Assembly: GCA_030540195.1 (NCBI GenBank)
Contig: JAUNWT010000004.1
Coordinates: 1-64,000 of the forward strand
DNA length: 64,000 bases
Direction: 5' to 3'
DNA from: Bacillota bacterium
Lineage (GTDB): Bacteria; Bacillota_I; Bacilli_A; Erysipelotrichales; Coprobacillaceae
The notes beneath the pieces are model-generated. The model did no database searches, was not told the origin of the DNA, and saw only the letters and a program-made list of their open reading frames with translations. Every line of letters starts with the position of its first letter. Within the stretch, counting starts at the first letter, position 1. Below, piece after piece: positions 1 through 64,000 of this stretch. The translations under genes and the position numbers were made by a program.

Positions 1-192
1 AGGAAGACCTTATATCAGATAATACTTCCTGTAATAAGACACAATCCTGTGTTCAATAAGTATTATCAGTTAAAGATTTCTCAAGGCAAAGGTCATCGTT
101 GTGCTCAGGGACACTGTGTAAGAAAGCTGCTTAGAATCATCTATCATCTTTTAAAAACAAATCAACAGTTTGATCCACAACTGTTAAGATAG
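1..192 (+). CDS. IS110-family transposase, C-terminal fragment (cut by window edge)
   Basis: An open frame enters from the left edge and stops with TAG at 190-192, giving 63 residues. It reads NPVFNKYYQ followed by KISQGKGHRCAQGH and ends in a basic, leucine-rich helix. This matches from memory the end of the C-terminal Transposase_20 domain of IS110/IS1111-type DEDD recombinases, where a tyrosine pair precedes a GK..H segment. The N-terminal catalytic domain and the conserved serine lie outside the window, so intactness cannot be judged. It is one of only two plus-strand genes and converges on topA. IS110 elements usually lack clear terminal inverted repeats, so the element end cannot be placed by eye. 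Confidence 0.8.
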   Translation, partial: RKTLYQIILPVIRHNPVFNKYYQLKISQGKGHRCAQGHCVRKLLRIIYHLLKTNQQFDPQLLR

Positions 193-210
193 CACTTGAA
201 AATTTTAAAA

Positions 211-231
211 ATGGCCTTTCGAGGTCTTTTT
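211..231 (+). terminator. possible terminator after the transposase tail
   Basis: GGCCT (213-217), a TTCG loop and AGGTC (222-226) form a short stem with one G-T pair, followed by five T. The stem is only five base pairs, so the call is weak. The rest of 193-365 is AT-rich non-coding sequence. If the element belongs to the IS1111 subgroup, its guide RNA would lie here, but I cannot recognise one. Confidence 0.35.
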
Positions 232-365
232 CAGCATGTCTAAAATTACAAATCATTATTCACTTTTCAATGTTCTCTTTCATTTCTAACTGAAAATTCA
301 AATTTTTAAATATTTTCAAACTTTTTCATAAAATCACTTGAATTTTATATAGTTAGCTCCTTTTT

Positions 366-393
366 TTAAAAAAGTAGAACAAATGTTCTACTT
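366..393 (-). terminator. topA terminator
   Basis: A perfect 9-bp inverted repeat, AAGTAGAAC (372-380) and GTTCTACTT (385-393), spans the topA stop codon. On the minus strand it is followed by a T run (366-371 on the plus strand reads as mixed T/A). It is a normal intrinsic terminator for topA. Confidence 0.75.
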
Positions 394-2463
394 AATAATT
401 GTTTTACATTTTGGATAATTTGAGCAAGCTTTAAACTCACCCCAACGTCCTTTTTTAATAACGACTGGTGAACCACAGTTAGGACAAACTTCATCGGTCA
501 TAACAGGTTCTGCCTTCTTTCTAGAATTTTTAATATATTTACATTCTGGATAATTTGAACAAGCTTCAAATTTACCATAACGTCCTGTTTTGAAGACCAT
601 TGGACTTCCACATTTCGGACAAGTTTCACCAGTATATTCAGGTTCCACTTTTTCTTTTTTGATATATTTACATTCTGGATAATTTTCACAGGCAACAAAT
701 TTACCATAGCGTCCATGACGTTCTACAAGATCATGTCCACATTCCGGACATTTTTCTCCTGTTTTCTTTGGTGCGATAACTTCCATCTTTTCATTTGCTT
801 CGTCTAATAACGGTTGGAATTTTTTAATGAAATGATCAATCGCATCAAAGTAATCATCCTCACCTTCTGCAATATCATCAAGTTCTTTTTCCATTTGAGC
901 TGTATATTCAACATTGATAATATCATTAAAGAATTGTGTTAAACGATCACTTGTAAGAATACCACTTTCTGTTGGTTTAAATGCTTTTTCAACAAGTTCA
1001 ACATATCCTCTTGTTTGAATGGTATCAATGATCATAGCATACGTACTTGGTCGACCAATACCTAATTCTTCCATTTCTTTGATAAGTTTTGCTTCTGTAT
1101 ATCTTGCTGGCGGTTTTGTAAAATGTTGTGTTTTTTCAATATTTTGACTTTCTAAGACTTCATTTTCCACCACTTCTGGTAAGACTTCATCTTTTTGTTT
1201 TTCATATTGACTATAAACACGTAAGTAACCATCAAATTTTAATACAGATCCACTTGCATTAAAGAAATAACCATTATTTTCTAAAACTAGGCTTGTTGCA
1301 TCAAATTTTGAAGGAGCCATTAAAGATGCAATTGCTCTTGCATAAATCAACGAATAAAGTTTAAATTCATCATTTGTTAAATGTTCCTTCACTGATTCTG
1401 GTGTACGCATTGCACTTGTTGGACGAATTCCTTCATGGGCATCTTGAACATTTTCTTTTTTCTTACTTACTTTTACTTTTCCAACATAGTTCGCACCATA
1501 TTTTTCTTTAATGTAGTTTGTTGCACTTTCAACAAACACATCAGAAAGTCTTGTTGAATCAGTACGCATGTAAGTAATAAGACCGACTGTTTCATCTTCA
1601 AGTTGAACTCCTTCATAAAGCTTTTGTGCAATCATCATTGTTTTTCTTGCTTTAAAGCCTAATTTTGAAGAAGCTTCTTGTTGTAGTGTTGAAGTAATAA
1701 AAGGAGGTTTTGATTCTCTTTTTTTACTTGTCTTTTTAACACTATCAACAATAAATGATTTTGATAAAGCATTAAAAATTTCTAATGCTTCTGCTTCATT
1801 TGAAATTTTTACTTTCTTTGTTCCTTTTTTATTAAGTTCCGCTACAAAATCAATATCATCTTTAATAAAGTTTGCTTTTACTTTCCAATATTCTTCAGGA
1901 ACAAATGCTTCAATTTCACGTTCTTTTTCAACAATCAAACGTAACGCTACTGATTGAACACGTCCCGCAGATTTTGATTTAATTTTTCTTTGTAAGAGTT
2001 TAGAAAGTTTAAAACCAATAATTCGATCTAATACTCTTCTTGTTTCTTGTGATTTAACAAGATTTTGATCTATTTTACGAGGATGATTTAAAGCATCCAC
2101 AACAGCATCTTTTGTAACCTCATTAAAAACAACACGGTTATCCGCATCCATATCTAAACCTAAAACATCTGCAAGATGCCAAGAAATTGCTTCCCCTTCT
2201 CGGTCAGGGTCGGTTGCCAGATAAACAGTTTTTGCTTCTTTTACCGCAGCCTTTAATTCCTTAACAACATCTTTTTTATCTTTAGAAATGACATATTTTG
2301 GCTTATATTCATTTTCTTGATCAATTCCCAAACCATCTTTACCTGATGTAGATAAATCTCGAATATGTCCTTTAGAAGAAGTAACATGATAGTCCTTCCC
2401 TAAATAATTTTCTATTGTTTTTGATTTAGAAGGAGATTCCACAATAACTAATTTATCGTACAT
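388..2463 (-). CDS. topA: DNA topoisomerase I (type IA)
   Basis: Relaxes negatively supercoiled DNA by passing strands through a transient 5'-phosphotyrosine break. The N-terminus (MYDKLVIVESPSKSK) begins the TOPRIM domain, with the acidic DPDREGE motif near residue 85. The active-site tyrosine is in LITYMRTDS near residue 298. The last ~120 residues hold three four-cysteine zinc ribbons, each of the form CPxCG...CxNYPxC, for single-strand binding. I chose the ATG at 2463 because AAAGGAGG lies just upstream; an in-frame TTG seven codons earlier would place that Shine-Dalgarno site inside the gene. The length of 691 residues is normal for Firmicutes. It follows dprA, as in many Firmicutes. Confidence 0.98.
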   Translation of the reverse strand: MYDKLVIVESPSKSKTIENYLGKDYHVTSSKGHIRDLSTSGKDGLGIDQENEYKPKYVISKDKKDVVKELKAAVKEAKTVYLATDPDREGEAISWHLADVLGLDMDADNRVVFNEVTKDAVVDALNHPRKIDQNLVKSQETRRVLDRIIGFKLSKLLQRKIKSKSAGRVQSVALRLIVEKEREIEAFVPEEYWKVKANFIKDDIDFVAELNKKGTKKVKISNEAEALEIFNALSKSFIVDSVKKTSKKRESKPPFITSTLQQEASSKLGFKARKTMMIAQKLYEGVQLEDETVGLITYMRTDSTRLSDVFVESATNYIKEKYGANYVGKVKVSKKKENVQDAHEGIRPTSAMRTPESVKEHLTNDEFKLYSLIYARAIASLMAPSKFDATSLVLENNGYFFNASGSVLKFDGYLRVYSQYEKQKDEVLPEVVENEVLESQNIEKTQHFTKPPARYTEAKLIKEMEELGIGRPSTYAMIIDTIQTRGYVELVEKAFKPTESGILTSDRLTQFFNDIINVEYTAQMEKELDDIAEGEDDYFDAIDHFIKKFQPLLDEANEKMEVIAPKKTGEKCPECGHDLVERHGRYGKFVACENYPECKYIKKEKVEPEYTGETCPKCGSPMVFKTGRYGKFEACSNYPECKYIKNSRKKAEPVMTDEVCPNCGSPVVIKKGRWGEFKACSNYPKCKTIIK

Positions 2464-2489
2464 AATGTATCCTCCTTTACGCAAAAACT

Positions 2490-2518
2490 ATTATTATTGT
2501 TTTTTTTCACTTTGTCAA
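2490..2518 (-). promoter_or_regulatory. topA promoter (sigma-A type)
   Basis: On the minus strand TTGACA (2513-2518) is followed after 17 bp by AATAAT (2490-2495), just upstream of the topA ribosome site. The -35 is perfect and the -10 is one base from consensus. Confidence 0.6.
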
Positions 2519-2528
2519 CTCCATTTCT

Positions 2529-3290
2529 TTATTCTTCTATAATATCATTTACATCTAAAATAAGTTTTGCCCCTTGTTGTATCAATAGATTACAACCTAT
2601 AGGATCTCCTATTCTTGAAGGAACACAAAAAATATCTTTACCTTGATCAAGGGCATATCCTACTGTAATCATGGTTCCTGATTTTTTCTCTGCTTCTGTT
2701 ACCACAACTGATTCACTAAGCCCAGCAATTAAACGATTTCTACTTGGGAAATCTTTTGCTTGTGGCACATAATCATTGGGATGTTCACTTACAATTAAGT
2801 GCTCTTCTTTAAGTTTCAAATATAACTCTCTGTTTCTTTTTGGATAACAATAATTGATTCCGCTTCCTAAAACAGCAATCGTTTTTCCATGATTATTCAT
2901 GGCACTGCGATGGGCAAGTGTATCAATTCCAAGTGCCATACCACTTACAATAGTATATTCATTTTTTACCAAATCACACACTATTTTATCAGTTATGCTT
3001 GTTCCATATTCACTTGGAACTCTTTTGCCAATGACACCAATGCACTTTTCATCTAACAATGACAAATTTCCATGATAAAACAAGACAAATGGTGGACATG
3101 AAATCTGTTTTAATGCTTCTGGATAATCCTCACATAAAATCGTTGTATACTTTGATTGTACTTTTGAAACTGCCTCCTCTCTTTGTTGATTCGTTACTTT
3201 TTCTTTTCTTTGCAGTGCTTTTAAAATAGATTGAAAATCACCATCATATTTTAAAGCAAAAAATAGTAAGATTTCTTTCAATATCATCAC
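2529..3290 (-). CDS. dprA: DNA-processing protein DprA (Smf)
   Basis: Binds incoming single-stranded DNA and loads RecA during natural transformation; also widespread in non-competent bacteria. The Rossmann-like DprA core is clear: GKRVPSEYG, SGMALGIDTLAH, AVLGSGINYCYP, EHPNDYVPQ, FPSRNRLIAGLS and SGTMITVGYALDQGK. At 253 residues it is short for the family, with a brief N-terminal region and no C-terminal winged-helix extension. The start at 3290 (ATGATGATA) has GAGGTG upstream. It lies between rnhB and topA, the usual Firmicute position. No other competence gene is in this window. Confidence 0.93.
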   Translation of the reverse strand: MMILKEILLFFALKYDGDFQSILKALQRKEKVTNQQREEAVSKVQSKYTTILCEDYPEALKQISCPPFVLFYHGNLSLLDEKCIGVIGKRVPSEYGTSITDKIVCDLVKNEYTIVSGMALGIDTLAHRSAMNNHGKTIAVLGSGINYCYPKRNRELYLKLKEEHLIVSEHPNDYVPQAKDFPSRNRLIAGLSESVVVTEAEKKSGTMITVGYALDQGKDIFCVPSRIGDPIGCNLLIQQGAKLILDVNDIIEE

Positions 3291-3335
3291 CTCACTACGT
3301 ATATAAGCCGTTTTTTATGTTTTTTCTTCTTTTTT

Positions 3336-3382
3336 TTGAAAAAAATAAAAAAAGAACTAAATATCGAATGACATTTGTTCTT
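3336..3382 (-). terminator. likely rnhB terminator
   Basis: AAGAACTAAAT (3352-3362) pairs with ATTTGTTCTT (3373-3382) with one bulge, across the rnhB stop codon. On the minus strand a long T-rich run follows. This separates rnhB from dprA. Confidence 0.55.
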
Positions 3383-3980
3383 TCATAACCATTTGAACAG
3401 GTTTAAACGATTTACGATGTATTGGACATGGTCCATATTTAGCAAGTGCTTCTTTGTGAGCCTTTGTAACATAGCCCTTATGCTTTTCAAAACCATATTG
3501 AGGATATTTTTTTGCATATTCAATCATTAAATGATCTCTTGTTACTTTTGCAAGAATACTTGCTGCCGCAATCGACATGGATAAGGTATCACCTTTAATA
3601 ATAGAAAGATGTTCAATATCATGTAAAGGCATAGCATCTGTCAAGGCAAACATTTTATCTCTTTTTAATATCTGACAACATTTTTCCATACCTTTTTGGC
3701 TTGCACTATAAACATTTAAACGATCAACATCTTCTACAGAAATCACTTCAATATGATAGGCTAACGCATTTTCAACAATAATTTGATACATTGCCTCTCT
3801 TTTTTTTGCTGTTAATTGTTTTGAATCAAAAATACGTTCATCATAGAAACCTTTAGGAAAAATAACACCCGCAACAACAAGTTCCCCTGCCATCGGTCCT
3901 CTTCCTGCTTCATCAAGACCAATAATATAATTGTATCCTAAATCATAATATTTATTTTCATATTCAAGTAAATTACTCAT
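3357..3980 (-). CDS. rnhB: ribonuclease HII
   Basis: Cleaves the RNA strand of RNA/DNA hybrids and starts removal of misincorporated ribonucleotides. The family motifs are present: GLDEAGRGPMAG near the N-terminus (first two acidic metal ligands), DSKQLT, then SIAAASILAKVTRD and HKGYVTKAH. It is 207 residues from the ATG at 3980, which I chose over an upstream in-frame start because GGGAG precedes it at good distance and because it forms an ATGAGTAA overlap with the rbgA stop. It forms an operon with sipS and rbgA. Confidence 0.95.
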   Translation of the reverse strand: MSNLLEYENKYYDLGYNYIIGLDEAGRGPMAGELVVAGVIFPKGFYDERIFDSKQLTAKKREAMYQIIVENALAYHIEVISVEDVDRLNVYSASQKGMEKCCQILKRDKMFALTDAMPLHDIEHLSIIKGDTLSMSIAAASILAKVTRDHLMIEYAKKYPQYGFEKHKGYVTKAHKEALAKYGPCPIHRKSFKPVQMVMKEQMSFDI

Positions 3981-4830
3981 TTGGCAACTCCCATGTAACC
4001 TTAGCAATGGCACCATCGAATAAGTCCGTAAAGAACATATCCATCACACGTTCATAATCGGTAATTCCTCTAACTGGCTTGATTTTTTTATTAAAAGCAA
4101 TATCATCATAACATTTTTCAATCCAATCATCTTCTAAATCTATTTCTATTTGATAGCGATTTTCCACGCTTCCCGGATAGTTTTTCACTAAATGTTCTAC
4201 AGCATACATAAATAGATCTTCTCTTGGTAAAATTTGTTGTTTGATTGATCCAATTAAAGCAATATTTCGAGCAACTGTTTCATTTTCAAATTTTGGCCAT
4301 AAAACCCCTGGAGTATCAAATAATTCAAAATCTTTATCAACTTTAATAATTTGTTGTGCTTTTGTTACCCCTGGTTTATTTCCTGTAACTGTTGCTTTTC
4401 TTTTTGCTAAACGGTTAATAAATGTAGATTTTCCAACGTTAGGAATTCCTAAAACCATCGCTCTCATCGCACGAGGTTTTAATCCTTTTTTAGCTTCTCT
4501 TTCCATCTTTTCTTTTAAAATTTCTTTACAAACTTGAATGATTTTTTTATATTCATTAAACTGTTTTAAATTAACACTCATGGCATAATAGCCATGATCT
4601 TTATAATATTGAATCCACTTTTTAGTGATTTCGGGATTTGCAAGATCTTCTTTTGTCATAACAATTAATCTAGGTTTATTATTGACGATTCCATTAAATA
4701 ATGGATTTTTACTTGAGTAAGGAGCTCTTGCATCTACTAATTCTACAACAATATCAATTAATTTTATTTTTTCAGCGATTTCTCTTTTAGCTTTTGCCAT
4801 ATGTCCTGGAAACCATTGTATTTGTGCCAT
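3973..4830 (-). CDS. rbgA: ribosome biogenesis GTPase RbgA (YlqF)
   Basis: A circularly permuted GTPase needed for late assembly of the 50S subunit in Firmicutes. The G motifs occur in the permuted order G4-G5-G1-G2-G3: a G4-like MTKEDLA near residue 60, GIPNVGKST (G1) near residue 130, and DTPGVLWP (G3) near residue 175. The start MAQIQWFPGHMAKAKR is the standard RbgA N-terminus. G4 reads TKED rather than NKxD. The gene starts directly after the sipS stop and overlaps rnhB by 8 bp, so the three genes are translationally coupled. Confidence 0.95.
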   Translation of the reverse strand: MAQIQWFPGHMAKAKREIAEKIKLIDIVVELVDARAPYSSKNPLFNGIVNNKPRLIVMTKEDLANPEITKKWIQYYKDHGYYAMSVNLKQFNEYKKIIQVCKEILKEKMEREAKKGLKPRAMRAMVLGIPNVGKSTFINRLAKRKATVTGNKPGVTKAQQIIKVDKDFELFDTPGVLWPKFENETVARNIALIGSIKQQILPREDLFMYAVEHLVKNYPGSVENRYQIEIDLEDDWIEKCYDDIAFNKKIKPVRGITDYERVMDMFFTDLFDGAIAKVTWELPNE

Positions 4831-5376
4831 TTAATCCACCTCTTTCATATTTTTAAAAGGAAATAAAATAATTCCTTTTTTTGATAAAACATCTTTTTCT
4901 TTAAAACATCCTAATAATCTTGAATCTAGAGAATTTAAACGATTATCTCCTAATACAAAAATTTCATTTTCGCCAACTGTATATTCAAAATCCTCCGTAA
5001 AATACGAAATATTGTACTCTTTTTTTACCTTCTCTATATAATTTTTATCTAAAAAATTTTCTTTGATTTTTTGATTATCAATATAAAGTTGATCATCTTT
5101 ATAAACAATCTTTTCCCCCGGTAACCCAATCACGCGTTTAATAATAATATTTCCTAACTTTTTACAATTTAATGTCACAACATCAAAACGTTCAATTTGA
5201 TTTAAATTAAGTCGTGACATAAAAGCATAGTCATGATCTTGTAAAGTCGGATACATTGATGAACCATCCACTTTGATTGGCATCAAGGCAAAACGAAATA
5301 TAAAGGTAACACCTAAACATATTAAAAGGATTTCAGAAATTTCTTTTATATTCTTTTTCTTCAAATTGTTCACCAC
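4831..5376 (-). CDS. lepB: signal peptidase I
   Basis: Membrane serine protease that removes signal peptides from secreted proteins. An N-terminal membrane segment (about residues 12-32) is followed by the catalytic serine box SGSSMYPTL-like sequence (DGSSMYPTL), the lysine box IIIKRVIGLPGE, and the FVLGDNRLNSLDSR box. The 181-residue form is like Bacillus SipS. The start is uncertain: GTG GTG opens the frame at 5376, but a TTG four codons in (5364) sits better behind the GGTGA ribosome site. It is followed directly by rbgA; a TATAAT-like -10 lies upstream near 5400 without a clear -35. Confidence 0.94.
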   Translation of the reverse strand: MVNNLKKKNIKEISEILLICLGVTFIFRFALMPIKVDGSSMYPTLQDHDYAFMSRLNLNQIERFDVVTLNCKKLGNIIIKRVIGLPGEKIVYKDDQLYIDNQKIKENFLDKNYIEKVKKEYNISYFTEDFEYTVGENEIFVLGDNRLNSLDSRLLGCFKEKDVLSKKGIILFPFKNMKEVD

Positions 5377-5415
5377 TCTTTTATATAGCTATTTTGTATT
5401 ATAGCTCATTTCAAA

Positions 5416-5446
5416 GTAAAAAAAAAGAAATGGTTGCCCATTTCTT
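5416..5446 (-). terminator. rplS terminator
   Basis: AAGAAATGG (5425-5433) and CCATTTCTT (5438-5446) form a perfect 9-bp stem with a 4-nt loop that reaches into the rplS stop codon, followed on the minus strand by eight T. Confidence 0.85.
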
Positions 5447-5795
5447 ATTTTCTGATTTCTTTGATTCTAGCAGCTTTACCAGATAATCCACGTAAGTAAT
5501 TTAATTTAGCTCTACGTACTTTACCAACTTTAGCAACTTCAATTCTATCAATGATTGGTGAATGAACTGGGAAAGTTCTTTCTACACCTACTTGGTAAGA
5601 AATTTTTCTAACTGTGAAAGTTTCAGCAATTCCTTTACCTTGTCTTGCGATACAAACACCTTCGAATAATTGGATACGGTATTTGTTACCTTCTTTGATT
5701 TTTACGTAAACTTTTAAAGTATCTCCAGCTTTGAATACAGGGATATCAGATTTTAATTGTTTTTTAGTAATTTGATCTACTAATGTTAAATTCAT
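5445..5795 (-). CDS. rplS: 50S ribosomal protein L19
   Basis: L19 lies at the 30S-50S interface. The 116-residue protein matches the family end to end, with [16 protein letters not shown] in the N-terminal half, [16 protein letters not shown] in the middle and [20 protein letters not shown] at the end. AAAGGAGAAATAGAG precedes the ATG. It has its own promoter overlapping the end of trmD, a structured leader, and its own terminator, so it can be expressed apart from the trmD-rimM genes. Confidence 0.98.
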
Positions 5796-5825
5796 CTCTA
5801 TTTCTCCTTTTCATTTATAGTCTTG

Positions 5826-5870
5826 TATGTTCATTCGATTAACCAGCGGAACATATGCAGTCATACTGAC
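5826..5870 (-). promoter_or_regulatory. structured rplS leader, candidate L19 leader
   Basis: Between the rplS promoter and gene the RNA can form a 7-bp stem, TATGTTC (minus, 5855-5849) with GAACATA (5832-5826), enclosing CGCTGG and a short inner region. A smaller CAGT/ACTG hairpin precedes it. Firmicutes are known to carry an autoregulatory L19 leader at this place. The position fits, but I have not compared it with the covariance model. Confidence 0.5.
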
Positions 5871-5877
5871 CTAGCCT

Positions 5878-5905
5878 ATTATAGCATCTTTTAAAAAGAT
5901 ATCAA
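5878..5905 (-). promoter_or_regulatory. rplS promoter (sigma-A type)
   Basis: TTGATA (5900-5905, minus) and TATAAT (5878-5883) are 16 bp apart. The -35 overlaps the trmD stop region. Confidence 0.75.
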
Positions 5906-6624
5906 CTCTTTTTTTTGATTTCATTAAACATTTCTAATGCTTCGTCATCAAATTCATAATTTTCTAATAAATCAGGTCTTTTTAAATATGTCTTTTTTAA
6001 TGATTGATATTTACGCCATTTACGAATATTTTCATGATGCCCTGATAATAAAACATCTGGAACAACATTTCCATCAAATTCTAAAGGTCTTGTATATTGA
6101 GGATACTCTAATAAACCATCTGCAAAAGAATCATCTTCATGGCTTTCTTGACGAATAGCCCCTTCTAATAAACGAATAACAGCATCACAAGTAACCATAC
6201 TTCCAAGTTCGCCACCTGTTAAAACATAATCTCCTATAGAAAGCTCTAAATCAACATAATCCCTTATTCTTTCATCAAAGCCTTCATAATGTCCACAAAT
6301 AATAATTAAATGTTTTTCTAAAGAGAGTTTTGTTGCTACTTCATGTTTTAAAGTAATTCCTTGAGGTGACATTAAAATCACTAAAGAATCATCTGTCGTT
6401 AAAGTTTTTAAACAATCAATGATTGGTTGACACATTAATACCATTCCTTGTCCACCACCATAAGGATAATCATCGACATGTTTATGTTTATCGTGTGTAA
6501 ATTCTCTAAAATTATGGATTTGAATATCAACAACTTCTTTATCAATTGCTCTTTTAATAATTGATGTTTTCAAAAAACCATCAAACATTTCTGGAAAAAG
6601 TGACAAAATATCAATCTTCATCAT
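5902..6624 (-). CDS. trmD: tRNA (guanine-N1)-methyltransferase
   Basis: Methylates G37 of tRNAs read with a guanosine at position 36, using S-adenosylmethionine, and so prevents +1 frameshifting. The 240-residue SPOUT protein shows KIDILSLFPEMF at the start, YPYGGGQGMVL, ICGHYEGFDERI and SIGDYVLTGGE of the knotted SAM site, then LEYPQYTRP. ATGATG overlaps the end of rimM (6611-6624), so the two are translationally coupled, as is usual for this pair. Confidence 0.98.
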   Translation of the reverse strand: MMKIDILSLFPEMFDGFLKTSIIKRAIDKEVVDIQIHNFREFTHDKHKHVDDYPYGGGQGMVLMCQPIIDCLKTLTTDDSLVILMSPQGITLKHEVATKLSLEKHLIIICGHYEGFDERIRDYVDLELSIGDYVLTGGELGSMVTCDAVIRLLEGAIRQESHEDDSFADGLLEYPQYTRPLEFDGNVVPDVLLSGHHENIRKWRKYQSLKKTYLKRPDLLENYEFDDEALEMFNEIKKKS

Positions 6625-7111
6625 ACATACCCTTAATCAATTGAACTTCAATGACTTTATTTTCAATATCTTCATCAACAATAAATGCATCTACATAAGG
6701 AATCGCAATTGTTTTCTTAGCTGTCTTTACATTTAAAATATCTTGTGCTCCATTAAAATAAATAGATTCTACTGTTCCAATTATTTGATCATTTTCTTTT
6801 ACTGTACAACCAATCAAATCGTCATAAAAATACTCATCATCTTCTAAAACAACATCCTCTTTTAAACCATAAACTGTACTACCAACATATTTTTCTACAA
6901 GATTAATATCTTGTAAGCCTTCAAAACTTACTAAATAGTTTCCTTTATGGACTCTTACCGTTTTGATAACAAAAGGATTTTCAATATTATTTAAATAAAG
7001 CTTATTGCCAATTACAAATCTTTGATCATTAAAATCACTATAAGAACGTATTTTTAATTCTCCTTTTAAAGCATGCGTTCCTAAAACTTTACCTATTTTA
7101 AGTTTTTCCAT
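6611..7111 (-). CDS. rimM: 16S rRNA processing protein RimM
   Basis: Assists maturation of the 30S head and binds S19. The N-terminal RimM barrel begins at MEKLKIGKVLGTHALKGELK; the C-terminal PRC-barrel includes IYFNGAQDILNV and IPYVDAFIVDED. I start it at 7111, where GGAGG sits a few bases upstream; the longer frame from 7144 would begin inside the upstream hairpin. It is 166 residues. An intrinsic-terminator-like hairpin lies directly before its ribosome site and could lower its expression relative to rpsP-khpA. Confidence 0.95.
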   Translation of the reverse strand: MEKLKIGKVLGTHALKGELKIRSYSDFNDQRFVIGNKLYLNNIENPFVIKTVRVHKGNYLVSFEGLQDINLVEKYVGSTVYGLKEDVVLEDDEYFYDDLIGCTVKENDQIIGTVESIYFNGAQDILNVKTAKKTIAIPYVDAFIVDEDIENKVIEVQLIKGMYDED

Positions 7112-7119
7112 ATATCCTC

Positions 7120-7151
7120 CAAAAAAAATAGATGTGTTCAACACATCTATT
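7120..7151 (-). terminator. terminator hairpin between khpA and rimM
   Basis: AATAGATGTG (7127-7136) and CACATCTATT (7142-7151) form a perfect 10-bp stem with a 5-nt loop. The stem contains the khpA stop codon, and the T run after it runs straight into the GGAGG of rimM. It looks like a true intrinsic terminator in the middle of a conserved operon. Confidence 0.8.
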
Positions 7152-7395
7152 CATATGATTCGAATTTAATATCTAATTTTTTGTCAGAAAGACGTCCTGC
7201 AACAGACATTAATTGACGAATAGAATTAGCCATAACACCTTTACGACCGATTAATTTAGCAATATCATTTTTTGCTGAATAAACATATAAAACAACCACA
7301 TTTTCATCTAATGAAGGCATTTGTCTTACTTCTAAATGTTCTTTATCTTCAACTAATTCAATCGCGATATCTTTGAGTGTTTTTACGTAATCCAT
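7147..7395 (-). CDS. khpA: KH-domain RNA-binding protein KhpA
   Basis: A small single-KH RNA-binding protein; in streptococci and lactobacilli it pairs with KhpB and affects division and cell length. The 82 residues contain the KH core AKLIGRKGVMANSIRQLM with the GxxG loop (IGRKG), and the gene sits next to rpsP as is typical. It follows rpsP after 2 bp. What its RNA targets are here cannot be told from the sequence. Confidence 0.9.
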   Translation of the reverse strand: MDYVKTLKDIAIELVEDKEHLEVRQMPSLDENVVVLYVYSAKNDIAKLIGRKGVMANSIRQLMSVAGRLSDKKLDIKFESYE

Positions 7396-7397
7396 AA

Positions 7398-7670
7398 TTA
7401 TTTACCTTGTTTAGAATCAGCAAATTTTTTCATGATACCTTGTTTAGATAATAAGTTTCTAACAGTATCAGATGGTTGAGCACCATTGTTTAACCATTTT
7501 AAGATTTCTTCTTCTTTTAAGTTAACTTGTGCAGGGTTAGTACAAGGATTGTAAGTTCCTAATAATTCGATGAATCTACCATCTCTTGGTGATCTTGAAT
7601 CAGCTGCAACAATTCTATAGAAAGGTCTTTTTTTAGCACCCATTCTTGTCATTCTTAATTTTACTGCCAT
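7398..7670 (-). CDS. rpsP: 30S ribosomal protein S16
   Basis: Small-subunit assembly protein. The 90-residue product starts [19 protein letters not shown] and carries [20 protein letters not shown], standard for S16. AAGGAGG precedes the ATG. Its promoter has a -35 box inside the terminator of the upstream ffh gene. It is followed by khpA, then a terminator, rimM and trmD. Confidence 0.98.
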
Positions 7671-7704
7671 TTATAATTTCCTCCTTGATTTATATTACTT
7701 GCAT

Positions 7705-7733
7705 AATTTAACATAGATAAAATAAGGTGTCAA
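7705..7733 (-). promoter_or_regulatory. rpsP promoter (sigma-A type)
   Basis: TTGACA (7728-7733, minus) and TAAATT (7705-7710) are separated by 17 bp. The -35 box lies within the 3' arm of the ffh terminator. Confidence 0.7.
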
Positions 7734-7753
7734 GCTTTTTTACTTGACACCTT
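7716..7753 (-). terminator. ffh terminator
   Basis: AAGGTGTCAAG (7724-7734) and CTTGACACCTT (7743-7753) form a perfect 11-bp stem with an 8-nt loop just after the ffh stop; the following tract is ATTTTAT, only moderately T-rich. Confidence 0.7.
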
Positions 7754-7756
7754 TAA

Positions 7757-9145
7757 TTATTTTTTCTTTTTCTTTTTATGACGTACTTTTTTACGATTTG
7801 GTCCACCTACAAAGTGTCCTCCGCCCATTTTTGGTAAACCAGTAGCACTATCTAAATTTGACATTTGTTTCATCATTTGTTTAGATTGTTCAAATTGTTT
7901 TAAAAGACGATTGATAGCTGCTAGATCTTTTCCACATCCTTTAGCGATACGTTGTTTTCTTGATAACGTAATAATGCTTGGATCACGTCTTTCTTCTAAA
8001 GTCATCGAATAAATGATAGATTCTGTTTCTTTCATTCTTTGATCTGTTGTTTCATCATTTAAATTAGGCATTGATGGCATACCTGGAATCATTTTTAAAA
8101 TTCCTGAAAGTGGTCCTAATTTTCTTAATTGATGCATTTGTTCCAACATATCATCTAAACCAAAGCGTCCAGATTGCATCTTTTTCATGGCTTTCATTGT
8201 TTCTTTTTCATCATAAACATCTTGTACTTTTTCTACTAAAGAAACAACATCACCCATACCAAGGATACGGTCAGCCATACGATCTGGATAGAATAAATCG
8301 ATTGCATCTAATTTTTCACCAGTACCGATAAATTTAATAGGGACATGAGTAATGTGTCTAATTGAAAGAGCACCCCCACCACGAGCATCCCCATCTAATT
8401 TTGTAAGAACAGCCCCAGTAATACTTAATTTTTCATTAAATGATGCTGCAACGTTAACGATATCTTGTCCTGTTAATGAGTCAACAACTAATAAAATTTC
8501 ATCTGGTTTTGCAATTTCTTTAACGTTTGCAAGTTCTTGCATTAATGGTTCATCAATGTGTAAACGCCCAGCTGTATCGATAATGATGACATCATTATTA
8601 TTTAATGCTGCATAGTTTAAAGCACCTCTTACGATATTTTCTGCTGATTCGCTTGTTCCTTTTTCATAAACAGGTACATCTAATTGTTTACCTAAAGTGA
8701 CTAATTGATCAACGGCTGCAGGACGATAAATATCTCCAGCAACAAGTAATGGTTTTTTACCATATTTACTTGTAATTAATTTTGCAATCTTTCCTGAAGT
8801 TGTTGTTTTCCCAGAACCTTGTAAACCAACCATCATAATTACGGTTGGTTTTTTGCTAAAATCAACTTCTGATACTTCATCACCTAATAAGTGTACTAAT
8901 TCATCATGAACGATCTTAACTAAAACTTGCCCTGGTTTTAACGAACCAACAACATCTGCCCCGATTGCTTTTTCTTTTGTCGATGCAATAAATTCTTTTA
9001 CAACTTGATAGTTGACATCCGCTTCTAATAAGGCAAGACGGATTTCTGTCAACATTTCTTCCATATTACTTTCTGTTAATTGCCCTTGTCCAGAAACTTT
9101 TTTCAAAGTGGACTGCAATCTTTCAGATAATGAATCAAATGCCAT
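7757..9145 (-). CDS. ffh: signal recognition particle protein Ffh
   Basis: SRP54 homologue that binds signal sequences of nascent membrane proteins and docks with FtsY. It has the N domain (residues 1-~95), G domain with GLQGSGKTTT near residue 107, DTAGRL and TKLDGDARGG, and a methionine-rich M domain (about 300-440) with MLEQMHQLRKLGPL and repeated MM/KQM pairs. The tail is a run of basic residues ending in KKKKKK. 462 residues is usual. It is 9 bp after ylxM. Confidence 0.98.
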   Translation of the reverse strand: MAFDSLSERLQSTLKKVSGQGQLTESNMEEMLTEIRLALLEADVNYQVVKEFIASTKEKAIGADVVGSLKPGQVLVKIVHDELVHLLGDEVSEVDFSKKPTVIMMVGLQGSGKTTTSGKIAKLITSKYGKKPLLVAGDIYRPAAVDQLVTLGKQLDVPVYEKGTSESAENIVRGALNYAALNNNDVIIIDTAGRLHIDEPLMQELANVKEIAKPDEILLVVDSLTGQDIVNVAASFNEKLSITGAVLTKLDGDARGGGALSIRHITHVPIKFIGTGEKLDAIDLFYPDRMADRILGMGDVVSLVEKVQDVYDEKETMKAMKKMQSGRFGLDDMLEQMHQLRKLGPLSGILKMIPGMPSMPNLNDETTDQRMKETESIIYSMTLEERRDPSIITLSRKQRIAKGCGKDLAAINRLLKQFEQSKQMMKQMSNLDSATGLPKMGGGHFVGGPNRKKVRHKKKKKK

Positions 9146-9154
9146 ATAAACCTC

Positions 9155-9484
9155 CTATAAATCTCTTAACATTTGTAAATGTTCATCAATATTTTTATGT
9201 TCTTCTTTAATATCTTTTTCTAAATCATCAATAATTTCTAAGCGTTTTTGATGTTTTTCTAACAACTGTAATTTTTCTTCATAATTTTCTAAATGTAAAC
9301 ATGCTTTTTTGATGTTATCAAAAACTGCATTTTTTGAAACATTTTTAATTAAAGAAATTTCTGACAAAGATAAATCTTCATGATAATAAAGATCAAGATA
9401 TTCTCTTTGTTTTTCCGTTAATAAATCTTCATAAAGATCCATCAACAAATTCATTCTTTGTTTCTTTTCTAATGTATCTTCCAT
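9155..9484 (-). CDS. ylxM: YlxM/p13-like SRP-associated protein
   Basis: A small helix-turn-helix protein of 109 residues. The region TEKQREYLDLYYHEDLSLSEISLI..VSKNAVFD resembles a sigma-factor region-4 HTH, the hallmark of the UPF0122/YlxM family. In streptococci YlxM binds 4.5S RNA and tunes SRP GTPase activity. It starts with a TAATG overlap with ftsY and precedes ffh, the standard ftsY-ylxM-ffh order. Confidence 0.9.
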   Translation of the reverse strand: MEDTLEKKQRMNLLMDLYEDLLTEKQREYLDLYYHEDLSLSEISLIKNVSKNAVFDNIKKACLHLENYEEKLQLLEKHQKRLEIIDDLEKDIKEEHKNIDEHLQMLRDL

Positions 9485-10470
9485 TATACTTCCTCTACAA
9501 GTCCTTTACATAAACCATAGATGTATTGTTCCAAATCAAATTCTTGTAAATCATCTACTTGTTCACCTAATCCGATAAATTTAACAGGAATATTTAATTG
9601 ATCTTTAATCGATAAAACAATACCACCTTTAGCTGTTCCATCCATCTTTGTAAGAACGATTCCTGTAATATCTGTAATTTTAGAAAATTCTATTGCTTGT
9701 GAGACACCATTTTGTCCTGTTGTTGCATCAACAACAAGTAATGTTTCATGTGGACCTTCAGGAACAACACGTTTAATGATACGATTCATCTTTTCTAATT
9801 CGTTCATTAAGTTGACTTTATTTTGTAATCTTCCAGCCGTATCACAAATTAAGACATCTGCTCCTGTTTCTTTAGCTCTATTTAAAGCATCAAAAACAAC
9901 AGCGGAAGGATCACCACCTTCTTTACCTTTAATAATATCAACGCCTACTCTTTCAGCCCAAACAGCAAGTTGATCGATTGCTCCTGCTCTAAAAGTATCT
10001 CCCGCTGCCACAACAACTTTTTTACCTTCATCATGAACAATACGATGAGCAAGTTTACCAATTGTTGTTGTCTTTCCTGCACCATTGACACCAACCATTA
10101 AAATAACAGTTAATCCTTCAGGGGCATAGTTGATTTTTGTTGACATAACACTTTCATTTGCATAGATTACAAACATTTTATCAACAATAATATCATTGAT
10201 TTCACGAGGATCTGTGATGTTTTGAATTCTCACTTCTGCTTTGATTTCTGAAACGATCTTCATAACCATAGAAACCCCAACATCAGCCATAATCAAAATA
10301 TTTTCTAATTCTTCAAAATATTCATCATTGATTTCTCTAAATCTGGCAGCTAATTCATTAATACGATCTGAAAAAGTTGTTGAAGATTTATCAAGTCCTG
10401 CTACATATTTTTCATTTTGTTTTGTCGATTTACCTACTAATTTTTCTTTTATATCTTTAAAAAATCCCAT
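9484..10470 (-). CDS. ftsY: signal recognition particle receptor FtsY
   Basis: Membrane-associated SRP receptor GTPase. The 328-residue protein has a short NG form without the long acidic A domain: the N domain in the first ~110 residues, then GVNGAGKTTT (G1) near residue 135, DTAGRLQNK (G3) and LTKMDGTAKGG (G4). GGAGGTG is well placed before the ATG. It directly follows smc and overlaps ylxM, so SMC, SRP receptor and SRP are in one transcription unit. Confidence 0.97.
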   Translation of the reverse strand: MGFFKDIKEKLVGKSTKQNEKYVAGLDKSSTTFSDRINELAARFREINDEYFEELENILIMADVGVSMVMKIVSEIKAEVRIQNITDPREINDIIVDKMFVIYANESVMSTKINYAPEGLTVILMVGVNGAGKTTTIGKLAHRIVHDEGKKVVVAAGDTFRAGAIDQLAVWAERVGVDIIKGKEGGDPSAVVFDALNRAKETGADVLICDTAGRLQNKVNLMNELEKMNRIIKRVVPEGPHETLLVVDATTGQNGVSQAIEFSKITDITGIVLTKMDGTAKGGIVLSIKDQLNIPVKFIGLGEQVDDLQEFDLEQYIYGLCKGLVEEV

Positions 10471-10473
10471 TTA

Positions 10474-13434
10474 TTAGACACCTCCTTGATGTTGATCATT
10501 TGAAAAATCAACAGCTTCTTCTAATTTAACACTTACGAGTTTTGTAACACCTTTTTGTTGCATGGTCGCTCCATAAAGAAGATCACATTCTTCCATTGTT
10601 CCTTCACGATGCGTTACAACAATAAACTGTGTCTGCGAAGAAAATTCTCTTAAAAATTTTGCAAATCTTTCAACATTGGCCATATCAAGTGCAGCTTCGA
10701 CTTCATCTAAGATACACATTGGTACTGGTCGAACTTTTAAGATTGCAAATAAACACGAAATCGCAATTAAAGCCTTTTCTCCTCCAGAAAATAAAGTAAT
10801 ATTAGAAACTGATTTCCCTGGTGGTTGAACATCTATATCAATTCCTGTTTCTAAAATATTATCAGGATCTGTATATTTGATTTCTGCTCTTCCTCCACCA
10901 AATAATTCTCTAAAAACAAGATTGAATTGATAATTGATTTTATCAAACGTCGTTGAGAATTTTTCAACCATGATATCGTCCATTTCATCAATTGCTTGAA
11001 TAATTTTATCTTGTGCTTGAATTAAATCCAAACGTTGTCCATTCATATCTTCATAACGTTTAGAAACTTCTTCATATTCTTCAATTGAATCAAGATTGAC
11101 ATGACCTAAAGCATTGATTTCATTTCTTAAAACTGCTACTTCATAACGCGATGATTCCATATCTAATTCTTCTTGGTAATTTTCACTTGCATATTCATAA
11201 GTCATTGCATATTCATTAGATAAACGATTTAAATAATTATTTAAAGAAGCTTCTTGTTTAGTAGAAGCAATTGCTTTTTCATTAACCTGGCTTTGAATAT
11301 CTTTTAAATCTTTACGAAGTGTTTTCAATGCACTTTCAAGCTGTTCGTTTTCATTAACATAAGACATTCTCATTTCACGTTTTGATTTAATTTGTTCCGT
11401 AAGTTGATCGCGGTGTTGAATCGCTTCATTTAATTCAATAACCAATTGATTATTAACTTTACCACTTTTAAAATCTTCTAATTCAACATTTTGATGAGAT
11501 AAGTCTTCATATTCCCCTTTAGCAACAATCAATTCTTCTTTTTTATTTTGAACAACAACTTCTAATTTTGCATAAGACATTTGTTTTTGAAGTAATGTAT
11601 GAGAAATTTCTTTTGATTCATTTTCTAATGAATTCAATTCATTCTTTTCTTTTGCAAGTTTATTTTCAAGTTCTTTTAAATTTTCTTTAACTTTTTCAAG
11701 TTCTCTTTTTTGAATAATTGAAGATTGTTGTCTATTGGCACTTCCTCCGGTTAGAGAACCACCCACATTAACAACATTGCCATCAAGCGTGACGACTTTA
11801 TAACGTGCATATGTTGCTTTAGAAATTTCTGTGGCATGATCAATGTTATCCGCCAAAATCACATTTCCTAATTGATTTAAAATAACATTCTCTATTTTTT
11901 TGTCACTGGAAACAAAATCACTGACCACACCTAAATACCCCTCTAAAGTTGGACATAAAATCTCATGTTCTTCGCGAAGTGAACGTGGTTCCATTGTTTC
12001 TAATGGTAAAAAAGTTGCACGACCTGCTTTATTATCTCTTAAAAATTTAATAGCTAAACGTGCTTGTAAATCATCTTTTGTCACGATAAATTGTAAAGCA
12101 CTTCCTAGAGCTGTAGAAATAGCTAGGTCATATTCTTGATCATTTTTAATGAGATCACCAAAAACACCAATAATATCAGGGTTTTGATTAGCAAGAGACA
12201 TCACTGCTTTAACACCACTATGATAGTTTGATTTATTTTCTACTAAATCAATTAGAATTTCTTGCCTATTTTTATTTTTAGTAATTTCTTGGGTTAAATG
12301 ACTAATTGATTGATGCTTTTCTTGAATCTTTAAAGTCATTTCTTTTTGTTTGTTAGATAAATCATTTAAATCTTTTTCAGTTTCTTCGAGACGACCTACA
12401 CGGTTGTTATATTCTTCCACAACATCCGCTAAAATAGCTTTTAAATTTTCTAACTTATGAGCAATATCATCGTTATCCTTTGACTCTAAGGCATGTTTAC
12501 GTTTTTGATCTACTTCTACTTTACTTGTTTCTAGTCTTGAAACTTCAGACATTGCTTCTAAAAGCTGACTTTGTAAAGCATTGATTTCATTATCTAAAAC
12601 AAACATCTTTTTTTTGATTTCATCATTTGCAGTTTCTTTTAATAAGATTTCTGCATCTAATGAAGCTTGTTTTTCATTTAATGATTTTAAAACCTTAGAA
12701 AGTTCTTCTAGTATCTCATTTGTTTCCGCAATTTCATGTACTAATACATTGACTTCGATAGATGTTAATTTTTCTTTTAATTCTAAATAAGTCTCTGCTT
12801 TTTCTTTTTGTTTTTTCAAAGGAGTAATTTGTTTTTCCAATTCATAAACAATATCCCCAATACGATCTAAGTTTTCTTTCGTTCTTTCTAATTTACGGAT
12901 TGCTTCTATTTTTCTTTTTTTATATTTCGAAACACCTGCTGCTTCTTCAAAAATAGCTCTTCTTTCTTCAGGTCGGTTATCCGCAAAATTAGAAATATTT
13001 CCTTGAGAAATAATGGAAAGCGAATCTCTACCTAATCCAGTATCTAAAATTAAATCTGTAATATCTTTCAAACGACATTGTTGTCTATTTAATAAGTATT
13101 CTGCTTCATTTCCTTGACGATAAAGACGTCGGGTAATTTCTACTTCATTATAATCATAATTCAGTGTTCGATCTGAGTTATCAAATACAAGTGTTACTTC
13201 CGCTAGATTTTGTGCACGACGGTCTTCAGAACCCGCAAAAATGACATCTGACATATTGCTTCCTCTTAAAGATTTAACCGATTGTTCTCCTAAAACCCAA
13301 CGTACCGCATCTGAAATATTTGATTTACCACAACCATTTGGCCCTACAATTCCTGTAATTCCTGGTTGAAATTCGACATTAACTTTATCAGCAAACGATT
13401 TAAATCCATGTAATTCAATTCTTTTTAAATACAT
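10474..13434 (-). CDS. smc: chromosome condensation protein SMC, short-armed
   Basis: ATPase that compacts and segregates chromosomes with ScpA and ScpB. The head has Walker A (GPNGCGKSN, near residue 34), signature FSGGEKALIAI and Walker B CILDEVEAALD near the C-terminus. The hinge spans about residues 400-560 (GVKAVMSL to the GGSLTGGSANR end). At 986 residues it is about 200 shorter than the usual ~1180. Both coiled-coil arms are short: roughly 200 residues on each side of the hinge. The shortening is symmetrical, so it is a real compact form rather than a deletion or frameshift. rnc, often upstream of smc, is absent here. Confidence 0.96.
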   Translation of the reverse strand: MYLKRIELHGFKSFADKVNVEFQPGITGIVGPNGCGKSNISDAVRWVLGEQSVKSLRGSNMSDVIFAGSEDRRAQNLAEVTLVFDNSDRTLNYDYNEVEITRRLYRQGNEAEYLLNRQQCRLKDITDLILDTGLGRDSLSIISQGNISNFADNRPEERRAIFEEAAGVSKYKKRKIEAIRKLERTKENLDRIGDIVYELEKQITPLKKQKEKAETYLELKEKLTSIEVNVLVHEIAETNEILEELSKVLKSLNEKQASLDAEILLKETANDEIKKKMFVLDNEINALQSQLLEAMSEVSRLETSKVEVDQKRKHALESKDNDDIAHKLENLKAILADVVEEYNNRVGRLEETEKDLNDLSNKQKEMTLKIQEKHQSISHLTQEITKNKNRQEILIDLVENKSNYHSGVKAVMSLANQNPDIIGVFGDLIKNDQEYDLAISTALGSALQFIVTKDDLQARLAIKFLRDNKAGRATFLPLETMEPRSLREEHEILCPTLEGYLGVVSDFVSSDKKIENVILNQLGNVILADNIDHATEISKATYARYKVVTLDGNVVNVGGSLTGGSANRQQSSIIQKRELEKVKENLKELENKLAKEKNELNSLENESKEISHTLLQKQMSYAKLEVVVQNKKEELIVAKGEYEDLSHQNVELEDFKSGKVNNQLVIELNEAIQHRDQLTEQIKSKREMRMSYVNENEQLESALKTLRKDLKDIQSQVNEKAIASTKQEASLNNYLNRLSNEYAMTYEYASENYQEELDMESSRYEVAVLRNEINALGHVNLDSIEEYEEVSKRYEDMNGQRLDLIQAQDKIIQAIDEMDDIMVEKFSTTFDKINYQFNLVFRELFGGGRAEIKYTDPDNILETGIDIDVQPPGKSVSNITLFSGGEKALIAISCLFAILKVRPVPMCILDEVEAALDMANVERFAKFLREFSSQTQFIVVTHREGTMEECDLLYGATMQQKGVTKLVSVKLEEAVDFSNDQHQGGV

Positions 13435-13449
13435 AGATGCTCCTTTCTT

Positions 13450-14022
13450 TTATTTAAATGTAATATTTCCATTTTTAAAAGATTCAATAATCGCTAGTGA
13501 TTCAACTTTAAGTCCTAAATCAACAAGTTTTTGATGTCCTTTTTGGAATCCTTTTTCAATAATAATACCACATCCAACAATTTGACATTTTGCTTGTTGA
13601 CACATATCAACAAGTCCCATCATTGCATTTCCATCCGCTAAAAAGTCATCAACAAGTAAAACATGTTCACCTTCATTTAAATATTTCTTTTTAACGCAAG
13701 CAATGTATCTTTTCCCCTTTGTATAAGAATAAACTTCACTTGTATATAAATCATCATTCACTGTTTTAGATGTTCCTTTTTTTGCAAAAACAACAGGAAT
13801 ATCATTTAATTCATAACTTAAAGCTAAACCTAAAGCAATTCCAGAAGCTTCAATTGTTAGAATTTTATCAATTTTTTCATCTTTAAAACGTCTTTTTAAT
13901 TCCTTAGCAATCGATCTATATGTTTTTGGATCAATTTGATGATTAATAAAACTATCCACTTTTAAAATATCTGGTTCAATAATTTCTCCATCAGTTAAAA
14001 TCTTTTCTTTTAATTCTTGCAT
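13450..14022 (-). CDS. xpt: xanthine phosphoribosyltransferase
   Basis: Converts xanthine and PRPP to XMP in purine salvage. The PRPP-binding loop reads VLLVDDFLADGNA near residue 100, and EASGIALGLALSYELN precedes it; the N-terminal MQELKEKIL and the 190-residue length match Xpt. AAGGAGATAAG is upstream of the ATG. In many Firmicutes xpt is preceded by a guanine riboswitch and followed by pbuX; neither is here. Instead it sits between a histidine kinase gene (10 bp upstream) and smc (15 bp downstream). Confidence 0.93.
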   Translation of the reverse strand: MQELKEKILTDGEIIEPDILKVDSFINHQIDPKTYRSIAKELKRRFKDEKIDKILTIEASGIALGLALSYELNDIPVVFAKKGTSKTVNDDLYTSEVYSYTKGKRYIACVKKKYLNEGEHVLLVDDFLADGNAMMGLVDMCQQAKCQIVGCGIIIEKGFQKGHQKLVDLGLKVESLAIIESFKNGNITFK

Positions 14023-14032
14023 ACTTATCTCC

Positions 14033-15406
14033 TTACAATTTCAAACGATTCATTAATTTTTGTTTTTCTATAGGTAATTTTACAATAAAGACAGTTCCCA
14101 CATCAACCTGTGAAAGAATATCAATCTTTCCATTATGTAAATCTACAATTGATTTAACAATGGCAAGTCCTAAACCATTTCCTTCTACATTACGCGCTTT
14201 ATCTTCTCGATAAAAACGTTCAAAGATATGAGAAACAACTTCTTTAGACATTCCAATTCCCGTATCCTCTATAGAAACTTCTACCTCTTTAGAAGTCTTT
14301 TTCATAGAGATTGTGATTAATCCCCCGTCATTTGTATATTTAATGGCATTAGAAACAATATTTGTCCAAACTTGCTCTAATCTTTGTTCATCACCATCAA
14401 TAACAATATCTTTTTTAGGAACTTGGAACTCTATTTCAATATTTTTTTCCATCGCTTGATTTTCTTGAGTGGAAATCACGCGATTCATTTGTTCAACAAG
14501 CGAATACGTAGAAATTTCTAATTCTATCTCTTCTCTGTCAAGCAAGGTCAATTGTAACATATTTTTCGCTAAAGAAGATAATCTTTTACTATTATATAAA
14601 ATAATATTTGCATATTTTACACGTTGCTCTTTAGGAAGGTCTTCTTCTTTTAAAATATTTGCAAACCCTTGTATTGAAGTTAAGGGTGTCTGGAACTCAT
14701 GTGAAATATCTGAAATGAATTTTTGACGTGTTTCATCTTGCTTAGCAAGTTGTCTTGCCATTTGATTGAAACCTTGATTCAATTTTGAAATTTCATCTTG
14801 TCCGACATTATCAACACGTACATCATAATTTCCGTTACTTAACTCTTTCAAGGCATTCGTAAGACGTGTCAATGGTTTAACAATAATATCAGCAATCACT
14901 AAGAAAACAATGCTACCTGTTAAAAAAACACATCCCAAAATCAAAATAGCTGAATTAGCAATGGCACTTTTTTGCCCGCTCGTATCTTTTTGAACATAAA
15001 TATAATAATCCACCCCATTGATATTATTTTTAGTTCCATAAGATAAGATTTCATCTCTCAATCTTTTTGAAAAAGTTTCATCTTTTTTTTCAAAAAAACG
15101 TGTCATTTCTTCAGGTGAAGGATTATATTTCTTATTTCCATAAGCAACATAACCGTCTTTTAAAGAATAACAAGTAATAGCCATTTCACTACTTTTAGCA
15201 TAAAGATCAATAATATCATCCTTGTTTTCAATATTACCATTTGACATTACCTTTATGACATAGTCATTGGTCGTAATCAAATCTTCTTCTACTGTTGATT
15301 CAATTTGTTCATCATTTAACTTCAATGACACATAGCCAGCCACGGAAAATGATGCCACAATCGTAATAAAAAAGCCAAAAATTAATTTAGAATAAATGGA
15401 TTTCAT
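14033..15406 (-). CDS. sensor histidine kinase (two-component)
   Basis: A 457-residue membrane histidine kinase. One membrane segment lies at residues 7-27 and a second near 148-172, enclosing an extracytoplasmic domain of ~120 residues; a HAMP domain follows (ITRLTNALKELSNGNYDV region). The phosphoacceptor box is ISHEFQTPLTSIQGF with histidine near residue 236. The ATPase domain has the N box (NIVSNAIKYTND), DTGIGMS and GNGLGLAIVKSI. It starts directly after the response regulator. The signal it senses is not evident. The layout resembles generic OmpR-partner kinases; no specific name is justified. Confidence 0.93.
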   Translation of the reverse strand: MKSIYSKLIFGFFITIVASFSVAGYVSLKLNDEQIESTVEEDLITTNDYVIKVMSNGNIENKDDIIDLYAKSSEMAITCYSLKDGYVAYGNKKYNPSPEEMTRFFEKKDETFSKRLRDEILSYGTKNNINGVDYYIYVQKDTSGQKSAIANSAILILGCVFLTGSIVFLVIADIIVKPLTRLTNALKELSNGNYDVRVDNVGQDEISKLNQGFNQMARQLAKQDETRQKFISDISHEFQTPLTSIQGFANILKEEDLPKEQRVKYANIILYNSKRLSSLAKNMLQLTLLDREEIELEISTYSLVEQMNRVISTQENQAMEKNIEIEFQVPKKDIVIDGDEQRLEQVWTNIVSNAIKYTNDGGLITISMKKTSKEVEVSIEDTGIGMSKEVVSHIFERFYREDKARNVEGNGLGLAIVKSIVDLHNGKIDILSQVDVGTVFIVKLPIEKQKLMNRLKL

Positions 15407-16078
15407 TTAATCAACCTCAACTTTATAACCTAAACCACGTACTGTAACAACATTGAACCCTGGTAAATGACCAATATTTTCTCGAATTCTTTTAATATGT
15501 ACATCAACAGTTCGATCAAATCCGTCATAATTCATTCCCCAAATTTTTTCAATTAATTGTTCTCTTGAAAAAATTTGATTTGGATGTTTTGCAAGTTCAA
15601 AAAGCAATTCAAATTGTTTCAATGGTAAATGGATACATTCATCTTTATATCTGATTTCATATTTATCCCCATCCAATTCAACATCCTTTAAATGAATGAT
15701 GTGTGATGTATTAATATCATATCTTTTCATAATTGCTTTGACACGCGCCATTAATTCATTTGGATCAAAAGGTTTAACAACATAGTCATCAACACCTGAT
15801 GAAAAACCTCGTAATTTATCTTTACTTTCACCTTTTGCAGTAAGCATAATACATGGAACATCTTTGAACTCTTTCATGTTTTCAACAAGTTCAAAGCCAT
15901 CCATTTTAGGCATCATCACGTCAATGATTCCTAAATCCACATATTCGTTTTCAAAAATGTTTAATGCTTCTTCCCCGTCACCGGCTTCTAAGACTTCATA
16001 GCCTTCTTTATTTAAATAAAACTTGAGTAATTCTCTAATATCTTGTTCATCATCAACAACTAATACTTTTGGTTTCAT
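15407..16078 (-). CDS. OmpR-family response regulator
   Basis: A 223-residue regulator with a receiver domain (KVLVVDDEQDIRELLKFYL, phosphoacceptor aspartate in IIDVMMPKMDG near residue 53, MLTAKG, and VKPFDPNEL) and a C-terminal winged helix (LPLKQFELLFELA, REQLIEKIWG, RTVDVHIKRIREN, VRGLGYKV). It is the first gene of a run RR-HK-xpt-smc-ftsY-ylxM-ffh with gaps of at most 15 bp. A sigma-A promoter precedes it. Confidence 0.95.
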   Translation of the reverse strand: MKPKVLVVDDEQDIRELLKFYLNKEGYEVLEAGDGEEALNIFENEYVDLGIIDVMMPKMDGFELVENMKEFKDVPCIMLTAKGESKDKLRGFSSGVDDYVVKPFDPNELMARVKAIMKRYDINTSHIIHLKDVELDGDKYEIRYKDECIHLPLKQFELLFELAKHPNQIFSREQLIEKIWGMNYDGFDRTVDVHIKRIRENIGHLPGFNVVTVRGLGYKVEVD

Positions 16079-16103
16079 TTTCTACACCTCAATTCAATTC
16101 AAA

Positions 16104-16133
16104 ATTATATCATAAAACCATAAAATAATACAA
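16104..16133 (-). promoter_or_regulatory. promoter of the two-component/smc run
   Basis: TTGTAT (16128-16133, minus) and TATAAT (16104-16109) are 18 bp apart, upstream of the GAGGTG ribosome site. A TATAAT for the divergent plus-strand gene lies at about 16196-16201 without a clear -35. Confidence 0.55.
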
Positions 16134-16228
16134 TCTTACAAAGGTTTACTTTATAAGAACTTGAACATTAAGGATACACAAAAAAAATATTTATTGTATA
16201 ATAAAGCAAGATTAAAGGAGATGTAGAA

Positions 16229-17482
16229 ATGATATTAGAAAAAATAGATCAAGATTTATTAGATTTAGCGAAACAATCAGATAACGATTTAAAAGATATC
16301 TACGCTAAAGTAGATGAAACATGTCTTATTAATTCAAATAAAGTTTTATCTGCTTTTATAGAAAATCAAGTTTCTTACAGTGATTTTACAGATATCAATG
16401 GTTATGGGAACTATGATGAAGGTCGAGATAAATTAGAAAGAATTTTTGCTTCTATTTTAGGATGTGACGATGCTTTAGTAAGACCACAAATCATGTCAGG
16501 AACAAATGCTTTATATTTAACGCTTTCTGCTTTATTAAAACATGGTGATACCATGATTTCAATTAGTGGTGAGCCTTATGATTCTTTACAAGAAATGATT
16601 GGTATAAGTGGTGATTCCAATCAATCATTAAAAGCCTACGGTGTAAATTACGAACAAATTGATTTAATTGATAATGAATTTGATGAAAAAAGTATTATTG
16701 AAAGACTTCAACAAAAAAATGTAAAACTTGTTGAAATTCAACGTTCTCGTGGATACAGCCAACGTTTATCACTTACAATTGATAAAATAGAATCAATTAT
16801 TCATAAAATTAGAGAAGTTAATCAAGAAGTCATTATTATGGTGGATAACTGCTATGGTGAACTTGTTGAAACAAAAGAACCTGGAGATATTGGTGCTGAT
16901 ATCGTTGTAGGATCATTGATGAAAAACTTAGGTGGTGGAATTGCCCCAACAGGTGGTTATGTTGCTGGTAATAAAGATTTAGTTTATGAAGTTGCACAAA
17001 GACTTACTGCCCCTGGTATTGGTAAAGACTTAGGTGCCAACTTTAATCTTAACAATGCCTTCTTTAAAGGTGTTTTCATGGCTCCAAATGCTGTAAAAAA
17101 TGCTTTAAAAACAGCTATTTTTACTTCATACATGTTAGAAAAATTAGGATATGAACATGTATCCCCTCGTTATAACGAAAAAAGAACGGATCTTATTCAA
17201 ACTTTAGATTTACATAGTAAAGAAAAATTAGTGAATTTCACTCAAGGAATTCAATCATCAAGTCCAATTGATTCCTTTGTACGTGTTCTTCCTGCTCCAA
17301 TGCCAGGTTATCCTTTTGATGAAGTCATGGCTAGTGGAAGCTTTACACAAGGAAGTACCATTGAATTAAGCGCCGATGCACCTGTAAAAGAACCTTATAC
17401 TTTATATATGCAAGGTGGTTTATCAATCGAATATGGAAAACTTTCCATCTTACTTGCTTTAACACAAATGAAAAACAAATAA
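16229..17482 (+). CDS. PLP-dependent methionine gamma-lyase/aluminium-resistance family protein
   Basis: A 417-residue fold-type I PLP enzyme of the cystathionine-synthase-like group called the aluminium resistance or YnbB family. Visible marks are RPQIMSGTNALYLTLSALL (PLP phosphate loop), MVDNCYGE (aspartate to the pyridine nitrogen) and VVGSLMKNLGGGIAPTGGYVAG with the Schiff-base lysine. The reaction in vivo is poorly known; family names include methionine gamma-lyase. AAAGGAG precedes the ATG. It is the only full-length plus-strand gene and stands alone between a divergent regulator and a convergent SDR gene. Confidence 0.85.
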   Translation: MILEKIDQDLLDLAKQSDNDLKDIYAKVDETCLINSNKVLSAFIENQVSYSDFTDINGYGNYDEGRDKLERIFASILGCDDALVRPQIMSGTNALYLTLSALLKHGDTMISISGEPYDSLQEMIGISGDSNQSLKAYGVNYEQIDLIDNEFDEKSIIERLQQKNVKLVEIQRSRGYSQRLSLTIDKIESIIHKIREVNQEVIIMVDNCYGELVETKEPGDIGADIVVGSLMKNLGGGIAPTGGYVAGNKDLVYEVAQRLTAPGIGKDLGANFNLNNAFFKGVFMAPNAVKNALKTAIFTSYMLEKLGYEHVSPRYNEKRTDLIQTLDLHSKEKLVNFTQGIQSSSPIDSFVRVLPAPMPGYPFDEVMASGSFTQGSTIELSADAPVKEPYTLYMQGGLSIEYGKLSILLALTQMKNK

Positions 17483-17524
17483 AAAGAAGACTCAACTGTT
17501 GAATCAACAATTGAGTCTTTTTTT
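17482..17524. terminator. shared bidirectional terminator
   Basis: AAGACTCAA (17487-17495) and TTGAGTCTT (17511-17519) enclose a second stem TGTTGA/TCAACA, with A runs on the left and T runs on the right. It can stop both the plus-strand PLP gene and the converging SDR gene. Confidence 0.85.
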
Positions 17525-18269
17525 ACATACTTCCTATTTGTCCACCATCAATTCGAATAATCGAATTATTGATAAAATTAGCTTCATCACTAATTAAAAA
17601 CTTTACTAAATAAGCCACTTCTTCAGGTTTGCCATAGCGTTTAACCATGATTTTTTCTTGTTCTTCTTTTAAAAATTCTTCATCATAGCCATCAAGTTCA
17701 TTTTCTGTACCAATAAATCCTGGTGCAATGCAATTTACATGAATGTAAGGTCCAAACTCAAACGCTAAATTATGTGTTAAAGAAATAAGGGCTGCTTTAG
17801 AAGCATCATAATCAATACACATAGGATAATACGTATTCATCCCGTTTGTTGAAGAAATATTGATAATACGTCCATAGTCTTGTTTAAGCATATGAGTAGA
17901 AACACTTTTACTACAATTATAAGCGCCTACAACATTGACATCCAAGGTTTTTCTAAATTCATCTGCCGTCTTTAAATGAAATAAGTTTGATAAATCAATT
18001 CCCGCATTATTAATTAAAATATCAACACCACCTAATTGATCATCAATTTCTTGAATCATTTTTTCAACTTGATTTTCTTTAGAAACATCTGCTTTTAAAG
18101 CCAAACAACGTACATGATATTGTTGAATAATGTATTCTTTTAAATATTCAGCTTCTTGGTTTGACGTTAAATAATTAATAACGATATCATATTGATTTTT
18201 TGCTAATTCTAAGGCAATGGCTCTACCAATACCCTTAGCACCACCTGTAATTAATACAACTTTACCCAT
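17523..18269 (-). CDS. short-chain dehydrogenase/reductase, FabG-like
   Basis: A 248-residue classical SDR with the cofactor loop TGGAKGIGRAIA, NNAG motif (LINNAGID), catalytic serine in NISSTNG and YDASKAALISL (the Yxx(S)K motif), and GFIGTE near the end. The fold fits 3-oxoacyl-ACP reductase (FabG), but no fatty-acid genes are nearby, so the substrate is open. The ATG follows the efp terminator T run directly, and no clear Shine-Dalgarno site precedes it. Either translation is weak or depends on unusual initiation. Confidence 0.85.
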   Translation of the reverse strand: MGKVVLITGGAKGIGRAIALELAKNQYDIVINYLTSNQEAEYLKEYIIQQYHVRCLALKADVSKENQVEKMIQEIDDQLGGVDILINNAGIDLSNLFHLKTADEFRKTLDVNVVGAYNCSKSVSTHMLKQDYGRIINISSTNGMNTYYPMCIDYDASKAALISLTHNLAFEFGPYIHVNCIAPGFIGTENELDGYDEEFLKEEQEKIMVKRYGKPEEVAYLVKFLISDEANFINNSIIRIDGGQIGSM

Positions 18270-18271
18270 GA

Positions 18272-18297
18272 TAAAAAAAGAGCTTTATTAAGCTCTT
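18272..18297 (-). terminator. efp terminator
   Basis: AAGAGCTT (18278-18285) and AAGCTCTT (18290-18297) form an 8-bp stem with a 4-nt loop across the efp stop codon, followed by a T run that ends three bases before the SDR start codon. Confidence 0.8.
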
Positions 18298-18845
18298 CCT
18301 GCATATTTCCCATCAGCTGAAAAAACAACGATTTTTTCACCTTGTTCAATAAATTGAGGAACTCTAAGAGTTAAACCAGTTTCAGTTTTAGCATCTTTTG
18401 TTTGGTTAGATGGTGCCCCTTTAATAGCTGGGTCTGTTTCTACAACAGTTAATTCAACTTTTTCAGAAACAGAAACATTTAATAATAATCCTTCAAAGAA
18501 TACTAAATAAACTTCAGTTCCTTCAACGATAAAGTATTTATTATAACCAACTTGTTCTTCAGATAATTCATATGTATCATATGTTTCCATATCCATGAAG
18601 TAGAAAGTATTATCTGCTTCATAAGAAAATTGAGCTGCTTTTTTAGAAATATTTGCTTGATCAAATTTAGTTGAAGCGTTGAAGTTCTTTTCTTGAATAG
18701 CTCCTGTTTTTAAATTTCTCATTTTAGTTTTTAAAATAGCTGCTCCTTTACCAGGTTTTACATGTTGGAAGTCCAACACTTGGCAAGGATCACCATCAAT
18801 AATTAAAGTTAATCCTGTTCTAAAATCTCCTGCACTAATTGCCAT
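18288..18845 (-). CDS. efp: elongation factor P
   Basis: Relieves ribosome stalling at polyproline. The 185-residue protein has all three barrel domains: MAISAGDFRTGLTLIIDG at the start, the modification loop near residue 32 reading KPGKGAA (lysine at the tip, as in bacteria using 5-aminopentanol or other lysine changes), and SNQTKDAKTETGLTLRVPQFIEQGEKI in the last part. The arginine-type loop is not present. It has its own promoter and terminator. The modification enzymes are not in the window. Confidence 0.97.
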   Translation of the reverse strand: MAISAGDFRTGLTLIIDGDPCQVLDFQHVKPGKGAAILKTKMRNLKTGAIQEKNFNASTKFDQANISKKAAQFSYEADNTFYFMDMETYDTYELSEEQVGYNKYFIVEGTEVYLVFFEGLLLNVSVSEKVELTVVETDPAIKGAPSNQTKDAKTETGLTLRVPQFIEQGEKIVVFSADGKYAGRA

Positions 18846-18882
18846 ATACTATCTCTCCTATTAATAATTTTTTACACGTCCT

Positions 18883-18911
18883 ATTGTAACAGTTTCAATC
18901 AACATTCTCAA
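18883..18911 (-). promoter_or_regulatory. efp promoter (sigma-A type)
   Basis: TTGAGA (18906-18911, minus) and TACAAT (18883-18888) are 17 bp apart, about 40 bp before the efp start. Confidence 0.65.
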
Positions 18912-18965
18912 GTACTCCTGAAAAACTCTTAGTACTTTGAAAATATTTTATTTTAAATTATTTTT

Positions 18966-20192
18966 TTAAAATAAAGACACTTTTTCTTTATTTTGATGTT
19001 CTTTGATATATCTACTCCATTTAATATATCCATAAGTTGTATTTGTAAAATATCCTAATTTTAAAGCAAGTAAAACATATTGTCCTGACATTACGTTAAT
19101 AACTGCTTCTAAAAATGCACATATATACCAAGCAATCCATTGTTCTCTTAATCTAAAGAAAATAAAGAGACCATTGGCGATTCCAACTGCTGAAGCACAA
19201 GCATCAATATAAATAATTGCTGTTTCTAATGTTTTATTATTATAAAAATCAGTTGCGATATCTAAACCACTAATGAAATATCCCACAACAACTGTCCAAA
19301 CAATAATACCAATAATAACTAAAACTTCTTGATAACCTTTTAACTTTCTTACCATTGTAAGTTCATCTTCTTCATCATCACGATGTTTAGACCAGTTAAT
19401 ATAACTAATAATATCAATAGGTAACCAGAAAAATAAAGTTGTTGCCATTGTCGCAAAACGATACATTAAAACAACACAAGAAACAATTTCCACAATTTCT
19501 ACCAAGACAGAAACTAAGAAATTATACCTTGATTGTTTAGATATCAGTAATTCACATAAAATATTTAAGAATGTATCTAATAAATAAAGAATCATAATGA
19601 TAATACCGTTTACACCATTAGCACTATCTTCTGGGAATAACACAGATAAAATCGTAGCTAATACCATAATTGAGATAAACCATGATTTTTCATATGTTGT
19701 AAATTGTTTAGAGAATAACATCATGATCCCAACAGACAGCATTAAAATAAATGTCGCACTCGCTAGATTGAAAATAGGTAATGTTTCTTCTGCCATCATT
19801 TCTTTATATGTATGACTTGCTTCTTGATGACTTACATCTTTATGATCAAAATAAAGATTTTGCCCGTTTTCTGTTTTGAATTCATACGCTTTGATTGAAT
19901 TTTTATTTAATTTGACATAATCTTCATAATCATAAGATACCACAAGTTTTTGATTACCTTTTCGATAAATAACATCACAAACTTTGTTATCTGAATCATA
20001 ATCTTCTTCATCTTTATCTCTATTCATTGTGACAGATTGAACATATTGTAAATCTCCCACATCTTTATGAATTTGCATCAAACCATAAAAAACTGAACCA
20101 ATTGAAGTAAAAATAAGTAAACATAAAACAATTATTTCAAATGTTCTTAGTTTTTTATTAGACTCGATATTTTTTTTAAAAAATTGAATCAT
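18966..20192 (-). CDS. PnuC-like nicotinamide riboside/mononucleotide transporter with N-terminal extension
   Basis: A 408-residue membrane protein. The C-terminal two thirds looks like PnuC: several membrane segments, NGLFIFFRLREQWIAWYICAFLEA and the end GYFTNTTYGYIKWSRY, which resembles the family's NxxYGxxxW signature. PnuC proteins move nicotinamide riboside for NAD salvage. The unusual part is the first ~140 residues: a membrane segment (about 20-40), then ~100 charged, probably extracytoplasmic residues (DRDKDEEDYDSDN region), before the transporter core. Typical PnuC is 220-260 residues. No NAD riboswitch is evident upstream; TATAAT at 20229-20234 may be its -10. Confidence 0.7.
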   Translation of the reverse strand: MIQFFKKNIESNKKLRTFEIIVLCLLIFTSIGSVFYGLMQIHKDVGDLQYVQSVTMNRDKDEEDYDSDNKVCDVIYRKGNQKLVVSYDYEDYVKLNKNSIKAYEFKTENGQNLYFDHKDVSHQEASHTYKEMMAEETLPIFNLASATFILMLSVGIMMLFSKQFTTYEKSWFISIMVLATILSVLFPEDSANGVNGIIIMILYLLDTFLNILCELLISKQSRYNFLVSVLVEIVEIVSCVVLMYRFATMATTLFFWLPIDIISYINWSKHRDDEEDELTMVRKLKGYQEVLVIIGIIVWTVVVGYFISGLDIATDFYNNKTLETAIIYIDACASAVGIANGLFIFFRLREQWIAWYICAFLEAVINVMSGQYVLLALKLGYFTNTTYGYIKWSRYIKEHQNKEKVSLF

Positions 20193-20288
20193 TATTTAAA
20201 CCTCTCCCTTATTTTAAAATGCCTTATCATTATAATAAATATTTATAAAAAATACACTCTTTTTTTCTATTTATTATAATTATTTCAT

Positions 20289-20327
20289 AAAAATATAAAA
20301 AAATAGGAATACTAACGATTCCTATTT
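20289..20327 (-). terminator. terminator after the 550-residue membrane protein gene
   Basis: AAATAGGAAT (20301-20310) and ATTCCTATTT (20318-20327) form a perfect 10-bp stem with a 7-nt loop over the stop codon, followed by a T run on the minus strand. Confidence 0.8.
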
Positions 20328-21974
20328 GACTTTAAATTGACTTATAACAACACTTTGATGTTCATTAGAAATAAATTGAATTTCAACTTCATCTCCAACT
20401 TTTACAAGTGGTAAGGAATTAGAAAGTGATAAATCGGCAATATAAATATGATCATCACCCTCTAGTTTAAAATAATAAACACTGTTGCCTTCTTTAACTG
20501 CGCTATTGATTAAAGCAATTTGCCCCGTTAAAGTATTTTCTTCAACCTCGACATGACTTTTACCATTTTGAGACAAAACTTCATAATAAGCTTTTTCTGC
20601 CTCAGATACACTACTTCCCGTTGCTACAATTTGATAATTTTTAACACTGACAAAAGCATACATCTTAACAAGATTACTACTATCTTTTAAAGAAAGAAAA
20701 TAAGTAGGCTCTCCTCCCGCATTGACCAAAATTGGAAATGTTGCTTTATATTTTAAGTTTTGTACTTTTCCTTCTGCCGAAGACATCGCTGAATATTCTT
20801 CCGCACCAGAAATATGATAATATTTACCTTCTTTTGTTCTTAAATTAATAAGTGCAAATCCAACGTTACTTGCATCTTTAGAAACACTTGTTAAACCTGT
20901 ATATAAATAAACATCATCTTTAATCACAATATAATTATAACCGTCCGTTGGTTGTAAAACACCCTTTTGTGAAAAAATCGAATTGATATAACCATTTGTG
21001 TATTTACCATAATTTTCCAGTTGTGAAATTACAAGATCTGCAGGATAAACACGATCGACCCAACTTGGAATATCATGAATATCATAATATTTATGTTTTC
21101 CTGTAACAGCGTCCACCAAGACCGCTCCGACGATATCTTTTCCACCAAAAGGTCCTATTTGATATTCAAAGACAGGAGCAATCCAATAAGGTGTTCCCTT
21201 TTCATCAATTTCAAAAGCAAGTTCTTCAAACATTTTCGTTGGATAATTCATACGCAAATGACGATAAATATTGCGTCCAAAATGTTCAGATTTCGAATAC
21301 TTCATACCCTCTTTTAATTCAACGACCTCTGATTCTTGACTAACCATATTTACTTTAATATAAGCTGGAAGTCCTTCTTTTCGATTCGTAACCCATTTAA
21401 TTAAATCACTATATTCAAGCGGCGTTACACGATAAGGTGTTTCTTGATAATTGATTTGTTCATAAGATTCATCCACATCAAATTGTGAAACATAGTCTAT
21501 CATTTGCCCCATTTTACGATCTCCCAATTTAATAGCACTTTCACGATCAACAACAGGAATAGATTGATAAGAAATCGTTTCATTATCTTTATAGAAATCT
21601 GCTTTTTTATCTAAAGTAAGTTGTTTTTGATAACTTTTCGCATGAAAAACAGGTGCACTATAAACACTTCCAACACCTACATAAATCAACAATCCTAAAG
21701 AGATACCCACAAATATTTTAGACACTTGATCAATTTTTCCAAGTAAAATGCCATGTAATACAGCAAATAAAACAAGTAAAAAAATCAAATGAAAAATAAA
21801 TGTTTGTGATTGATAATGTATCGGTAACAATAAAACATACTCACCAACAATACTTAAAATCAAGACAACCAATAAGGGAACAATATAACTCCATTTTTTA
21901 GATGCGGGTGTATAATTAGAATGAAAAGAAAAATGACTCATTTTTTCTTTAAGCATTTGAATAAAATTATTCAT
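20322..21974 (-). CDS. membrane protein of unknown function with large extracytoplasmic domain
   Basis: I do not recognise this 550-residue protein. Three hydrophobic segments lie in the first ~130 residues (about 30-50, 58-78 and 86-107). The remaining ~430 residues are soluble, probably outside the membrane, rich in beta-type sequence, with FGGKDIVGAVLVDAVTGKHKYYDI and repeated YYHISGAEEY-like segments that recall PepSY-type or lipoprotein-like repeats. The last ~90 residues resemble a small OB-like barrel (GQIALINSAVKEGNSVYYFKLEGDDHIYI). It overlaps the nrnA end by 8 bp with AAAGGAG upstream, so it is coupled to nrnA. It ends in a strong terminator. Confidence 0.75.
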   Translation of the reverse strand: MNNFIQMLKEKMSHFSFHSNYTPASKKWSYIVPLLVVLILSIVGEYVLLLPIHYQSQTFIFHLIFLLVLFAVLHGILLGKIDQVSKIFVGISLGLLIYVGVGSVYSAPVFHAKSYQKQLTLDKKADFYKDNETISYQSIPVVDRESAIKLGDRKMGQMIDYVSQFDVDESYEQINYQETPYRVTPLEYSDLIKWVTNRKEGLPAYIKVNMVSQESEVVELKEGMKYSKSEHFGRNIYRHLRMNYPTKMFEELAFEIDEKGTPYWIAPVFEYQIGPFGGKDIVGAVLVDAVTGKHKYYDIHDIPSWVDRVYPADLVISQLENYGKYTNGYINSIFSQKGVLQPTDGYNYIVIKDDVYLYTGLTSVSKDASNVGFALINLRTKEGKYYHISGAEEYSAMSSAEGKVQNLKYKATFPILVNAGGEPTYFLSLKDSSNLVKMYAFVSVKNYQIVATGSSVSEAEKAYYEVLSQNGKSHVEVEENTLTGQIALINSAVKEGNSVYYFKLEGDDHIYIADLSLSNSLPLVKVGDEVEIQFISNEHQSVVISQFKVK

Positions 21975-22902
21975 TGATAAGCTCCTTTAAATCCGCTAAA
22001 AGTGCTGGAAGTTCATCAAGTGATAAAAGAGTTGCTCCTGAAGCAAACGCATGCCCTCCTCCACGATATTTATTAGCGACAACATTGACAGGATAGTGTC
22101 TAGAACGCATAGACACGCGCCAATTATGATCTTTTACATTTTCAGTAATGGCAAGCCAAATTTTATATTCTTCAACAGAACTTAAAATATTGACATAATC
22201 CGAACCACGTTCTCTTGAAAGATTGAGTGCTTTTAAATCTTCATTTTTCAAAATATAATAAGCAACACCGTCATCTTCAATATAATTATTTAATAAAAAG
22301 GCATTCACTTTTAAATCATTGGCTTTTTTCATATACATTCTTTCATAAAGAGCTTGCATATCAAAGCCACAGTTGTAAAGATACATAGCTGCTTCAAATG
22401 TACGACAATCCGTCCCTGAATACATGAATCGATTGGTATCACCCATAATTCCCATATAAAGACTTGATGCTCCAAAAGTTGTTAAATGAACACGTTCATC
22501 TTTTAAAAATAAAGCAACCATTTGACTGCATGAAGAAGCACTGCTATCTTCTAAATTGATATTTCCATAAGAATCGACAACAATATGATGGTCAATTTTT
22601 ATAATTTCTTGACATTGTTGATAACTTTCTCCATCGATACGTTCTTTATTTGCTGTGTCTAAAACAATGCCTAAAACCGGTTGATCAAATTTAGGTTTTT
22701 CAATGTCCATTTCAATATTAAATTTTCGAACTAAATCAGAAGAAAAATCTCCTTCCATATAAACCGTTTTATTTGAAAAAGTATTTTTAATAAGATCATA
22801 CATTCCAAATTGACTACCAAAAGCATCATAATCTGGATTAACATGTCGATAAAGACAAATATGGTCATATTCTTCTATTTTATTTAAAATTTCTTCTATC
22901 AT
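21967..22902 (-). CDS. nrnA: DHH-family oligoribonuclease/pAp phosphatase NrnA
   Basis: Degrades nano-RNA and dephosphorylates 3'-phosphoadenosine 5'-phosphate. The 311-residue protein has the DHH catalytic motifs: HVNPDYDAFGSQ (motif I), LDTANKERID (motif II), KIDHHIVVDSYG (the DHH motif), and the DHHA1 domain with YRGGGHAFASGAT near the end. GAGGTGAAATT precedes the ATG. It heads a two-gene unit with the unknown membrane protein. In motif I the usual DxDG reads PDYDAFGS, which is acceptable for NrnA. Confidence 0.92.
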   Translation of the reverse strand: MIEEILNKIEEYDHICLYRHVNPDYDAFGSQFGMYDLIKNTFSNKTVYMEGDFSSDLVRKFNIEMDIEKPKFDQPVLGIVLDTANKERIDGESYQQCQEIIKIDHHIVVDSYGNINLEDSSASSCSQMVALFLKDERVHLTTFGASSLYMGIMGDTNRFMYSGTDCRTFEAAMYLYNCGFDMQALYERMYMKKANDLKVNAFLLNNYIEDDGVAYYILKNEDLKALNLSRERGSDYVNILSSVEEYKIWLAITENVKDHNWRVSMRSRHYPVNVVANKYRGGGHAFASGATLLSLDELPALLADLKELINE

Positions 22903-22936
22903 AATTTCACCTCGTTTTTATCATATCATAATTAGA

Positions 22937-22962
22937 TAAAAAAGACCTCTAAAAAATAGAGG
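22937..22962 (-). terminator. ackA terminator
   Basis: CCTCTA (22946-22951) and TAGAGG (22957-22962) pair around five A, followed on the minus strand by TCTTTTTT, ten bases after the ackA stop. Confidence 0.75.
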
Positions 22963-22971
22963 ACCTTTTCA

Positions 22972-24168
22972 TTAAAGTTCTAATAATCTCACTGTATCTC
23001 TAGCAATCATTACTTCTTCATTTGTTGGAATGACCATTACTTTGATTTGTGAATATTGATGAGAGATGACACGATTTTCATCATTTCGAATATTATTTAG
23101 TTCTTCATCTAAGAAAACACCAAACGCTCTTGAAACGTTATCAATAATCAAACGTCTTAAATAAGCTGCATTTTCTCCAACTCCAGCAGTAAAGGCAATC
23201 GCATCACAACCACCAAGTTCTGCATAATATTGTCCAATATATTTTGAAACAATACGTGCATATAATAACCCAGTTAATAAGGCTCTTTCATTACCTTCAT
23301 TAAATAAAGCATTTTCAATATCTCTTGAATCAGAAGAAATACCAGAAATACCAAGCATACCTGATTTTTTATTATAGATTTCTAACACTTCATCTGCACT
23401 TTTATTAAGTTTTTTACATAAATAAGGCATAACAGATGGATCCACATCTCCACTTCTTGTTCCCATCATAACCCCTGCAAGAGGTGTAAATCCCATGGAT
23501 GTATCAATACATTTACCATCTTGAACAGCAGAAATACTTGCTCCATTACCTAAATGGCAAACAATAATTCTTGATTCTTTAGGATTACCTAACATTTCAA
23601 TTGCTTGTTGTGAAACATATTTATGACTTGTTCCATGAGCACCATATTTACGCACTTTTAAATCTGTATAATATTCAAGTGGTAATGGGTAAAGATATCT
23701 TTCTTTATCCAATGTTTGATGGAATGCTGTATCAAATACAAAAACATGTCCAGCATGAGGAAGTGCTTTTTTAAAAGCAGTATATCCAATAATATTTGCA
23801 GGATTATGTAAAGGTGCAAGTTCCGCTAAAGCTTCTACCTTTTTAACTGCATCTTCATCCACGACAACAGAATCATTAAAATCTTCTCCGCCATGAACAA
23901 CACGATGCCCAACAGCATCAATTTCATCTAAGCTTTCTACAATATGATGTTTTACAAGAGCATCTAATAACAAATCAACTGCTACTTGATGATCAGGAAT
24001 TGGAGTTTCTAATTTTCTTTTTTCTCCATTTACTTTTATTACAAAGTTTCCCATTTCTTGTCCAATTCTTTCAACTAAACCAGATGTGATAACTTCTTCA
24101 CTTGGCATATTAAATAATTGGAATTTAAGAGAGGAACTCCCTGCGTTTACCGCCATTACTTTAACCAT
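22972..24168 (-). CDS. ackA: acetate kinase
   Basis: Makes ATP from acetyl phosphate, giving acetate as fermentation product. The 398-residue protein shows VNAGSSSLKFQLF at the start, HRVVHGGEDF, HNPANIIGY, FDTAFHQTL, YGAHGTSHKYV, HLGNGASI, GTRSGDVDP and AFTAGVGENAA, covering the acetate and nucleotide sites of the ASKHA fold. It stands alone with its own promoter; pta is not adjacent. AGGAGG precedes the ATG. Confidence 0.98.
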   Translation of the reverse strand: MVKVMAVNAGSSSLKFQLFNMPSEEVITSGLVERIGQEMGNFVIKVNGEKRKLETPIPDHQVAVDLLLDALVKHHIVESLDEIDAVGHRVVHGGEDFNDSVVVDEDAVKKVEALAELAPLHNPANIIGYTAFKKALPHAGHVFVFDTAFHQTLDKERYLYPLPLEYYTDLKVRKYGAHGTSHKYVSQQAIEMLGNPKESRIIVCHLGNGASISAVQDGKCIDTSMGFTPLAGVMMGTRSGDVDPSVMPYLCKKLNKSADEVLEIYNKKSGMLGISGISSDSRDIENALFNEGNERALLTGLLYARIVSKYIGQYYAELGGCDAIAFTAGVGENAAYLRRLIIDNVSRAFGVFLDEELNNIRNDENRVISHQYSQIKVMVIPTNEEVMIARDTVRLLEL

Positions 24169-24194
24169 AATTTACCTCCTAGTCATATAAATAT

Positions 24195-24223
24195 ATTGTA
24201 CTAAATTTGATACACAAAAACAA
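24195..24223 (-). promoter_or_regulatory. ackA promoter (sigma-A type)
   Basis: TTGTTT (24218-24223, minus) and TACAAT (24195-24200) are 17 bp apart. I see no convincing CcpA (cre) site beside it. Confidence 0.55.
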
Positions 24224-24262
24224 TAAAACTAGGAGAAATTCCATAAAAAATGTAACCACTTA

Positions 24263-24291
24263 CAAAAAAGAATAGTTTTTACACTATTCTT
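24263..24291 (-). terminator. spore protein gene terminator
   Basis: AAGAATAGT (24269-24277) and ACTATTCTT (24283-24291) form a perfect 9-bp stem with a 5-nt loop at the stop codon, followed by T residues on the minus strand. Confidence 0.8.
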
Positions 24292-24500
24292 TATTTATTA
24301 TATGAAGAACGAGACATTTGTTCTTGTCCCATTTTAACTAATCTTTTAGTGATTTCTCCACCAACAGAACCGTTAGCTCTAGCAGTTGTATCAGGACCTA
24401 AATTAACACCAAATTCATTCGCAATTTCATATTTCATTTGGTCAATCGCATTTTGAGCTCCTGGTACAACTAATCTATTACTGTTATTACTTTGTGCCAT
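24291..24500 (-). CDS. alpha/beta-type small acid-soluble spore protein
   Basis: Coats and protects DNA in the dormant spore and supplies amino acids at germination. The 69 residues show both family signatures: [10 protein letters not shown], with the GPR protease cleavage site, and [22 protein letters not shown] for DNA binding. It marks the organism as a spore-former. It stands alone with its own terminator, and the AGGAGGTGA ribosome site is very strong. A likely forespore promoter and a hairpin lie upstream. Confidence 0.97.
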
Positions 24501-24511
24501 CTTGTGTCACC

Positions 24512-24538
24512 TCCTGACACTTTTATTTTGTGTCAGGA
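24512..24538 (-). promoter_or_regulatory. hairpin that would cover the spore protein ribosome site
   Basis: TCCTGACAC (24538-24530 on minus) and GTGTCAGGA (24520-24512) form a perfect 9-bp stem with a 9-nt loop. The GGA of the 3' arm is part of the AGGAGGTGA ribosome site, so folding would partly hide it. Confidence 0.6.
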
Positions 24539-24553
24539 TACAAAAACTATACG
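24524..24553 (-). promoter_or_regulatory. candidate sigma-G promoter of the spore protein gene
   Basis: CGTATA (24548-24553, minus) and CAAAATA (24524-24530) are 17 bp apart. They fit the forespore sigma-G pattern (GHATR, CATWMTA) at all -35 positions and at six of seven -10 positions. Position upstream of a spore protein gene supports this. Confidence 0.45.
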
Positions 24554-24559
24554 CTCTTT

Positions 24560-25756
24560 TTAAAAAATATCTTCATCATTTTTATAAGAGTTATCAACAA
24601 CGATTGTTTCAACTGTTTCAACACATTCATCAACTAATGTATCAAAATCAAATGTTTCTTCAAAAGCGACTGCTTTATAACTTTTTGGTTTTGTTGCAGG
24701 TGCTTTAGGTGTAAAAATTGTACAACAATCTTCATGAGGACGAATTGAAATATCATATGTATTGATTTTTTGAGCAATATCAATAATTTCTAATTTATCA
24801 AGACATAAAACAGGTCTTAATACAGGAATAGAAATAACTTCATTAATAACATTCATACTATCTAATGTTTGTGAAGCAACTTGCCCAATACTTTCCCCAT
24901 TAACTAACGCTAAACAATGATTTTTACGCGCTAATTTTTCACCAATACGATACATCATTCTACGCATAACAGTCATTGCATAGCTTTCATCACAATGGTC
25001 ATAAACAGCGAGTTGTAATTTTGTAAAGTTGACAACATGTACCGTAATTTGACCATGTGTATAATGACGTAATTGATCTACTAAATCGAAAACTTTTTCT
25101 CTAGCAAATTCATTTGTATAAGGCGGTGCAGCAAAGTGAACACATTCAATATCCACACCACGTTTTAAAGTTAAATAACCCGCTACCGGCGAATCAATTC
25201 CACCTGACAACATTAAAAGTGCTTTTCCACCAATTCCAACTGGATAACCACCTGCACCTTTGATGACATTTGTCATAACATACATGGCATCATGTCTAAT
25301 TTCAACCGTAACCAGCATTTCTGGATTGTGGACATCGACTTTTAAAGGACGAGCAACATGATGGAAAACATGTCCAGCAATTTCTCTGTTGATATCTTGC
25401 GATTTTTTAGGGTATGTTTTATCACTACGTTTTGTGTTGATTTTAAATGTTGTTTTTGTATCATCATTGATCATTTGCGCAATGGCATCTTTGACAACAT
25501 CTAAATCTTTTGGAAATTTATAAGCATTTGAAAATGAATGAATTCCAAAAACTGTTTTTAATTTTTCATTTACCGCTAAATGATCTGCCCCGTTTAAATA
25601 AATATAAAGACGATCATACTGTAATTGATATTGAAGTTGAGGAAATTCAAAAAGAATTTCCTTTGTATTTTTTAATAACTTTTGTGTAAATAATTTTCTA
25701 TTTTTTCCTTTTGTTGTGAGTTCACCAAAACGAACAACAATATAATTTGCTTCCAT
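24560..25756 (-). CDS. thiI: tRNA 4-thiouridine synthetase ThiI
   Basis: Adenylates and thiolates U8 of tRNA. At 398 residues it has the ferredoxin-like and THUMP domains (residues 1-~165) and the AANH ATP-pyrophosphatase domain with the loop LLMLSGGIDSPVAGYL near residue 185 and HCLALVNGESIGQVASQTL. The C-terminal rhodanese domain of enterobacterial ThiI is missing, as is normal in Firmicutes, so it serves tRNA thiolation and takes sulfur from the adjacent desulfurase. It starts 3 bp after that gene. Confidence 0.96.
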   Translation of the reverse strand: MEANYIVVRFGELTTKGKNRKLFTQKLLKNTKEILFEFPQLQYQLQYDRLYIYLNGADHLAVNEKLKTVFGIHSFSNAYKFPKDLDVVKDAIAQMINDDTKTTFKINTKRSDKTYPKKSQDINREIAGHVFHHVARPLKVDVHNPEMLVTVEIRHDAMYVMTNVIKGAGGYPVGIGGKALLMLSGGIDSPVAGYLTLKRGVDIECVHFAAPPYTNEFAREKVFDLVDQLRHYTHGQITVHVVNFTKLQLAVYDHCDESYAMTVMRRMMYRIGEKLARKNHCLALVNGESIGQVASQTLDSMNVINEVISIPVLRPVLCLDKLEIIDIAQKINTYDISIRPHEDCCTIFTPKAPATKPKSYKAVAFEETFDFDTLVDECVETVETIVVDNSYKNDEDIF

Positions 25757-25759
25757 AAT

Positions 25760-26893
25760 CTACCTCTGTTTTTTTATTGAATTTAACACTTCTTTTAGAC
25801 AATAAATAAATTTATCAATTTCTTCTTCTTTTGTCAAATCACTAATACTTACGCGTAAAGCACTTCTTGCCACTTCATCACTTAAATGAAGTTGTTGCAT
25901 CACTCTTGAAATATCACTTGTTTTAGAAGAACAAGCACTCCTTGTAGAAATCAAAATATCTTTTTCTTCTAAAGCATGTAAAACAACTTCTGGTTTATAG
26001 CCAATACATGAAAAATTAACAATATGACTTGAAGCCTTTCCTTGTGTATTAATGACTACATTTTCAATTTGTGAAAGTTCATGAATTAAATACGCATTTA
26101 ATTTTTTTACATATTCTTCTTTTTGTGTAAAGTTTTCTAACGCTAATCTTAATGTTTTCGCAAAAACAATATACGTACAAGCATTACTTGTTCCACCACG
26201 TAAACCAAATTCTTGTTGTCCTCCATTAATTAAAGGAACAAGTGTTGTCGAATGATTTTTATAAAGAAGTCCACTTCCTTTTAATCCATTGATTTTATGT
26301 GCTGAAAAAGAAGCACAATCAATTCCAGTTAAATCAAGTGGTAATTTTCCTAAAGATTGAACCATATCTACATGGAATTTAATAAGCGGATGTTCTTTAA
26401 TAACTTTCTTAATTTCTTCAATTGGTTGAATCGATCCCACTTCATTATTAATATGCATAACACTTACTAAAATCGTATCTTCTCTAATATTGTTTTTTAA
26501 ATCATCAATTGAAATATGTCCACTATGATCTACTGGTAAATAGGTCACATCAAAGCCAAAAACTTCTTCCAATTCCTTACATGCTTCATAAACCGAAGAA
26601 TGTTCAATAGAAGTCGTAATAATATGTTTTCCTCTATTTTGATATTGAAAAGCAATTCCTTTAATTGCCATATTATTTGCTTCACTTCCACAACTTGTAA
26701 AAATGATTTCTTCATCTTTTACATGTAACATACTTGCAATAAGGCTTCTTGATTTTTCTAACAACCGATTAACTTCAATTCCTTGACTATAAATACTATC
26801 TGCATTATAAAAATATTTTTCTAAAAGTTGTTCATGTGTTTTAATAACCTCTTTATTAAAAGGTGTTGTTGCCGCATAATCTAGATATATCAT
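25760..26893 (-). CDS. cysteine desulfurase (NifS/NifZ type)
   Basis: PLP enzyme that frees sulfur from cysteine as a persulfide. The 377-residue protein has MIYLDYAATTPFN at the start, FTSCGSEANNMAI, HVDMVQSLGKLPL, the PLP lysine in SFSAHKINGLKGSGLLY, GGTSNA and the active-site cysteine in STRSACSSKTS. The ATG at 26893 has GGAGGGAAAT upstream. Its pairing with thiI matches the NifZ-ThiI arrangement known from Bacillus, so its product is probably the sulfur donor for 4-thiouridine. Confidence 0.94.
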   Translation of the reverse strand: MIYLDYAATTPFNKEVIKTHEQLLEKYFYNADSIYSQGIEVNRLLEKSRSLIASMLHVKDEEIIFTSCGSEANNMAIKGIAFQYQNRGKHIITTSIEHSSVYEACKELEEVFGFDVTYLPVDHSGHISIDDLKNNIREDTILVSVMHINNEVGSIQPIEEIKKVIKEHPLIKFHVDMVQSLGKLPLDLTGIDCASFSAHKINGLKGSGLLYKNHSTTLVPLINGGQQEFGLRGGTSNACTYIVFAKTLRLALENFTQKEEYVKKLNAYLIHELSQIENVVINTQGKASSHIVNFSCIGYKPEVVLHALEEKDILISTRSACSSKTSDISRVMQQLHLSDEVARSALRVSISDLTKEEEIDKFIYCLKEVLNSIKKQR

Positions 26894-26943
26894 ATTTCCC
26901 TCCATACTCTATTTTATTCTCTTTTTTTTAACCTGTGCCTCTT

Positions 26944-26975
26944 CGTAAAAAAGTCCTAGGCATTTTTAGGACTTT
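26944..26975 (-). terminator. ezrA terminator
   Basis: AAAGTCCTA (26950-26958) and TAGGACTTT (26967-26975) form a perfect 9-bp stem across the ezrA stop codon, followed by T residues. Confidence 0.8.
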
Positions 26976-28698
26976 TTTTATTAACGAGCATTTCGTAAGA
27001 ATCCGGTTTGATTTTTTCAATAATATCTACCGCTGTTGATAAAGCTTTTGTATACTCACCATTTCGATAAAGTAATTCTGCTTTTGTAAGTTCTGTATTG
27101 ACTTCTAAAAATGAAGAACGATAACGATTTCCAAAAATAATCGCATCTTCAACCATTTCAGCAGTCACAATTAAATTATGCACATTATCATAAAGTTTAT
27201 AAATAACATCACGTGCAGCATCTACTTGCATTGAAAGGCTCTTTAAGTCGATTGGTCTTTGACGAATGAAATTCAAAATAGCATCTGCTTTTTGATAAGA
27301 ATCATCAATATAATCTTGATAAGACTCACTAATCATTGGTAAATGTTTATTACGAATTTCTGATTTGATTTCAAGTAAAACAATATTAATATTATCAAGT
27401 TCATCAAGGGCTCTTTTTTCTTGAATTTTTAATGATTCTGCAAGTTCATTATGTTTAATTAAAGAATCATTGAAAGGCTTACTATTTGTCGTAATTCTTT
27501 CAAAATTATCAATCATATCTTGATAAGAAAAATCTTTACTTTCAATAATTTCAGTCACATCATTTAAATCATCTAAAACCTTTTGAAATTCTTTATAATC
27601 ATCTTCAATAGTAATCTTATAATCACTTAAAATATAATTCTTTTCTAAATCTTTGATTTCTTCTCGTGTCTTTATAAGACCACTGTCAATTGTACTTACA
27701 TATTTGTAACAAGCATCTCTTTTTTCTTCATAAAGAGCATAAGCATTTTGTTCCTTTTCAAAATCAGCATTTAAAAGATTCATATCCTCCGTCATAACTT
27801 CAATATTTTGACCTACATTTTCTAGATTTAAATCTTTAATTGCTTGCGAAGTCAAATTTAAATCACTTTCAATTTTTTCAATGCGTAAAGTTGCTTTCAT
27901 CCTTTCAACCGCAAAATCCTTTTGCATCATTTCGTCCATAATTGTTTTTAATTCATTTAAACGTTTTGGTAAGTATTGACGTGTAACAGAAATATAAGTG
28001 GGAAGATCTCTTAAGTTTGCTTCTAAATCATCAATATCTTTAGAGACTTTTTCTGTATATTGTTTAGCTTCTTCAAATTGTTGATTATTCATATAATCTT
28101 CTAGCTGTACAAATTGTTGATCTATATTATGGAATACATCTTGTAATTTAGGGACATAATCTTCTACTTTAAAACGAATTTGTGAATAATGATCATTTGT
28201 TTCACGATATTTTTCTTTAACTTTAATAATTTCTAAACGTTGTATGTTTTCGATTTCTGTAATAACTTCAATATCTTTTAAAAGCTGTTTTGAATCTTTT
28301 TCATATTGTGTTACTCCACTTTCTAATTTAGACATTTTCTTTTGAACACCATGTAATTTACGATAGTAAAGGGCTTCATCAACTTCATTGATTAAAGGTG
28401 TAATTTCGTCATTAAGTGTGTCAGACAATTTCGAAAACTGTTCTTCATAAAGTTCATATTTATCTTGAAGTTCTGGCATATTTTTGGCTATCCCTTTAAC
28501 TCTTCCTAAACGATACTGTAAAGGTAAAGATTTGATTGCATTGATTCTATTTTCTAAATCTACAATTTGTTTACGATAATGTTTAAGCTTTAATAAACGG
28601 TAAATTATAAGCAAAGCGATGACAATCAAAACAATTGACACAATCGCAATAAACATTTTTAATCCTATAATATTTATGACTTTATTAATATATTCCAT
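26956..28698 (-). CDS. ezrA: septation ring regulator EzrA
   Basis: Membrane-anchored coiled-coil protein that limits and organises FtsZ assembly. The 580 residues begin with a single membrane segment (about 13-33), followed by the cytoplasmic spectrin-like coiled coils typical of EzrA, and phrases such as FNQSLIKHNEL-like (PFNDSLIKHNELAESLK), YRNGEYTKALSTAVDIIEKIKPDSYE near the end, which fit the family's C-terminal helix-rich patch. The length is normal. It has its own promoter in the 3' end of the EamA gene. Confidence 0.9.
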   Translation of the reverse strand: MEYINKVINIIGLKMFIAIVSIVLIVIALLIIYRLLKLKHYRKQIVDLENRINAIKSLPLQYRLGRVKGIAKNMPELQDKYELYEEQFSKLSDTLNDEITPLINEVDEALYYRKLHGVQKKMSKLESGVTQYEKDSKQLLKDIEVITEIENIQRLEIIKVKEKYRETNDHYSQIRFKVEDYVPKLQDVFHNIDQQFVQLEDYMNNQQFEEAKQYTEKVSKDIDDLEANLRDLPTYISVTRQYLPKRLNELKTIMDEMMQKDFAVERMKATLRIEKIESDLNLTSQAIKDLNLENVGQNIEVMTEDMNLLNADFEKEQNAYALYEEKRDACYKYVSTIDSGLIKTREEIKDLEKNYILSDYKITIEDDYKEFQKVLDDLNDVTEIIESKDFSYQDMIDNFERITTNSKPFNDSLIKHNELAESLKIQEKRALDELDNINIVLLEIKSEIRNKHLPMISESYQDYIDDSYQKADAILNFIRQRPIDLKSLSMQVDAARDVIYKLYDNVHNLIVTAEMVEDAIIFGNRYRSSFLEVNTELTKAELLYRNGEYTKALSTAVDIIEKIKPDSYEMLVNKKSPKNA

Positions 28699-28733
28699 AG
28701 ACCTTAACCTCTTTTAATACATTTTACTGTTTA

Positions 28734-28762
28734 ATTATACCATAGTGTCTTATTCTTGTCTA
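28734..28762 (-). promoter_or_regulatory. ezrA promoter with extended -10
   Basis: TAGACA (28757-28762, minus) and TATAAT (28734-28739) are 17 bp apart, with TGG directly before the -10 (extended -10). It overlaps the end of the upstream EamA gene. Confidence 0.7.
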
Positions 28763-29605
28763 AAATTTATTTTGTTTTGATGTTTCCTTAAAAATGCCTA
28801 ATGAAGCCACAAAAATACATAAAAAACCTATTAAAATCATCCAATCAAAACTTTCTTTTAAAAAGCAAAGCGAAAAGATATAAGTAAATAGCGGATTAAA
28901 AGCCATAAAAAAGCTTGTTGAAAAAGGACCAATTTTTTTAATTGAAAAAAAAAAAACGCTTTGAATAAAAGCATAGCCTACTCCTGAGGATAAAACAAAA
29001 AGCCAAAATGGAAAATGGTGAATATGAAAAAATAATGTTTCATTTTGTAATAAAAGAAAAACAGTTAATTCAACAAACGCAACAAAAAACATATAAAAAT
29101 TATAAATAAAGAGATCTTGTTTTACAGATCTTAAACGATAATTTCCAAGGTTATAAAATACTAAGGCTCCTAACATCATAAAAAAGCTTATATTTAAAGT
29201 AGAAAAATCAAAATGGATTGTCAAAAAAAAGCCTAATAAAATAAAAAACAAAAGCCCTACTTTTTTTAGATTCCAATGTTGTTGTTTAAAAGTAATAATT
29301 GCCATAATAAGTGGTGATAAACAATTTAGTGTTGCTACCTGTGAACCTTTAATAGTTTTTAAAGCAAGATATGTCATCATAAAATTTAAAACATTGATAA
29401 GATTTGTATTAATCACTATTTGTTTCAAAGAAGCTTTTTCAAATGGAATCTTCTTAAAATATATATATACCAATAAAGAAAGCATCGAGAATAATATTTT
29501 TAAATAGACTAAAAACAAAGGGTTGAACGATGTATAATTATATTTCGTTATAATGATATTTAAACCCCAAATTGCATTTGCTAGAAAAAGCAGTATATAA
29601 ATCAC
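28760..29605 (-). CDS. EamA/DMT-superfamily transporter
   Basis: A 281-residue membrane protein with about ten membrane segments in two EamA repeats (LANAIWGLNIIITKYNY at the start; the second repeat starts near FYNLGNYRLR). Such proteins export amino acids, nucleobases or other metabolites; the substrate cannot be read from sequence. I chose GTG at 29605, giving MIYILLFLANAIWG, because AAAGGGTGG lies four bases upstream; an in-frame TTG nine codons earlier has no good ribosome site. It follows ribF after its hairpin. Confidence 0.85.
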   Translation of the reverse strand: MIYILLFLANAIWGLNIIITKYNYTSFNPLFLVYLKILFSMLSLLVYIYFKKIPFEKASLKQIVINTNLINVLNFMMTYLALKTIKGSQVATLNCLSPLIMAIITFKQQHWNLKKVGLLFFILLGFFLTIHFDFSTLNISFFMMLGALVFYNLGNYRLRSVKQDLFIYNFYMFFVAFVELTVFLLLQNETLFFHIHHFPFWLFVLSSGVGYAFIQSVFFFSIKKIGPFSTSFFMAFNPLFTYIFSLCFLKESFDWMILIGFLCIFVASLGIFKETSKQNKF

Positions 29606-29630
29606 AAAACCACCCTTTTTTAGTGTAAAC

Positions 29631-29674
29631 AAAAGAAAGGTTTATTAATCAAAATGTTGTCTAATAAACCTTTC
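29631..29674 (-). terminator. hairpin/terminator at the end of ribF
   Basis: GAAAGGTTTATTA (29635-29647) and TAATAAACCTTTC (29662-29674) form a perfect 13-bp stem with a 14-nt loop across the ribF stop, followed by only TTTTG. Likely a terminator of moderate strength. Confidence 0.6.
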
Positions 29675-30559
29675 ATCATTCTTTAATTGTTGTTTTAAAT
29701 CATCTAAAGACGCAAATTTTCTTTCATCACGTACTCTAAACATAAAATCCACATCCACTTCTTCTCCATAAATATCTTGATCAAAATCAAAAACATTTAC
29801 TTCTAAAGAAATCTTTGTAATTTCTCCTACCGTTGGATTTAAACCTACATTAGCCATTCCAAGATAACGTTTACCATCATGATAAAAATAAACGCCATAA
29901 ACACCTTTTTTTAAAATAACATAATGTCCTGCATCTACATTAGCTGTAGGAAAACCAATCTTTCGTCCATTTTGTAAACCATAAATGACTTTTCCAGAAA
30001 TACGATAAGGACGACTTAAAAGTCGATTTGCTTGTTCCAGTTGTCCCTCTTCTAATTTATTTCTAATAAAAGAGGACGATACTTTAACCCCATCCACATC
30101 ATACTCTTCAATAACATCTACCCCAAAATTTTCTCTTTGCACGTTTTTTAAAAAAGTGGTGTCCCCTTGACCCTTTTTACCAAAATGAAAATCAAAACCA
30201 CAAACAAGATATTCAATATTATTTTTATAAAGATAGCTTTCTAAAAATAGAGATGGTAAATATTGAGAGATTTCTTGATTAAATTCAATAATAAAGAAAT
30301 AGTCAAATCCTCTTTCATCTAAAATATCAATTTTCCCTTGCAATGACATCAAATATTTAAAATCCTTTTTTCCTAAAACTTCTTTAGGATGGCATGAAAA
30401 AGTCATCATTGCTTTTTTCATATTCTTCTCTTGTGAGATTTTTTCAACACGTTTTAATAATTGTTGGTGACCTAAATGAACACCATCAAAATAGCCAATT
30501 GCACAAACGGAAGGTTCTAATTGATAAGATGAGTCAGGTTTCAAATAAAATACTTTCAT
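29645..30559 (-). CDS. ribF: bifunctional riboflavin kinase/FAD synthetase
   Basis: Makes FMN and then FAD from riboflavin. The N-terminal FAD synthetase domain has AIGYFDGVHLGHQQLL and the C-terminal riboflavin kinase domain has GKVIYGLQNGRKIGFPTANV, then GVYFYHDGKRYLGMANVG. I place the start at 30559 (MKVFYLKPD), which overlaps the truB stop as TAATG and has AGAGGG at proper distance; an ATG two codons earlier is too close to that site. The truB-ribF pair is standard in Firmicutes. Confidence 0.95.
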   Translation of the reverse strand: MKVFYLKPDSSYQLEPSVCAIGYFDGVHLGHQQLLKRVEKISQEKNMKKAMMTFSCHPKEVLGKKDFKYLMSLQGKIDILDERGFDYFFIIEFNQEISQYLPSLFLESYLYKNNIEYLVCGFDFHFGKKGQGDTTFLKNVQRENFGVDVIEEYDVDGVKVSSSFIRNKLEEGQLEQANRLLSRPYRISGKVIYGLQNGRKIGFPTANVDAGHYVILKKGVYGVYFYHDGKRYLGMANVGLNPTVGEITKISLEVNVFDFDQDIYGEEVDVDFMFRVRDERKFASLDDLKQQLKNDERFIRQHFD

Positions 30560-31401
30560 TACCATAGCCCTCTTACATTTTTTAAATAGCCTTCACCATT
30601 TGCTTCATAAATCGCTAAAATGTGTTTGTTTTCATCACAAATAGCTACTTGACCTGTCAAATCACTTTTAATCATTTTTCCATGATAGACAACTGTTGGA
30701 TCTTTTAAAATCAATTTAGGATAATTATCTAATGCTTCATCAAGTGATAAAAGCTTAAAACAATCTTGTTGTAAATCTTCTAATGTATAACAGCTTTCCA
30801 AAGAAAAATTTCCAGAAACAATACGTGTTAAATGTGACATATGTCCTGGATAGCCTAACTTTTTAGCGATATCTACACATAAAGAACGAATATATGTTCC
30901 CTTTGAACATTTAACATCAAAGACAATTTCATTTTTATCAAAAGAAACGAGTTGAATCATCATAATTTCAATATCTCTTTCTTTGATTTCTACCTCTTCT
31001 CCATTTCTGGCATACTCATATAATTTCTTTCCATTTACTTTAATTGCTGAATAAATTGGTGGTTTTTGTTTTGAGTGTCCTAAAAAAGAATTGAGTACTT
31101 CTTCTACTTGTTCCTTCGAAATTTCACCAACTTCTCTTTCTTCAAGAACTTTTCCACTAGCATCATACGTATCTGTACTTTTACCAAGAGATAAAGTTGC
31201 ACGATAAACTTTACTATCACTCATTAAAAATTGAATTGCTTTTGTTGCTTTATTTACACATACAACAAGCACACCTGTTGCATCTGGATCCAATGTTCCA
31301 CAATGTCCAACTTTTTTTGTATGTAATTTTTTTCTAACAATACCGACAATATCATGACTTGTATAACCTGCCGGTTTATTAATTAATAATATTCCATCCA
31401 T
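30559..31401 (-). CDS. truB: tRNA pseudouridine 55 synthase
   Basis: Forms pseudouridine 55 in the T arm of tRNA. The 280-residue protein has MDGILLINKPAGYTSHD at the start, KVGHCGTLDPDATGVL with the catalytic aspartate, KVYRATLSLGKSTDTYDASG, QKPPIYSAIKVNGKKLYEYAR, and SKGTYIRSLCVDIA. The ATG at 31401 has AAAGGTGATAAAA upstream. The C-terminal PUA-like part is short. It overlaps ribF by one base. Confidence 0.96.
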   Translation of the reverse strand: MDGILLINKPAGYTSHDIVGIVRKKLHTKKVGHCGTLDPDATGVLVVCVNKATKAIQFLMSDSKVYRATLSLGKSTDTYDASGKVLEEREVGEISKEQVEEVLNSFLGHSKQKPPIYSAIKVNGKKLYEYARNGEEVEIKERDIEIMMIQLVSFDKNEIVFDVKCSKGTYIRSLCVDIAKKLGYPGHMSHLTRIVSGNFSLESCYTLEDLQQDCFKLLSLDEALDNYPKLILKDPTVVYHGKMIKSDLTGQVAICDENKHILAIYEANGEGYLKNVRGLW

Positions 31402-31453
31402 TTTTATCACCTTTTCCATTTTAACAAATTCCTTCTTTCTTGCAAAGAATTCT

Positions 31454-32296
31454 TTATACTCTTTTGAAAACAGCGATAAGATTATTAATCAAGAAAATAA
31501 GAATATCCATCACTACAACTGTTGCACCTACAGGTGTTGAAAACAAAATTGACAAAACAATTCCTATAAGTGCCCCTAACACTGATAAAATTGCCGAATA
31601 AATAACAACCCCTTTAAAACTTACCATGACACGCATAGCTGAAAGAGCCGGAAAAATAAGAAGTGCGCTAATTAATAAAGAACCTACTAATTTCATAGCT
31701 AAAACAATAATTATAGCTGTAATAACCGCAATAAATAAATTATAGATTTCTGCTTTTGAACCTGTTGCTTTCATGAAATTTTCATCAAATGTTACTGCAA
31801 AAATACGATTATAAAAGAAAATATAAAATCCTACAACAAGTAAAGACATAATGACACAGACCACTACTTCTGATTTAGTTAAAGTAAGTAACGTCGTTGA
31901 ACCAAATAAAGTCGAGCAAACGTCTCCTGAAACATTCGTCGATGTTGAAAAAATATTCATCAATAAATAACCAATTGCGAGTGATCCTACAGAAAACATT
32001 GCTACTGCTGCATCCCCTTTGATTTTTGTGTTTTGTCCTGTTCTAAGTAATAAAACAGCAGCAATGATTGTAATAATCATAATAAATGGTGTTTGCATAC
32101 TTAAATTTAAGACGGTTGCAATCGCCATTGCTCCAAAAGCAACATGAGAAAGACCATCCCCAATAAATGAAAAACGTTTTAATACTAAAGATACACCAAA
32201 AAGTGATGAGCACAAAGCAATTAAAACACCAACGATCAATGCATATTGAACAAAGGGGTAAGATAGATAATAACTAAATGTTTCGATAATTGACAT
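31454..32296 (-). CDS. znuB: zinc ABC transporter permease
   Basis: Membrane subunit of a high-affinity zinc (ABC-3 family) importer. The 280 residues hold about eight membrane segments; GDGLSHVAFGAMAIA and VGSLLISALLIFPALSAMRV are typical of the family. It overlaps the znuC end by 23 bp and is the last gene of zur-znuA-znuC-znuB. Manganese specificity cannot be excluded by the permease alone, but the operator and the solute-binding protein support zinc. Confidence 0.9.
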   Translation of the reverse strand: MSIIETFSYYLSYPFVQYALIVGVLIALCSSLFGVSLVLKRFSFIGDGLSHVAFGAMAIATVLNLSMQTPFIMIITIIAAVLLLRTGQNTKIKGDAAVAMFSVGSLAIGYLLMNIFSTSTNVSGDVCSTLFGSTTLLTLTKSEVVVCVIMSLLVVGFYIFFYNRIFAVTFDENFMKATGSKAEIYNLFIAVITAIIIVLAMKLVGSLLISALLIFPALSAMRVMVSFKGVVIYSAILSVLGALIGIVLSILFSTPVGATVVVMDILIFLINNLIAVFKRV

Positions 32297-32981
32297 CGTC
32301 TTTCATTTCCTTTCCATATGTATTCATAAATTCTTCTTTTTTAGCATAAACATAATCATTTTTTCTTAAATATAAAACATGGGTTGCTTCTTCTAATACC
32401 GATAAATCATGACTCACCATGATAATTGCCATTCCTTTTTTATTCAGTTCTTTCAACATTTCATAAAATTCTTTTGTTACTTGCGGATCAAGTCCTGTTG
32501 TTGGTTCATCAAGAAAAAGAATTTTATCTGTTGCACATAAAGCTCTTGCCAGCAAAACACGTTGTTGTTGTCCACCTGAAAGTTCACGATAGCTGCGTTT
32601 GGCAAGTGAATCGACTTTAAGTTTTTTCATTTCTAAAAGGGCTCTTTCTTTTTCATTTTTGCGATAAAAAGGTCGTAAAGACATTTTAGAAAGATTGCCT
32701 GATAGCACAACTTCCATAACCGTTGCTGGAAAATCTTTTTGCAGTACTGTTTGTTGTGGTAAATATCCTATTTCTTTACGGGTGATTCCTTGTCCAAATT
32801 CAATATTTCCCGCTTTTTTATCAACTAAGCCAAGTAACGTTTTCATTAAAGTGCTTTTTCCTGCTCCATTTTCACCTACAATGCACAGATAATCATGTTC
32901 ATGAACCTCAAAATTAATATTTTCTAAAAGTGTTTCTCCTGCATATCCAACACTTAAATTTTGACATTTAATATACGCCAT
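32274..32981 (-). CDS. znuC: zinc ABC transporter ATP-binding protein
   Basis: ATPase subunit of the zinc importer. The 235-residue protein has Walker A GENGAGKSTL, Q-loop LPQQTV, signature LSGGQQQRVLLARAL, Walker B ILFLDEPTTGLD and the switch histidine in MVSHDLS. It starts 10 bp after znuA and overlaps znuB. Confidence 0.93.
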   Translation of the reverse strand: MAYIKCQNLSVGYAGETLLENINFEVHEHDYLCIVGENGAGKSTLMKTLLGLVDKKAGNIEFGQGITRKEIGYLPQQTVLQKDFPATVMEVVLSGNLSKMSLRPFYRKNEKERALLEMKKLKVDSLAKRSYRELSGGQQQRVLLARALCATDKILFLDEPTTGLDPQVTKEFYEMLKELNKKGMAIIMVSHDLSVLEEATHVLYLRKNDYVYAKKEEFMNTYGKEMKDDVNYRNI

Positions 32982-32991
32982 ATTTTCTCAC

Positions 32992-33951
32992 CTATTCCAA
33001 ACATTTTTTTAAAACTTTTAAATTGTGCTTCATTGCTTTTAAATAACTATACCCCTGATCAATTTGTTCCTGTTTGACCGATTGCAATGAATCTAATGTT
33101 ACAATTTTTTGATTTTTATTTTTTGTACAATTAATAATTGTTTTTGCCATTTTTTTATCTGACTGATCAACCACAACAACATAAGATAAATTCAATTCAT
33201 CTATTTTAGAAGCTAAGAAAGTGACCGTAGAAAAACTTGCTTCTGTTTCTGCTGAACATCCCGGAAAAGCTGCATAATAATTTAAAGAATAATCATTCAT
33301 CAGATAACGAAATGGAAAACGATCCGCAAAAACAAGTGTTTTTGTTTTTGAATTATCTACAGTATCTTGATATTGTTGTTGTAAGTCATCTATTTCTTTT
33401 AAATAACTTTTTGTATTTTTTTGATAAATGTCTTTATGTTTTTGATCCATTTTTTGAATCTCATTAGATAAAGATTCAATTGCTTGATGTGCGTTTTTTA
33501 AAGAGAGCCACAAATGTTCATCATATTCTGTTTCATTTTCATCCTCATGATCATGTTCTTCTACACCTTCTAAATGTTCTTCCTCTTTAAGGCGATCTTT
33601 TAAAACATCCATCAAAGAAATCATTTTTACATCTTTATTCTTGGCTTCTTTAATCGCATCATTGACCCATGATTCCGACTCTCCACCAATGCATACAAAT
33701 AAATCCGCTGAGGATATTTGAACAATATCTTGAACAGTGGGTTGATAATTATGAAGATCAACTCCATTTTTTATAATTAGAGATAAATCAAAACTACTAT
33801 TTTCTTTACCAATAATTTGTTGTAGCCAATCGTATTGAACATATGTTGTACAAACAACTTTTATTTTTTTATTATCTACTTTATTCGCTGTACATCCTGT
33901 CATCATCAAAAGACAAAGACAAGATATTAATAGGATTTTTAATTTTTTCAT
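32992..33951 (-). CDS. znuA: zinc-binding lipoprotein (solute-binding protein)
   Basis: Cluster A-I metal-binding lipoprotein. Residues 1-19 are a lipoprotein signal peptide with the lipobox MTGC; the mature protein has a histidine/acid-rich loop (EEHDHEDENETEYDEH near residues 135-150), a hallmark of zinc rather than manganese binders, plus DLHNYQPTVQDI and ADLFVCIGGESESW. The histidines in the expected places are at HNYQ and DEHLWLS. The ATG overlaps the zur stop as ATGA, so translation is coupled. Confidence 0.92.
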   Translation of the reverse strand: MKKLKILLISCLCLLMMTGCTANKVDNKKIKVVCTTYVQYDWLQQIIGKENSSFDLSLIIKNGVDLHNYQPTVQDIVQISSADLFVCIGGESESWVNDAIKEAKNKDVKMISLMDVLKDRLKEEEHLEGVEEHDHEDENETEYDEHLWLSLKNAHQAIESLSNEIQKMDQKHKDIYQKNTKSYLKEIDDLQQQYQDTVDNSKTKTLVFADRFPFRYLMNDYSLNYYAAFPGCSAETEASFSTVTFLASKIDELNLSYVVVVDQSDKKMAKTIINCTKNKNQKIVTLDSLQSVKQEQIDQGYSYLKAMKHNLKVLKKCLE

Positions 33952-34352
33952 TGTTTTTCCCTACATTCTTTACATAATCCACTAATTGTTGATGCATCAC
34001 ATTCAAGATAAAAATGATAATCATTTTCTAAAGTATTGACGAGTTTTTTCATTAAATCACTTTCCACATGAATTATTTTTCCACATTTACAACATTGTAA
34101 ATGAAGATGTTCATGACAATGCGATACATCTTGGTTGACACGATACATAAAAACATCATTATGTCCTGTTTTAAATTTTGTCAGTATACCTTCATCCACA
34201 AACTGGTCTAAATTACGATAAATAGTAGAGAGATTTACTGTTTTTCCTTGTTCTACGATATATTCATATAAATGATGTGCTGTAAAACTTTGATCACAAC
34301 ATTGTTTGATATATTGATCAATCATCTTTGACAATTTTGTTTTATATTTCAT
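33948..34352 (-). CDS. zur: Fur-family regulator, probably Zur
   Basis: A 134-residue Fur-type repressor: N-terminal winged helix (HHLYEYIVEQGKTVNLSTIYRNLDQFVDEGIL) and metal-binding C-terminal half with HCHEHLHLQCCKCGKIIHV and CKEC as structural zinc site. Fur, PerR and Zur share this plan; zinc is inferred because the gene is translationally coupled to znuA and heads the importer operon. It lies behind a sigma-A promoter flanked by two 15-bp palindromes, so it is probably autorepressed. The GAGGTGA ribosome site is strong. Confidence 0.88.
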   Translation of the reverse strand: MKYKTKLSKMIDQYIKQCCDQSFTAHHLYEYIVEQGKTVNLSTIYRNLDQFVDEGILTKFKTGHNDVFMYRVNQDVSHCHEHLHLQCCKCGKIIHVESDLMKKLVNTLENDYHFYLECDASTISGLCKECREKQ

Positions 34353-34367
34353 AAAATCACCTCAATT

Positions 34368-34382
34368 TGCAAATCAATTGCA
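34368..34382. promoter_or_regulatory. Zur-like operator, promoter-proximal copy
   Basis: TGCAAATCAATTGCA is a 7-1-7 inverted repeat with one mismatch. It lies just downstream of and touches the -10 of the zur promoter (34382), so a bound repressor would cover the transcription start. Confidence 0.6.
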
Positions 34383-34409
34383 TTTTATCATTTTTCACCC
34401 ATTTGTCAA
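34382..34409 (-). promoter_or_regulatory. zur-znuACB promoter
   Basis: TTGACA (34404-34409, minus) and TAAAAT (34382-34387) are 16 bp apart. It lies between the two Zur-like palindromes. Confidence 0.75.
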
Positions 34410-34415
34410 CAAATA

Positions 34416-34430
34416 TGCAAATCATTTGCA
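34416..34430. promoter_or_regulatory. Zur-like operator, distal copy
   Basis: TGCAAATCATTTGCA is a perfect 7-1-7 palindrome immediately upstream of the -35 box. Its centre is 48 bp from that of the other copy. The layout matches the TGNAAATNATTTNCA-like boxes of Fur-family zinc regulators. Confidence 0.65.
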
Positions 34431-34522
34431 AAAGGGAAAATATATATTCAATTATTATAGATCGATATCCTCTCAACAATTTTTAGATTACATCTATAAA
34501 ATTCCATCAAAATTTAAAGTAA

Positions 34523-34546
34523 TAAAAAAACCATCCGAAGATGGTT
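34523..34546 (-). terminator. L,D-transpeptidase gene terminator
   Basis: AACCATC (34529-34535) and GATGGTT (34540-34546) pair around a loop that is TTCG on the minus strand, followed by seven T. The UUCG tetraloop makes this stem stable. The 34431-34522 stretch holds no gene or other signal that I can see. Confidence 0.85.
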
Positions 34547-36041
34547 AATCATGTATAAAGACCATATCTCTTAAAGAAACAAGATTATAAATATTTTTAA
34601 CATCTTCTAATTGAAGATTTATACAGCCATGTGATCCTCTTGTTTTATAAAGTTCAGGTGTCCAGTTTGCCCAATCACTACGATTCATATAATGATAGCC
34701 TGTTCCTGTCCATGTAATTCTCACCCAATATTTTGTAGGTGTTTTATAATCAGCACCTGTCAAAGTATATTCTAATTTCTTATCTTTAATATACCAGCAT
34801 CCTGTTTTTGTTGAACGAGTTGCATCACTAGGAAGTCCTGTAACACATTTTGCACTATAAACAACTTGTCCATTTTGGAAAACATAAACCATTTGTTCGG
34901 AAATATCAACTTCACTATATGTTTGTGTATTGTAATCCTCTTCAGGATTTTCATAATTCATCTTGTATGCTTTATTTTTATAAATTGGCTCCAATTTTGT
35001 AAGCAACTTTTTAGAGTTTTCTTTTGATTGTTTGCTTAAATAAGCATTCACATCTGCTTCTTTGCTTTCAGCAGTAATAGCATTATAAATTTGTTCAACT
35101 GTTTGACTATAATCAATTTGCCAACCATAATCTCCACCAGAAACTTGTAAAATTTCACCTGTATGAGATTTAAAACTACGTGTTTTCCCAACTGTTTTAT
35201 ATTTTAAACAGAAGCTTTCTACCCAAGATGACATTTTATCTTTATCGACAGAAACAGAAGCATCATCATCGATAACTAACCATTCTTTAATGTCTGTTGG
35301 TTGAATTGTTTCATAATGCTTTTTACCCATATCAAAGCGAATCCATTTCAATAAATAATTATTATATGTTTTTAATTCTTTCGTAATCGCTTCATCATTA
35401 CTATAGAATTGTGGTTTTAAATAGACATCACCTTTTTCTAAATTAACCTTTGTTGATAAAGTAGAAAGCGCTTTTTCTACATAAGTATAAAACTTTTCCG
35501 TATCTAACTGATTACCTAAATTTTCTTTAACAATTTTACCTGACTTTGTTTTTTTATCATATTCAACATAGGCACTTTGTGGCGCTGTAATTTGATATTG
35601 ATCTCCTCCAGCCACTAAAAATGATTGTGATAAATTTTGAACAAGCAAATCTTTGTTATAGGATACATCAAACGCTACATCAAAATCTTCCCCTGTCATA
35701 ATCTTATAAAAGGAAAAAAGGCCATGTGTTTTCTTGAAACAGTTTTCTAGTTGATCCTCATATTTTGCAGATAAATCAATATCTTTTCCTTTTAATTCAT
35801 ATTTAGCCTTATTTCTTCCATTAATAACTAGAACATGGTTTTTCAAATCCGTTTCTACAGTTGCTTTTGCCTCTGCTAAAGTCATTCCTGAAACATCAAT
35901 CCCACCAACCGTAGTATTAGGATAGAACTTGTTTGAATATAAAATTGTAATAATAAAAATAAGTATAAAAATAGCAATAACAACACTTATAACAATTTTT
36001 CCCTGTTTTGTTATTTTTAAATTCATGATTTTTTCTTTCAT
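34545..36041 (-). CDS. L,D-transpeptidase (YkuD) with peptidoglycan-binding domain
   Basis: Cell-wall enzyme forming 3-3 crosslinks or attaching proteins to peptidoglycan. The 498-residue protein has a membrane anchor (about residues 14-35), two PG_binding_4-type regions (VGGIDVSGMTLAEAKATVE near residue 45 and a second between about 230 and 340), and a C-terminal YkuD domain with the catalytic motif HxxxxxxxxxSHGCINL: YHYMNRSDWANW then RGSHGCINLQLED. The ATG at 36041 has GGGGATG upstream. It stands alone with a strong terminator. Such proteins can confer resistance to some beta-lactams, but no evidence for that is here. Confidence 0.9.
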   Translation of the reverse strand: MKEKIMNLKITKQGKIVISVVIAIFILIFIITILYSNKFYPNTTVGGIDVSGMTLAEAKATVETDLKNHVLVINGRNKAKYELKGKDIDLSAKYEDQLENCFKKTHGLFSFYKIMTGEDFDVAFDVSYNKDLLVQNLSQSFLVAGGDQYQITAPQSAYVEYDKKTKSGKIVKENLGNQLDTEKFYTYVEKALSTLSTKVNLEKGDVYLKPQFYSNDEAITKELKTYNNYLLKWIRFDMGKKHYETIQPTDIKEWLVIDDDASVSVDKDKMSSWVESFCLKYKTVGKTRSFKSHTGEILQVSGGDYGWQIDYSQTVEQIYNAITAESKEADVNAYLSKQSKENSKKLLTKLEPIYKNKAYKMNYENPEEDYNTQTYSEVDISEQMVYVFQNGQVVYSAKCVTGLPSDATRSTKTGCWYIKDKKLEYTLTGADYKTPTKYWVRITWTGTGYHYMNRSDWANWTPELYKTRGSHGCINLQLEDVKNIYNLVSLRDMVFIHD

Positions 36042-36102
36042 AAATCAACATCCCCTATTGCTTAGATATTCTATAACTTTCTTTTCTTTCTGTCAAAGAA
36101 AA

Positions 36103-37038
36103 CTACTCATCCTTTACATCTATTTCTAATCCTAATTCACGAGGTAAAAAACGTGGGCAGACATTTTCTGAAGATGTAATAACTGAAGCCGCTAATTTCG
36201 TTCCAATTTCTACAGAATCTTTTAAATCTTTACCATAAGTAAGTCCAATAGTAAGTCCTGCGCAAAAAGCATCTCCTGCGCCTGTTGTGTCTCTTACCGT
36301 TACCTTTTTAGCTGGACAAATACCTTTATTTCCTAAATGGTCTGCATAAATACTTCCTTTACTTCCCATCGTAACAACCATTGATTTAATAGCTCCCGCT
36401 GCCACTTTTTGAGAAATAATTTCACATAAATCTTTAGGACTTTTTTTACTATAATTTTCCGCAAAGAAAATGCCAGCTTCTAATTCATTACAAACTAAAC
36501 AATCAAATTGTTGTAATAAATCACGTCTTTCTACTGCAAGTGTCATATTAGAAATAACCCCAAATACTTTTTTATTATATTTTTTAGAATAATCTAAAAT
36601 TACCTTGATAATTTCAGGAGCAATATCCGCTTCTAAAACAATTGAATCACAATCCTTAAATATTTCATCGCCTTTTTCCTTCACTAAATCTAAAATTGGC
36701 ATCAAATTAGGTCTTTGTGAAATTGACCCTGCCAAATCTCCATCATTAGAAAAAACAGCTAACCAAGTCCCCATTCCTTCTGGAATTTGTTGAACATATT
36801 TTGTATTGACTTTATGTCGTTGTAATTTATGAATAACTTCTTGTCCTAATGCACTTTCATCAACAATTGATAAAAATGTTGGACGTAATTCAACATTGGC
36901 AATATCTTCTACAACATTTCGACTAACTCCACCATGAATATATTTAATATGTCCTGCATTTCTTCCAGTTGGAATATATGCATCAATTGGAAAACCTTTA
37001 ATATCAACAAAAACTGCACCTATAACTACAATACCCAT
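36103..37038 (-). CDS. PfkB-family carbohydrate/nucleoside kinase
   Basis: A 311-residue ribokinase-fold enzyme: GIVVIGAVFVDIKG at the start, GRNAGHIKYIHGGVSRNVVEDIANV (substrate glycines), and VTVRDTTGAGDAFCAGLTIGLTYG with the DTTGAGD catalytic loop. In shape it resembles pseudouridine or sugar kinases, but the substrate is not clear; no glycosidase or pseudouridine lyase gene is next to it. The ATG at 37038 has GAGAG and AAAG upstream; the longer frame from 37095 starts in the AKR terminator. It follows the aldo/keto reductase. Confidence 0.85.
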   Translation of the reverse strand: MGIVVIGAVFVDIKGFPIDAYIPTGRNAGHIKYIHGGVSRNVVEDIANVELRPTFLSIVDESALGQEVIHKLQRHKVNTKYVQQIPEGMGTWLAVFSNDGDLAGSISQRPNLMPILDLVKEKGDEIFKDCDSIVLEADIAPEIIKVILDYSKKYNKKVFGVISNMTLAVERRDLLQQFDCLVCNELEAGIFFAENYSKKSPKDLCEIISQKVAAGAIKSMVVTMGSKGSIYADHLGNKGICPAKKVTVRDTTGAGDAFCAGLTIGLTYGKDLKDSVEIGTKLAASVITSSENVCPRFLPRELGLEIDVKDE

Positions 37039-37077
37039 CTTTCTTTTCTCTCTTTCTTTTTGTCTTTTTATAATATA

Positions 37078-37117
37078 ACAAAAAATAAAAAACAAGAAAA
37101 GATTCTTTCTTGTTTTT
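37078..37117 (-). terminator. aldo/keto reductase gene terminator
   Basis: AAAAACAAGAAA (37088-37099) and TTTCTTGTTTTT (37106-37117) form a 12-bp stem with a 6-nt loop at the stop codon, followed by a T-rich run. Confidence 0.7.
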
Positions 37118-38105
37118 ATTGATTATTTTCTTTCATAACACCAACTAGTGGGTGTGGTTTATAACATTCTTCTAAATATTTTATTTCCTCATCCGTTAAT
37201 TTTAAATCACATGCCTTACAAGCTGTATCAATATGACTTAATTTAGTTGCACCAACAACCGGTGAGGTTACTTTAGACATTAACCAAGCTAAAGAAATTT
37301 CTGACATTGAACAATTTCTTTTTTTGGCAAGTTCTTCGACTCTTTGAATAATGACAAGATCTTCTTTTTCACTTTCATCATATTTACCTTTAGCATAGGC
37401 ATCTTCTTTTAATCTTTTAGATGTTTCTCCAGGATGTCTTGAAAGTCTTCCAGAAGCAAGTGAGCTGTATGGTGTCATAGAAACACCCATTAAATCACAA
37501 TAAGGTTTCATTTCTCTTTCTTCTTCTCTAAAGATTAGATTGTAATGTCCTTGAATGGATTGGAAAGTTGCCCAACCATTGTTTTTAGCAATTTCATTAG
37601 CTCTAGCAATTTGCCAAGCAAAACAATTAGAAACCCCAATTGCTCTTACTTTTTTTGATTTGACAAGATCATTTAAGATTTCCATTGTTTCTTCAATTGG
37701 TGTTATATTATCCCAACGATGAAGAATATAAAGATCCACATAATCCATTTGTAATCTTTTTAAACTATTATTTAAACATGTTTCAATATGTTCTCGAGCA
37801 CTGACTCCTTGATCGATTTGTTCTTGGCTACGTGGCATAAATTTAGTCGCAATAACAACATCTTCTCTTTTTGAAAATTCTTTGATAGCACGTCCTAAAT
37901 ATTCTTCTGATGTTCCACCTTGATATCCCATTGCTGTATCAAAGAAGTTGATTCCTTGGTCAAGAGCATGTTTAATGATTTTTTTAGATTCTTCATAAGG
38001 AAGTGTCCAAGAATGCATTCCTGCTTGTGGATTACCAAATCCCATACAGCCTAAACATACTTTTGAAACTTTAATATCTGTCTTACCTAAATTAACGTAT
38101 TCCAT
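37116..38105 (-). CDS. aldo/keto reductase
   Basis: A 329-residue NADPH-dependent oxidoreductase of the AKR superfamily. Visible marks: GKTDIKVSKVCLGCMGFGNP at the start, NFFDTAMGYQGGTSEEYLGRAI with the catalytic aspartate and tyrosine, DVVIATKF (lysine), VDLYILHRWDN (histidine), and GVSNCFAWQIARA. The cofactor region near the end holds VVGATKLSHID. Substrate unknown. It follows the histidine phosphatase gene by 8 bp with GGAGG before the ATG. Confidence 0.92.
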   Translation of the reverse strand: MEYVNLGKTDIKVSKVCLGCMGFGNPQAGMHSWTLPYEESKKIIKHALDQGINFFDTAMGYQGGTSEEYLGRAIKEFSKREDVVIATKFMPRSQEQIDQGVSAREHIETCLNNSLKRLQMDYVDLYILHRWDNITPIEETMEILNDLVKSKKVRAIGVSNCFAWQIARANEIAKNNGWATFQSIQGHYNLIFREEEREMKPYCDLMGVSMTPYSSLASGRLSRHPGETSKRLKEDAYAKGKYDESEKEDLVIIQRVEELAKKRNCSMSEISLAWLMSKVTSPVVGATKLSHIDTACKACDLKLTDEEIKYLEECYKPHPLVGVMKENNQ

Positions 38106-38113
38106 ATTTCCTC

Positions 38114-38689
38114 CTATATTTGATGTCTAATCACATCTTTTAATGTAAATGTTCCATTTTCAAATTCATAAATAAAAATACAACAGTTTCCAAATCCTTT
38201 TTTTAATTCTTCCATTGGATCTTGGAAAGCTCTTAAAAAGTTAAAACAAGCCCCACTATGGCTCACGGCTAAAACACTATGATGATCATCTTTACTCATA
38301 ATTTCTGTTAGAGTTTTTACCATACGATCTCTTGTGGTATTGGAAGATTCCCCCTTAAATTGTAAATAAAATGTTTCGCAATCCTTTGGTGTTAAATGAG
38401 AATTTAATCTTTCACTTTCTCCTTCTAACTCTCCATAATAGTTTTCTTTTAAACCTTTAGTACGCACATAAGGCATATCTGTTACAAGCTCTAACGTATC
38501 ACAACATCTTTCACTCGTACTTGAATAAGCATGATCAAAAGTAATATTATGATCTTTAAACCATTTTCCCGCAACTTTCGCTTGTTTGATTCCTAATTCT
38601 GTAAGTGGTGAATCACACCATCCTTGAATCTTATGTTGTAAATTAAATAATGTTTGTCCATGGCGCATTAAATAAAGTGTCTTTTTCAT
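38114..38689 (-). CDS. histidine phosphatase family protein
   Basis: A 191-residue phosphoglycerate-mutase-like phosphatase. The catalytic RHG motif is in LYLMRHGQTLFNLQHKIQGWCDSPLTELG, with SSTSERCCDTLEL (second arginine) and the second histidine in VLAVSHSGACFNF. Substrate unknown; similar proteins are often mis-named phosphoglycerate mutase. The ATG at 38689 has AAGGGAA upstream; an ATG six codons earlier lacks this. It pairs with the AKR gene. Confidence 0.9.
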   Translation of the reverse strand: MKKTLYLMRHGQTLFNLQHKIQGWCDSPLTELGIKQAKVAGKWFKDHNITFDHAYSSTSERCCDTLELVTDMPYVRTKGLKENYYGELEGESERLNSHLTPKDCETFYLQFKGESSNTTRDRMVKTLTEIMSKDDHHSVLAVSHSGACFNFLRAFQDPMEELKKGFGNCCIFIYEFENGTFTLKDVIRHQI

Positions 38690-38724
38690 ACAATTCCCTT
38701 CTTTCATTCTTATTGTAACACGCT

Positions 38725-38758
38725 TAAAAAAAAGAGTAATTTATAATTAAATTACTCT
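38725..38758 (-). terminator. TetR gene terminator
   Basis: AGAGTAATTT (38733-38742) and AAATTACTCT (38749-38758) form a perfect 10-bp stem followed by eight T. A second hairpin with AAATTGACA/TGTCAATTT arms overlaps the TetR stop just upstream (about 38763-38793), and a TGTCAA/TTGACA copy also pairs there. Confidence 0.8.
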
Positions 38759-38780
38759 GTCAACAAATTGACAAAAAAGA

Positions 38781-39359
38781 CTATTTGTCAATTTTATATG
38801 GATTTGTTGTACAATCACTTCCTTGAAATAAATCATCCATTCCAAGTCCTCGCATTTGGGTAATCATTTTTGCCATTTCTTCTACAGGGACTTTCATATC
38901 TGATAAAATCCATGACAAAGTCATTGCACTTGAAGCATTTGCATGATATATCGTTGCAAATTTTAAGGCATCTGGCATTGGCTTTTTACCATAAAGTTGT
39001 TGATGCCATTTTAAATCAAATTCCTCACAATGTTTAGGAATGTACTCCTTTAAACAATTTTGTCCATCCATTAAGCATGCTTGTTTTAAAAAGGTTTGAT
39101 AGTGTTTCATATGTTCAAAAGATTCAATGAGTGATTCATAGAAATTAAGATTTGGATTTTGTCCATTAAAATGATTAATAATTTTATGATTATAAATATA
39201 TTGAATTAAATCATTTTTATCTAAGAAATGATTATAAAATGTTTGTCTACTAACTCCTGTTGTTTCCAAGAGATCCTTGACTGTTATTTGAGATAAGTCT
39301 TTTTTGTGGCATAAATCTAACAAACCATTTGCAAGTATTTCTTTAATATCAATTGCCAT
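38781..39359 (-). CDS. TetR/AcrR-family regulator
   Basis: A 192-residue regulator with an N-terminal helix-turn-helix (IKEILANGLLDLCHKKDLSQITVKDLLETTGVSRQTFYNHFLDKNDLIQYIY) and a C-terminal all-helical domain of the TetR_C_8-like type (HMKHYQTFLKQACL). It sits between the MATE transporter gene upstream and the phosphatase/AKR pair downstream; by position it could control the MATE gene. A promoter with extended -10 lies upstream. The ligand is unknown. Confidence 0.88.
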   Translation of the reverse strand: MAIDIKEILANGLLDLCHKKDLSQITVKDLLETTGVSRQTFYNHFLDKNDLIQYIYNHKIINHFNGQNPNLNFYESLIESFEHMKHYQTFLKQACLMDGQNCLKEYIPKHCEEFDLKWHQQLYGKKPMPDALKFATIYHANASSAMTLSWILSDMKVPVEEMAKMITQMRGLGMDDLFQGSDCTTNPYKIDK

Positions 39360-39387
39360 AAAAATACTCCTTTCTTAGCTTGAAAAC

Positions 39388-39396
39388 ATTATACCA
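39388..39396 (-). promoter_or_regulatory. extended -10 promoter of the TetR gene
   Basis: TGG directly before TATAAT (39388-39393, minus) gives an extended -10; no clear -35 at 17 bp. It lies in the gap between the MATE and TetR genes. Confidence 0.5.
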
Positions 39397-39409
39397 TAAA
39401 ATCCTGTTT

Positions 39410-40741
39410 TTAAATAACTTCAAATTTTGTCCATGCGTTTGATTTATAACGATAATAGAAAATAATCGCACGGATTGTCCAATCACCACACATCGCAAGA
39501 GCAATACCAATAACTCCCAGATGAAGTCCTAAAGCAAGAATAATAGATAAGACAAGTCTTCCACCAACCGTTGAAGCAATTGAAACAATCATCGTAAATT
39601 TGACATCTCCGGTAGCTCTTAATCCTTGAGATAGAGGTCCAGAAAGCGGGAAAACTACTGTATTGGCAATATTATGAATAACGACAAGAATAATGATCAA
39701 ATGTTTTGTTTCATCTGCAAGATTATAGAATTGTAAGATAAATGGTGTAATCGCTAAAACAAGTACATTCCAAGCAATGGAAAAAACAAGTGACCATTTG
39801 ATAAGTTTAGAAAAATAAAATTTTGCTTGATCTATATCTTTGGCACCCATACATTGTCCAATAACGGTAATAAAGACAGGCCCCATTGCTGAACCAACAA
39901 GTGCTGCTAATGACCAAATACTTTGGGCAACCCCATTGGCTGCAATTTGATAGGTTCCAAACATCGCTACAATTGAACTTAAAGCCACCTTAACAAGTTG
40001 GAAAATCCCATTTTCGACCCCATTAGGAATCGCAATATTTAAAATACGTTTGAGCATCTTTCCATCAAATTTAAAGATATCTTTTGAATCATAGTAAGCT
40101 TCCAATTTTTTATTGAAACATAAAACAGTGATAATGATTGCTGAAAAAACACGAGAAATAAGTGAAGGATAGGCAACCCCTGCAACCCCTGCTTTTAAAA
40201 CATAAACACCAATAATATTTCCCACAACGTTGATAATATTTGCAACAAATGAAATATACATTGTTACTTTGGTTTTAGCCATCGAACGATATAAAGCCGC
40301 TCCTGCATTATAAATAGCCAGCGCTGGATAAGAATATGCTGAAATACGTAAATATGTCACACACGCATCCATAACATCTGATTCAACTTTACCAAATAGT
40401 AACCCTAAAAGTTGTTTATTAAAAATCAATACAAGTATTGATAAAATAATTGAAAAAACAATGGAAAACATCAATAACTGACTTGATGATAAAATTGTTC
40501 TTTTTTTATCTTTATTACCAATATATTGACTAACAACAATAGCTCCTCCCGAAGCAAGTGCAGTAAATAAATAGATAAAAATTGTATTAAATTGATTGAC
40601 CAATGATACTCCTGAAACTGCTGCTTCCCCACAACTACTTACGACAAAAGTATCGACAATTCCAACAAGCATAACCAGCAATTGTTCAAAAAACAAAGTA
40701 ACGATCATACCTCTTAATTCTTTATTTGAAAACATTTTCAT
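39410..40741 (-). CDS. MATE-family multidrug/cation exporter
   Basis: A 443-residue membrane protein with twelve predicted segments in two MATE repeats: FFEQLLVMLVGIVDTFVVSSCGEAAVSGVSLV near the start and IAIPNGVENGIFQLVKV at the second half. MATE proteins export cationic drugs with Na+ or H+. The start MKMFSNKELRGM has GGGGGAG upstream. It lies just upstream of a TetR gene, a common pairing for regulated efflux. Confidence 0.9.
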   Translation of the reverse strand: MKMFSNKELRGMIVTLFFEQLLVMLVGIVDTFVVSSCGEAAVSGVSLVNQFNTIFIYLFTALASGGAIVVSQYIGNKDKKRTILSSSQLLMFSIVFSIILSILVLIFNKQLLGLLFGKVESDVMDACVTYLRISAYSYPALAIYNAGAALYRSMAKTKVTMYISFVANIINVVGNIIGVYVLKAGVAGVAYPSLISRVFSAIIITVLCFNKKLEAYYDSKDIFKFDGKMLKRILNIAIPNGVENGIFQLVKVALSSIVAMFGTYQIAANGVAQSIWSLAALVGSAMGPVFITVIGQCMGAKDIDQAKFYFSKLIKWSLVFSIAWNVLVLAITPFILQFYNLADETKHLIIILVVIHNIANTVVFPLSGPLSQGLRATGDVKFTMIVSIASTVGGRLVLSIILALGLHLGVIGIALAMCGDWTIRAIIFYYRYKSNAWTKFEVI

Positions 40742-40761
40742 TTCTCCCCCTTGTCTTCATT

Positions 40762-40797
40762 ATAAAAAAAGAAGCATAAAAAGTTAAATGCTTCTTT
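40762..40797 (-). terminator. terminator of the 2H phosphoesterase gene
   Basis: AAAGAAGCAT (40768-40777) and ATGCTTCTTT (40788-40797) form a perfect 10-bp stem followed by T residues. The T run ends in TATAAT, which may also serve as -10 of the MATE gene. Confidence 0.75.
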
Positions 40798-40824
40798 TAT
40801 AGTTTCTATCATGCTTTTCAAGCA

Positions 40825-41346
40825 TTATAAATCCCATATCTTTATTTCCTGATACGGATTTGTCTTTGCTAAGGCAATCTTAGTAACTTTTCCATAAAAA
40901 GGTTCAAAATGGTGATTTATGATCTTAAATGCTTGATTTGTTTGATGTTCGCTTAGTTTTCTACTTATAGAAACATGAGGTACAAAGTGATACGGTAAAT
41001 AGCGATTCTTTTGTGAGATAGATACATATTCATTAAAAGTTTGATGAATATTTAAAATCAACTGATTTAAAAATTCATTATATACAGGTAATAAATAAAG
41101 CGTTGATTTTTGAAAACAACCTAGCGAAGCAAAATAGAGCTCTTGACTCGTTTCTTTTTCAAAGAGCAGATTTGCTTGTTCAATGAATTTCTTTTCCTCT
41201 ATTTCTTTATAAGTCGCAATTGTTAGATGAAAAGGAATATGATGATCTTCTAAATAATTTTGATGGAGTTCTTTTTCGACTTGTTTATTTAAAAAAGAAA
41301 ACTTTTGATTTGTTTTTTCATCAAAATACAAAGCTAAATGATACAT
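40825..41346 (-). CDS. 2H phosphoesterase (2'-5' RNA ligase superfamily)
   Basis: A 173-residue protein with two histidine motifs: HLTIATYKE in the N-terminal half and PHVSISRKL in the C-terminal half, the HxT/HxS pair of the LigT/2H fold. Such proteins act on cyclic phosphate or 2'-5' bonds; the substrate here is unknown. I start at ATG 41346, one base after the yitT stop; a TTG at 41358 with a better ribosome site would add four residues. It ends in a clear terminator. Confidence 0.8.
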   Translation of the reverse strand: MYHLALYFDEKTNQKFSFLNKQVEKELHQNYLEDHHIPFHLTIATYKEIEEKKFIEQANLLFEKETSQELYFASLGCFQKSTLYLLPVYNEFLNQLILNIHQTFNEYVSISQKNRYLPYHFVPHVSISRKLSEHQTNQAFKIINHHFEPFYGKVTKIALAKTNPYQEIKIWDL

Positions 41347-41347
41347 T

Positions 41348-42205
41348 CTATTTTTCAATATATTCCTTTTCTAAGTTAAATCCTCTACCTTGAACTTCAT
41401 GAACATTTGAAATAATCATAAACGCATCTTCATCAATAGATTTTACAAGTCTTTCAACTTGGACAAGTTCTCTTGTCGAAATGACATTAATTAAAACTTC
41501 TGTATTTTCTAATAAATAGCCTGTTTGTCCATGAAGCATTGTCACTCCACGATCGACATTCGTTAAAATAGCCTTTCTAATTTCTTCATATTTTGAAGAA
41601 ATAATTTTAACTTCAATTTTTTGAGCACCCATTACTAAAATTTTATCAATAACCATTGTATAAATGAAAATTAAAACAATTCCATAAAGACATTGTCTAA
41701 CATCAGAAAAGCCAAATTGTGCAAGTACAATTATCGTATCAAAAACATACATCGAAATAGAAACAGGAATTTTAAATAGTTTATTTAAAATAAGGGGTGG
41801 AATATCCATACCTCCTGTTGAAGCCCCTGCTTTAATAACGATAGCGATCGCAACACCAACCAAAACACCCGCAAAAAGTGTATTAATTAAAATATCATCA
41901 GTTAAATAAAAATCTTGAAAAGAAAATTCAAAAACACCTAGAATAAATGGATAATAAAATGTTGAAATAAGTGTTTGTAAAGCAAACTTCTTTCCTAAAA
42001 TAAGTGCACCAATAATAAAAACAATAAAATTAAAAATAAAAGTAAATAATGAAATTGGCAAATGAAAATAATGATTTAAAAATAAAGAAATACCTGTTGT
42101 CCCACCACTTAATAAATGTCCTGGTACAATAAATAGAATAACTGCAAGTGCAAGCAACGTATTTCCAAGTAATATACTAAGAATATCTTTTTTATTTGTT
42201 TTCAT
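41348..42205 (-). CDS. YitT-family membrane protein (DUF161/DUF2179)
   Basis: A 285-residue membrane protein. Five or six segments precede a C-terminal cytoplasmic DUF2179 domain (YEEIRKAILTNVDRGVTMLHGQTGYL, then VQVERLVKSIDEDAFMIISNVHEVQGRGF). Function is poorly known; some homologues are linked to transport or cell-envelope stress. The ATG at 42205 has GGAGGAATTT upstream; a longer frame from 42256 starts inside the leader hairpin. It has a promoter whose -35 lies in a large dyad, and a terminator-like hairpin just before the ribosome site. Confidence 0.85.
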   Translation of the reverse strand: MKTNKKDILSILLGNTLLALAVILFIVPGHLLSGGTTGISLFLNHYFHLPISLFTFIFNFIVFIIGALILGKKFALQTLISTFYYPFILGVFEFSFQDFYLTDDILINTLFAGVLVGVAIAIVIKAGASTGGMDIPPLILNKLFKIPVSISMYVFDTIIVLAQFGFSDVRQCLYGIVLIFIYTMVIDKILVMGAQKIEVKIISSKYEEIRKAILTNVDRGVTMLHGQTGYLLENTEVLINVISTRELVQVERLVKSIDEDAFMIISNVHEVQGRGFNLEKEYIEK

Positions 42206-42216
42206 AAATTCCTCCA

Positions 42217-42251
42217 TAAAAAAACCACACTGTTTTTCCCTAACAATGTGG
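42217..42251 (-). terminator. terminator or attenuator just before yitT
   Basis: CCACACTGTT (42225-42234) and AACAATGTGG (42242-42251) form a 10-bp stem with one G-U pair and a 7-nt loop; on the minus strand seven T follow and then the yitT ribosome site. It ends the upstream yihY-XRE-DUF1294 run, or attenuates yitT from the promoter at 42279-42306, or both. Confidence 0.75.
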
Positions 42252-42278
42252 ATCAAAGCCTTCGCTTAATACGTTTGT

Positions 42279-42306
42279 ATTATAGCATATACAAAATTCT
42301 TGTCTA
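42279..42306 (-). promoter_or_regulatory. candidate yitT promoter
   Basis: TAGACA (42301-42306, minus) and TATAAT (42279-42284) are 16 bp apart. The -35 box falls in the 5-bp centre of a perfect 12-bp inverted repeat. Confidence 0.55.
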
Positions 42307-42317
42307 GAATTTTGTAT
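42289..42317. repeat. 29-bp inverted repeat over the yitT promoter and DUF1294 stop
   Basis: ATACAAAATTCT (42289-42300) and AGAATTTTGTAT (42306-42317) are perfect reverse complements separated by 5 bp. The repeat covers the DUF1294 stop codon and the -35/spacer of the yitT promoter. No T run follows on either side, so it is not a usual terminator; a protein-binding operator is as likely. Confidence 0.7.
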
Positions 42318-42561
42318 AAAAATAAAAACAATATATCAATATTTGTATAAATAAAATTAACGGAATACCTATATAAAATTTCACATGTTGCGTTTTATGA
42401 TGAAAACAATACATACCTAAATAGCTTCCTAAACTTCCACCTATCAAAGCGATAACAAGTAGAGTATTTTCAGAAATACGATATTTTTGTTTTTTAGCTT
42501 TTGCTTTATCAAGACCCATGATAACAAATCCTAATACATTTATCATTACTAAATAAATCAT
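42304..42561 (-). CDS. DUF1294 small membrane protein
   Basis: An 85-residue membrane protein with two or three segments and the family's phrases MGLDKAKAKKQKYRISENTLL and ALIGGSLGSYLGMYCFHHKTQHVKF, where GGSxG(S/A)xxGM and HKT are the marked DUF1294 features. Function unknown. The ATG at 42561 shares one base with the stop of the XRE gene (TGATG) and has AGGAG seven bases upstream; a longer frame from 42588 would overlap the XRE gene more. Confidence 0.85.
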   Translation of the reverse strand: MIYLVMINVLGFVIMGLDKAKAKKQKYRISENTLLVIALIGGSLGSYLGMYCFHHKTQHVKFYIGIPLILFIQILIYCFYFYTKF

Positions 42562-42836
42562 CAACAATCTCCTAATGAATACTGACATATTGTTTCTTTA
42601 ATAACATAATAGTTCATCTGTGTAACAACTATATCATCTAACGTGCAATGAAACAAATAACTTAAAGCACATAAATGTTCTAAATTAGGTAACGATTTTC
42701 CTTTTAACCACTTATAGATACTTTGTTTACAAGAAAGTCCTAAATAATCTTGAATATCTTGAACACGATATCCATTTTCATCCATATATTTTTGTATTTT
42801 CTTACCTGTTTCTTCTAAATTAATATAAGGATACAT
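42561..42836 (-). CDS. XRE-type helix-turn-helix regulator
   Basis: A 91-residue DNA-binding protein. From MYPYINLEETGKKIQKYMDENG it runs through a Cro/C1-type HTH (YRVQDIQDYLGLSCKQSIYKWLKGKSLPNLEHLCALSYLFHCTLDDIV) and has only a short tail. The ATG at 42836 has AAAGGAGG upstream; an in-frame start at 42881 lies inside yihY. It is coupled to the DUF1294 gene. The nearby 29-bp dyad could be its operator, which is inference. Confidence 0.85.
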   Translation of the reverse strand: MYPYINLEETGKKIQKYMDENGYRVQDIQDYLGLSCKQSIYKWLKGKSLPNLEHLCALSYLFHCTLDDIVVTQMNYYVIKETICQYSLGDC

Positions 42837-42847
42837 TGTGTCCTCCT

Positions 42848-43645
42848 TTATAATTTTTTTATAATTCTTTTCATATGACACTCAAAAATAACGTACATTC
42901 CAAAAAAGATAGCTTCTGAACATACAGCAATCGAAAACATCAACATAACCAACGCCGCTAAAGGACCATAAACATTGCTATAATCAACAATAGAAAAATA
43001 AATAGATAAAATACCAATAATTAATTCTATCAAGATTGTCGCCACTACTGTTCCTTTAATCGTATCTAAAAAATCAACATTTTGATCAGGAATGATTTTA
43101 TATAATAAAAATAAAATAACAAAAATAATGATAAATAAGAATAAAACTCTTGTTATAAAATTATGTTGATCAATAAAGATAATCTTAAAAAACGGAAAAA
43201 TAATCAATAAAGAAATCACTGCAAGTATTAAAATAAAGATAAGAATAGTTTTTAAAAAAGTAATCCCTTGGTCTATAAAAAATGGGTATTCTTTATCATT
43301 AGGAAACATATTTTTAGAAATACGATGTAATTGATAGAAACCCCTACTTACAACAAATAAAGAAGCAATTAAAGTTGTTAATGTCGTAATTGATAAAGAA
43401 CGCGGTTCAATCAATTGAATGACCATTTCTGTAACATCCGGTCTTAAATAGTAAGATAAGATTTCTTGTGCTGTTTTGATATCTAATGGAAAAAACGGTG
43501 TAAAAAACGTCAATAGAGTACAAATAGGGATAATAGAAAGAATCATATAATAAGCAAATGATAACGCTGATGCTGGTGGCACTTTATAACGATAATCAAG
43601 ATAATGCCCATAGACTAAATCAAAAATTTTTCTCATTTTCTCCAT
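42848..43645 (-). CDS. YihY/BrkB-family membrane protein
   Basis: A 265-residue protein of the YihY/virulence factor BrkB family, once mis-named ribonuclease BN. It has about six membrane segments; PPASALSFAYYMILSIIPICTLL near residue 20 and GPLAALVMLMFSIAVCSEAIFFG near the end fit the family. Function unclear. The ATG at 43645 (MEKMRKIFD) has AGGAGGG six bases upstream; the ATG at 43651 is too close. An extended -10 (TGG-TATACT, 43665-43673) lies upstream. Confidence 0.87.
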   Translation of the reverse strand: MEKMRKIFDLVYGHYLDYRYKVPPASALSFAYYMILSIIPICTLLTFFTPFFPLDIKTAQEILSYYLRPDVTEMVIQLIEPRSLSITTLTTLIASLFVVSRGFYQLHRISKNMFPNDKEYPFFIDQGITFLKTILIFILILAVISLLIIFPFFKIIFIDQHNFITRVLFLFIIIFVILFLLYKIIPDQNVDFLDTIKGTVVATILIELIIGILSIYFSIVDYSNVYGPLAALVMLMFSIAVCSEAIFFGMYVIFECHMKRIIKKL

Positions 43646-43682
43646 AATCATCCCTCCTGTTGATAGTATACCACATTCTAAA

Positions 43683-43706
43683 TGAAAAAAGCTCCTAAGA
43701 GCTTTT
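43683..43706 (-). terminator. tyrS terminator
   Basis: AAAAGCTC (43687-43694) and GAGCTTTT (43699-43706) form an 8-bp stem around four bases at the tyrS stop, followed by T residues. Confidence 0.75.
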
Positions 43707-44937
43707 ATCCATTATATTTCAATACAAAATAATTTTTCTTTCCTCGACGAATTACTGTTTTGCTTTGTCCAAAAGCATCTTCTTTTTTAACAGTAAATTC
43801 TAAATCTTTAATACGTTCACCATTGATTAAAACAGATCCCCCATTAACAAATTCTCTAGCTTCTCTTTTACTTTTAGCTGCTCCCACTAAAATTAAAGCA
43901 TCTAAAATATTCATTTCATTTTCTTCAGTTTCTACTGTTGGTACACCTTCAAAAGCAACATCAACTTGTTCCAATGTTAAGTTTTGAATTTGACCAGAGA
44001 ATAATGTTTGTGAAACTTGAACTGCTTCTTCATAGGCTTCTTCACCATGTAAGAATGTAATAACTTCTCTAGCTAAAGCTTTATGAGCTTCTCTTAAATG
44101 AGGTTGTGTTTTATTTTTTTCTTCTAATTCCATAATTTCTTTTGGTGTTAAGAAAGTTAAGAATTTTAAGTAATCAATAACTTTATCATCTTCTGAATTA
44201 ATAAAGAATTGATACATTTCATAAGGTGATGTTTTTTCTCGATCTAACCAAATTGCTTTCCCATTTGTTTTACCAAATTTTGTTCCATCACTTTTAGTTA
44301 AAAGTGGCATTGTAAATCCATAGGCTTCTTTACCAGTTTTCTTTCTGATTAATTCAATACCAGCAGTAATATTTCCCCATTGGTCTTGTCCAGCAACTTG
44401 TAATTGACAATTTTTATTTTCATGTAACCAATAGAAATCCATTGCTTGCATAATCATATAAGAAAATTCAGTATAAGTAATTCCTAAATCTAATCTTCTT
44501 TTAACAATGTCTTTATTTAACATGTAATTAACATTGAAATATTTACCATAATCTCTTAAAAAGTCAATAAAGTTCAAATCTTTTGACCAGTCATAGTTAT
44601 TGACCACTTCAAAGCCAAAAATCTTTTGAGCTTGTGCTTTTAAACAATCAAAGTTATGTTGAACTTGTTCTTTTGTAATCATTGGTCTTTCTGTATCAGG
44701 TTTAGGATCACCAATTAATCCTGTTGCTCCCCCAACTAATAAAATTGGGTTATGTCCAGCATCTTTTAATCTTTTACTAATTAAAAATGATGAAAAGTGT
44801 CCAATGTGTAAACTATCTCCTGTTGGATCAGTCCCAATATAGAAAGTTAACCCTCCATTATTTAATTTTTCTTCAATTTCTGGAGAACTGACATCTTTAA
44901 TTAATCCTCTCCAAACTAATTCATCATAAATTTTCAT
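43705..44937 (-). CDS. tyrS: tyrosyl-tRNA synthetase
   Basis: Charges tRNA-Tyr. The 410-residue class I synthetase has the HIGH motif as DPTGDSLHIGHFSSFL, the tyrosine site (QAMDFYWL, QVAGQDQWGNITAGIEL) and the KMSKS equivalent KFGKT in LLTKSDGTKFGKTNGKAIWLD. A C-terminal S4-like domain follows (NILDALILVGAAKSKREAREFVNGGSVLINGERIKD). The KFGKT form is normal for this TyrRS subtype. A T-box leader with a tyrosine codon controls it. Confidence 0.98.
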   Translation of the reverse strand: MKIYDELVWRGLIKDVSSPEIEEKLNNGGLTFYIGTDPTGDSLHIGHFSSFLISKRLKDAGHNPILLVGGATGLIGDPKPDTERPMITKEQVQHNFDCLKAQAQKIFGFEVVNNYDWSKDLNFIDFLRDYGKYFNVNYMLNKDIVKRRLDLGITYTEFSYMIMQAMDFYWLHENKNCQLQVAGQDQWGNITAGIELIRKKTGKEAYGFTMPLLTKSDGTKFGKTNGKAIWLDREKTSPYEMYQFFINSEDDKVIDYLKFLTFLTPKEIMELEEKNKTQPHLREAHKALAREVITFLHGEEAYEEAVQVSQTLFSGQIQNLTLEQVDVAFEGVPTVETEENEMNILDALILVGAAKSKREAREFVNGGSVLINGERIKDLEFTVKKEDAFGQSKTVIRRGKKNYFVLKYNG

Positions 44938-44955
44938 AATTTCCTCCTTAAAATA

Positions 44956-45166
44956 AAAAACTCATTCCCATAGGAACGAGTTGATCGCGGTACCATCCTA
45001 AATTCATGTCAAAGACATACACTCAAGTAGATAACGGCTTGCACCGTCTAAGCTTTGCACTTAGAAGCTCCAGAGTGTATTCATATTATCTCTTGGCTTG
45101 TTTCCACCAACCACAAGCTCTCTATAACAATCCAATAATACTACTTGTCTCCTTCATTGCTGTAAC
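44956..45166 (-). promoter_or_regulatory. tyrosine T-box leader of tyrS
   Basis: The leader RNA carries the T-box sequence GGATGGTACCGCGATC (44983-44998, minus), the terminator AACTCGTTCC/GGGAATGAGTT with T run (44956-44982), and upstream stem I with a GGTTGGTG motif. The specifier loop reads GAATACACTC with the tyrosine codon UAC at 45077-45079, matching the gene. Uncharged tRNA-Tyr would favour the antiterminator. Confidence 0.93.
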
Positions 45167-45169
45167 TAC

Positions 45170-45198
45170 ATCATATTAAATTTTAAATTTAAAGTCAA
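45170..45198 (-). promoter_or_regulatory. tyrS promoter
   Basis: TTGACT (45193-45198, minus) and TATGAT (45170-45175) are 17 bp apart, just before the T-box leader. Confidence 0.7.
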
Positions 45199-45203
45199 GC
45201 AAA

Positions 45204-45233
45204 TACAAAAATAAACCACCAGTGTGGTTTATT
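45204..45233 (-). terminator. ccpA terminator
   Basis: AATAAACCAC (45210-45219) and GTGGTTTATT (45224-45233) form a perfect 10-bp stem with a 4-nt loop at the ccpA stop, followed by TTTTG. Confidence 0.75.
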
Positions 45234-46233
45234 GAATCGTTGATTTACGATAAATATTTGTATAACCTACGCATACTTCTTTTGTTTCTAATTCTTCTTG
45301 ATTTAAAATTTTAGTAAGTAAACGTACAGCTAAAGCCCCCATATCATAAATTGGAAGATGAATTGTTGATAATGATGGTCTACAAATAAGTGAATAGCTT
45401 GTATCCATCATAGCCATAACTTCCATATCATCTGGAATACTTATGTTATTATCGATAGCTGCATTGACAACAGCTACACCTTCTTTATCATAACTTGCAA
45501 AAACTAAATCGTGTTTATGATTTCTAAAATGTTCTACAAATTGAGTATAGCTTTCTTCATAGTGAGTTGAAGTATTAATAACTTGTGTTGCTTCATCAAA
45601 TGGTAGTTGATGATTTTGATAAGCTTTTTTCATTCCTTCAATTAAATCAACAGTACGAATAAGATTTTGTTGAGGACTGACGAAAATAATATCATTTTTT
45701 CCTTTTTCAAGATAATTATTTACGATATCATATGTAATCTTTTGCGCATCGACATAAACGGAACCAATTGATTCATCACTTACTTGCATTCCGATAACAA
45801 CAGCTGGAATACTATGTTTTTTAACAAGTTCAATTTGTTGATCAATGTTATCATTATTAAATAAAATGACACCGTCTGCTCTGGTACGAATGACTTTTTC
45901 TATAACATCATCCATTGGACCATTTCCAATATCATCTGTTGTATAGATCGTAATATTGTAATCCAATGTTCTACCAGCATCACCAATACCACCAATCATA
46001 TCTTTTACATGAGCAAATAATGATTGTGGGAAGATAATAGCAATTGTTGTTGTTTTATTTGTTGCAAGACCACGCGCAATTTGATTAGGTTTGAAGTTTA
46101 ATTCATCAATAACCTTCATAACCTTTTCTTTAGTTTTTTCACGAACAACTGATGATCCATTAATAACACGAGATACAGTTGCAAGAGAAACTCCAGCTTC
46201 TCTTGCAACATCATAAATCGTTGCTTTTTTCAT
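45229..46233 (-). CDS. ccpA: LacI-family catabolite control protein CcpA
   Basis: Master regulator of carbon catabolite control in Firmicutes, active with HPr-Ser46-P. The 334-residue protein has the LacI-type HTH TIYDVAREAGVSLATVSRVINGSSVV, a hinge helix ARGLATNKTT and a periplasmic-binding-like core. The CcpA call rests on the HTH sequence and on gene order murC-DUF948-ytxH-ccpA, which matches Bacillus. The TAATG overlap with ytxH couples them. Other LacI regulators have the same fold, so the name is probable rather than proved. Confidence 0.85.
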   Translation of the reverse strand: MKKATIYDVAREAGVSLATVSRVINGSSVVREKTKEKVMKVIDELNFKPNQIARGLATNKTTTIAIIFPQSLFAHVKDMIGGIGDAGRTLDYNITIYTTDDIGNGPMDDVIEKVIRTRADGVILFNNDNIDQQIELVKKHSIPAVVIGMQVSDESIGSVYVDAQKITYDIVNNYLEKGKNDIIFVSPQQNLIRTVDLIEGMKKAYQNHQLPFDEATQVINTSTHYEESYTQFVEHFRNHKHDLVFASYDKEGVAVVNAAIDNNISIPDDMEVMAMMDTSYSLICRPSLSTIHLPIYDMGALAVRLLTKILNQEELETKEVCVGYTNIYRKSTIQ

Positions 46234-46709
46234 TAGTCTTTTAAATCATCAATAATGACATTTAGATCATCTTCAATGTCATTAATTTCATCTTCTAAAT
46301 CAGAAAAATCATCAAATTCTTGTTCGCTCATTTTTTCTTTTACATCGTTAATTTTATCATTTACTTGGACAATTACATTATCAACTTGATCTTTTAACTT
46401 AGAATATTGGTCGCTGTCTTGTAATTTAGTTACAACATCATCAAATTTATCTTTTAATTCATTTAATTTAACTAAAGAACTTTCTTTAAATTCATCAACA
46501 TCAAATTCATCAACTGATTTTTTAATACTATCAATTGTTTCACTAATTAATTTTTGATAGTCTTCTACAGTCATTTCTTTAGCACTATCAAGAGTTTCTT
46601 TACCCTTACCTTTTAATTCTTCTCTTAATTCACTACCTTTTTTTGGTGCTAGTAACATTCCAGCAAGAGCACCAATTCCTAAAGTTGTTAAAAATCTTCC
46701 TAATTTCAT
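46233..46709 (-). CDS. ytxH: YtxH-domain protein
   Basis: A 158-residue protein with a short hydrophobic N-terminal stretch (RFLTTLGIGALAGMLLAPKKGSELREEL, the YtxH signature: glycine-rich segment then APKKG) followed by a long charged coiled coil to the end. Linked in Bacillus to general stress; function unclear. It lies between DUF948 and ccpA, the conserved order, and starts with a good ribosome site. Confidence 0.88.
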   Translation of the reverse strand: MKLGRFLTTLGIGALAGMLLAPKKGSELREELKGKGKETLDSAKEMTVEDYQKLISETIDSIKKSVDEFDVDEFKESSLVKLNELKDKFDDVVTKLQDSDQYSKLKDQVDNVIVQVNDKINDVKEKMSEQEFDDFSDLEDEINDIEDDLNVIIDDLKD

Positions 46710-46723
46710 ATTATCTCACCTTT

Positions 46724-47011
46724 CTATTTTTTCTTAATAAAGCTCATCATCATTTTCAATGGATTAAACTTTGGTCTTTGAGGATCAAAGAACTTTGCAA
46801 CTGTTTCTACAGGCGCATTTAATAAGTCTAATTTGTAATTGACATCATCTAAGACTTTATCAACTCTTTTCAATGTATCTTGTGCCATTTCAACAGTATC
46901 CCCTGTTTGTTTAATTGCTGTTGATGTACGAATAAATAACACCCCTAAAGCAACTAAACAAAATGCACCTGCTAAAATTAAAACACAGTAACAAATGTCC
47001 ATTGTTGTCAT
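46724..47011 (-). CDS. DUF948-family membrane protein (YtxG-like)
   Basis: A 95-residue protein with one N-terminal membrane segment (CYCVLILAGAFCLVALGVLFI) and a coiled-coil tail (TAIKQTGDTVEMAQDTLKRVDKVLDDVNYKLDLL), the DUF948 plan. In Bacillus the homologue YtxG lies next to YtxH. GAGGG precedes the ATG at 47011; an ATG two codons earlier is too close to it. Function unknown. Confidence 0.85.
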   Translation of the reverse strand: MTTMDICYCVLILAGAFCLVALGVLFIRTSTAIKQTGDTVEMAQDTLKRVDKVLDDVNYKLDLLNAPVETVAKFFDPQRPKFNPLKMMMSFIKKK

Positions 47012-47058
47012 AAACATCCCTCTACTTTCTTTAATAATTGTACCATAATTTACTCTTT

Positions 47059-48369
47059 TTATATAGATTTTTTGGCTTCAATCAACATTTCTTCAAATTT
47101 ATAAATATCTTTACTACTCATAAATAAGAATACACAGTTATCATATTGCATTAATTCTTTAACACCAGCTTCATCTTCAGTAATGACTTTAGCACGTGCA
47201 CTATTTTTTGAAATATCATAGATATCAATATCAATACCATCTTCATGTTTTGCATTTTCTGGGAATGGACAGAAGTATGGATAATCTGCTTTATCCATTT
47301 CTTGAGCAAATTCTTTAGCGAAACGCGCTCCCCTTGAAAAACGGTCTGGTTGGAAAATGGCAACGATTTTTTTACCAGGATATCTTACTCTTGTTGCTTC
47401 AATAACATATTTGATTGCAGTTGGATGATGTGCATAATCATCAACAAAAACATTATTTCCTTGAGTTTTTACAGTATAACGACGTTTTGTTCCTTTAAAT
47501 GTTTGAAGTTTACTTAAAATATATTCATAAGACATATCTTCTAAATAACCAAGAGTAATGATTGCTAGTGAGTTATATAACATATGCATTCCAAATAATG
47601 GTATGTTGAAATGTCCAAATAATTCTTGATGAATGTAAACATCAAAAGATAAACCTTGTGGCGTTTCTAATACATTAACCGCACGAACATCATTTTTTTC
47701 TCCTAAACCGAATCTTAAAACGTGTTTTTCAAAATGAATTTTTTTGATATTTGGATCATCACCCCAAACAATAACTGTTTTCTTAACTTGTTTTGCAAAT
47801 TGTTCAAATGATTGAATATATCTTTCAAGATTACCGAAATAATCAACATGATCTAATTCAATGTTATTTATAATAGCGTAATCTGGATGATAATGTAAGA
47901 AATGATCTTGGAATTCACATGTTTCTGAAATAAAATATTTACTTCCTACTTGTCCATGACCTGTCCCATCACCAATTAAAACAGATGTTTTATCAAAATC
48001 TTCAAATAAATGATAAGCCATACCTGTTGTTGTTGTTTTCCCATGTGTTCCTGCAACAGCAATAGAAACATAATGTTCCATAAAGTCAGCTAAGAAATCA
48101 TAATATCTTGTACATTTAACATTTGGGTTTTCTAAAGCGGCTTTGACTTCTTCATTAGATTCATCAAAAGCATTACCAATAATTACATGATAACCATCCT
48201 TTATATTATCTTTATTGAATGAATAAATTGGAATATTTCTCTTTCTCAATTCATCTTCAATAAATATATATTTATCAATATCACTTCCAGCAACTTCGTT
48301 CCCTAATTCATATAAAATTGTTGCTAGTGGAGCCATTCCTGACCCTTTAATTCCTATAAAATAATACAT
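47059..48369 (-). CDS. murC: UDP-N-acetylmuramate--L-alanine ligase
   Basis: Adds L-alanine to UDP-MurNAc, the first step of the peptidoglycan stem. The 436-residue ligase has FIGIKGSGMAPLATILYELG (UDP binding), AVAGTHGKTTTTGM (P-loop), NNIELDHVDYFGN, and DDYAHHPTAIKYVIEATR; the last domain holds IFQPDRFSRG. The ATG at 48369 has GAGGTG upstream; the frame from 48378 would start with GTG inside this site. GIKGSGM replaces the more usual GIGGxGM, still within the family. It heads murC-DUF948-ytxH-ccpA. Confidence 0.96.
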   Translation of the reverse strand: MYYFIGIKGSGMAPLATILYELGNEVAGSDIDKYIFIEDELRKRNIPIYSFNKDNIKDGYHVIIGNAFDESNEEVKAALENPNVKCTRYYDFLADFMEHYVSIAVAGTHGKTTTTGMAYHLFEDFDKTSVLIGDGTGHGQVGSKYFISETCEFQDHFLHYHPDYAIINNIELDHVDYFGNLERYIQSFEQFAKQVKKTVIVWGDDPNIKKIHFEKHVLRFGLGEKNDVRAVNVLETPQGLSFDVYIHQELFGHFNIPLFGMHMLYNSLAIITLGYLEDMSYEYILSKLQTFKGTKRRYTVKTQGNNVFVDDYAHHPTAIKYVIEATRVRYPGKKIVAIFQPDRFSRGARFAKEFAQEMDKADYPYFCPFPENAKHEDGIDIDIYDISKNSARAKVITEDEAGVKELMQYDNCVFLFMSSKDIYKFEEMLIEAKKSI

Positions 48370-48433
48370 AATTGTCACCTCGGTAACTATTCTATCACAA
48401 ATTGATTTCTTTTTCTTTGTTAAGAGAATATTT

Positions 48434-48461
48434 TTTAAAAAAAACGAGCTTTGCCCGTTTT
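48434..48461 (-). terminator. mazF terminator
   Basis: AAACGAGC (48443-48450) and GCCCGTTT (48454-48461) form an 8-bp stem with one G-T pair, then eight T on the minus strand. Confidence 0.8.
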
Positions 48462-48476
48462 AAAGATTTATGTAAT

Positions 48477-48812
48477 CTAAACTCCTAAACTAATACGAAT
48501 ACATTTATTAATACGTTCCATTTCTAAAGGGGTCAATTCTCCTATTTTTCTAATAAGTCTGGATTTATCAATGGTCCTCATTTGTTCTAATAAAGCAATT
48601 GAATTTTCTTTTAAATCATCACGTGATTTAATAAATGTATGCGTTGGAATATTTTTCTTTTTTGATGATGTTAAAGGTGAAATAATAATTGTTGTACTAA
48701 AACGATTTCCACTATCATTTTGAATTACAACGACAGGACGTATTCCAGATTGTTCACTTCCTACACCTACACTTAAATCAGCATAAAATAAGTCTCCTCT
48801 TTTAACTTCCAT
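48477..48812 (-). CDS. MazF/EndoA-type mRNA interferase, without adjacent antitoxin
   Basis: A 111-residue PemK/MazF-fold protein: MEVKRGDLFYADLSVGVGSEQSGIRPVVVIQND (the arginine in IRP and the GSEQ loop are active-site features), then TTIIISPLTS and VALLEQ-like IALLEQMRTIDKSRL. MazF cuts RNA at short sites. The ATG at 48812 lines up with Bacillus EndoA and has AAAGG upstream. No MazE/EndoAI-type antitoxin gene lies upstream: only 136 bp separate it from pepQ. So it is an orphan locally; the antitoxin may be elsewhere. Confidence 0.87.
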   Translation of the reverse strand: MEVKRGDLFYADLSVGVGSEQSGIRPVVVIQNDSGNRFSTTIIISPLTSSKKKNIPTHTFIKSRDDLKENSIALLEQMRTIDKSRLIRKIGELTPLEMERINKCIRISLGV

Positions 48813-48927
48813 AAAATTCATCCTTTCTTAATGTATTTTTATTATATAATTTTGACTTGACTAAATTTGTCAATTTTAAGGAGCCTAACAACTATTTTTC
48901 TTTATAAGTTTAAACCACATTTTTTGA

Positions 48928-48936
48928 ATTATACCA
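48928..48936 (-). promoter_or_regulatory. candidate extended -10 promoter of mazF
   Basis: TGG followed by TATAAT (48928-48933, minus), directly after the pepQ terminator. Another TTGACA-like box at about 48865-48870 with a TATAAT-like site 21 bp on may be a second promoter. Confidence 0.45.
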
Positions 48937-48959
48937 AAAAAACGAGCTTTCGCTCGTTT
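48935..48959 (-). terminator. pepQ terminator
   Basis: AAACGAGC (48940-48947) and GCTCGTTT (48952-48959) form a perfect 8-bp stem with a GAAA-type loop on the minus strand, followed by seven T. Confidence 0.85.
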
Positions 48960-50025
48960 AAATAATATAAATATCTTTTGTAAAAGAATTCAATACCTGA
49001 CATCCATCTTTGGTAACCATCACCAAGTCTTCAACACGAACACCAAAGTCTCCTTCTAAATACACACCTGGCTCAATCGAAAAAATCATTCCTTCTTCAA
49101 CTTCCATATCATTTACTGAAGAAACATCGCCATATTCATGCACATCACGTCCAATAAAATGACCTAAGCGATGAGTAAAATATTGACCATACCCTTCATC
49201 ACTGATGACTTTTCTAGCACATTTATCAATATCAGATAATTTAACACCTGGTTTAATCATTGCTTCTGCAGCTTCATTGGCATTTTTAACAATTTCATAA
49301 ACTTTCATTTCATCTTCACGGATTCCACCATAGAAAAATGTTCGCGTCATATCAGAACAATAACCTTTATAAATACATCCCATATCAATTAAAACACAGT
49401 CACCTTTTCTTAAAAGCGTATCATCGTTTTCATGATGTGGATCAGCCGCATTTTTACCAAAAGCAACAATTGCCCCATAACAAGTAGCATGGTGATTAAA
49501 AAATAATTCATCTAATTTCTTAGCAAGTTGTTTTTCACTGACACCTTCTTGAATAAATGGAATTATTTCTTCCATGACAGCATCGTTGATTTTACTTGAT
49601 TCAATCATTAAAACTTGTTCTTGTAAATCTTTTTTCATACGTACAAGATCAACACATGGTGAAGCATTGATATATTTTGCATTTGGTAGTTTTTTCATTA
49701 GATCTAACAAGAAATGGGAAGCCCAGTTTTTATCAATTCCAATTCTTCCTGGAAAATGCATTTCATCAACAATTGTTTGAATAGCATCTTGTCCATCTTT
49801 ATGCCAAACAATATTAACATCTAAATCATCTTCTAAATAAAATAAATCGTTCATAAATAATGTATGATTTCCATGTTTTGAAACCATGAAAACAAACATT
49901 CGTTCATGAGGATCATTATAATATCCTGTACAATAAGCAATAGATTGAGGATCACTTATTAAAAAGTAATCCAATCTTGCTTCTTCCATTAAATCAAGTA
50001 TTTCTTGTATACGATCGTTATTCAT
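48958..50025 (-). CDS. M24-family Xaa-Pro aminopeptidase/dipeptidase
   Basis: A 355-residue metallopeptidase releasing the first residue before proline. The N-terminal creatinase-like domain (1-~125) is followed by the pita-bread domain with the five metal ligands: [20 protein letters not shown] (two aspartates), [13 protein letters not shown] (histidine), [10 protein letters not shown] and RVEDLVMV (glutamates). It overlaps aspS by 8 bp (ATGAATAA), placing it in the hisS-aspS run. Exact substrate length preference is not clear. Confidence 0.9.
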
Positions 50026-51769
50026 CTTTTAAAACTCCAATACCTAATTCTTTTAATTGATCTTCTTCTACACTATTTGGTGCTTTAGACATTGGACATG
50101 TCGCACTGGCATTTTTAGGGAAAGCAATAACATCTCTAATAGAATCACTTTCAGTAAGTAACATGGCAAGACGATCTAATCCTAAAGCAAATCCTCCATG
50201 AGGTGGTGTCCCATATTTTAAAGCATCAACAAACCAACCAAATTTATTTCTTACTTGTTCATCTGTTAAACTTAAAGCTTTAAAAGCTCTTTGTTGTAAA
50301 TCTTGTTCATAAATACGTTGAGAACCTCCACCAAGTTCAAAACCATTTAAGACAATATCATAAGCATCAGCAAGACAATTTGCTGGATCTGTATCAATTT
50401 TATCTAAATCTGATTCTTTAGGTCTTGTAAATGGATGATGCATTGCATAATATCTTTGAGTTTCATCATCGTATTCAAACATTGGGAAATCAACTACCCA
50501 TAATAATCCTAATTCTTTTGGATCATATAAATTTAATTCTTTTCCTAAATGATTACGTAAAGCAGCTAAAGCATCACAAACAACCATATATTTTATATCC
50601 GATACAAATAATAATAAGTCGTTATCTTCTCCGTTCATTGCTTCAATTAATCTTTGCATTTGTTCTTCACTAAAGAATTTAGCAATTGGTCCTTCACCTA
50701 CACCATTGTTTACTTTTAACCAAGCAAGACCTTTTGCTTTATATGTTTTTGCAAGCTCAGTTAATTGATCAATTTTCTTTCTCGAATAATCACTTGCATG
50801 ATTTTTAACATTAATTCCTTTAACATATCCATTATTTTCTAAAGCTGATTTAAATACCATAAAATCAACATCTTTAACAACTTCATTTAAGTTGACAAGT
50901 TTCATATCAAAACGAATATCTGGTTTATCAATACCATATGTTTCCATTGCTTCATGCCAAGTCATACGTGGAAGTGGTAACTTGACATCAACACCTTTTA
51001 CATCTTTGATAACTTTAGCCACCATATTTTCACCGACTTCAATGATTTCATCTGTCGTCATAAATGACATTTCAACATCGACTTGAGTAAATTCTGGTTG
51101 ACGATCTGCTCTTAAATCTTCATCTCTAAAGCAACGAGCAATTTGGTAATATTTTTCAAAACCAGCAACCATCAATAATTGTTTAAATAATTGAGGTGAT
51201 TGTGGTAAAGCATAGAAATCACCATGATGTACACGTGAAGGCACTAAGAAATCCCTTGCTCCTTCAGGAGTCGATCTATTTAAATAAGGTGTTTCAATAT
51301 CTACAAAATCATGACTATCTAAGTATTCTCTAATACTTCTTGTAATTTTATGTCTTGTTAGAATTTTATTTTGCATAACAGGTCTTCTTAAATCAAGATA
51401 ACGATATTGCATTCTTGTTTCTTCTAAAGCATCTGTATCATCTGCAACAATAATTGGTGTCGTATTGGCCGTATTGATGATTTTGATTTCTGATGCATCA
51501 ACTTCAATATCTCCTGTAGGCATATTTGGATTTTTACTAGAACGTTCTACAACTGTTCCTTTAACATATAAAATATATTCATTTTTAATATCTTTAGAAA
51601 TGTTTTCCATTTCTTCATTAATAATGATTTGTGTAATTCCATAACGGTCTCTTAAATCAATAAATACAAGAGCTCCTAAATTTCTCTTTTTAGCAACCCA
51701 TCCTTTTAATTCAACTGTTTGTCCAACATTTTCTAAACGAAGTTCACCGTTATTATGTGTTCTATTCAT
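50018..51769 (-). CDS. aspS: aspartyl-tRNA synthetase
   Basis: Class II synthetase of 583 residues, bacterial type with OB-fold anticodon domain ([24 protein letters not shown] at the start), motif 2 [14 protein letters not shown], an insertion (GAD) domain and motif 3 GLDRLAML. The start is set at 51769: the ATGs at 51784 and 51775 lie on or beside GGGGGA and would be too close, while 51769 gives [11 protein letters not shown] as in relatives. It overlaps hisS by 8 bp. hisS-aspS coupling under a histidine T-box is known in Bacillus. Confidence 0.97.
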
Positions 51770-53033
51770 GTTCATGTCCCCCATTTAAATGATTTTCAAT
51801 ATGTGCCAAAATATTTTCTAATGGCACAACTTCTTGTTCTTTATCATGATTACATTTAATATTAACTACTTCATTTTTTACTTCTTCTTCCCCTAAAATA
51901 ATAGAAAAATGAGCATTGAAACGATCTGCTGATTTAAATTGTCCTTTTAAACCACGAGATACATGATCCATTTCACATGTAAATCCATTTGCTCTTAACA
52001 TCGCAATAATTTGCATAGCAAGATCTTTTGCTTCTTCACCTAAAGGCATAATATAACAATCTAAACCATCTTCTTCATCATCTAAGGCAAGAAGAAGTCT
52101 TTCCATACCAAAGGCAAAACCAACACCAGGTGTTGCTGGTCCACCAATTTCTTCAATTAAACCATTGTAGCGTCCGCCACCACCAACAGTAGCTCCCGCA
52201 CCTAATTTTGGATCATCAGAAATAATTTCAAAAACAGTATGAGAATAATAATCTAATCCTCTTACTAGGTTTGTATCGATGACATAATCAATTTCTAAAT
52301 CATCTAATAAAGAACATACTTTATTAAAATGTTCCTTTGCGCTTTCACTTAAATAATCAATTGTTTTTGGTGCTGTTTTCATAGCTGGATGTTTCGCATC
52401 CACTTTACAATCTAAAATACGTAAAGGATTCTTTTCAAAACGTGCTTTACAATCTCCGCATAATTCATCTAAATGCCCTCTAAAATGATTTTTTAAAGCT
52501 TCACGATAAGCATCTCTTGATTCATCATCCCCTAAAGAGTTGATATGAAGTGTAACATTTTGAAGTCCTAATGCTTCAACAACAGTCACTGCCATAAGCA
52601 TACATTCAACATCTACATAAGGTGATTCAACACCTAACATTTCTACTCCAAATTGGTGGAATTGTCTTTGTCGACCATTTTGTGGTCTTTCATATCTAAA
52701 CATTGGTCCCATATAATAAACTTTTTGTAGTTTTTCTGGTAAACCATACATTTTATTTTCTACATAAGCTCTTGCAATACCAGCAGTTCCTTCTGGTCTA
52801 AGTGAAATATATCTTCCTTTTTTATCTTGGAAAGTATACATTTCTTTAGAAACAACATCACTTGTATCTCCTACAGCTCTGTTAAATAATTCAGCATGTT
52901 CGAAAATTGGTGTTCTCATTTCTTTGACATTATAATTAGCGGCAATCGTTCTTAACAATTGTTCTAATTTAATCCATTTTTCACTTTGTCCTGGTAAAAT
53001 ATCTACCGTACCTCTTGGTGCACTATATCCCAT
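51762..53033 (-). CDS. hisS: histidyl-tRNA synthetase
   Basis: Class II synthetase of 423 residues: [16 protein letters not shown] at the start, motif 2 [39 protein letters not shown] (histidine A motif), [15 protein letters not shown] and [13 protein letters not shown] (motif 3), followed by the anticodon domain. Charges tRNA-His. AAGGAGG precedes the ATG. A T-box with a histidine codon lies upstream. It heads hisS-aspS-pepQ. Confidence 0.98.
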
Positions 53034-53046
53034 TATTTTTCCTCCT

Positions 53047-53250
53047 TAAAATATAAAAACGCCCTCATAAGGACGTTTCAACGCGGTACCACCTTAATTC
53101 GTATTTTCATACGCACTTTCATCTTAACGCGATTAACGATTACTCTTTTCAAGTAATTCCTCACAAGTGTCCCATAGCTTCCATACAAAGATTTTCACCA
53201 ACCATCTTCTCTCTAACTATTTCCACTATTTAATCTTGCTCAATGGATTA
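53047..53250 (-). promoter_or_regulatory. histidine T-box leader of hisS-aspS-pepQ
   Basis: The T-box sequence AAGGTGGTACCGCG is followed by the terminator AACGTCCT/AGGGCGTT and a T run. Stem I contains GGTTGGTG. The specifier loop reads GGACACTT with the histidine codon CAC at 53167-53169. Alignment of this loop with that of the tyrS T-box (GAATACAC) supports the choice. Confidence 0.9.
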
Positions 53251-53255
53251 CAAAG

Positions 53256-53284
53256 ATTATATAAAATAATGACTAAAAAATCAA
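53256..53284 (-). promoter_or_regulatory. hisS promoter, proximal
   Basis: TTGATT (53279-53284, minus) and TATAAT (53256-53261) are 17 bp apart, close before the T-box. A second upstream candidate is an extended -10 TGG-TATACT at 53304-53312. Confidence 0.65.
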
Positions 53285-53344
53285 TTCCTATTTTAGCATC
53301 TATAGTATACCACGTTTTTTAATCATTTATGTCTCAAATTTGTC

Positions 53345-53602
53345 TCATTTTTGTTTCATTTTTGAAAGACGATACTCTTCTACAATAAATTGTGACAAAT
53401 CTTCTTTTAAACTATGGTTATCATAATAAACAAGACGTGTTTTCTTCTTTCTAGCAATATCATTCAATTTTAAAAGACAACTTTCAACGGGTTTTGTTTT
53501 TTCATTTTGACTATAAACAACAAGAAGCTGATAGAAACGTTCTACCAGCTTTTTGCCAACTTGATCATTATATAAAATATTTATTGCACGACGATCAATC
53601 AT
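53345..53602 (-). CDS. small basic protein of unknown function, coupled to purB
   Basis: An 85-residue protein, MIDRRAINILYNDQ at the start and many lysines and arginines (ARKKKTRLVYYDNHSLKEDL). I do not recognise it. It is predicted mostly helical, without membrane segment or metal motif. The ATG shares one base with the purB stop (TAATG), so it is the last gene of the purine operon by position. No terminator is obvious after it. Whether it has a role in purine metabolism cannot be told. Confidence 0.65.
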   Translation of the reverse strand: MIDRRAINILYNDQVGKKLVERFYQLLVVYSQNEKTKPVESCLLKLNDIARKKKTRLVYYDNHSLKEDLSQFIVEEYRLSKMKQK

Positions 53603-54981
53603 TATAAATCAATATCACATAAGTCAGAAGCATATCCAATATAACTTGCAGGTGTCATATCTAATAAAGTTTGACGATCCTCATCTGATAAAACATCTAA
53701 TCCTTTCGCAAATTCCATAATTGCTTCTTGTGAAATATTTTTACCTCTTGTAAGTTCTTTTAATTGATCATAAGCATCAGAAATACCATATTTTCTAAGC
53801 ATTGTTTGAATTGGCTCAGCAAGAACTTCCCATTTTTCATTTAAGTCAGCTGCAAGTTTATCTTTATTAACCACACATTTAGCTAAACCATTTGTTGTTT
53901 CACTAATTGCTTGTAAAGAATAACCAAAAGCTAAACCAATATTTCTTTGACTTGAACTATCTGATAAATCTCTTTGCATACGTGATCTAGGTAATTTATT
54001 TGATAAACCAACACAAATATTATTAGACATATCAACATTTGCTTCTGAGTTTTCAAAACGAATTGGATTGACTTTATGAGGCATTGTACTACTTCCTACT
54101 TCTCCTTTTACAGGAATTTGTTTGAAGTATTCCATAGAAATATATAGCCACATATCAACATCAAAATCTACTAACACATTATTGAAATGACGGATACCAT
54201 CTAGAATATGACATGTATAATCATGACTTTCAATTTGTGTTGTTAAAGGATTGTAAGTTAATCCTAAATATTCTTCTACAAATTTTTTATTAAGAGTTTG
54301 CCAATCTAATTGAGGAAATGCTGTTAAAATAGCACTATAGTTTCCTGTTGCCCCATTAAATTTAGCTTTAATTTTAATATTTTCAATATTTTCAATGCTT
54401 GAAGTAAAACGATAAGCATAAACCTTAAATTCTTTACCAATTGTTGTTGGTGTAGCAGGTTGACCATGTGTATGAGCTAACATCGCATCATTTTTATGTT
54501 CAACAGCCCATTTATTAATAACAGCAGTAAATTCTTTTGCTTTCTTCAACCAAACATCATTTAAACCATGTTTGATCATACAAGCATAAGATGTATTATT
54601 AATATCTTCTGAAGTACATCCAATATGAACAAAACTGATTAAATAATCATATCCCATATCTTTTAATTGATTTCCAATGAAATATTCTACTGCTTTAACA
54701 TCATGTCTTGTAATAGCTTCAATATCTTTGATTGCTTTAAAAGAATCATAATTGAAATCTTTTGAAATAGCTTCAATTTGTCCTAAATTATCTTTGTTGA
54801 ATTTAGAAAGTACATCACTTTCCACATTTTCAATTAAGAATTTTAACCATTGAATTTCAACAAAAACACGATATTTCACTAAAGCATATTCAGAAAAATA
54901 TTCACCTAAAGCATCTTTAATACCTGCATAACGTCCATCTAAAGGACTTAATGTAAAACATTCAAATTGTTGTTTATCCAT
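53602..54981 (-). CDS. purB: adenylosuccinate lyase
   Basis: Cleaves SAICAR to AICAR and adenylosuccinate to AMP. At 459 residues it matches the longer PurB type (E. coli-like): LSPLDGRYAGI near the start, VEYFIGNQL, HIGCTSEDINNTSYA, HTHGQPATPTTIGKEF, and the signature GSSTMPHKVNPIRFENSE. I start at 54981, where GAGGTGG lies upstream and the ATG is one base after the purL stop. It serves both branches of purine synthesis. Confidence 0.97.
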   Translation of the reverse strand: MDKQQFECFTLSPLDGRYAGIKDALGEYFSEYALVKYRVFVEIQWLKFLIENVESDVLSKFNKDNLGQIEAISKDFNYDSFKAIKDIEAITRHDVKAVEYFIGNQLKDMGYDYLISFVHIGCTSEDINNTSYACMIKHGLNDVWLKKAKEFTAVINKWAVEHKNDAMLAHTHGQPATPTTIGKEFKVYAYRFTSSIENIENIKIKAKFNGATGNYSAILTAFPQLDWQTLNKKFVEEYLGLTYNPLTTQIESHDYTCHILDGIRHFNNVLVDFDVDMWLYISMEYFKQIPVKGEVGSSTMPHKVNPIRFENSEANVDMSNNICVGLSNKLPRSRMQRDLSDSSSQRNIGLAFGYSLQAISETTNGLAKCVVNKDKLAADLNEKWEVLAEPIQTMLRKYGISDAYDQLKELTRGKNISQEAIMEFAKGLDVLSDEDRQTLLDMTPASYIGYASDLCDIDL

Positions 54982-54982
54982 T

Positions 54983-57900
54983 CTATTTACCACCTCTAAA
55001 ATAATTTACACCAGCTTCAAATAATTTTTGATCCATTTCACCATAAACATTTTTAAAACGGTTTTCTCCTTGACGTTCACTATGTCCCATCTTACCAAGA
55101 ACACGACCATCACGAGAAACAATACCTTCAATAGCATACATTGAACCATTAGGATTATATGGTGTTTGCATTGTAACTTTACGATTAGGGTCAACATATT
55201 GAGAGAATACTTGTCCATTAGCAAATAATTCATCAATAACTTCTTTAGGAGCAACAAAACGTCCTTCTCCATGAGAAATAGGAATAACATGAACATCTCC
55301 CACATTGACATTAGCAAGCCATGGTGATTTAACAGAACCAATACGTGTATCTACAAATTGAGATAAGTGACGACCAATGGTATTGAATGTAAGAGTTGCA
55401 TCATTTTCAGACATATCTCTAATTTCACCATATGGAAGTAATCCTAATTTAATAAGTGCTTGGAATCCATTACAAATACCAATCATTAAACCATCTCTAT
55501 TATCTAATAAATCACTAATTGCTGCTTTTAATCTTGGATTTCTTAAAACTGTTGCAATAAATTTACCTGAACCTTCAGGTTCATCACCAGCAGAGAATCC
55601 TCCTGGTATCATCACAATATTAGCACGTTTGATAGCATTTTCCAATTCATCAATCGATGTTTTTAACATTTCTTCTGTTTTATTTCTAATTAAGACAAGT
55701 TCAACTTTTGCCCCTGCTTTTTCAAAAGCACGTTTTGAATCATATTCACAGTTTGTTCCTGGGAACACTGGAATAACAACTAAAGGTGTTTCAATATATT
55801 GTTTTGCTTTTAACGTTGATCTTGTTTTACATTCGGCAACTTTAATATCTTGTGTAGGTGCTTTTTCTCTTGTTGGATAAACACTTTCCAATGGTGCTTT
55901 ATTGATTGCATAAGCTTCTTGAATAGAAATTGTATCCATTCCATAAGAGAATTTTTCACTATCATTTAAAGTAGCCACTACTCTATAATCTAAACCTACT
56001 AGATCTTTTTCAGATTTCACTTCAACAATAATATTTCCATAATTCTTTTCAACATAAGAAGCAAGTGAATGATCTGTATTGAAAGCAGCTCCTAAACCAT
56101 TACCAAAAGCCATTTTACAAACAGCTTCGATTACACCACCATCTTTAACTGTATATGCTGAATAAATTTTCTTTTGTTTCATTAAATCTTGGATAGCATC
56201 ATATTGTTTTTGTAAATGATCAAAATCAAAGACTCTAAATTGATCTTTTTTAATTTGAACTTCCGCTAAAATATGTCCTGCTTCTTTTGCTTCTGGTGTC
56301 ATAACATCATGAACATCACTTGCTGTAATCGCAAAAGAAACAAGTGTTGGTGGAACTGAAATATTTTCAAATGTTCCTGACATCGAATCTTTACCACCAA
56401 TTGATGGAAGTTTTAATTCTTGTTGAACACGATTAGCTCCAAGTAAAGCAGCTAATGGTTTACCCCAACGTTTTGGATCATCCAATAATTTTTCAAAATA
56501 TTCTTGGAATGAAAAACGAATTGTATGATAATTTCCACCCATTGCAACAATCTTAGCTACACTTTCAACAACAGCATACATAGCACCATGATATGGTGAC
56601 CATTTAGAAATTTTTGGATTATAACCATAAGCCATTAATGAAGCAGTTGTTGTTTCTTTTCCTAAAACAGGAATTAAAGCAGCCATACCTTCTGTTTCTG
56701 TGTGATATGTACGTCCACCATAAGGAGATAAAACTGTACCATTTCCAATAGATGAGTCAAATCTTTCAACAAGACCTTTTTGTGAAGCAACAGATAATCT
56801 TGATAATACTTCTTTTGTTGTACCAACAAAATCATTTCTTTCTTCTTCATCAAAAGGTGTACTTTCAAAGTTTGGTAATTCAACTTCAATATTTTGATAA
56901 CGTTTTGCCCCTGCAGCATCTAAGAAATCACGAGAAATATTAACAATATCTTTACCCATGTGTTTCATTACTAAACGATTTGTATCTGTAACAGTTGCCA
57001 CTTGAACAACTTCTAAGTTTTCTTTTGCACATTCTTCTTTAATGAAATCAACATCATAGTCATTGACAACAATTGCCATACGTTCTTGTGATTCACTAAT
57101 AGCAAGTTCTGTTCCTGTTAAACCATCATATTTTTTCAAAACAGCATCTAAATCAATATCAAGTCCTGGAGCAAGTTCACCAACGGCAACACAAACTCCA
57201 CCAGCTCCAAAGTCATTACATCTAACAACTTTTTCTGAGACGGCTTTATTTCTAAATAATCTTTGAATTTTTCTTTCTTCAACTGGATTTCCTTTTTGAA
57301 CTTCAGCACCTGCTGTTTCAATTGATTTTACGTCATGAGATTTTGAAGAACCAGTAGCACCACCGATACCATCACGTCCTGTACGTCCACCAATTAATAA
57401 GACGATTTGTCCATTTTGTGGTTCTAAACGTTTTACTTGTTCTTTTGGTGCAGCAGCTACAACAGCTCCTACTTCCATACGTTTAGCGATATAACCTTCA
57501 TCGTAGATTTCATGAACATAGCCAGTTGTTAAACCAATTTGGTTACCATAACTTGAAAAACCATGTGCTGCTTCTTGACAAATTTTTCTTTGAGGTAATT
57601 TACCTGGAGTAGTTTCAGCTAATGTTTTTCTTGGATCACCAGCTCCAGTAATACGCATTGATTGGTATACGTAAGCACGTCCTGAAAGTGGATCACGAAT
57701 AGCCCCACCTAAACATGTAGCAGCTCCCCCAAAAGGTTCGATTTCTGTAGGATGGTTATGTGTTTCATTTTTAAACATTAATAACCATTGTTCATCTCCT
57801 TGATTTGTATGAACAGTAATCTCAATAGAACATGCATTAATTTCTTCAGAAACTTCCATATCATCAAGATATCCTTTTTTACGAAGTTCTTTCATTGAAA

Positions 57901-58738
57901 TAGTTGCAAGATCCATTAAAGTAAGAGGTCTTGTTGTATTTACTCCATAAACGGCATGTCTACTTGTTTTATAGCTTTCAATATCTTTTTCTAAGATTTC
58001 TTTAAAAGCCCCACTTTGAATATCGATATCTGTAATAACTGTCGCAAATGTTGTATGACGACAGTGATCTGACCAATATGTATCTAATACTTTGATTTCT
58101 GTTTCAGTAGGATCTCTATGTTCTTCATTTTTAAAGTAATCTTGTGTTACTTTTAAATCATCAAGATTCATAGCCATTCCATTATCTTTTAAGAATTGAT
58201 TTAATCCTGCTTCATCTAAATCATTAAATCCAGTTAAAGTTGGTACAGGTTTAATATCAGGTGTTTCATCATTTAAATGTTCTGGTTTTTCTAAAGAAGC
58301 AATTCTTTGATCAACAGGGTTAATTAAATAATGTTTAATTTGATTTAAAACATCTTCATTTTTATCAATGTCTACTACAATAAGTTTGGCACATCTTACT
58401 TTTGTTGAAGATGTTCCTGTTAGAATTTGGAAACATTGTTCGCATGAATCAGCACGTTGGTCATATTGACCAGGTAAAAATTCAATTGCGAAGACAGATT
58501 CTTTTTCATTCATTGGAAATGTTTCATCATAAACATGATCCACCATTGGTTCAGCAAGAATTGTATTAATTCCTTGTTGTAAGATTTCTTCACTAATTCC
58601 TTGTACATCATAACGATGAACAATACGAAGTGAATGAATCGTTAAACCTAATTGTTCAACGAGGTTTGTTTGAATTTCATGCGCTTCTGTTGCGTATTCT
58701 TTTCTTTTTTCTACATAAATTCTTCTTACATTTGTCAT
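54983..58738 (-). CDS. purL: phosphoribosylformylglycinamidine synthase, single-chain
   Basis: Converts FGAR to FGAM with glutamine. The 1251-residue protein fuses all parts: an N-terminal PurS-like region (1-~150), the linker, two AIRS-type synthetase halves with DTYWSDHCRHTTF, FKNETHNHPTEIEPFGGAATCLGGAIRD, GGRTGRDGIGGATGSS, and a C-terminal class I glutaminase with PGTNCEYDSKRAF, VMIPGGFSAGDEPEGSGK, and nucleophile GICNGFQALIKLGLLPYG. Many Firmicutes have separate PurS, PurL and PurQ; this is the large fused form known from Clostridia and proteobacteria. It is followed by purB. Confidence 0.97.
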   Translation of the reverse strand: MTNVRRIYVEKRKEYATEAHEIQTNLVEQLGLTIHSLRIVHRYDVQGISEEILQQGINTILAEPMVDHVYDETFPMNEKESVFAIEFLPGQYDQRADSCEQCFQILTGTSSTKVRCAKLIVVDIDKNEDVLNQIKHYLINPVDQRIASLEKPEHLNDETPDIKPVPTLTGFNDLDEAGLNQFLKDNGMAMNLDDLKVTQDYFKNEEHRDPTETEIKVLDTYWSDHCRHTTFATVITDIDIQSGAFKEILEKDIESYKTSRHAVYGVNTTRPLTLMDLATISMKELRKKGYLDDMEVSEEINACSIEITVHTNQGDEQWLLMFKNETHNHPTEIEPFGGAATCLGGAIRDPLSGRAYVYQSMRITGAGDPRKTLAETTPGKLPQRKICQEAAHGFSSYGNQIGLTTGYVHEIYDEGYIAKRMEVGAVVAAAPKEQVKRLEPQNGQIVLLIGGRTGRDGIGGATGSSKSHDVKSIETAGAEVQKGNPVEERKIQRLFRNKAVSEKVVRCNDFGAGGVCVAVGELAPGLDIDLDAVLKKYDGLTGTELAISESQERMAIVVNDYDVDFIKEECAKENLEVVQVATVTDTNRLVMKHMGKDIVNISRDFLDAAGAKRYQNIEVELPNFESTPFDEEERNDFVGTTKEVLSRLSVASQKGLVERFDSSIGNGTVLSPYGGRTYHTETEGMAALIPVLGKETTTASLMAYGYNPKISKWSPYHGAMYAVVESVAKIVAMGGNYHTIRFSFQEYFEKLLDDPKRWGKPLAALLGANRVQQELKLPSIGGKDSMSGTFENISVPPTLVSFAITASDVHDVMTPEAKEAGHILAEVQIKKDQFRVFDFDHLQKQYDAIQDLMKQKKIYSAYTVKDGGVIEAVCKMAFGNGLGAAFNTDHSLASYVEKNYGNIIVEVKSEKDLVGLDYRVVATLNDSEKFSYGMDTISIQEAYAINKAPLESVYPTREKAPTQDIKVAECKTRSTLKAKQYIETPLVVIPVFPGTNCEYDSKRAFEKAGAKVELVLIRNKTEEMLKTSIDELENAIKRANIVMIPGGFSAGDEPEGSGKFIATVLRNPRLKAAISDLLDNRDGLMIGICNGFQALIKLGLLPYGEIRDMSENDATLTFNTIGRHLSQFVDTRIGSVKSPWLANVNVGDVHVIPISHGEGRFVAPKEVIDELFANGQVFSQYVDPNRKVTMQTPYNPNGSMYAIEGIVSRDGRVLGKMGHSERQGENRFKNVYGEMDQKLFEAGVNYFRGGK

Positions 58739-58749
58739 AGAGTTCTCTC

Positions 58750-60003
58750 CTATCTAAGTCCAATATCATGACGATAGTACATACCATCGAATGTAATAAT
58801 TGTAGCAGTTTCATAGACTTTCGCAAGTGCTTCTTGTAAATTTGCCCCTCTTGCACATACATTTAAAACACGTCCACCATTTGTCACAAGTTTACCATCT
58901 TTTAAAGCTGTTCCTGCATGGAAAACAACAATATCATCACTTACTTTGTCAATATTTTTAATTTCAATTCCTTTTTCATATTTACCTGGATAACCTCCAC
59001 TTGCTAGAACAAGACAAGCCACATGGTCATCTGACCACTTAACATCAACTTGATCTAAAGTATAAGTTGCACAAGCATCCATGATTTCATAAAGATCACT
59101 TTCTAAACGAAGAAGGATGGATTGTGTTTCAGGATCACCAAAACGAACATTAAATTCAAGTACTTTTGCTTGATTATTTTCAATCATTAAACCAATGAAA
59201 ACAACCCCACGATAATCCATTTCATCTTCTTTAAGTCCTTGCATAAATGGATCAAGAATATCTTTTTTCAAGACTTCATCCATACCTTCTGGTAAAAATG
59301 GATTTGGAGAAACAGTTCCCATACCACCTGTATTAGGTCCTTTATTTCCATCAAAGATTTGTTTATGATCTTTTGCTGAAACCATTGGTACAATTGTTTT
59401 ACCATCTGTAAAACAAAGTAAAGAACATTCAAATCCTGTTAAGAATTCTTCTAATACAACTTTACTTCCGGCACCATCTAAAGCACCATCAACCATCATT
59501 TCTTTTAAAGTAGAAATGGCATCTTCTTTATTTTCAACAATGACAACACCTTTTCCAGCAGCTAAACCATCTGCTTTGATTACTAAAGGAAAATCAAAGT
59601 GATCAACTTCTTTACAAGCTTTTTCAAAGTCTGTGACTTCAACATATTTTGCTGTAGGAATATGATGTCTAATCATAAAATCTTTAGAGAAAGCTTTGCT
59701 TCCTTCTAAAGTTGCTGCTTTTTTTTGAGGGCCAAAAGCTTTATAACCTGCTTTTTCAATATCATCAGCAAGACCATTACATAAAGGAACTTCTGGACCA
59801 ATAACTGTTAAATCGATTTGATTTTTTTGAATAAAATCAACAATAAATTCATTATCTTCTACTGAACCAGGTACACATGTACCTAAACTTGCAATCCCAG
59901 GATTTCCTGGAATTGCATAAAGTTCAGTTACTTTTGGACTTTGTTTTAATTTATAAGCAATCGCATGTTCACGACCACCACTACCGATTACAAGAACTTT
60001 CAT
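58750..60003 (-). CDS. purD: phosphoribosylamine--glycine ligase
   Basis: ATP-grasp enzyme joining phosphoribosylamine and glycine to GAR. The 417 residues show MKVLVIGSGGREHAIAYKL, GPEVPLCNGLADD, FPLVIKADGLAAGKGVVIV, HKQIFDGNKGPNTGGMGTVSPNPF and FNVRFGDPETQ (metal ligands). GGAGG precedes the ATG. It lies between purH and purL, with 9-12 bp gaps. Confidence 0.98.
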   Translation of the reverse strand: MKVLVIGSGGREHAIAYKLKQSPKVTELYAIPGNPGIASLGTCVPGSVEDNEFIVDFIQKNQIDLTVIGPEVPLCNGLADDIEKAGYKAFGPQKKAATLEGSKAFSKDFMIRHHIPTAKYVEVTDFEKACKEVDHFDFPLVIKADGLAAGKGVVIVENKEDAISTLKEMMVDGALDGAGSKVVLEEFLTGFECSLLCFTDGKTIVPMVSAKDHKQIFDGNKGPNTGGMGTVSPNPFLPEGMDEVLKKDILDPFMQGLKEDEMDYRGVVFIGLMIENNQAKVLEFNVRFGDPETQSILLRLESDLYEIMDACATYTLDQVDVKWSDDHVACLVLASGGYPGKYEKGIEIKNIDKVSDDIVVFHAGTALKDGKLVTNGGRVLNVCARGANLQEALAKVYETATIITFDGMYYRHDIGLR

Positions 60004-60012
60004 ATAAGCCTC

Positions 60013-61536
60013 CTAGTGTCTAAAGTGTCTATATCCACTAAATACCATAGGGATATTTTTTTCGTTACATAAATCAATTGAATCTTGATCTCTAATTGAA
60101 CCACCTGGTTGAATGATTGCTTGAACACCTGCATCTGCAGCTACTTGAACACAGTCATTGAATGGGAAGAAAGCATCTGAAGCAAGTACTGAACCTTTGA
60201 AATCTTTATCAGGATTATTATGAATTGCATTTTCTAAAGCCCATACTCTTGATGTTTGTCCTCCACCAATAGCAAGTGTTACACCATTTTTAACAATACA
60301 GATTGCATTTGATTTGACATATTTAACAACTTTCATACCAAATTCCATATCTGTAAGTTGTTCTTTTGTAGGTTGAGCATTTGTCACAACTTTCATTTCA
60401 TCAATCATTTTTGTATTTAATTCTTGAACTAATACTTTTCCTTCAAGATATTTAATATCGTATTTAGCACCACGTGCATCTATGTTTTTAAGTTTTAAAA
60501 TACGTAAGTTTTTCTTTTTCTTTAAGATTTCTAAAGCATCATCATCAAAATCTGGTGCAGCTACGATTTCTAAGAAAATCTTATGCATTTGTTCAGCTGT
60601 TGCTTTATCAATTTTATAGTTAACAGCAACGATTCCACCAAAGATAGATTGAGGATCTGCTTCATAAGCTTTCATATAAGAATCATAACCTGTATCACCA
60701 ATAGCAACACCACAAGGAGTTGAATGTTTGATGGCAGCTGTAACGATTTGATCCCCAAATTCTCTAACAAGTGCTACAGCTCCATATAAATCGTTTACAT
60801 TGTTAAATGAAATTTCTTTACCATGAAGTTGTTCATAATCTAATAAAGATTTTTGAACATAGTTATCTTCATATTTATTAGCTGCTTGTTGAGAGTTTTC
60901 ACCATAACGTAAATGTTCTACTTTCTTTAATGAAAGATTTAATGTATCTGGGAATTGATCTCCTACTTGATCTGCAAAGTATCTTGAAATCATTGCATCA
61001 TAAGCACCTGTCATAGAAAATGCTTTATAAGCAAGATTCATTCTGAAATCAAAATCAGTTGTATCATTTTTAATTGCATCTAAAACATTGTCATAATCTT
61101 TTGGATCCGTAACGATTAAAACATCTTTAAAGTTTTTAGCTGCTGAACGGATCATTGATGGTCCACCAATATCAATATTTTCAATCATATCTGGTAAATC
61201 TTTACCAGCTTTTAAAGCTTTTTCAAATTCATATAAGTTGACACATACTAAATCAATTGGATGAATACCATGCTTTTTAATTGTTTCAACATGACTAGGT
61301 AAATCACGACGATATAAAAGTCCTCCATGAACCATTGGATGAAGTGTTTTAACACGTCCATCTAACATTTCAGGAAATCCTGTTACATCATCAATTGCAA
61401 TACAAGAAACTCCATTTTCTTGTAAAACTTTCATTGTACCTCCTGTTGATACAATTTCAAAACCTAATTCTACTAATCCTTTAGCAAAATCAACAACCCC
61501 ATCTTTATTTGTAACTGAAATTAAAGCTCTTTTCAT
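60013..61536 (-). CDS. purH: bifunctional AICAR transformylase/IMP cyclohydrolase
   Basis: Performs the last two steps to IMP. The N-terminal IMP cyclohydrolase (1-~195) has ALISVTNKDGVVDFAKGLVELGFEIVSTGGT, DGRVKTLHPMVHGGLL and GGPSMIRSAAKNFKDV; the C-terminal transformylase has LRYGENSQQAA, IKHSTPCGVA and VRDQDSIDL-like IRDQDSIDLCNEKNIPMVFSGYRHFRH. It is 507 residues and directly follows purN. Confidence 0.98.
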   Translation of the reverse strand: MKRALISVTNKDGVVDFAKGLVELGFEIVSTGGTMKVLQENGVSCIAIDDVTGFPEMLDGRVKTLHPMVHGGLLYRRDLPSHVETIKKHGIHPIDLVCVNLYEFEKALKAGKDLPDMIENIDIGGPSMIRSAAKNFKDVLIVTDPKDYDNVLDAIKNDTTDFDFRMNLAYKAFSMTGAYDAMISRYFADQVGDQFPDTLNLSLKKVEHLRYGENSQQAANKYEDNYVQKSLLDYEQLHGKEISFNNVNDLYGAVALVREFGDQIVTAAIKHSTPCGVAIGDTGYDSYMKAYEADPQSIFGGIVAVNYKIDKATAEQMHKIFLEIVAAPDFDDDALEILKKKKNLRILKLKNIDARGAKYDIKYLEGKVLVQELNTKMIDEMKVVTNAQPTKEQLTDMEFGMKVVKYVKSNAICIVKNGVTLAIGGGQTSRVWALENAIHNNPDKDFKGSVLASDAFFPFNDCVQVAADAGVQAIIQPGGSIRDQDSIDLCNEKNIPMVFSGYRHFRH

Positions 61537-62130
61537 TTAAATTACCTTTGCCTTTCCATCAATTATTTTTATCTTATTATCACAATATAGCCCTACAACT
61601 TCTGGTAGTAATTTATGTTCAATCTCTAACACCCTTTTTTGAATATCCTCCGCTGTGTCTAAATCCGATATATCACAAGCAACTTGTTTAATAATCGGTC
61701 CCCCATCGACAATATTTGAAACAAAGTGCACGGTTGCCCCCGAAACCTTTGCACCACGTTGTAATATAGCTTCATGAACATGCATTCCATACATCCCTGG
61801 TCCACAAAAAGAAGGAATAAGAGAAGGATGAATGTTCATAATTTTATTTGGATATGCATCAATTAACTCATCCGTTAAAATTGCTAGATAACCCGCTAAG
61901 ACAATAAAATCAATATTTCTTTCTTTTAACATCTTTACAATCAAAGCATCATCTTTTTTGACAACTGCTGTTTCAATACCGGCATCTTTGGCTCTTTGTA
62001 ACCCATAAGCCTTTTGACGATTAGAAAGAACAAGAGCGATTTCACCATTGATCTTTCCTTCGTTTTTTGCATCAATAATAGATTGTAAATCTGTTCCTCC
62101 ACCAGAAACAAAGACCGCAAATTTTAGCAT
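61537..62130 (-). CDS. purN: phosphoribosylglycinamide formyltransferase
   Basis: Formylates GAR with 10-formyl-THF. The 197-residue protein has [58 protein letters not shown] with the catalytic asparagine/histidine, and [18 protein letters not shown]. It overlaps purM by 7 bp and is directly followed by purH. Confidence 0.97.
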
Positions 62131-63149
62131 AGATCCACGCCCTTATCTCCTTCAACGATATTTCCAACAACATAGCATTTATCTCCTGCTTCTTCAATAG
62201 CTTTCATTGTTGCTTCAACATCTTCTGGATTAACTGCAATTACCATACCAAGACCCATATTGAATGTGTTATACATCATATGTTCTTCAATATTTCCATT
62301 TTTTTGAATTAAATCAAATAAAGCTGGTACTGGATAACTCTCTTTTTTAATAACAGCTCTTACATTTTCAGGAAGCATTCTTGGAACATTTTCAAAGAAA
62401 CCTCCACCTGTAATATGAGAGCATCCTTTAATTCTAACACCCGCATTTTTTACATTTTTTAAAGCTTTTACATAAATACGTGTTGGTTCAATTAAAGCTT
62501 CTCCTAAAGTTTTTCCTAATTCATCATAGTATGTATCTAATGATTCTTTTGTCATTTCAAACACTTTTCTAACAAGTGAAAAACCATTTGAATGAACGCC
62601 ACTTGAAGCAATACCAATAAGTGTATCTCCCGCTTTAATTGTTGAACCATCAATAATATCTTTTTTATCAACAACACCTACGGCAAAACCAGCTAAATCA
62701 TAATCATCTTCAGGCATTAAACCTGGATGTTCAGCTGTTTCACCACCAACTAAAGCACATTCAGATTGTAAACATCCTTCTGCAACACCACTTACGATTG
62801 AAGCAATCTTTTCAGGATAGTTTTTACCACAAGCAATATAGTCTAAGAAGAAAAGTGGTTCTCCTCCAGAACAAGCAATATCATTGACACACATTGCTAC
62901 AGCATCAATTCCAATTGTATCGTGTTTATCCATCACAAAAGCAAGTTTTACTTTTGTTCCACAACCATCTGTTCCTGATAATAAAACCGGTTCTTCCATA
63001 TTTTTAATTCCACTTAAATCAAAAGCACCAGCAAAACCACCAAGTCCTCCTAAGACTTCAGGACGCATTGTTTTTTTAACGTGTTCTTTCATTAATTCTA
63101 CTGATTTATAACCTGCTTCAATATCGACTCCAGCTTTTTTGTAATCCAT
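62124..63149 (-). CDS. purM: phosphoribosylformylglycinamidine cyclo-ligase
   Basis: Closes FGAM to AIR. The 341-residue AIRS-family enzyme has [21 protein letters not shown], the GGFAGAF segment, [57 protein letters not shown] and [21 protein letters not shown] precedes the ATG. It stands after purC, where purF is often found in Firmicutes. Confidence 0.98.
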
Positions 63150-63164
63150 CTTTGTTCTCCTTAA

Positions 63165-63869
63165 TTATTTATTTTGCATTCTTGCTAAAACAGCTTTATA
63201 AGTTTCAATTAAATCTCCAATATCTTGTCTAAATACATCTTTATCATATTTTTGGTTTGTATCAACATCCCATAAACGACATGAATCCGGTGAAATTTCA
63301 TCAGCTAATAAAATTGTACCATCCGCTGTTTTACCAAATTCAATCTTAAAATCTACAAGTTTTAAATTCATTGATAAGAAGAATTCTTTTAATAATTCAT
63401 TGATTTTTAATGTTGTTTTTTTGATGTATGCTAATTCTTCTCTTGTTGCAAGTTTTAAAGCAACAGCGTGATCATCATTAATTAATGGATCACCATATTC
63501 ATCATTTTTATAACTCATTTCAAAGATTGGTTCATCTAAAACAATTCCTTCAGGTGCTCCTAATCTTCTACAGAAAGATCCAGTTGTAATATTTCTAACA
63601 ATAACTTCTAATGGGAAGATATCTACTTTTTTAACTAAGATATCTCTTTCATTTAATTTTTTAATCATGTGTGTTTTGATTCCAGCTTCTTCTAACATAT
63701 CAAAGATAATACAAGAGATTGTATTATTTAAAACACCTTTACCTTCAAACTTATCATGCTTAACACCATTTCCTGCTGTTGCATCATCTTTATAATGAAT
63801 TAAATATTCATCTTCCTTTTCAGTTTTGTAAACTTGTTTTGCTTTTCCTTCATACAATAATTCTGCCAT
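63165..63869 (-). CDS. purC: SAICAR synthetase
   Basis: Joins CAIR and aspartate. The 234-residue enzyme has LLYEGKAKQVYKTE, HYKDDATAGNGVKHDKFEGKG, VDIFPLEVIVRNITTGSFCRRLGAPEG, and DEISPDSCRLWDVDTNQKYDKDVFRQD. A GGGGGAAAAG ribosome site precedes the ATG. It follows the gene cut by the window edge, probably purE. Confidence 0.98.
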   Translation of the reverse strand: MAELLYEGKAKQVYKTEKEDEYLIHYKDDATAGNGVKHDKFEGKGVLNNTISCIIFDMLEEAGIKTHMIKKLNERDILVKKVDIFPLEVIVRNITTGSFCRRLGAPEGIVLDEPIFEMSYKNDEYGDPLINDDHAVALKLATREELAYIKKTTLKINELLKEFFLSMNLKLVDFKIEFGKTADGTILLADEISPDSCRLWDVDTNQKYDKDVFRQDIGDLIETYKAVLARMQNK

Positions 63870-63882
63870 TTTTCTTTTCCCC

Positions 63883-64000
63883 CTATTTGTATTTTTCTAT
63901 GACTTCATCGTTAGCTTTCATTGCATCAGCTTCCATTTGTTTTCTTTCTTTAAGTAACCCTTCTTTAATTTCACTATGTTTAATAGCCATAATTTGAAGT
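63883..64000 (-). CDS. purE: C-terminal end of a purine gene, probably PurE (cut by window edge)
   Basis: An open frame enters from the right edge and ends with TAG at 63883-63885, 13 bp before the purC ATG. The visible 38 residues, LQIMAIKHSEIKEGLLKERK and then a lysine/glutamate-rich tail, resemble the last helix of PurE (LA-type segment then a basic helix). The purE-purC order is very common. So little is visible that another protein cannot be excluded. Confidence 0.6.
   Translation of the reverse strand, partial: LQIMAIKHSEIKEGLLKERKQMEADAMKANDEVIEKYK

Follow-up and report, generated by a model that had tools for sequence, protein, structure and literature searches.

A putative read-through lock on the ribosome site of an alpha/beta SASP gene that follows thiI

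Hairpins at the ribosome site have been described for the phage T4 late genes I-TevI, I-TevII, I-TevIII and segB, for mobE of phage Aeh1, and also for soc and e (PMC2988022). In T4, RNA made from an early or middle promoter folds and hides the ribosome site, whilst the late promoter is placed such that late RNA cannot fold (PMC2988022). In Bacillus subtilis, the forespore gene sigG (spoIIIG) lies behind a co-directional operon (PspoIIG), and a hairpin of 20 or more pairs has been proposed to keep the read-through RNA from being translated; this hairpin cannot form in RNA from PsigG, and the own mRNA of sigG carries a separate 5-bp hairpin at the ribosome-binding site (RBS) (PMC5942855). The main alpha/beta SASPs are called products of multiple monocistronic genes in a review (PMC8999374). 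Here an alpha/beta SASP gene is described that also lies within reach of thiI transcription, in a window of 64,000 nucleotides (the whole stretch of DNA that was analysed). As computed, the locus resembles the T4 late-gene hairpins in that RNA from upstream hides the ribosome site, and RNA from the gene's own promoter would, by promoter geometry, be without the folding sequence; it differs in having a forespore sigma factor of bacteria and a housekeeping gene as neighbour, where T4 has phage genes and late promoters, and in that the arms vary between families. It is like sigG in being a forespore gene behind a co-directional gene, with a hairpin predicted for read-through RNA only. The sigG case, however, concerns one gene whose upstream operon is itself a sporulation operon, whereas at the SASP locus the upstream gene is housekeeping, the product coats DNA and the fit of arm to leader extends across families. 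No description of a read-through lock on ssp genes was found in the open-licence literature, most subscription journals being outside its coverage; such a lock belongs to a mechanistic kind that is known, and its description for SASP genes is apparently new with respect to the papers searched.

The genes and signals at the locus are as follows.
24560 to 25756, minus strand: thiI, putative source of read-through RNA (PF02568, ThiI_fer and THUMP)
24507 to 24515, minus strand: Shine-Dalgarno (SD) sequence AGGAGGTGA (from sequence)
24291 to 24500, minus strand: alpha/beta SASP gene of 69 aa (open reading frame; PF00269 at 78.3 bits, cut-off 22)
24264 to 24295, minus strand: inverted repeat and T run past the SASP stop, candidate terminator of a shared RNA (arms 92% complementary)

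The product exceeds the PF00269 cut-off and belongs among the alpha/beta SASPs. Its neighbours on the minus strand of the window are a class-V aminotransferase gene and thiI on one side and an acetate kinase gene on the other, and we take thiI-sspA to be the gene order in B. subtilis. Between the end of thiI (24560) and the SASP start codon (A at 24500) lie 59 nt, which contain GTATA, a 17-nt spacer, CAAAATA and GTGTCAGGAGGTGACACAAG, followed by ATG. A terminator scan of this gap on the minus strand found no terminator-like element; the candidate at 24264-24295 is weak because the same kind of scan did not list it. Searching 24200-24800 against Rfam 15 gave 4 matches with E≤1, all far under the gathering scores, and hence no known RNA family. 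When the leader GTGTCAGGAGGTGA was sought in its own genome with up to 2 mismatches, 8 matches were obtained (4 in the backwards control), of which the one exact match was the SASP gene and one with a single mismatch had no evident gene start beside it.

The initial annotation had described a perfect 9-bp hairpin over part of the SD, and that description is borne out.
24530 to 24538, minus strand: 5' arm TCCTGACAC (pattern search, shuffles and folding)
24521 to 24529, minus strand: loop AAAATAAAA (pattern search and folding)
24512 to 24520, minus strand: 3' arm GTGTCAGGA, which takes in AGGA of the SD (pattern search and folding)

The hairpin TCCTGACAC-N9-GTGTCAGGA (24512-24538, minus strand) is real: its two 9-nt arms pair perfectly, the 27-nt element occurs once in the window by pattern search, and a match to it within 3 mismatches was found in 0 of 100 shuffles of the window. 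Inverted repeats of this length are common in themselves, 154 of at least 9 nt with copies within 40 nt being present in the window; by comparison, when the stretch preceding the SD was mononucleotide-shuffled 20,000 times, a hairpin covering at least 3 nt of the SD arose once. Folding of 24470-24570 on the minus strand yields the hairpin (MFE -19.0, z -2.84), with 3 of 200 shuffles equally stable. Of the window's 49 SD-bearing open reading frames, it is the SASP gene that shows the greatest excess in SD-opening cost (z 16.6, with p 0.016 being the minimum attainable with 60 shuffles); the next had a z of 2.1, and p≤0.05 was reached in 4 of the 49. The whole SD-to-AUG stretch of this gene was not significant against shuffles (z 1.2, p 0.13; 0.06 in another run), and with the full intergenic gap the p values were 0.033 for the SD nonamer and 0.13 for SD-to-AUG.

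The promoter features overlap this structure.
24548 to 24552, minus strand: sigma-G-like -35 GTATA, with a 17-nt spacer to the -10 (sequence and motif scan)
24524 to 24530, minus strand: sigma-G-like -10 CAAAATA (motif scan; aligns with CATTCTA of Bacillus SASP leaders)
24516 to 24518, minus strand: predicted forespore transcription start, 6-8 nt past the -10 (from promoter geometry)

As proposed earlier, the candidate -10 lies in the loop and upper stem: CAAAATA (24530-24524) occupies most of the loop and the last pair of the 5' arm. The -35 and -10 stand at the proper spacing for a sigma-G-type promoter, judged against what we take to be the sigma-G consensus, which was used for all promoter motifs. 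The predicted start falls within the 3' arm of the hairpin. The computed cost of opening AGGAGG was 7.8 kcal/mol for RNA that begins at the thiI stop, rising to 7.9 kcal/mol when 200 nt of thiI were included, compared with 1.7-2.2 kcal/mol for RNAs starting at 24516-24523; these predictions agree with the claim that read-through RNA would be blocked and short RNA open, and they place the RBS in sequestered form in the long upstream RNA, as in T4. Opening of the whole SD-to-AUG stretch cost 11.3 kcal/mol in the long RNA versus 2.7-7.5 in the short ones, varying with the start, and the mean unpaired probability of AGGAGGTGA was 0.25 in read-through RNA versus 0.57-0.63. The start codon in the window is not hidden (unpaired 0.55 in RNA from the thiI stop, about 0.50 in short RNAs).

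A read-through lock is probably the best explanation of the hairpin, and the mechanism that the initial annotation had put forward is supported and extended by the results given here, its function being read from sequence and predicted folding. In growing cells, thiI RNA would run past the gap that has no terminator-like element and into the SASP gene; in this RNA, the transcribed sigma-G promoter stretch would fold onto the SASP leader and hide the SD, which may block ribosomes in the cell. The start codon would also be hidden in about half of relatives, little above chance. In the forespore, sigma-G RNA polymerase would start just ahead of the SD, at the predicted place, and because of this position the forespore mRNA would be without the 5' arm and accessible to ribosomes. 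The switch would thus be the position of the promoter, with no ligand, and we infer its purpose to be that no DNA-coating protein is made in growing cells. If so, the gene for a growth-stopping DNA-coating protein would be tolerable within reach of a housekeeping transcript, and ssp RNA-seq coverage in growing cells need not equal expression.

Occlusion was then compared across 248 SASP loci from two samples. Sample 1 was drawn evenly from the window's class, in which 89 of 395 genomes matched and loci came from 79 of the 89; it left out 8 of the 11 genomes of f21 and G286 and G402 of f12 (f1, f12 and the like are working labels for families), and only part of the SASP copies of multi-copy genomes were included. 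Sample 2 consisted of named Bacillaceae and MAGs, the best 80 of 569 relatives. From 333 HMM hits, 249 loci were retained on requiring a usable SD start and a 60-nt leader stretch not shared with another locus, and removal of loci that contained N or were short of upstream DNA brought the number to 248. An SspA sequence used as query in a search for B. subtilis matched in 44 of 392 genomes, all of the window's class. thiI was located by a profile made from the loci's own ThiI sequences, and a locus was termed thiI-adjacent when at most 250 nt separated the thiI stop from the SD (observed 39-222). Since a scan of 48 nt upstream misses the long-range arms of f17 and f6, the occlusion score used the full gap, with its upstream part dinucleotide-shuffled 60 times per locus, so single-locus p values are coarse.

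The SD-to-AUG stretch was over-occluded (p≤0.05) at 75 of 125 thiI-adjacent loci; the figure was 11 of 34 for further copies and 7 of 89 for loci with no thiI found, a class in which many loci have only about 700-1500 nt of upstream DNA (adjacent versus no thiI found, Fisher 5e-16). After thinning by genus, the figures were 55/87 adjacent versus 4/40 (9e-9). Amongst loci with the same promoter-to-SD geometry, 59/86 versus 13/53 were occluded (6e-7), a contrast that is weaker on genus thinning (42/63 versus 6/17). The thiI-adjacent kind was the more occluded in 18 of the 21 genera having both kinds, and in Thomasclavelia all 8 two-copy comparisons had the thiI-adjacent copy as the more occluded one (11.1-18.6 versus 2.8-9.6 kcal/mol), 7 of which are pairs within one genome and the eighth of which, L034 versus L009, uses L034 for L035, a locus of L009's genome with an identical leader. 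At least 6 nt of the SD were paired upstream at 103/125 adjacent loci (56.8 expected on shuffling), 21/34 further copies and 31/89 others, and 2 or more nt of the start codon at 67/125 adjacent loci versus 51.3 expected. On the SD-to-AUG measure 50 of the 125 adjacent loci fell short of p≤0.05, 37 reached it on neither measure, and 19 lay above 0.1 on both; f6 was mostly negative (2/12 occluded). Occlusion was also seen at loci that are not thiI-adjacent, namely L018, the second copies in L011 and L012, and several f9 copies. In f9 (L138, L147, L151 and L215), tandem SASP copies lie behind thiI, and some further copies are strongly occluded and others not, with no rule found; the L147 copy 379 nt past thiI has an SD z of 4.3.

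A sigma-G-type promoter motif was present at 89 of the 125 thiI-adjacent loci (2.1 expected). One alternative to the lock is that no structure is selected, the conserved -10 (CACAAAMTA) and the leader being partly complementary by chance. The two elements are each conserved for other reasons and, as set out below, form no consensus helix, and when the -35 and -10 were held fixed in the shuffles 10 of 22 adjacent f12 loci stayed significant versus 18 of 22 unfixed, so that the -10 itself accounts for some of the signal in f12. With the same elements fixed (48-nt version), however, p≤0.05 was kept at 24/28 f1, 12/20 Bacillales and 9/17 MAG adjacent loci, and the matched promoters elsewhere without the effect, the swap tests described below and the 1 in 20,000 shuffles also argue against chance, making this reading unlikely.

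Over the full stretch to the SD, a terminator-like element was found at 1 of 125 adjacent loci (0.8 expected), the lone case being L159, which is not occluded, and a scan ending 38 nt short of the SD found none in the 125. Such elements lay ahead of the SD in 19/34 further copies (0.4 expected) and 14/89 others (0.8 expected). As terminators are nearly absent at adjacent loci, thiI RNA should enter the SASP gene there, and further copies are more often shielded. Within the further copies, a relation of terminator to occlusion found no support (median z 1.09 with and -0.01 without).

In f1, the family of the window, the gene is present in 33 of 43 genomes, with the leader GTGTCAGGAGGTGA almost invariant and the left arm variable. 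Across 28 thiI-adjacent f1 rows, 81.7% of the cells of the 9-pair stem were paired versus 36-58% in slid controls. The changes were one-sided and mostly C-G to U-G, with no two-sided change and an almost invariant 3' arm, and RNAalifold returned no consensus occluding helix for the 28 f1 rows and no occluding hairpin for 14 of the 20 Bacillales rows. The exact stem is therefore not a conserved column structure; the helix seems to shift register between loci. Complementarity in relatives, as the initial annotation had it, is thus kept only partly as regards the exact stem, whilst occlusion itself is kept, in f1 often reaching past the core stem, and because other lineages attain it with other arms, column-by-column conservation is the wrong test. 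The same changes bear on the alternative that the inverted repeat is a DNA operator, on which a dimeric forespore regulator such as SpoVT would sit over the -10 and start site. In the window, a perfect palindrome has its centre between the -10 and the start, and TGACAC half-sites occur 3 times in 24504-24536; yet the one-sided f1 changes mostly preserve RNA pairing and break the DNA palindrome, which is not kept in relatives, where sequence and place differ.

Given the apparent shift of register, an alignment-free swap test was used in place of column-wise covariation, in which the mean opening cost of native upstream arm-leader pairs was compared with that of arms exchanged among relatives. 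Native pairs were the costlier to open in f1 (n=28; 12.07 versus 10.84 swapped, p 6.5e-4), f12 with MAGs (26 of 39 drawn; 10.21 versus 8.15, p 5e-5), Bacillales (n=20; 14.06 versus 10.22, p 5e-5), f17 with f6 (n=23; 9.30 versus 7.32, p 5e-5) and f9 (n=8; 14.30 versus 12.61, p 0.04), where 5e-5 is the smallest possible value and all p values are rough because the statistics ignore kinship. Controls away from thiI (26 rows drawn each) gave p 0.105 for Bacillales and p 0.113 for f13. As an example of the fit, L093 (Anoxybacillus flavithermus) has CCATTTGTTTT facing AAAACAAATGG, where 7 of the 20 Bacillales rows carry CCATGTG facing CACATGG. The fit is reached by different means. Of the adjacent loci, 88 are significant on at least one measure. 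Their SD finds its partner within the spacer or -35 in f1 (20/24), at the -10 box in f12 (16/19), Bacillales (12/15) and f9 (4/4), and upstream of the promoter in f17 (4/6). In f12 it is the -10 (TCACATTCT) that pairs with the SD (AGGAGGTGA); in Bacillales the spacer GCCATGTG is able to pair with CACATGGC at the start codon; in L150 and L158 of f17 the far-upstream TTCTTTTCACCTC pairs with GAGGTGAAAAGAA. As the arms differ by lineage, the lock appears to have been rebuilt time after time, and such turnover of arm sequence and place favours selection on the RNA outcome over a DNA operator. Since, in addition, the arms fit their own leaders and occlusion tracks thiI adjacency, an operator is highly improbable.

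A further alternative, in which the hairpin would protect the 3' part of thiI RNA, or serve termination or processing, with the SD covered as a by-product of the short gap, is likewise most improbable. thiI is without a terminator of its own, and a stem 22 nt past its stop could protect it; however, an intrinsic-terminator test on the stem found no U run on the coding strand, where GGTGACAC comes next, the arm tracks the leader in the swap test, and in f17, with gaps of about 120 nt (L150 and L158), an arm just past thiI nevertheless pairs with both the SD and the start codon.

For the read-through lock, these results would mean that selection acts on the RNA outcome and not on sequence, a single result being reached through many unrelated arms. 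Tentatively, and with rather less than even confidence, the lock may be one instance of a general rule by which forespore genes that lie behind other genes are leak-proofed, in which promoter DNA would be dual-coded as -35/-10 and as an anti-Shine-Dalgarno arm, the -10 box itself being the arm in several families (e.g. CACATTCTA); the thiI-SASP lock would persist while its sequence is rebuilt, and sigG behind a sigE-like gene would be a possible second case. Eleven sigma-G-like loci (L257, L259, L260, L261, L265, L270, L271, L277, L280, L281 and L282) were scored for read-through occlusion of SD and start, 19 of 30 being unscorable, and 6 of the 11 were occluded at p≤0.05 (40 shuffles). Ten of the 11 genes lie 29-57 nt behind another open frame, sigE-like by partial hits; L261 is doubtful (gap 180, TTG start). 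The occlusion at these loci may reflect either hairpin of B. subtilis sigG, the read-through one or that at the RBS.

Folding also gave a second structure, absent from the initial annotation and mutually exclusive with the occluding hairpin.
24504 to 24520, minus strand: alternative hairpin GTGTCA-GGAGG-TGACAC, whose loop holds the SD (folding; arm co-change in L005)

It can form in RNAs that begin at 24520 or above, and could be the functional structure, stabilising the 5' end of the forespore mRNA or serving it as a display element. The arms co-change in L005, of the window's genus, and similar palindromes occur in f13 leaders. Such a role, however, requires a start earlier than predicted, the SD-to-AUG opening cost then rises to 7.5, only TCA/TGA are left in other f1 genera, and the link to thiI would stay unexplained, so this reading is very unlikely beside the read-through lock. 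On the plus strand, the complement of the display hairpin (24504-24520), GTGTCACCTCCTGACAC followed by TTTTATTTTG, resembles an intrinsic terminator for an antisense RNA. The co-change in L005 turns GTGTCA/TGACAC into TTGTCA/TGACAA, and the occluding stem there loses its innermost pair. In L141, L146, L155 and L223 of f13, the SD lies in the loop of a palindrome, e.g. GATTGTC-AGGAGGT-GACAATC, with TTTGTCG upstream, and the f13 genomes with such leaders have about seven SASP copies each.
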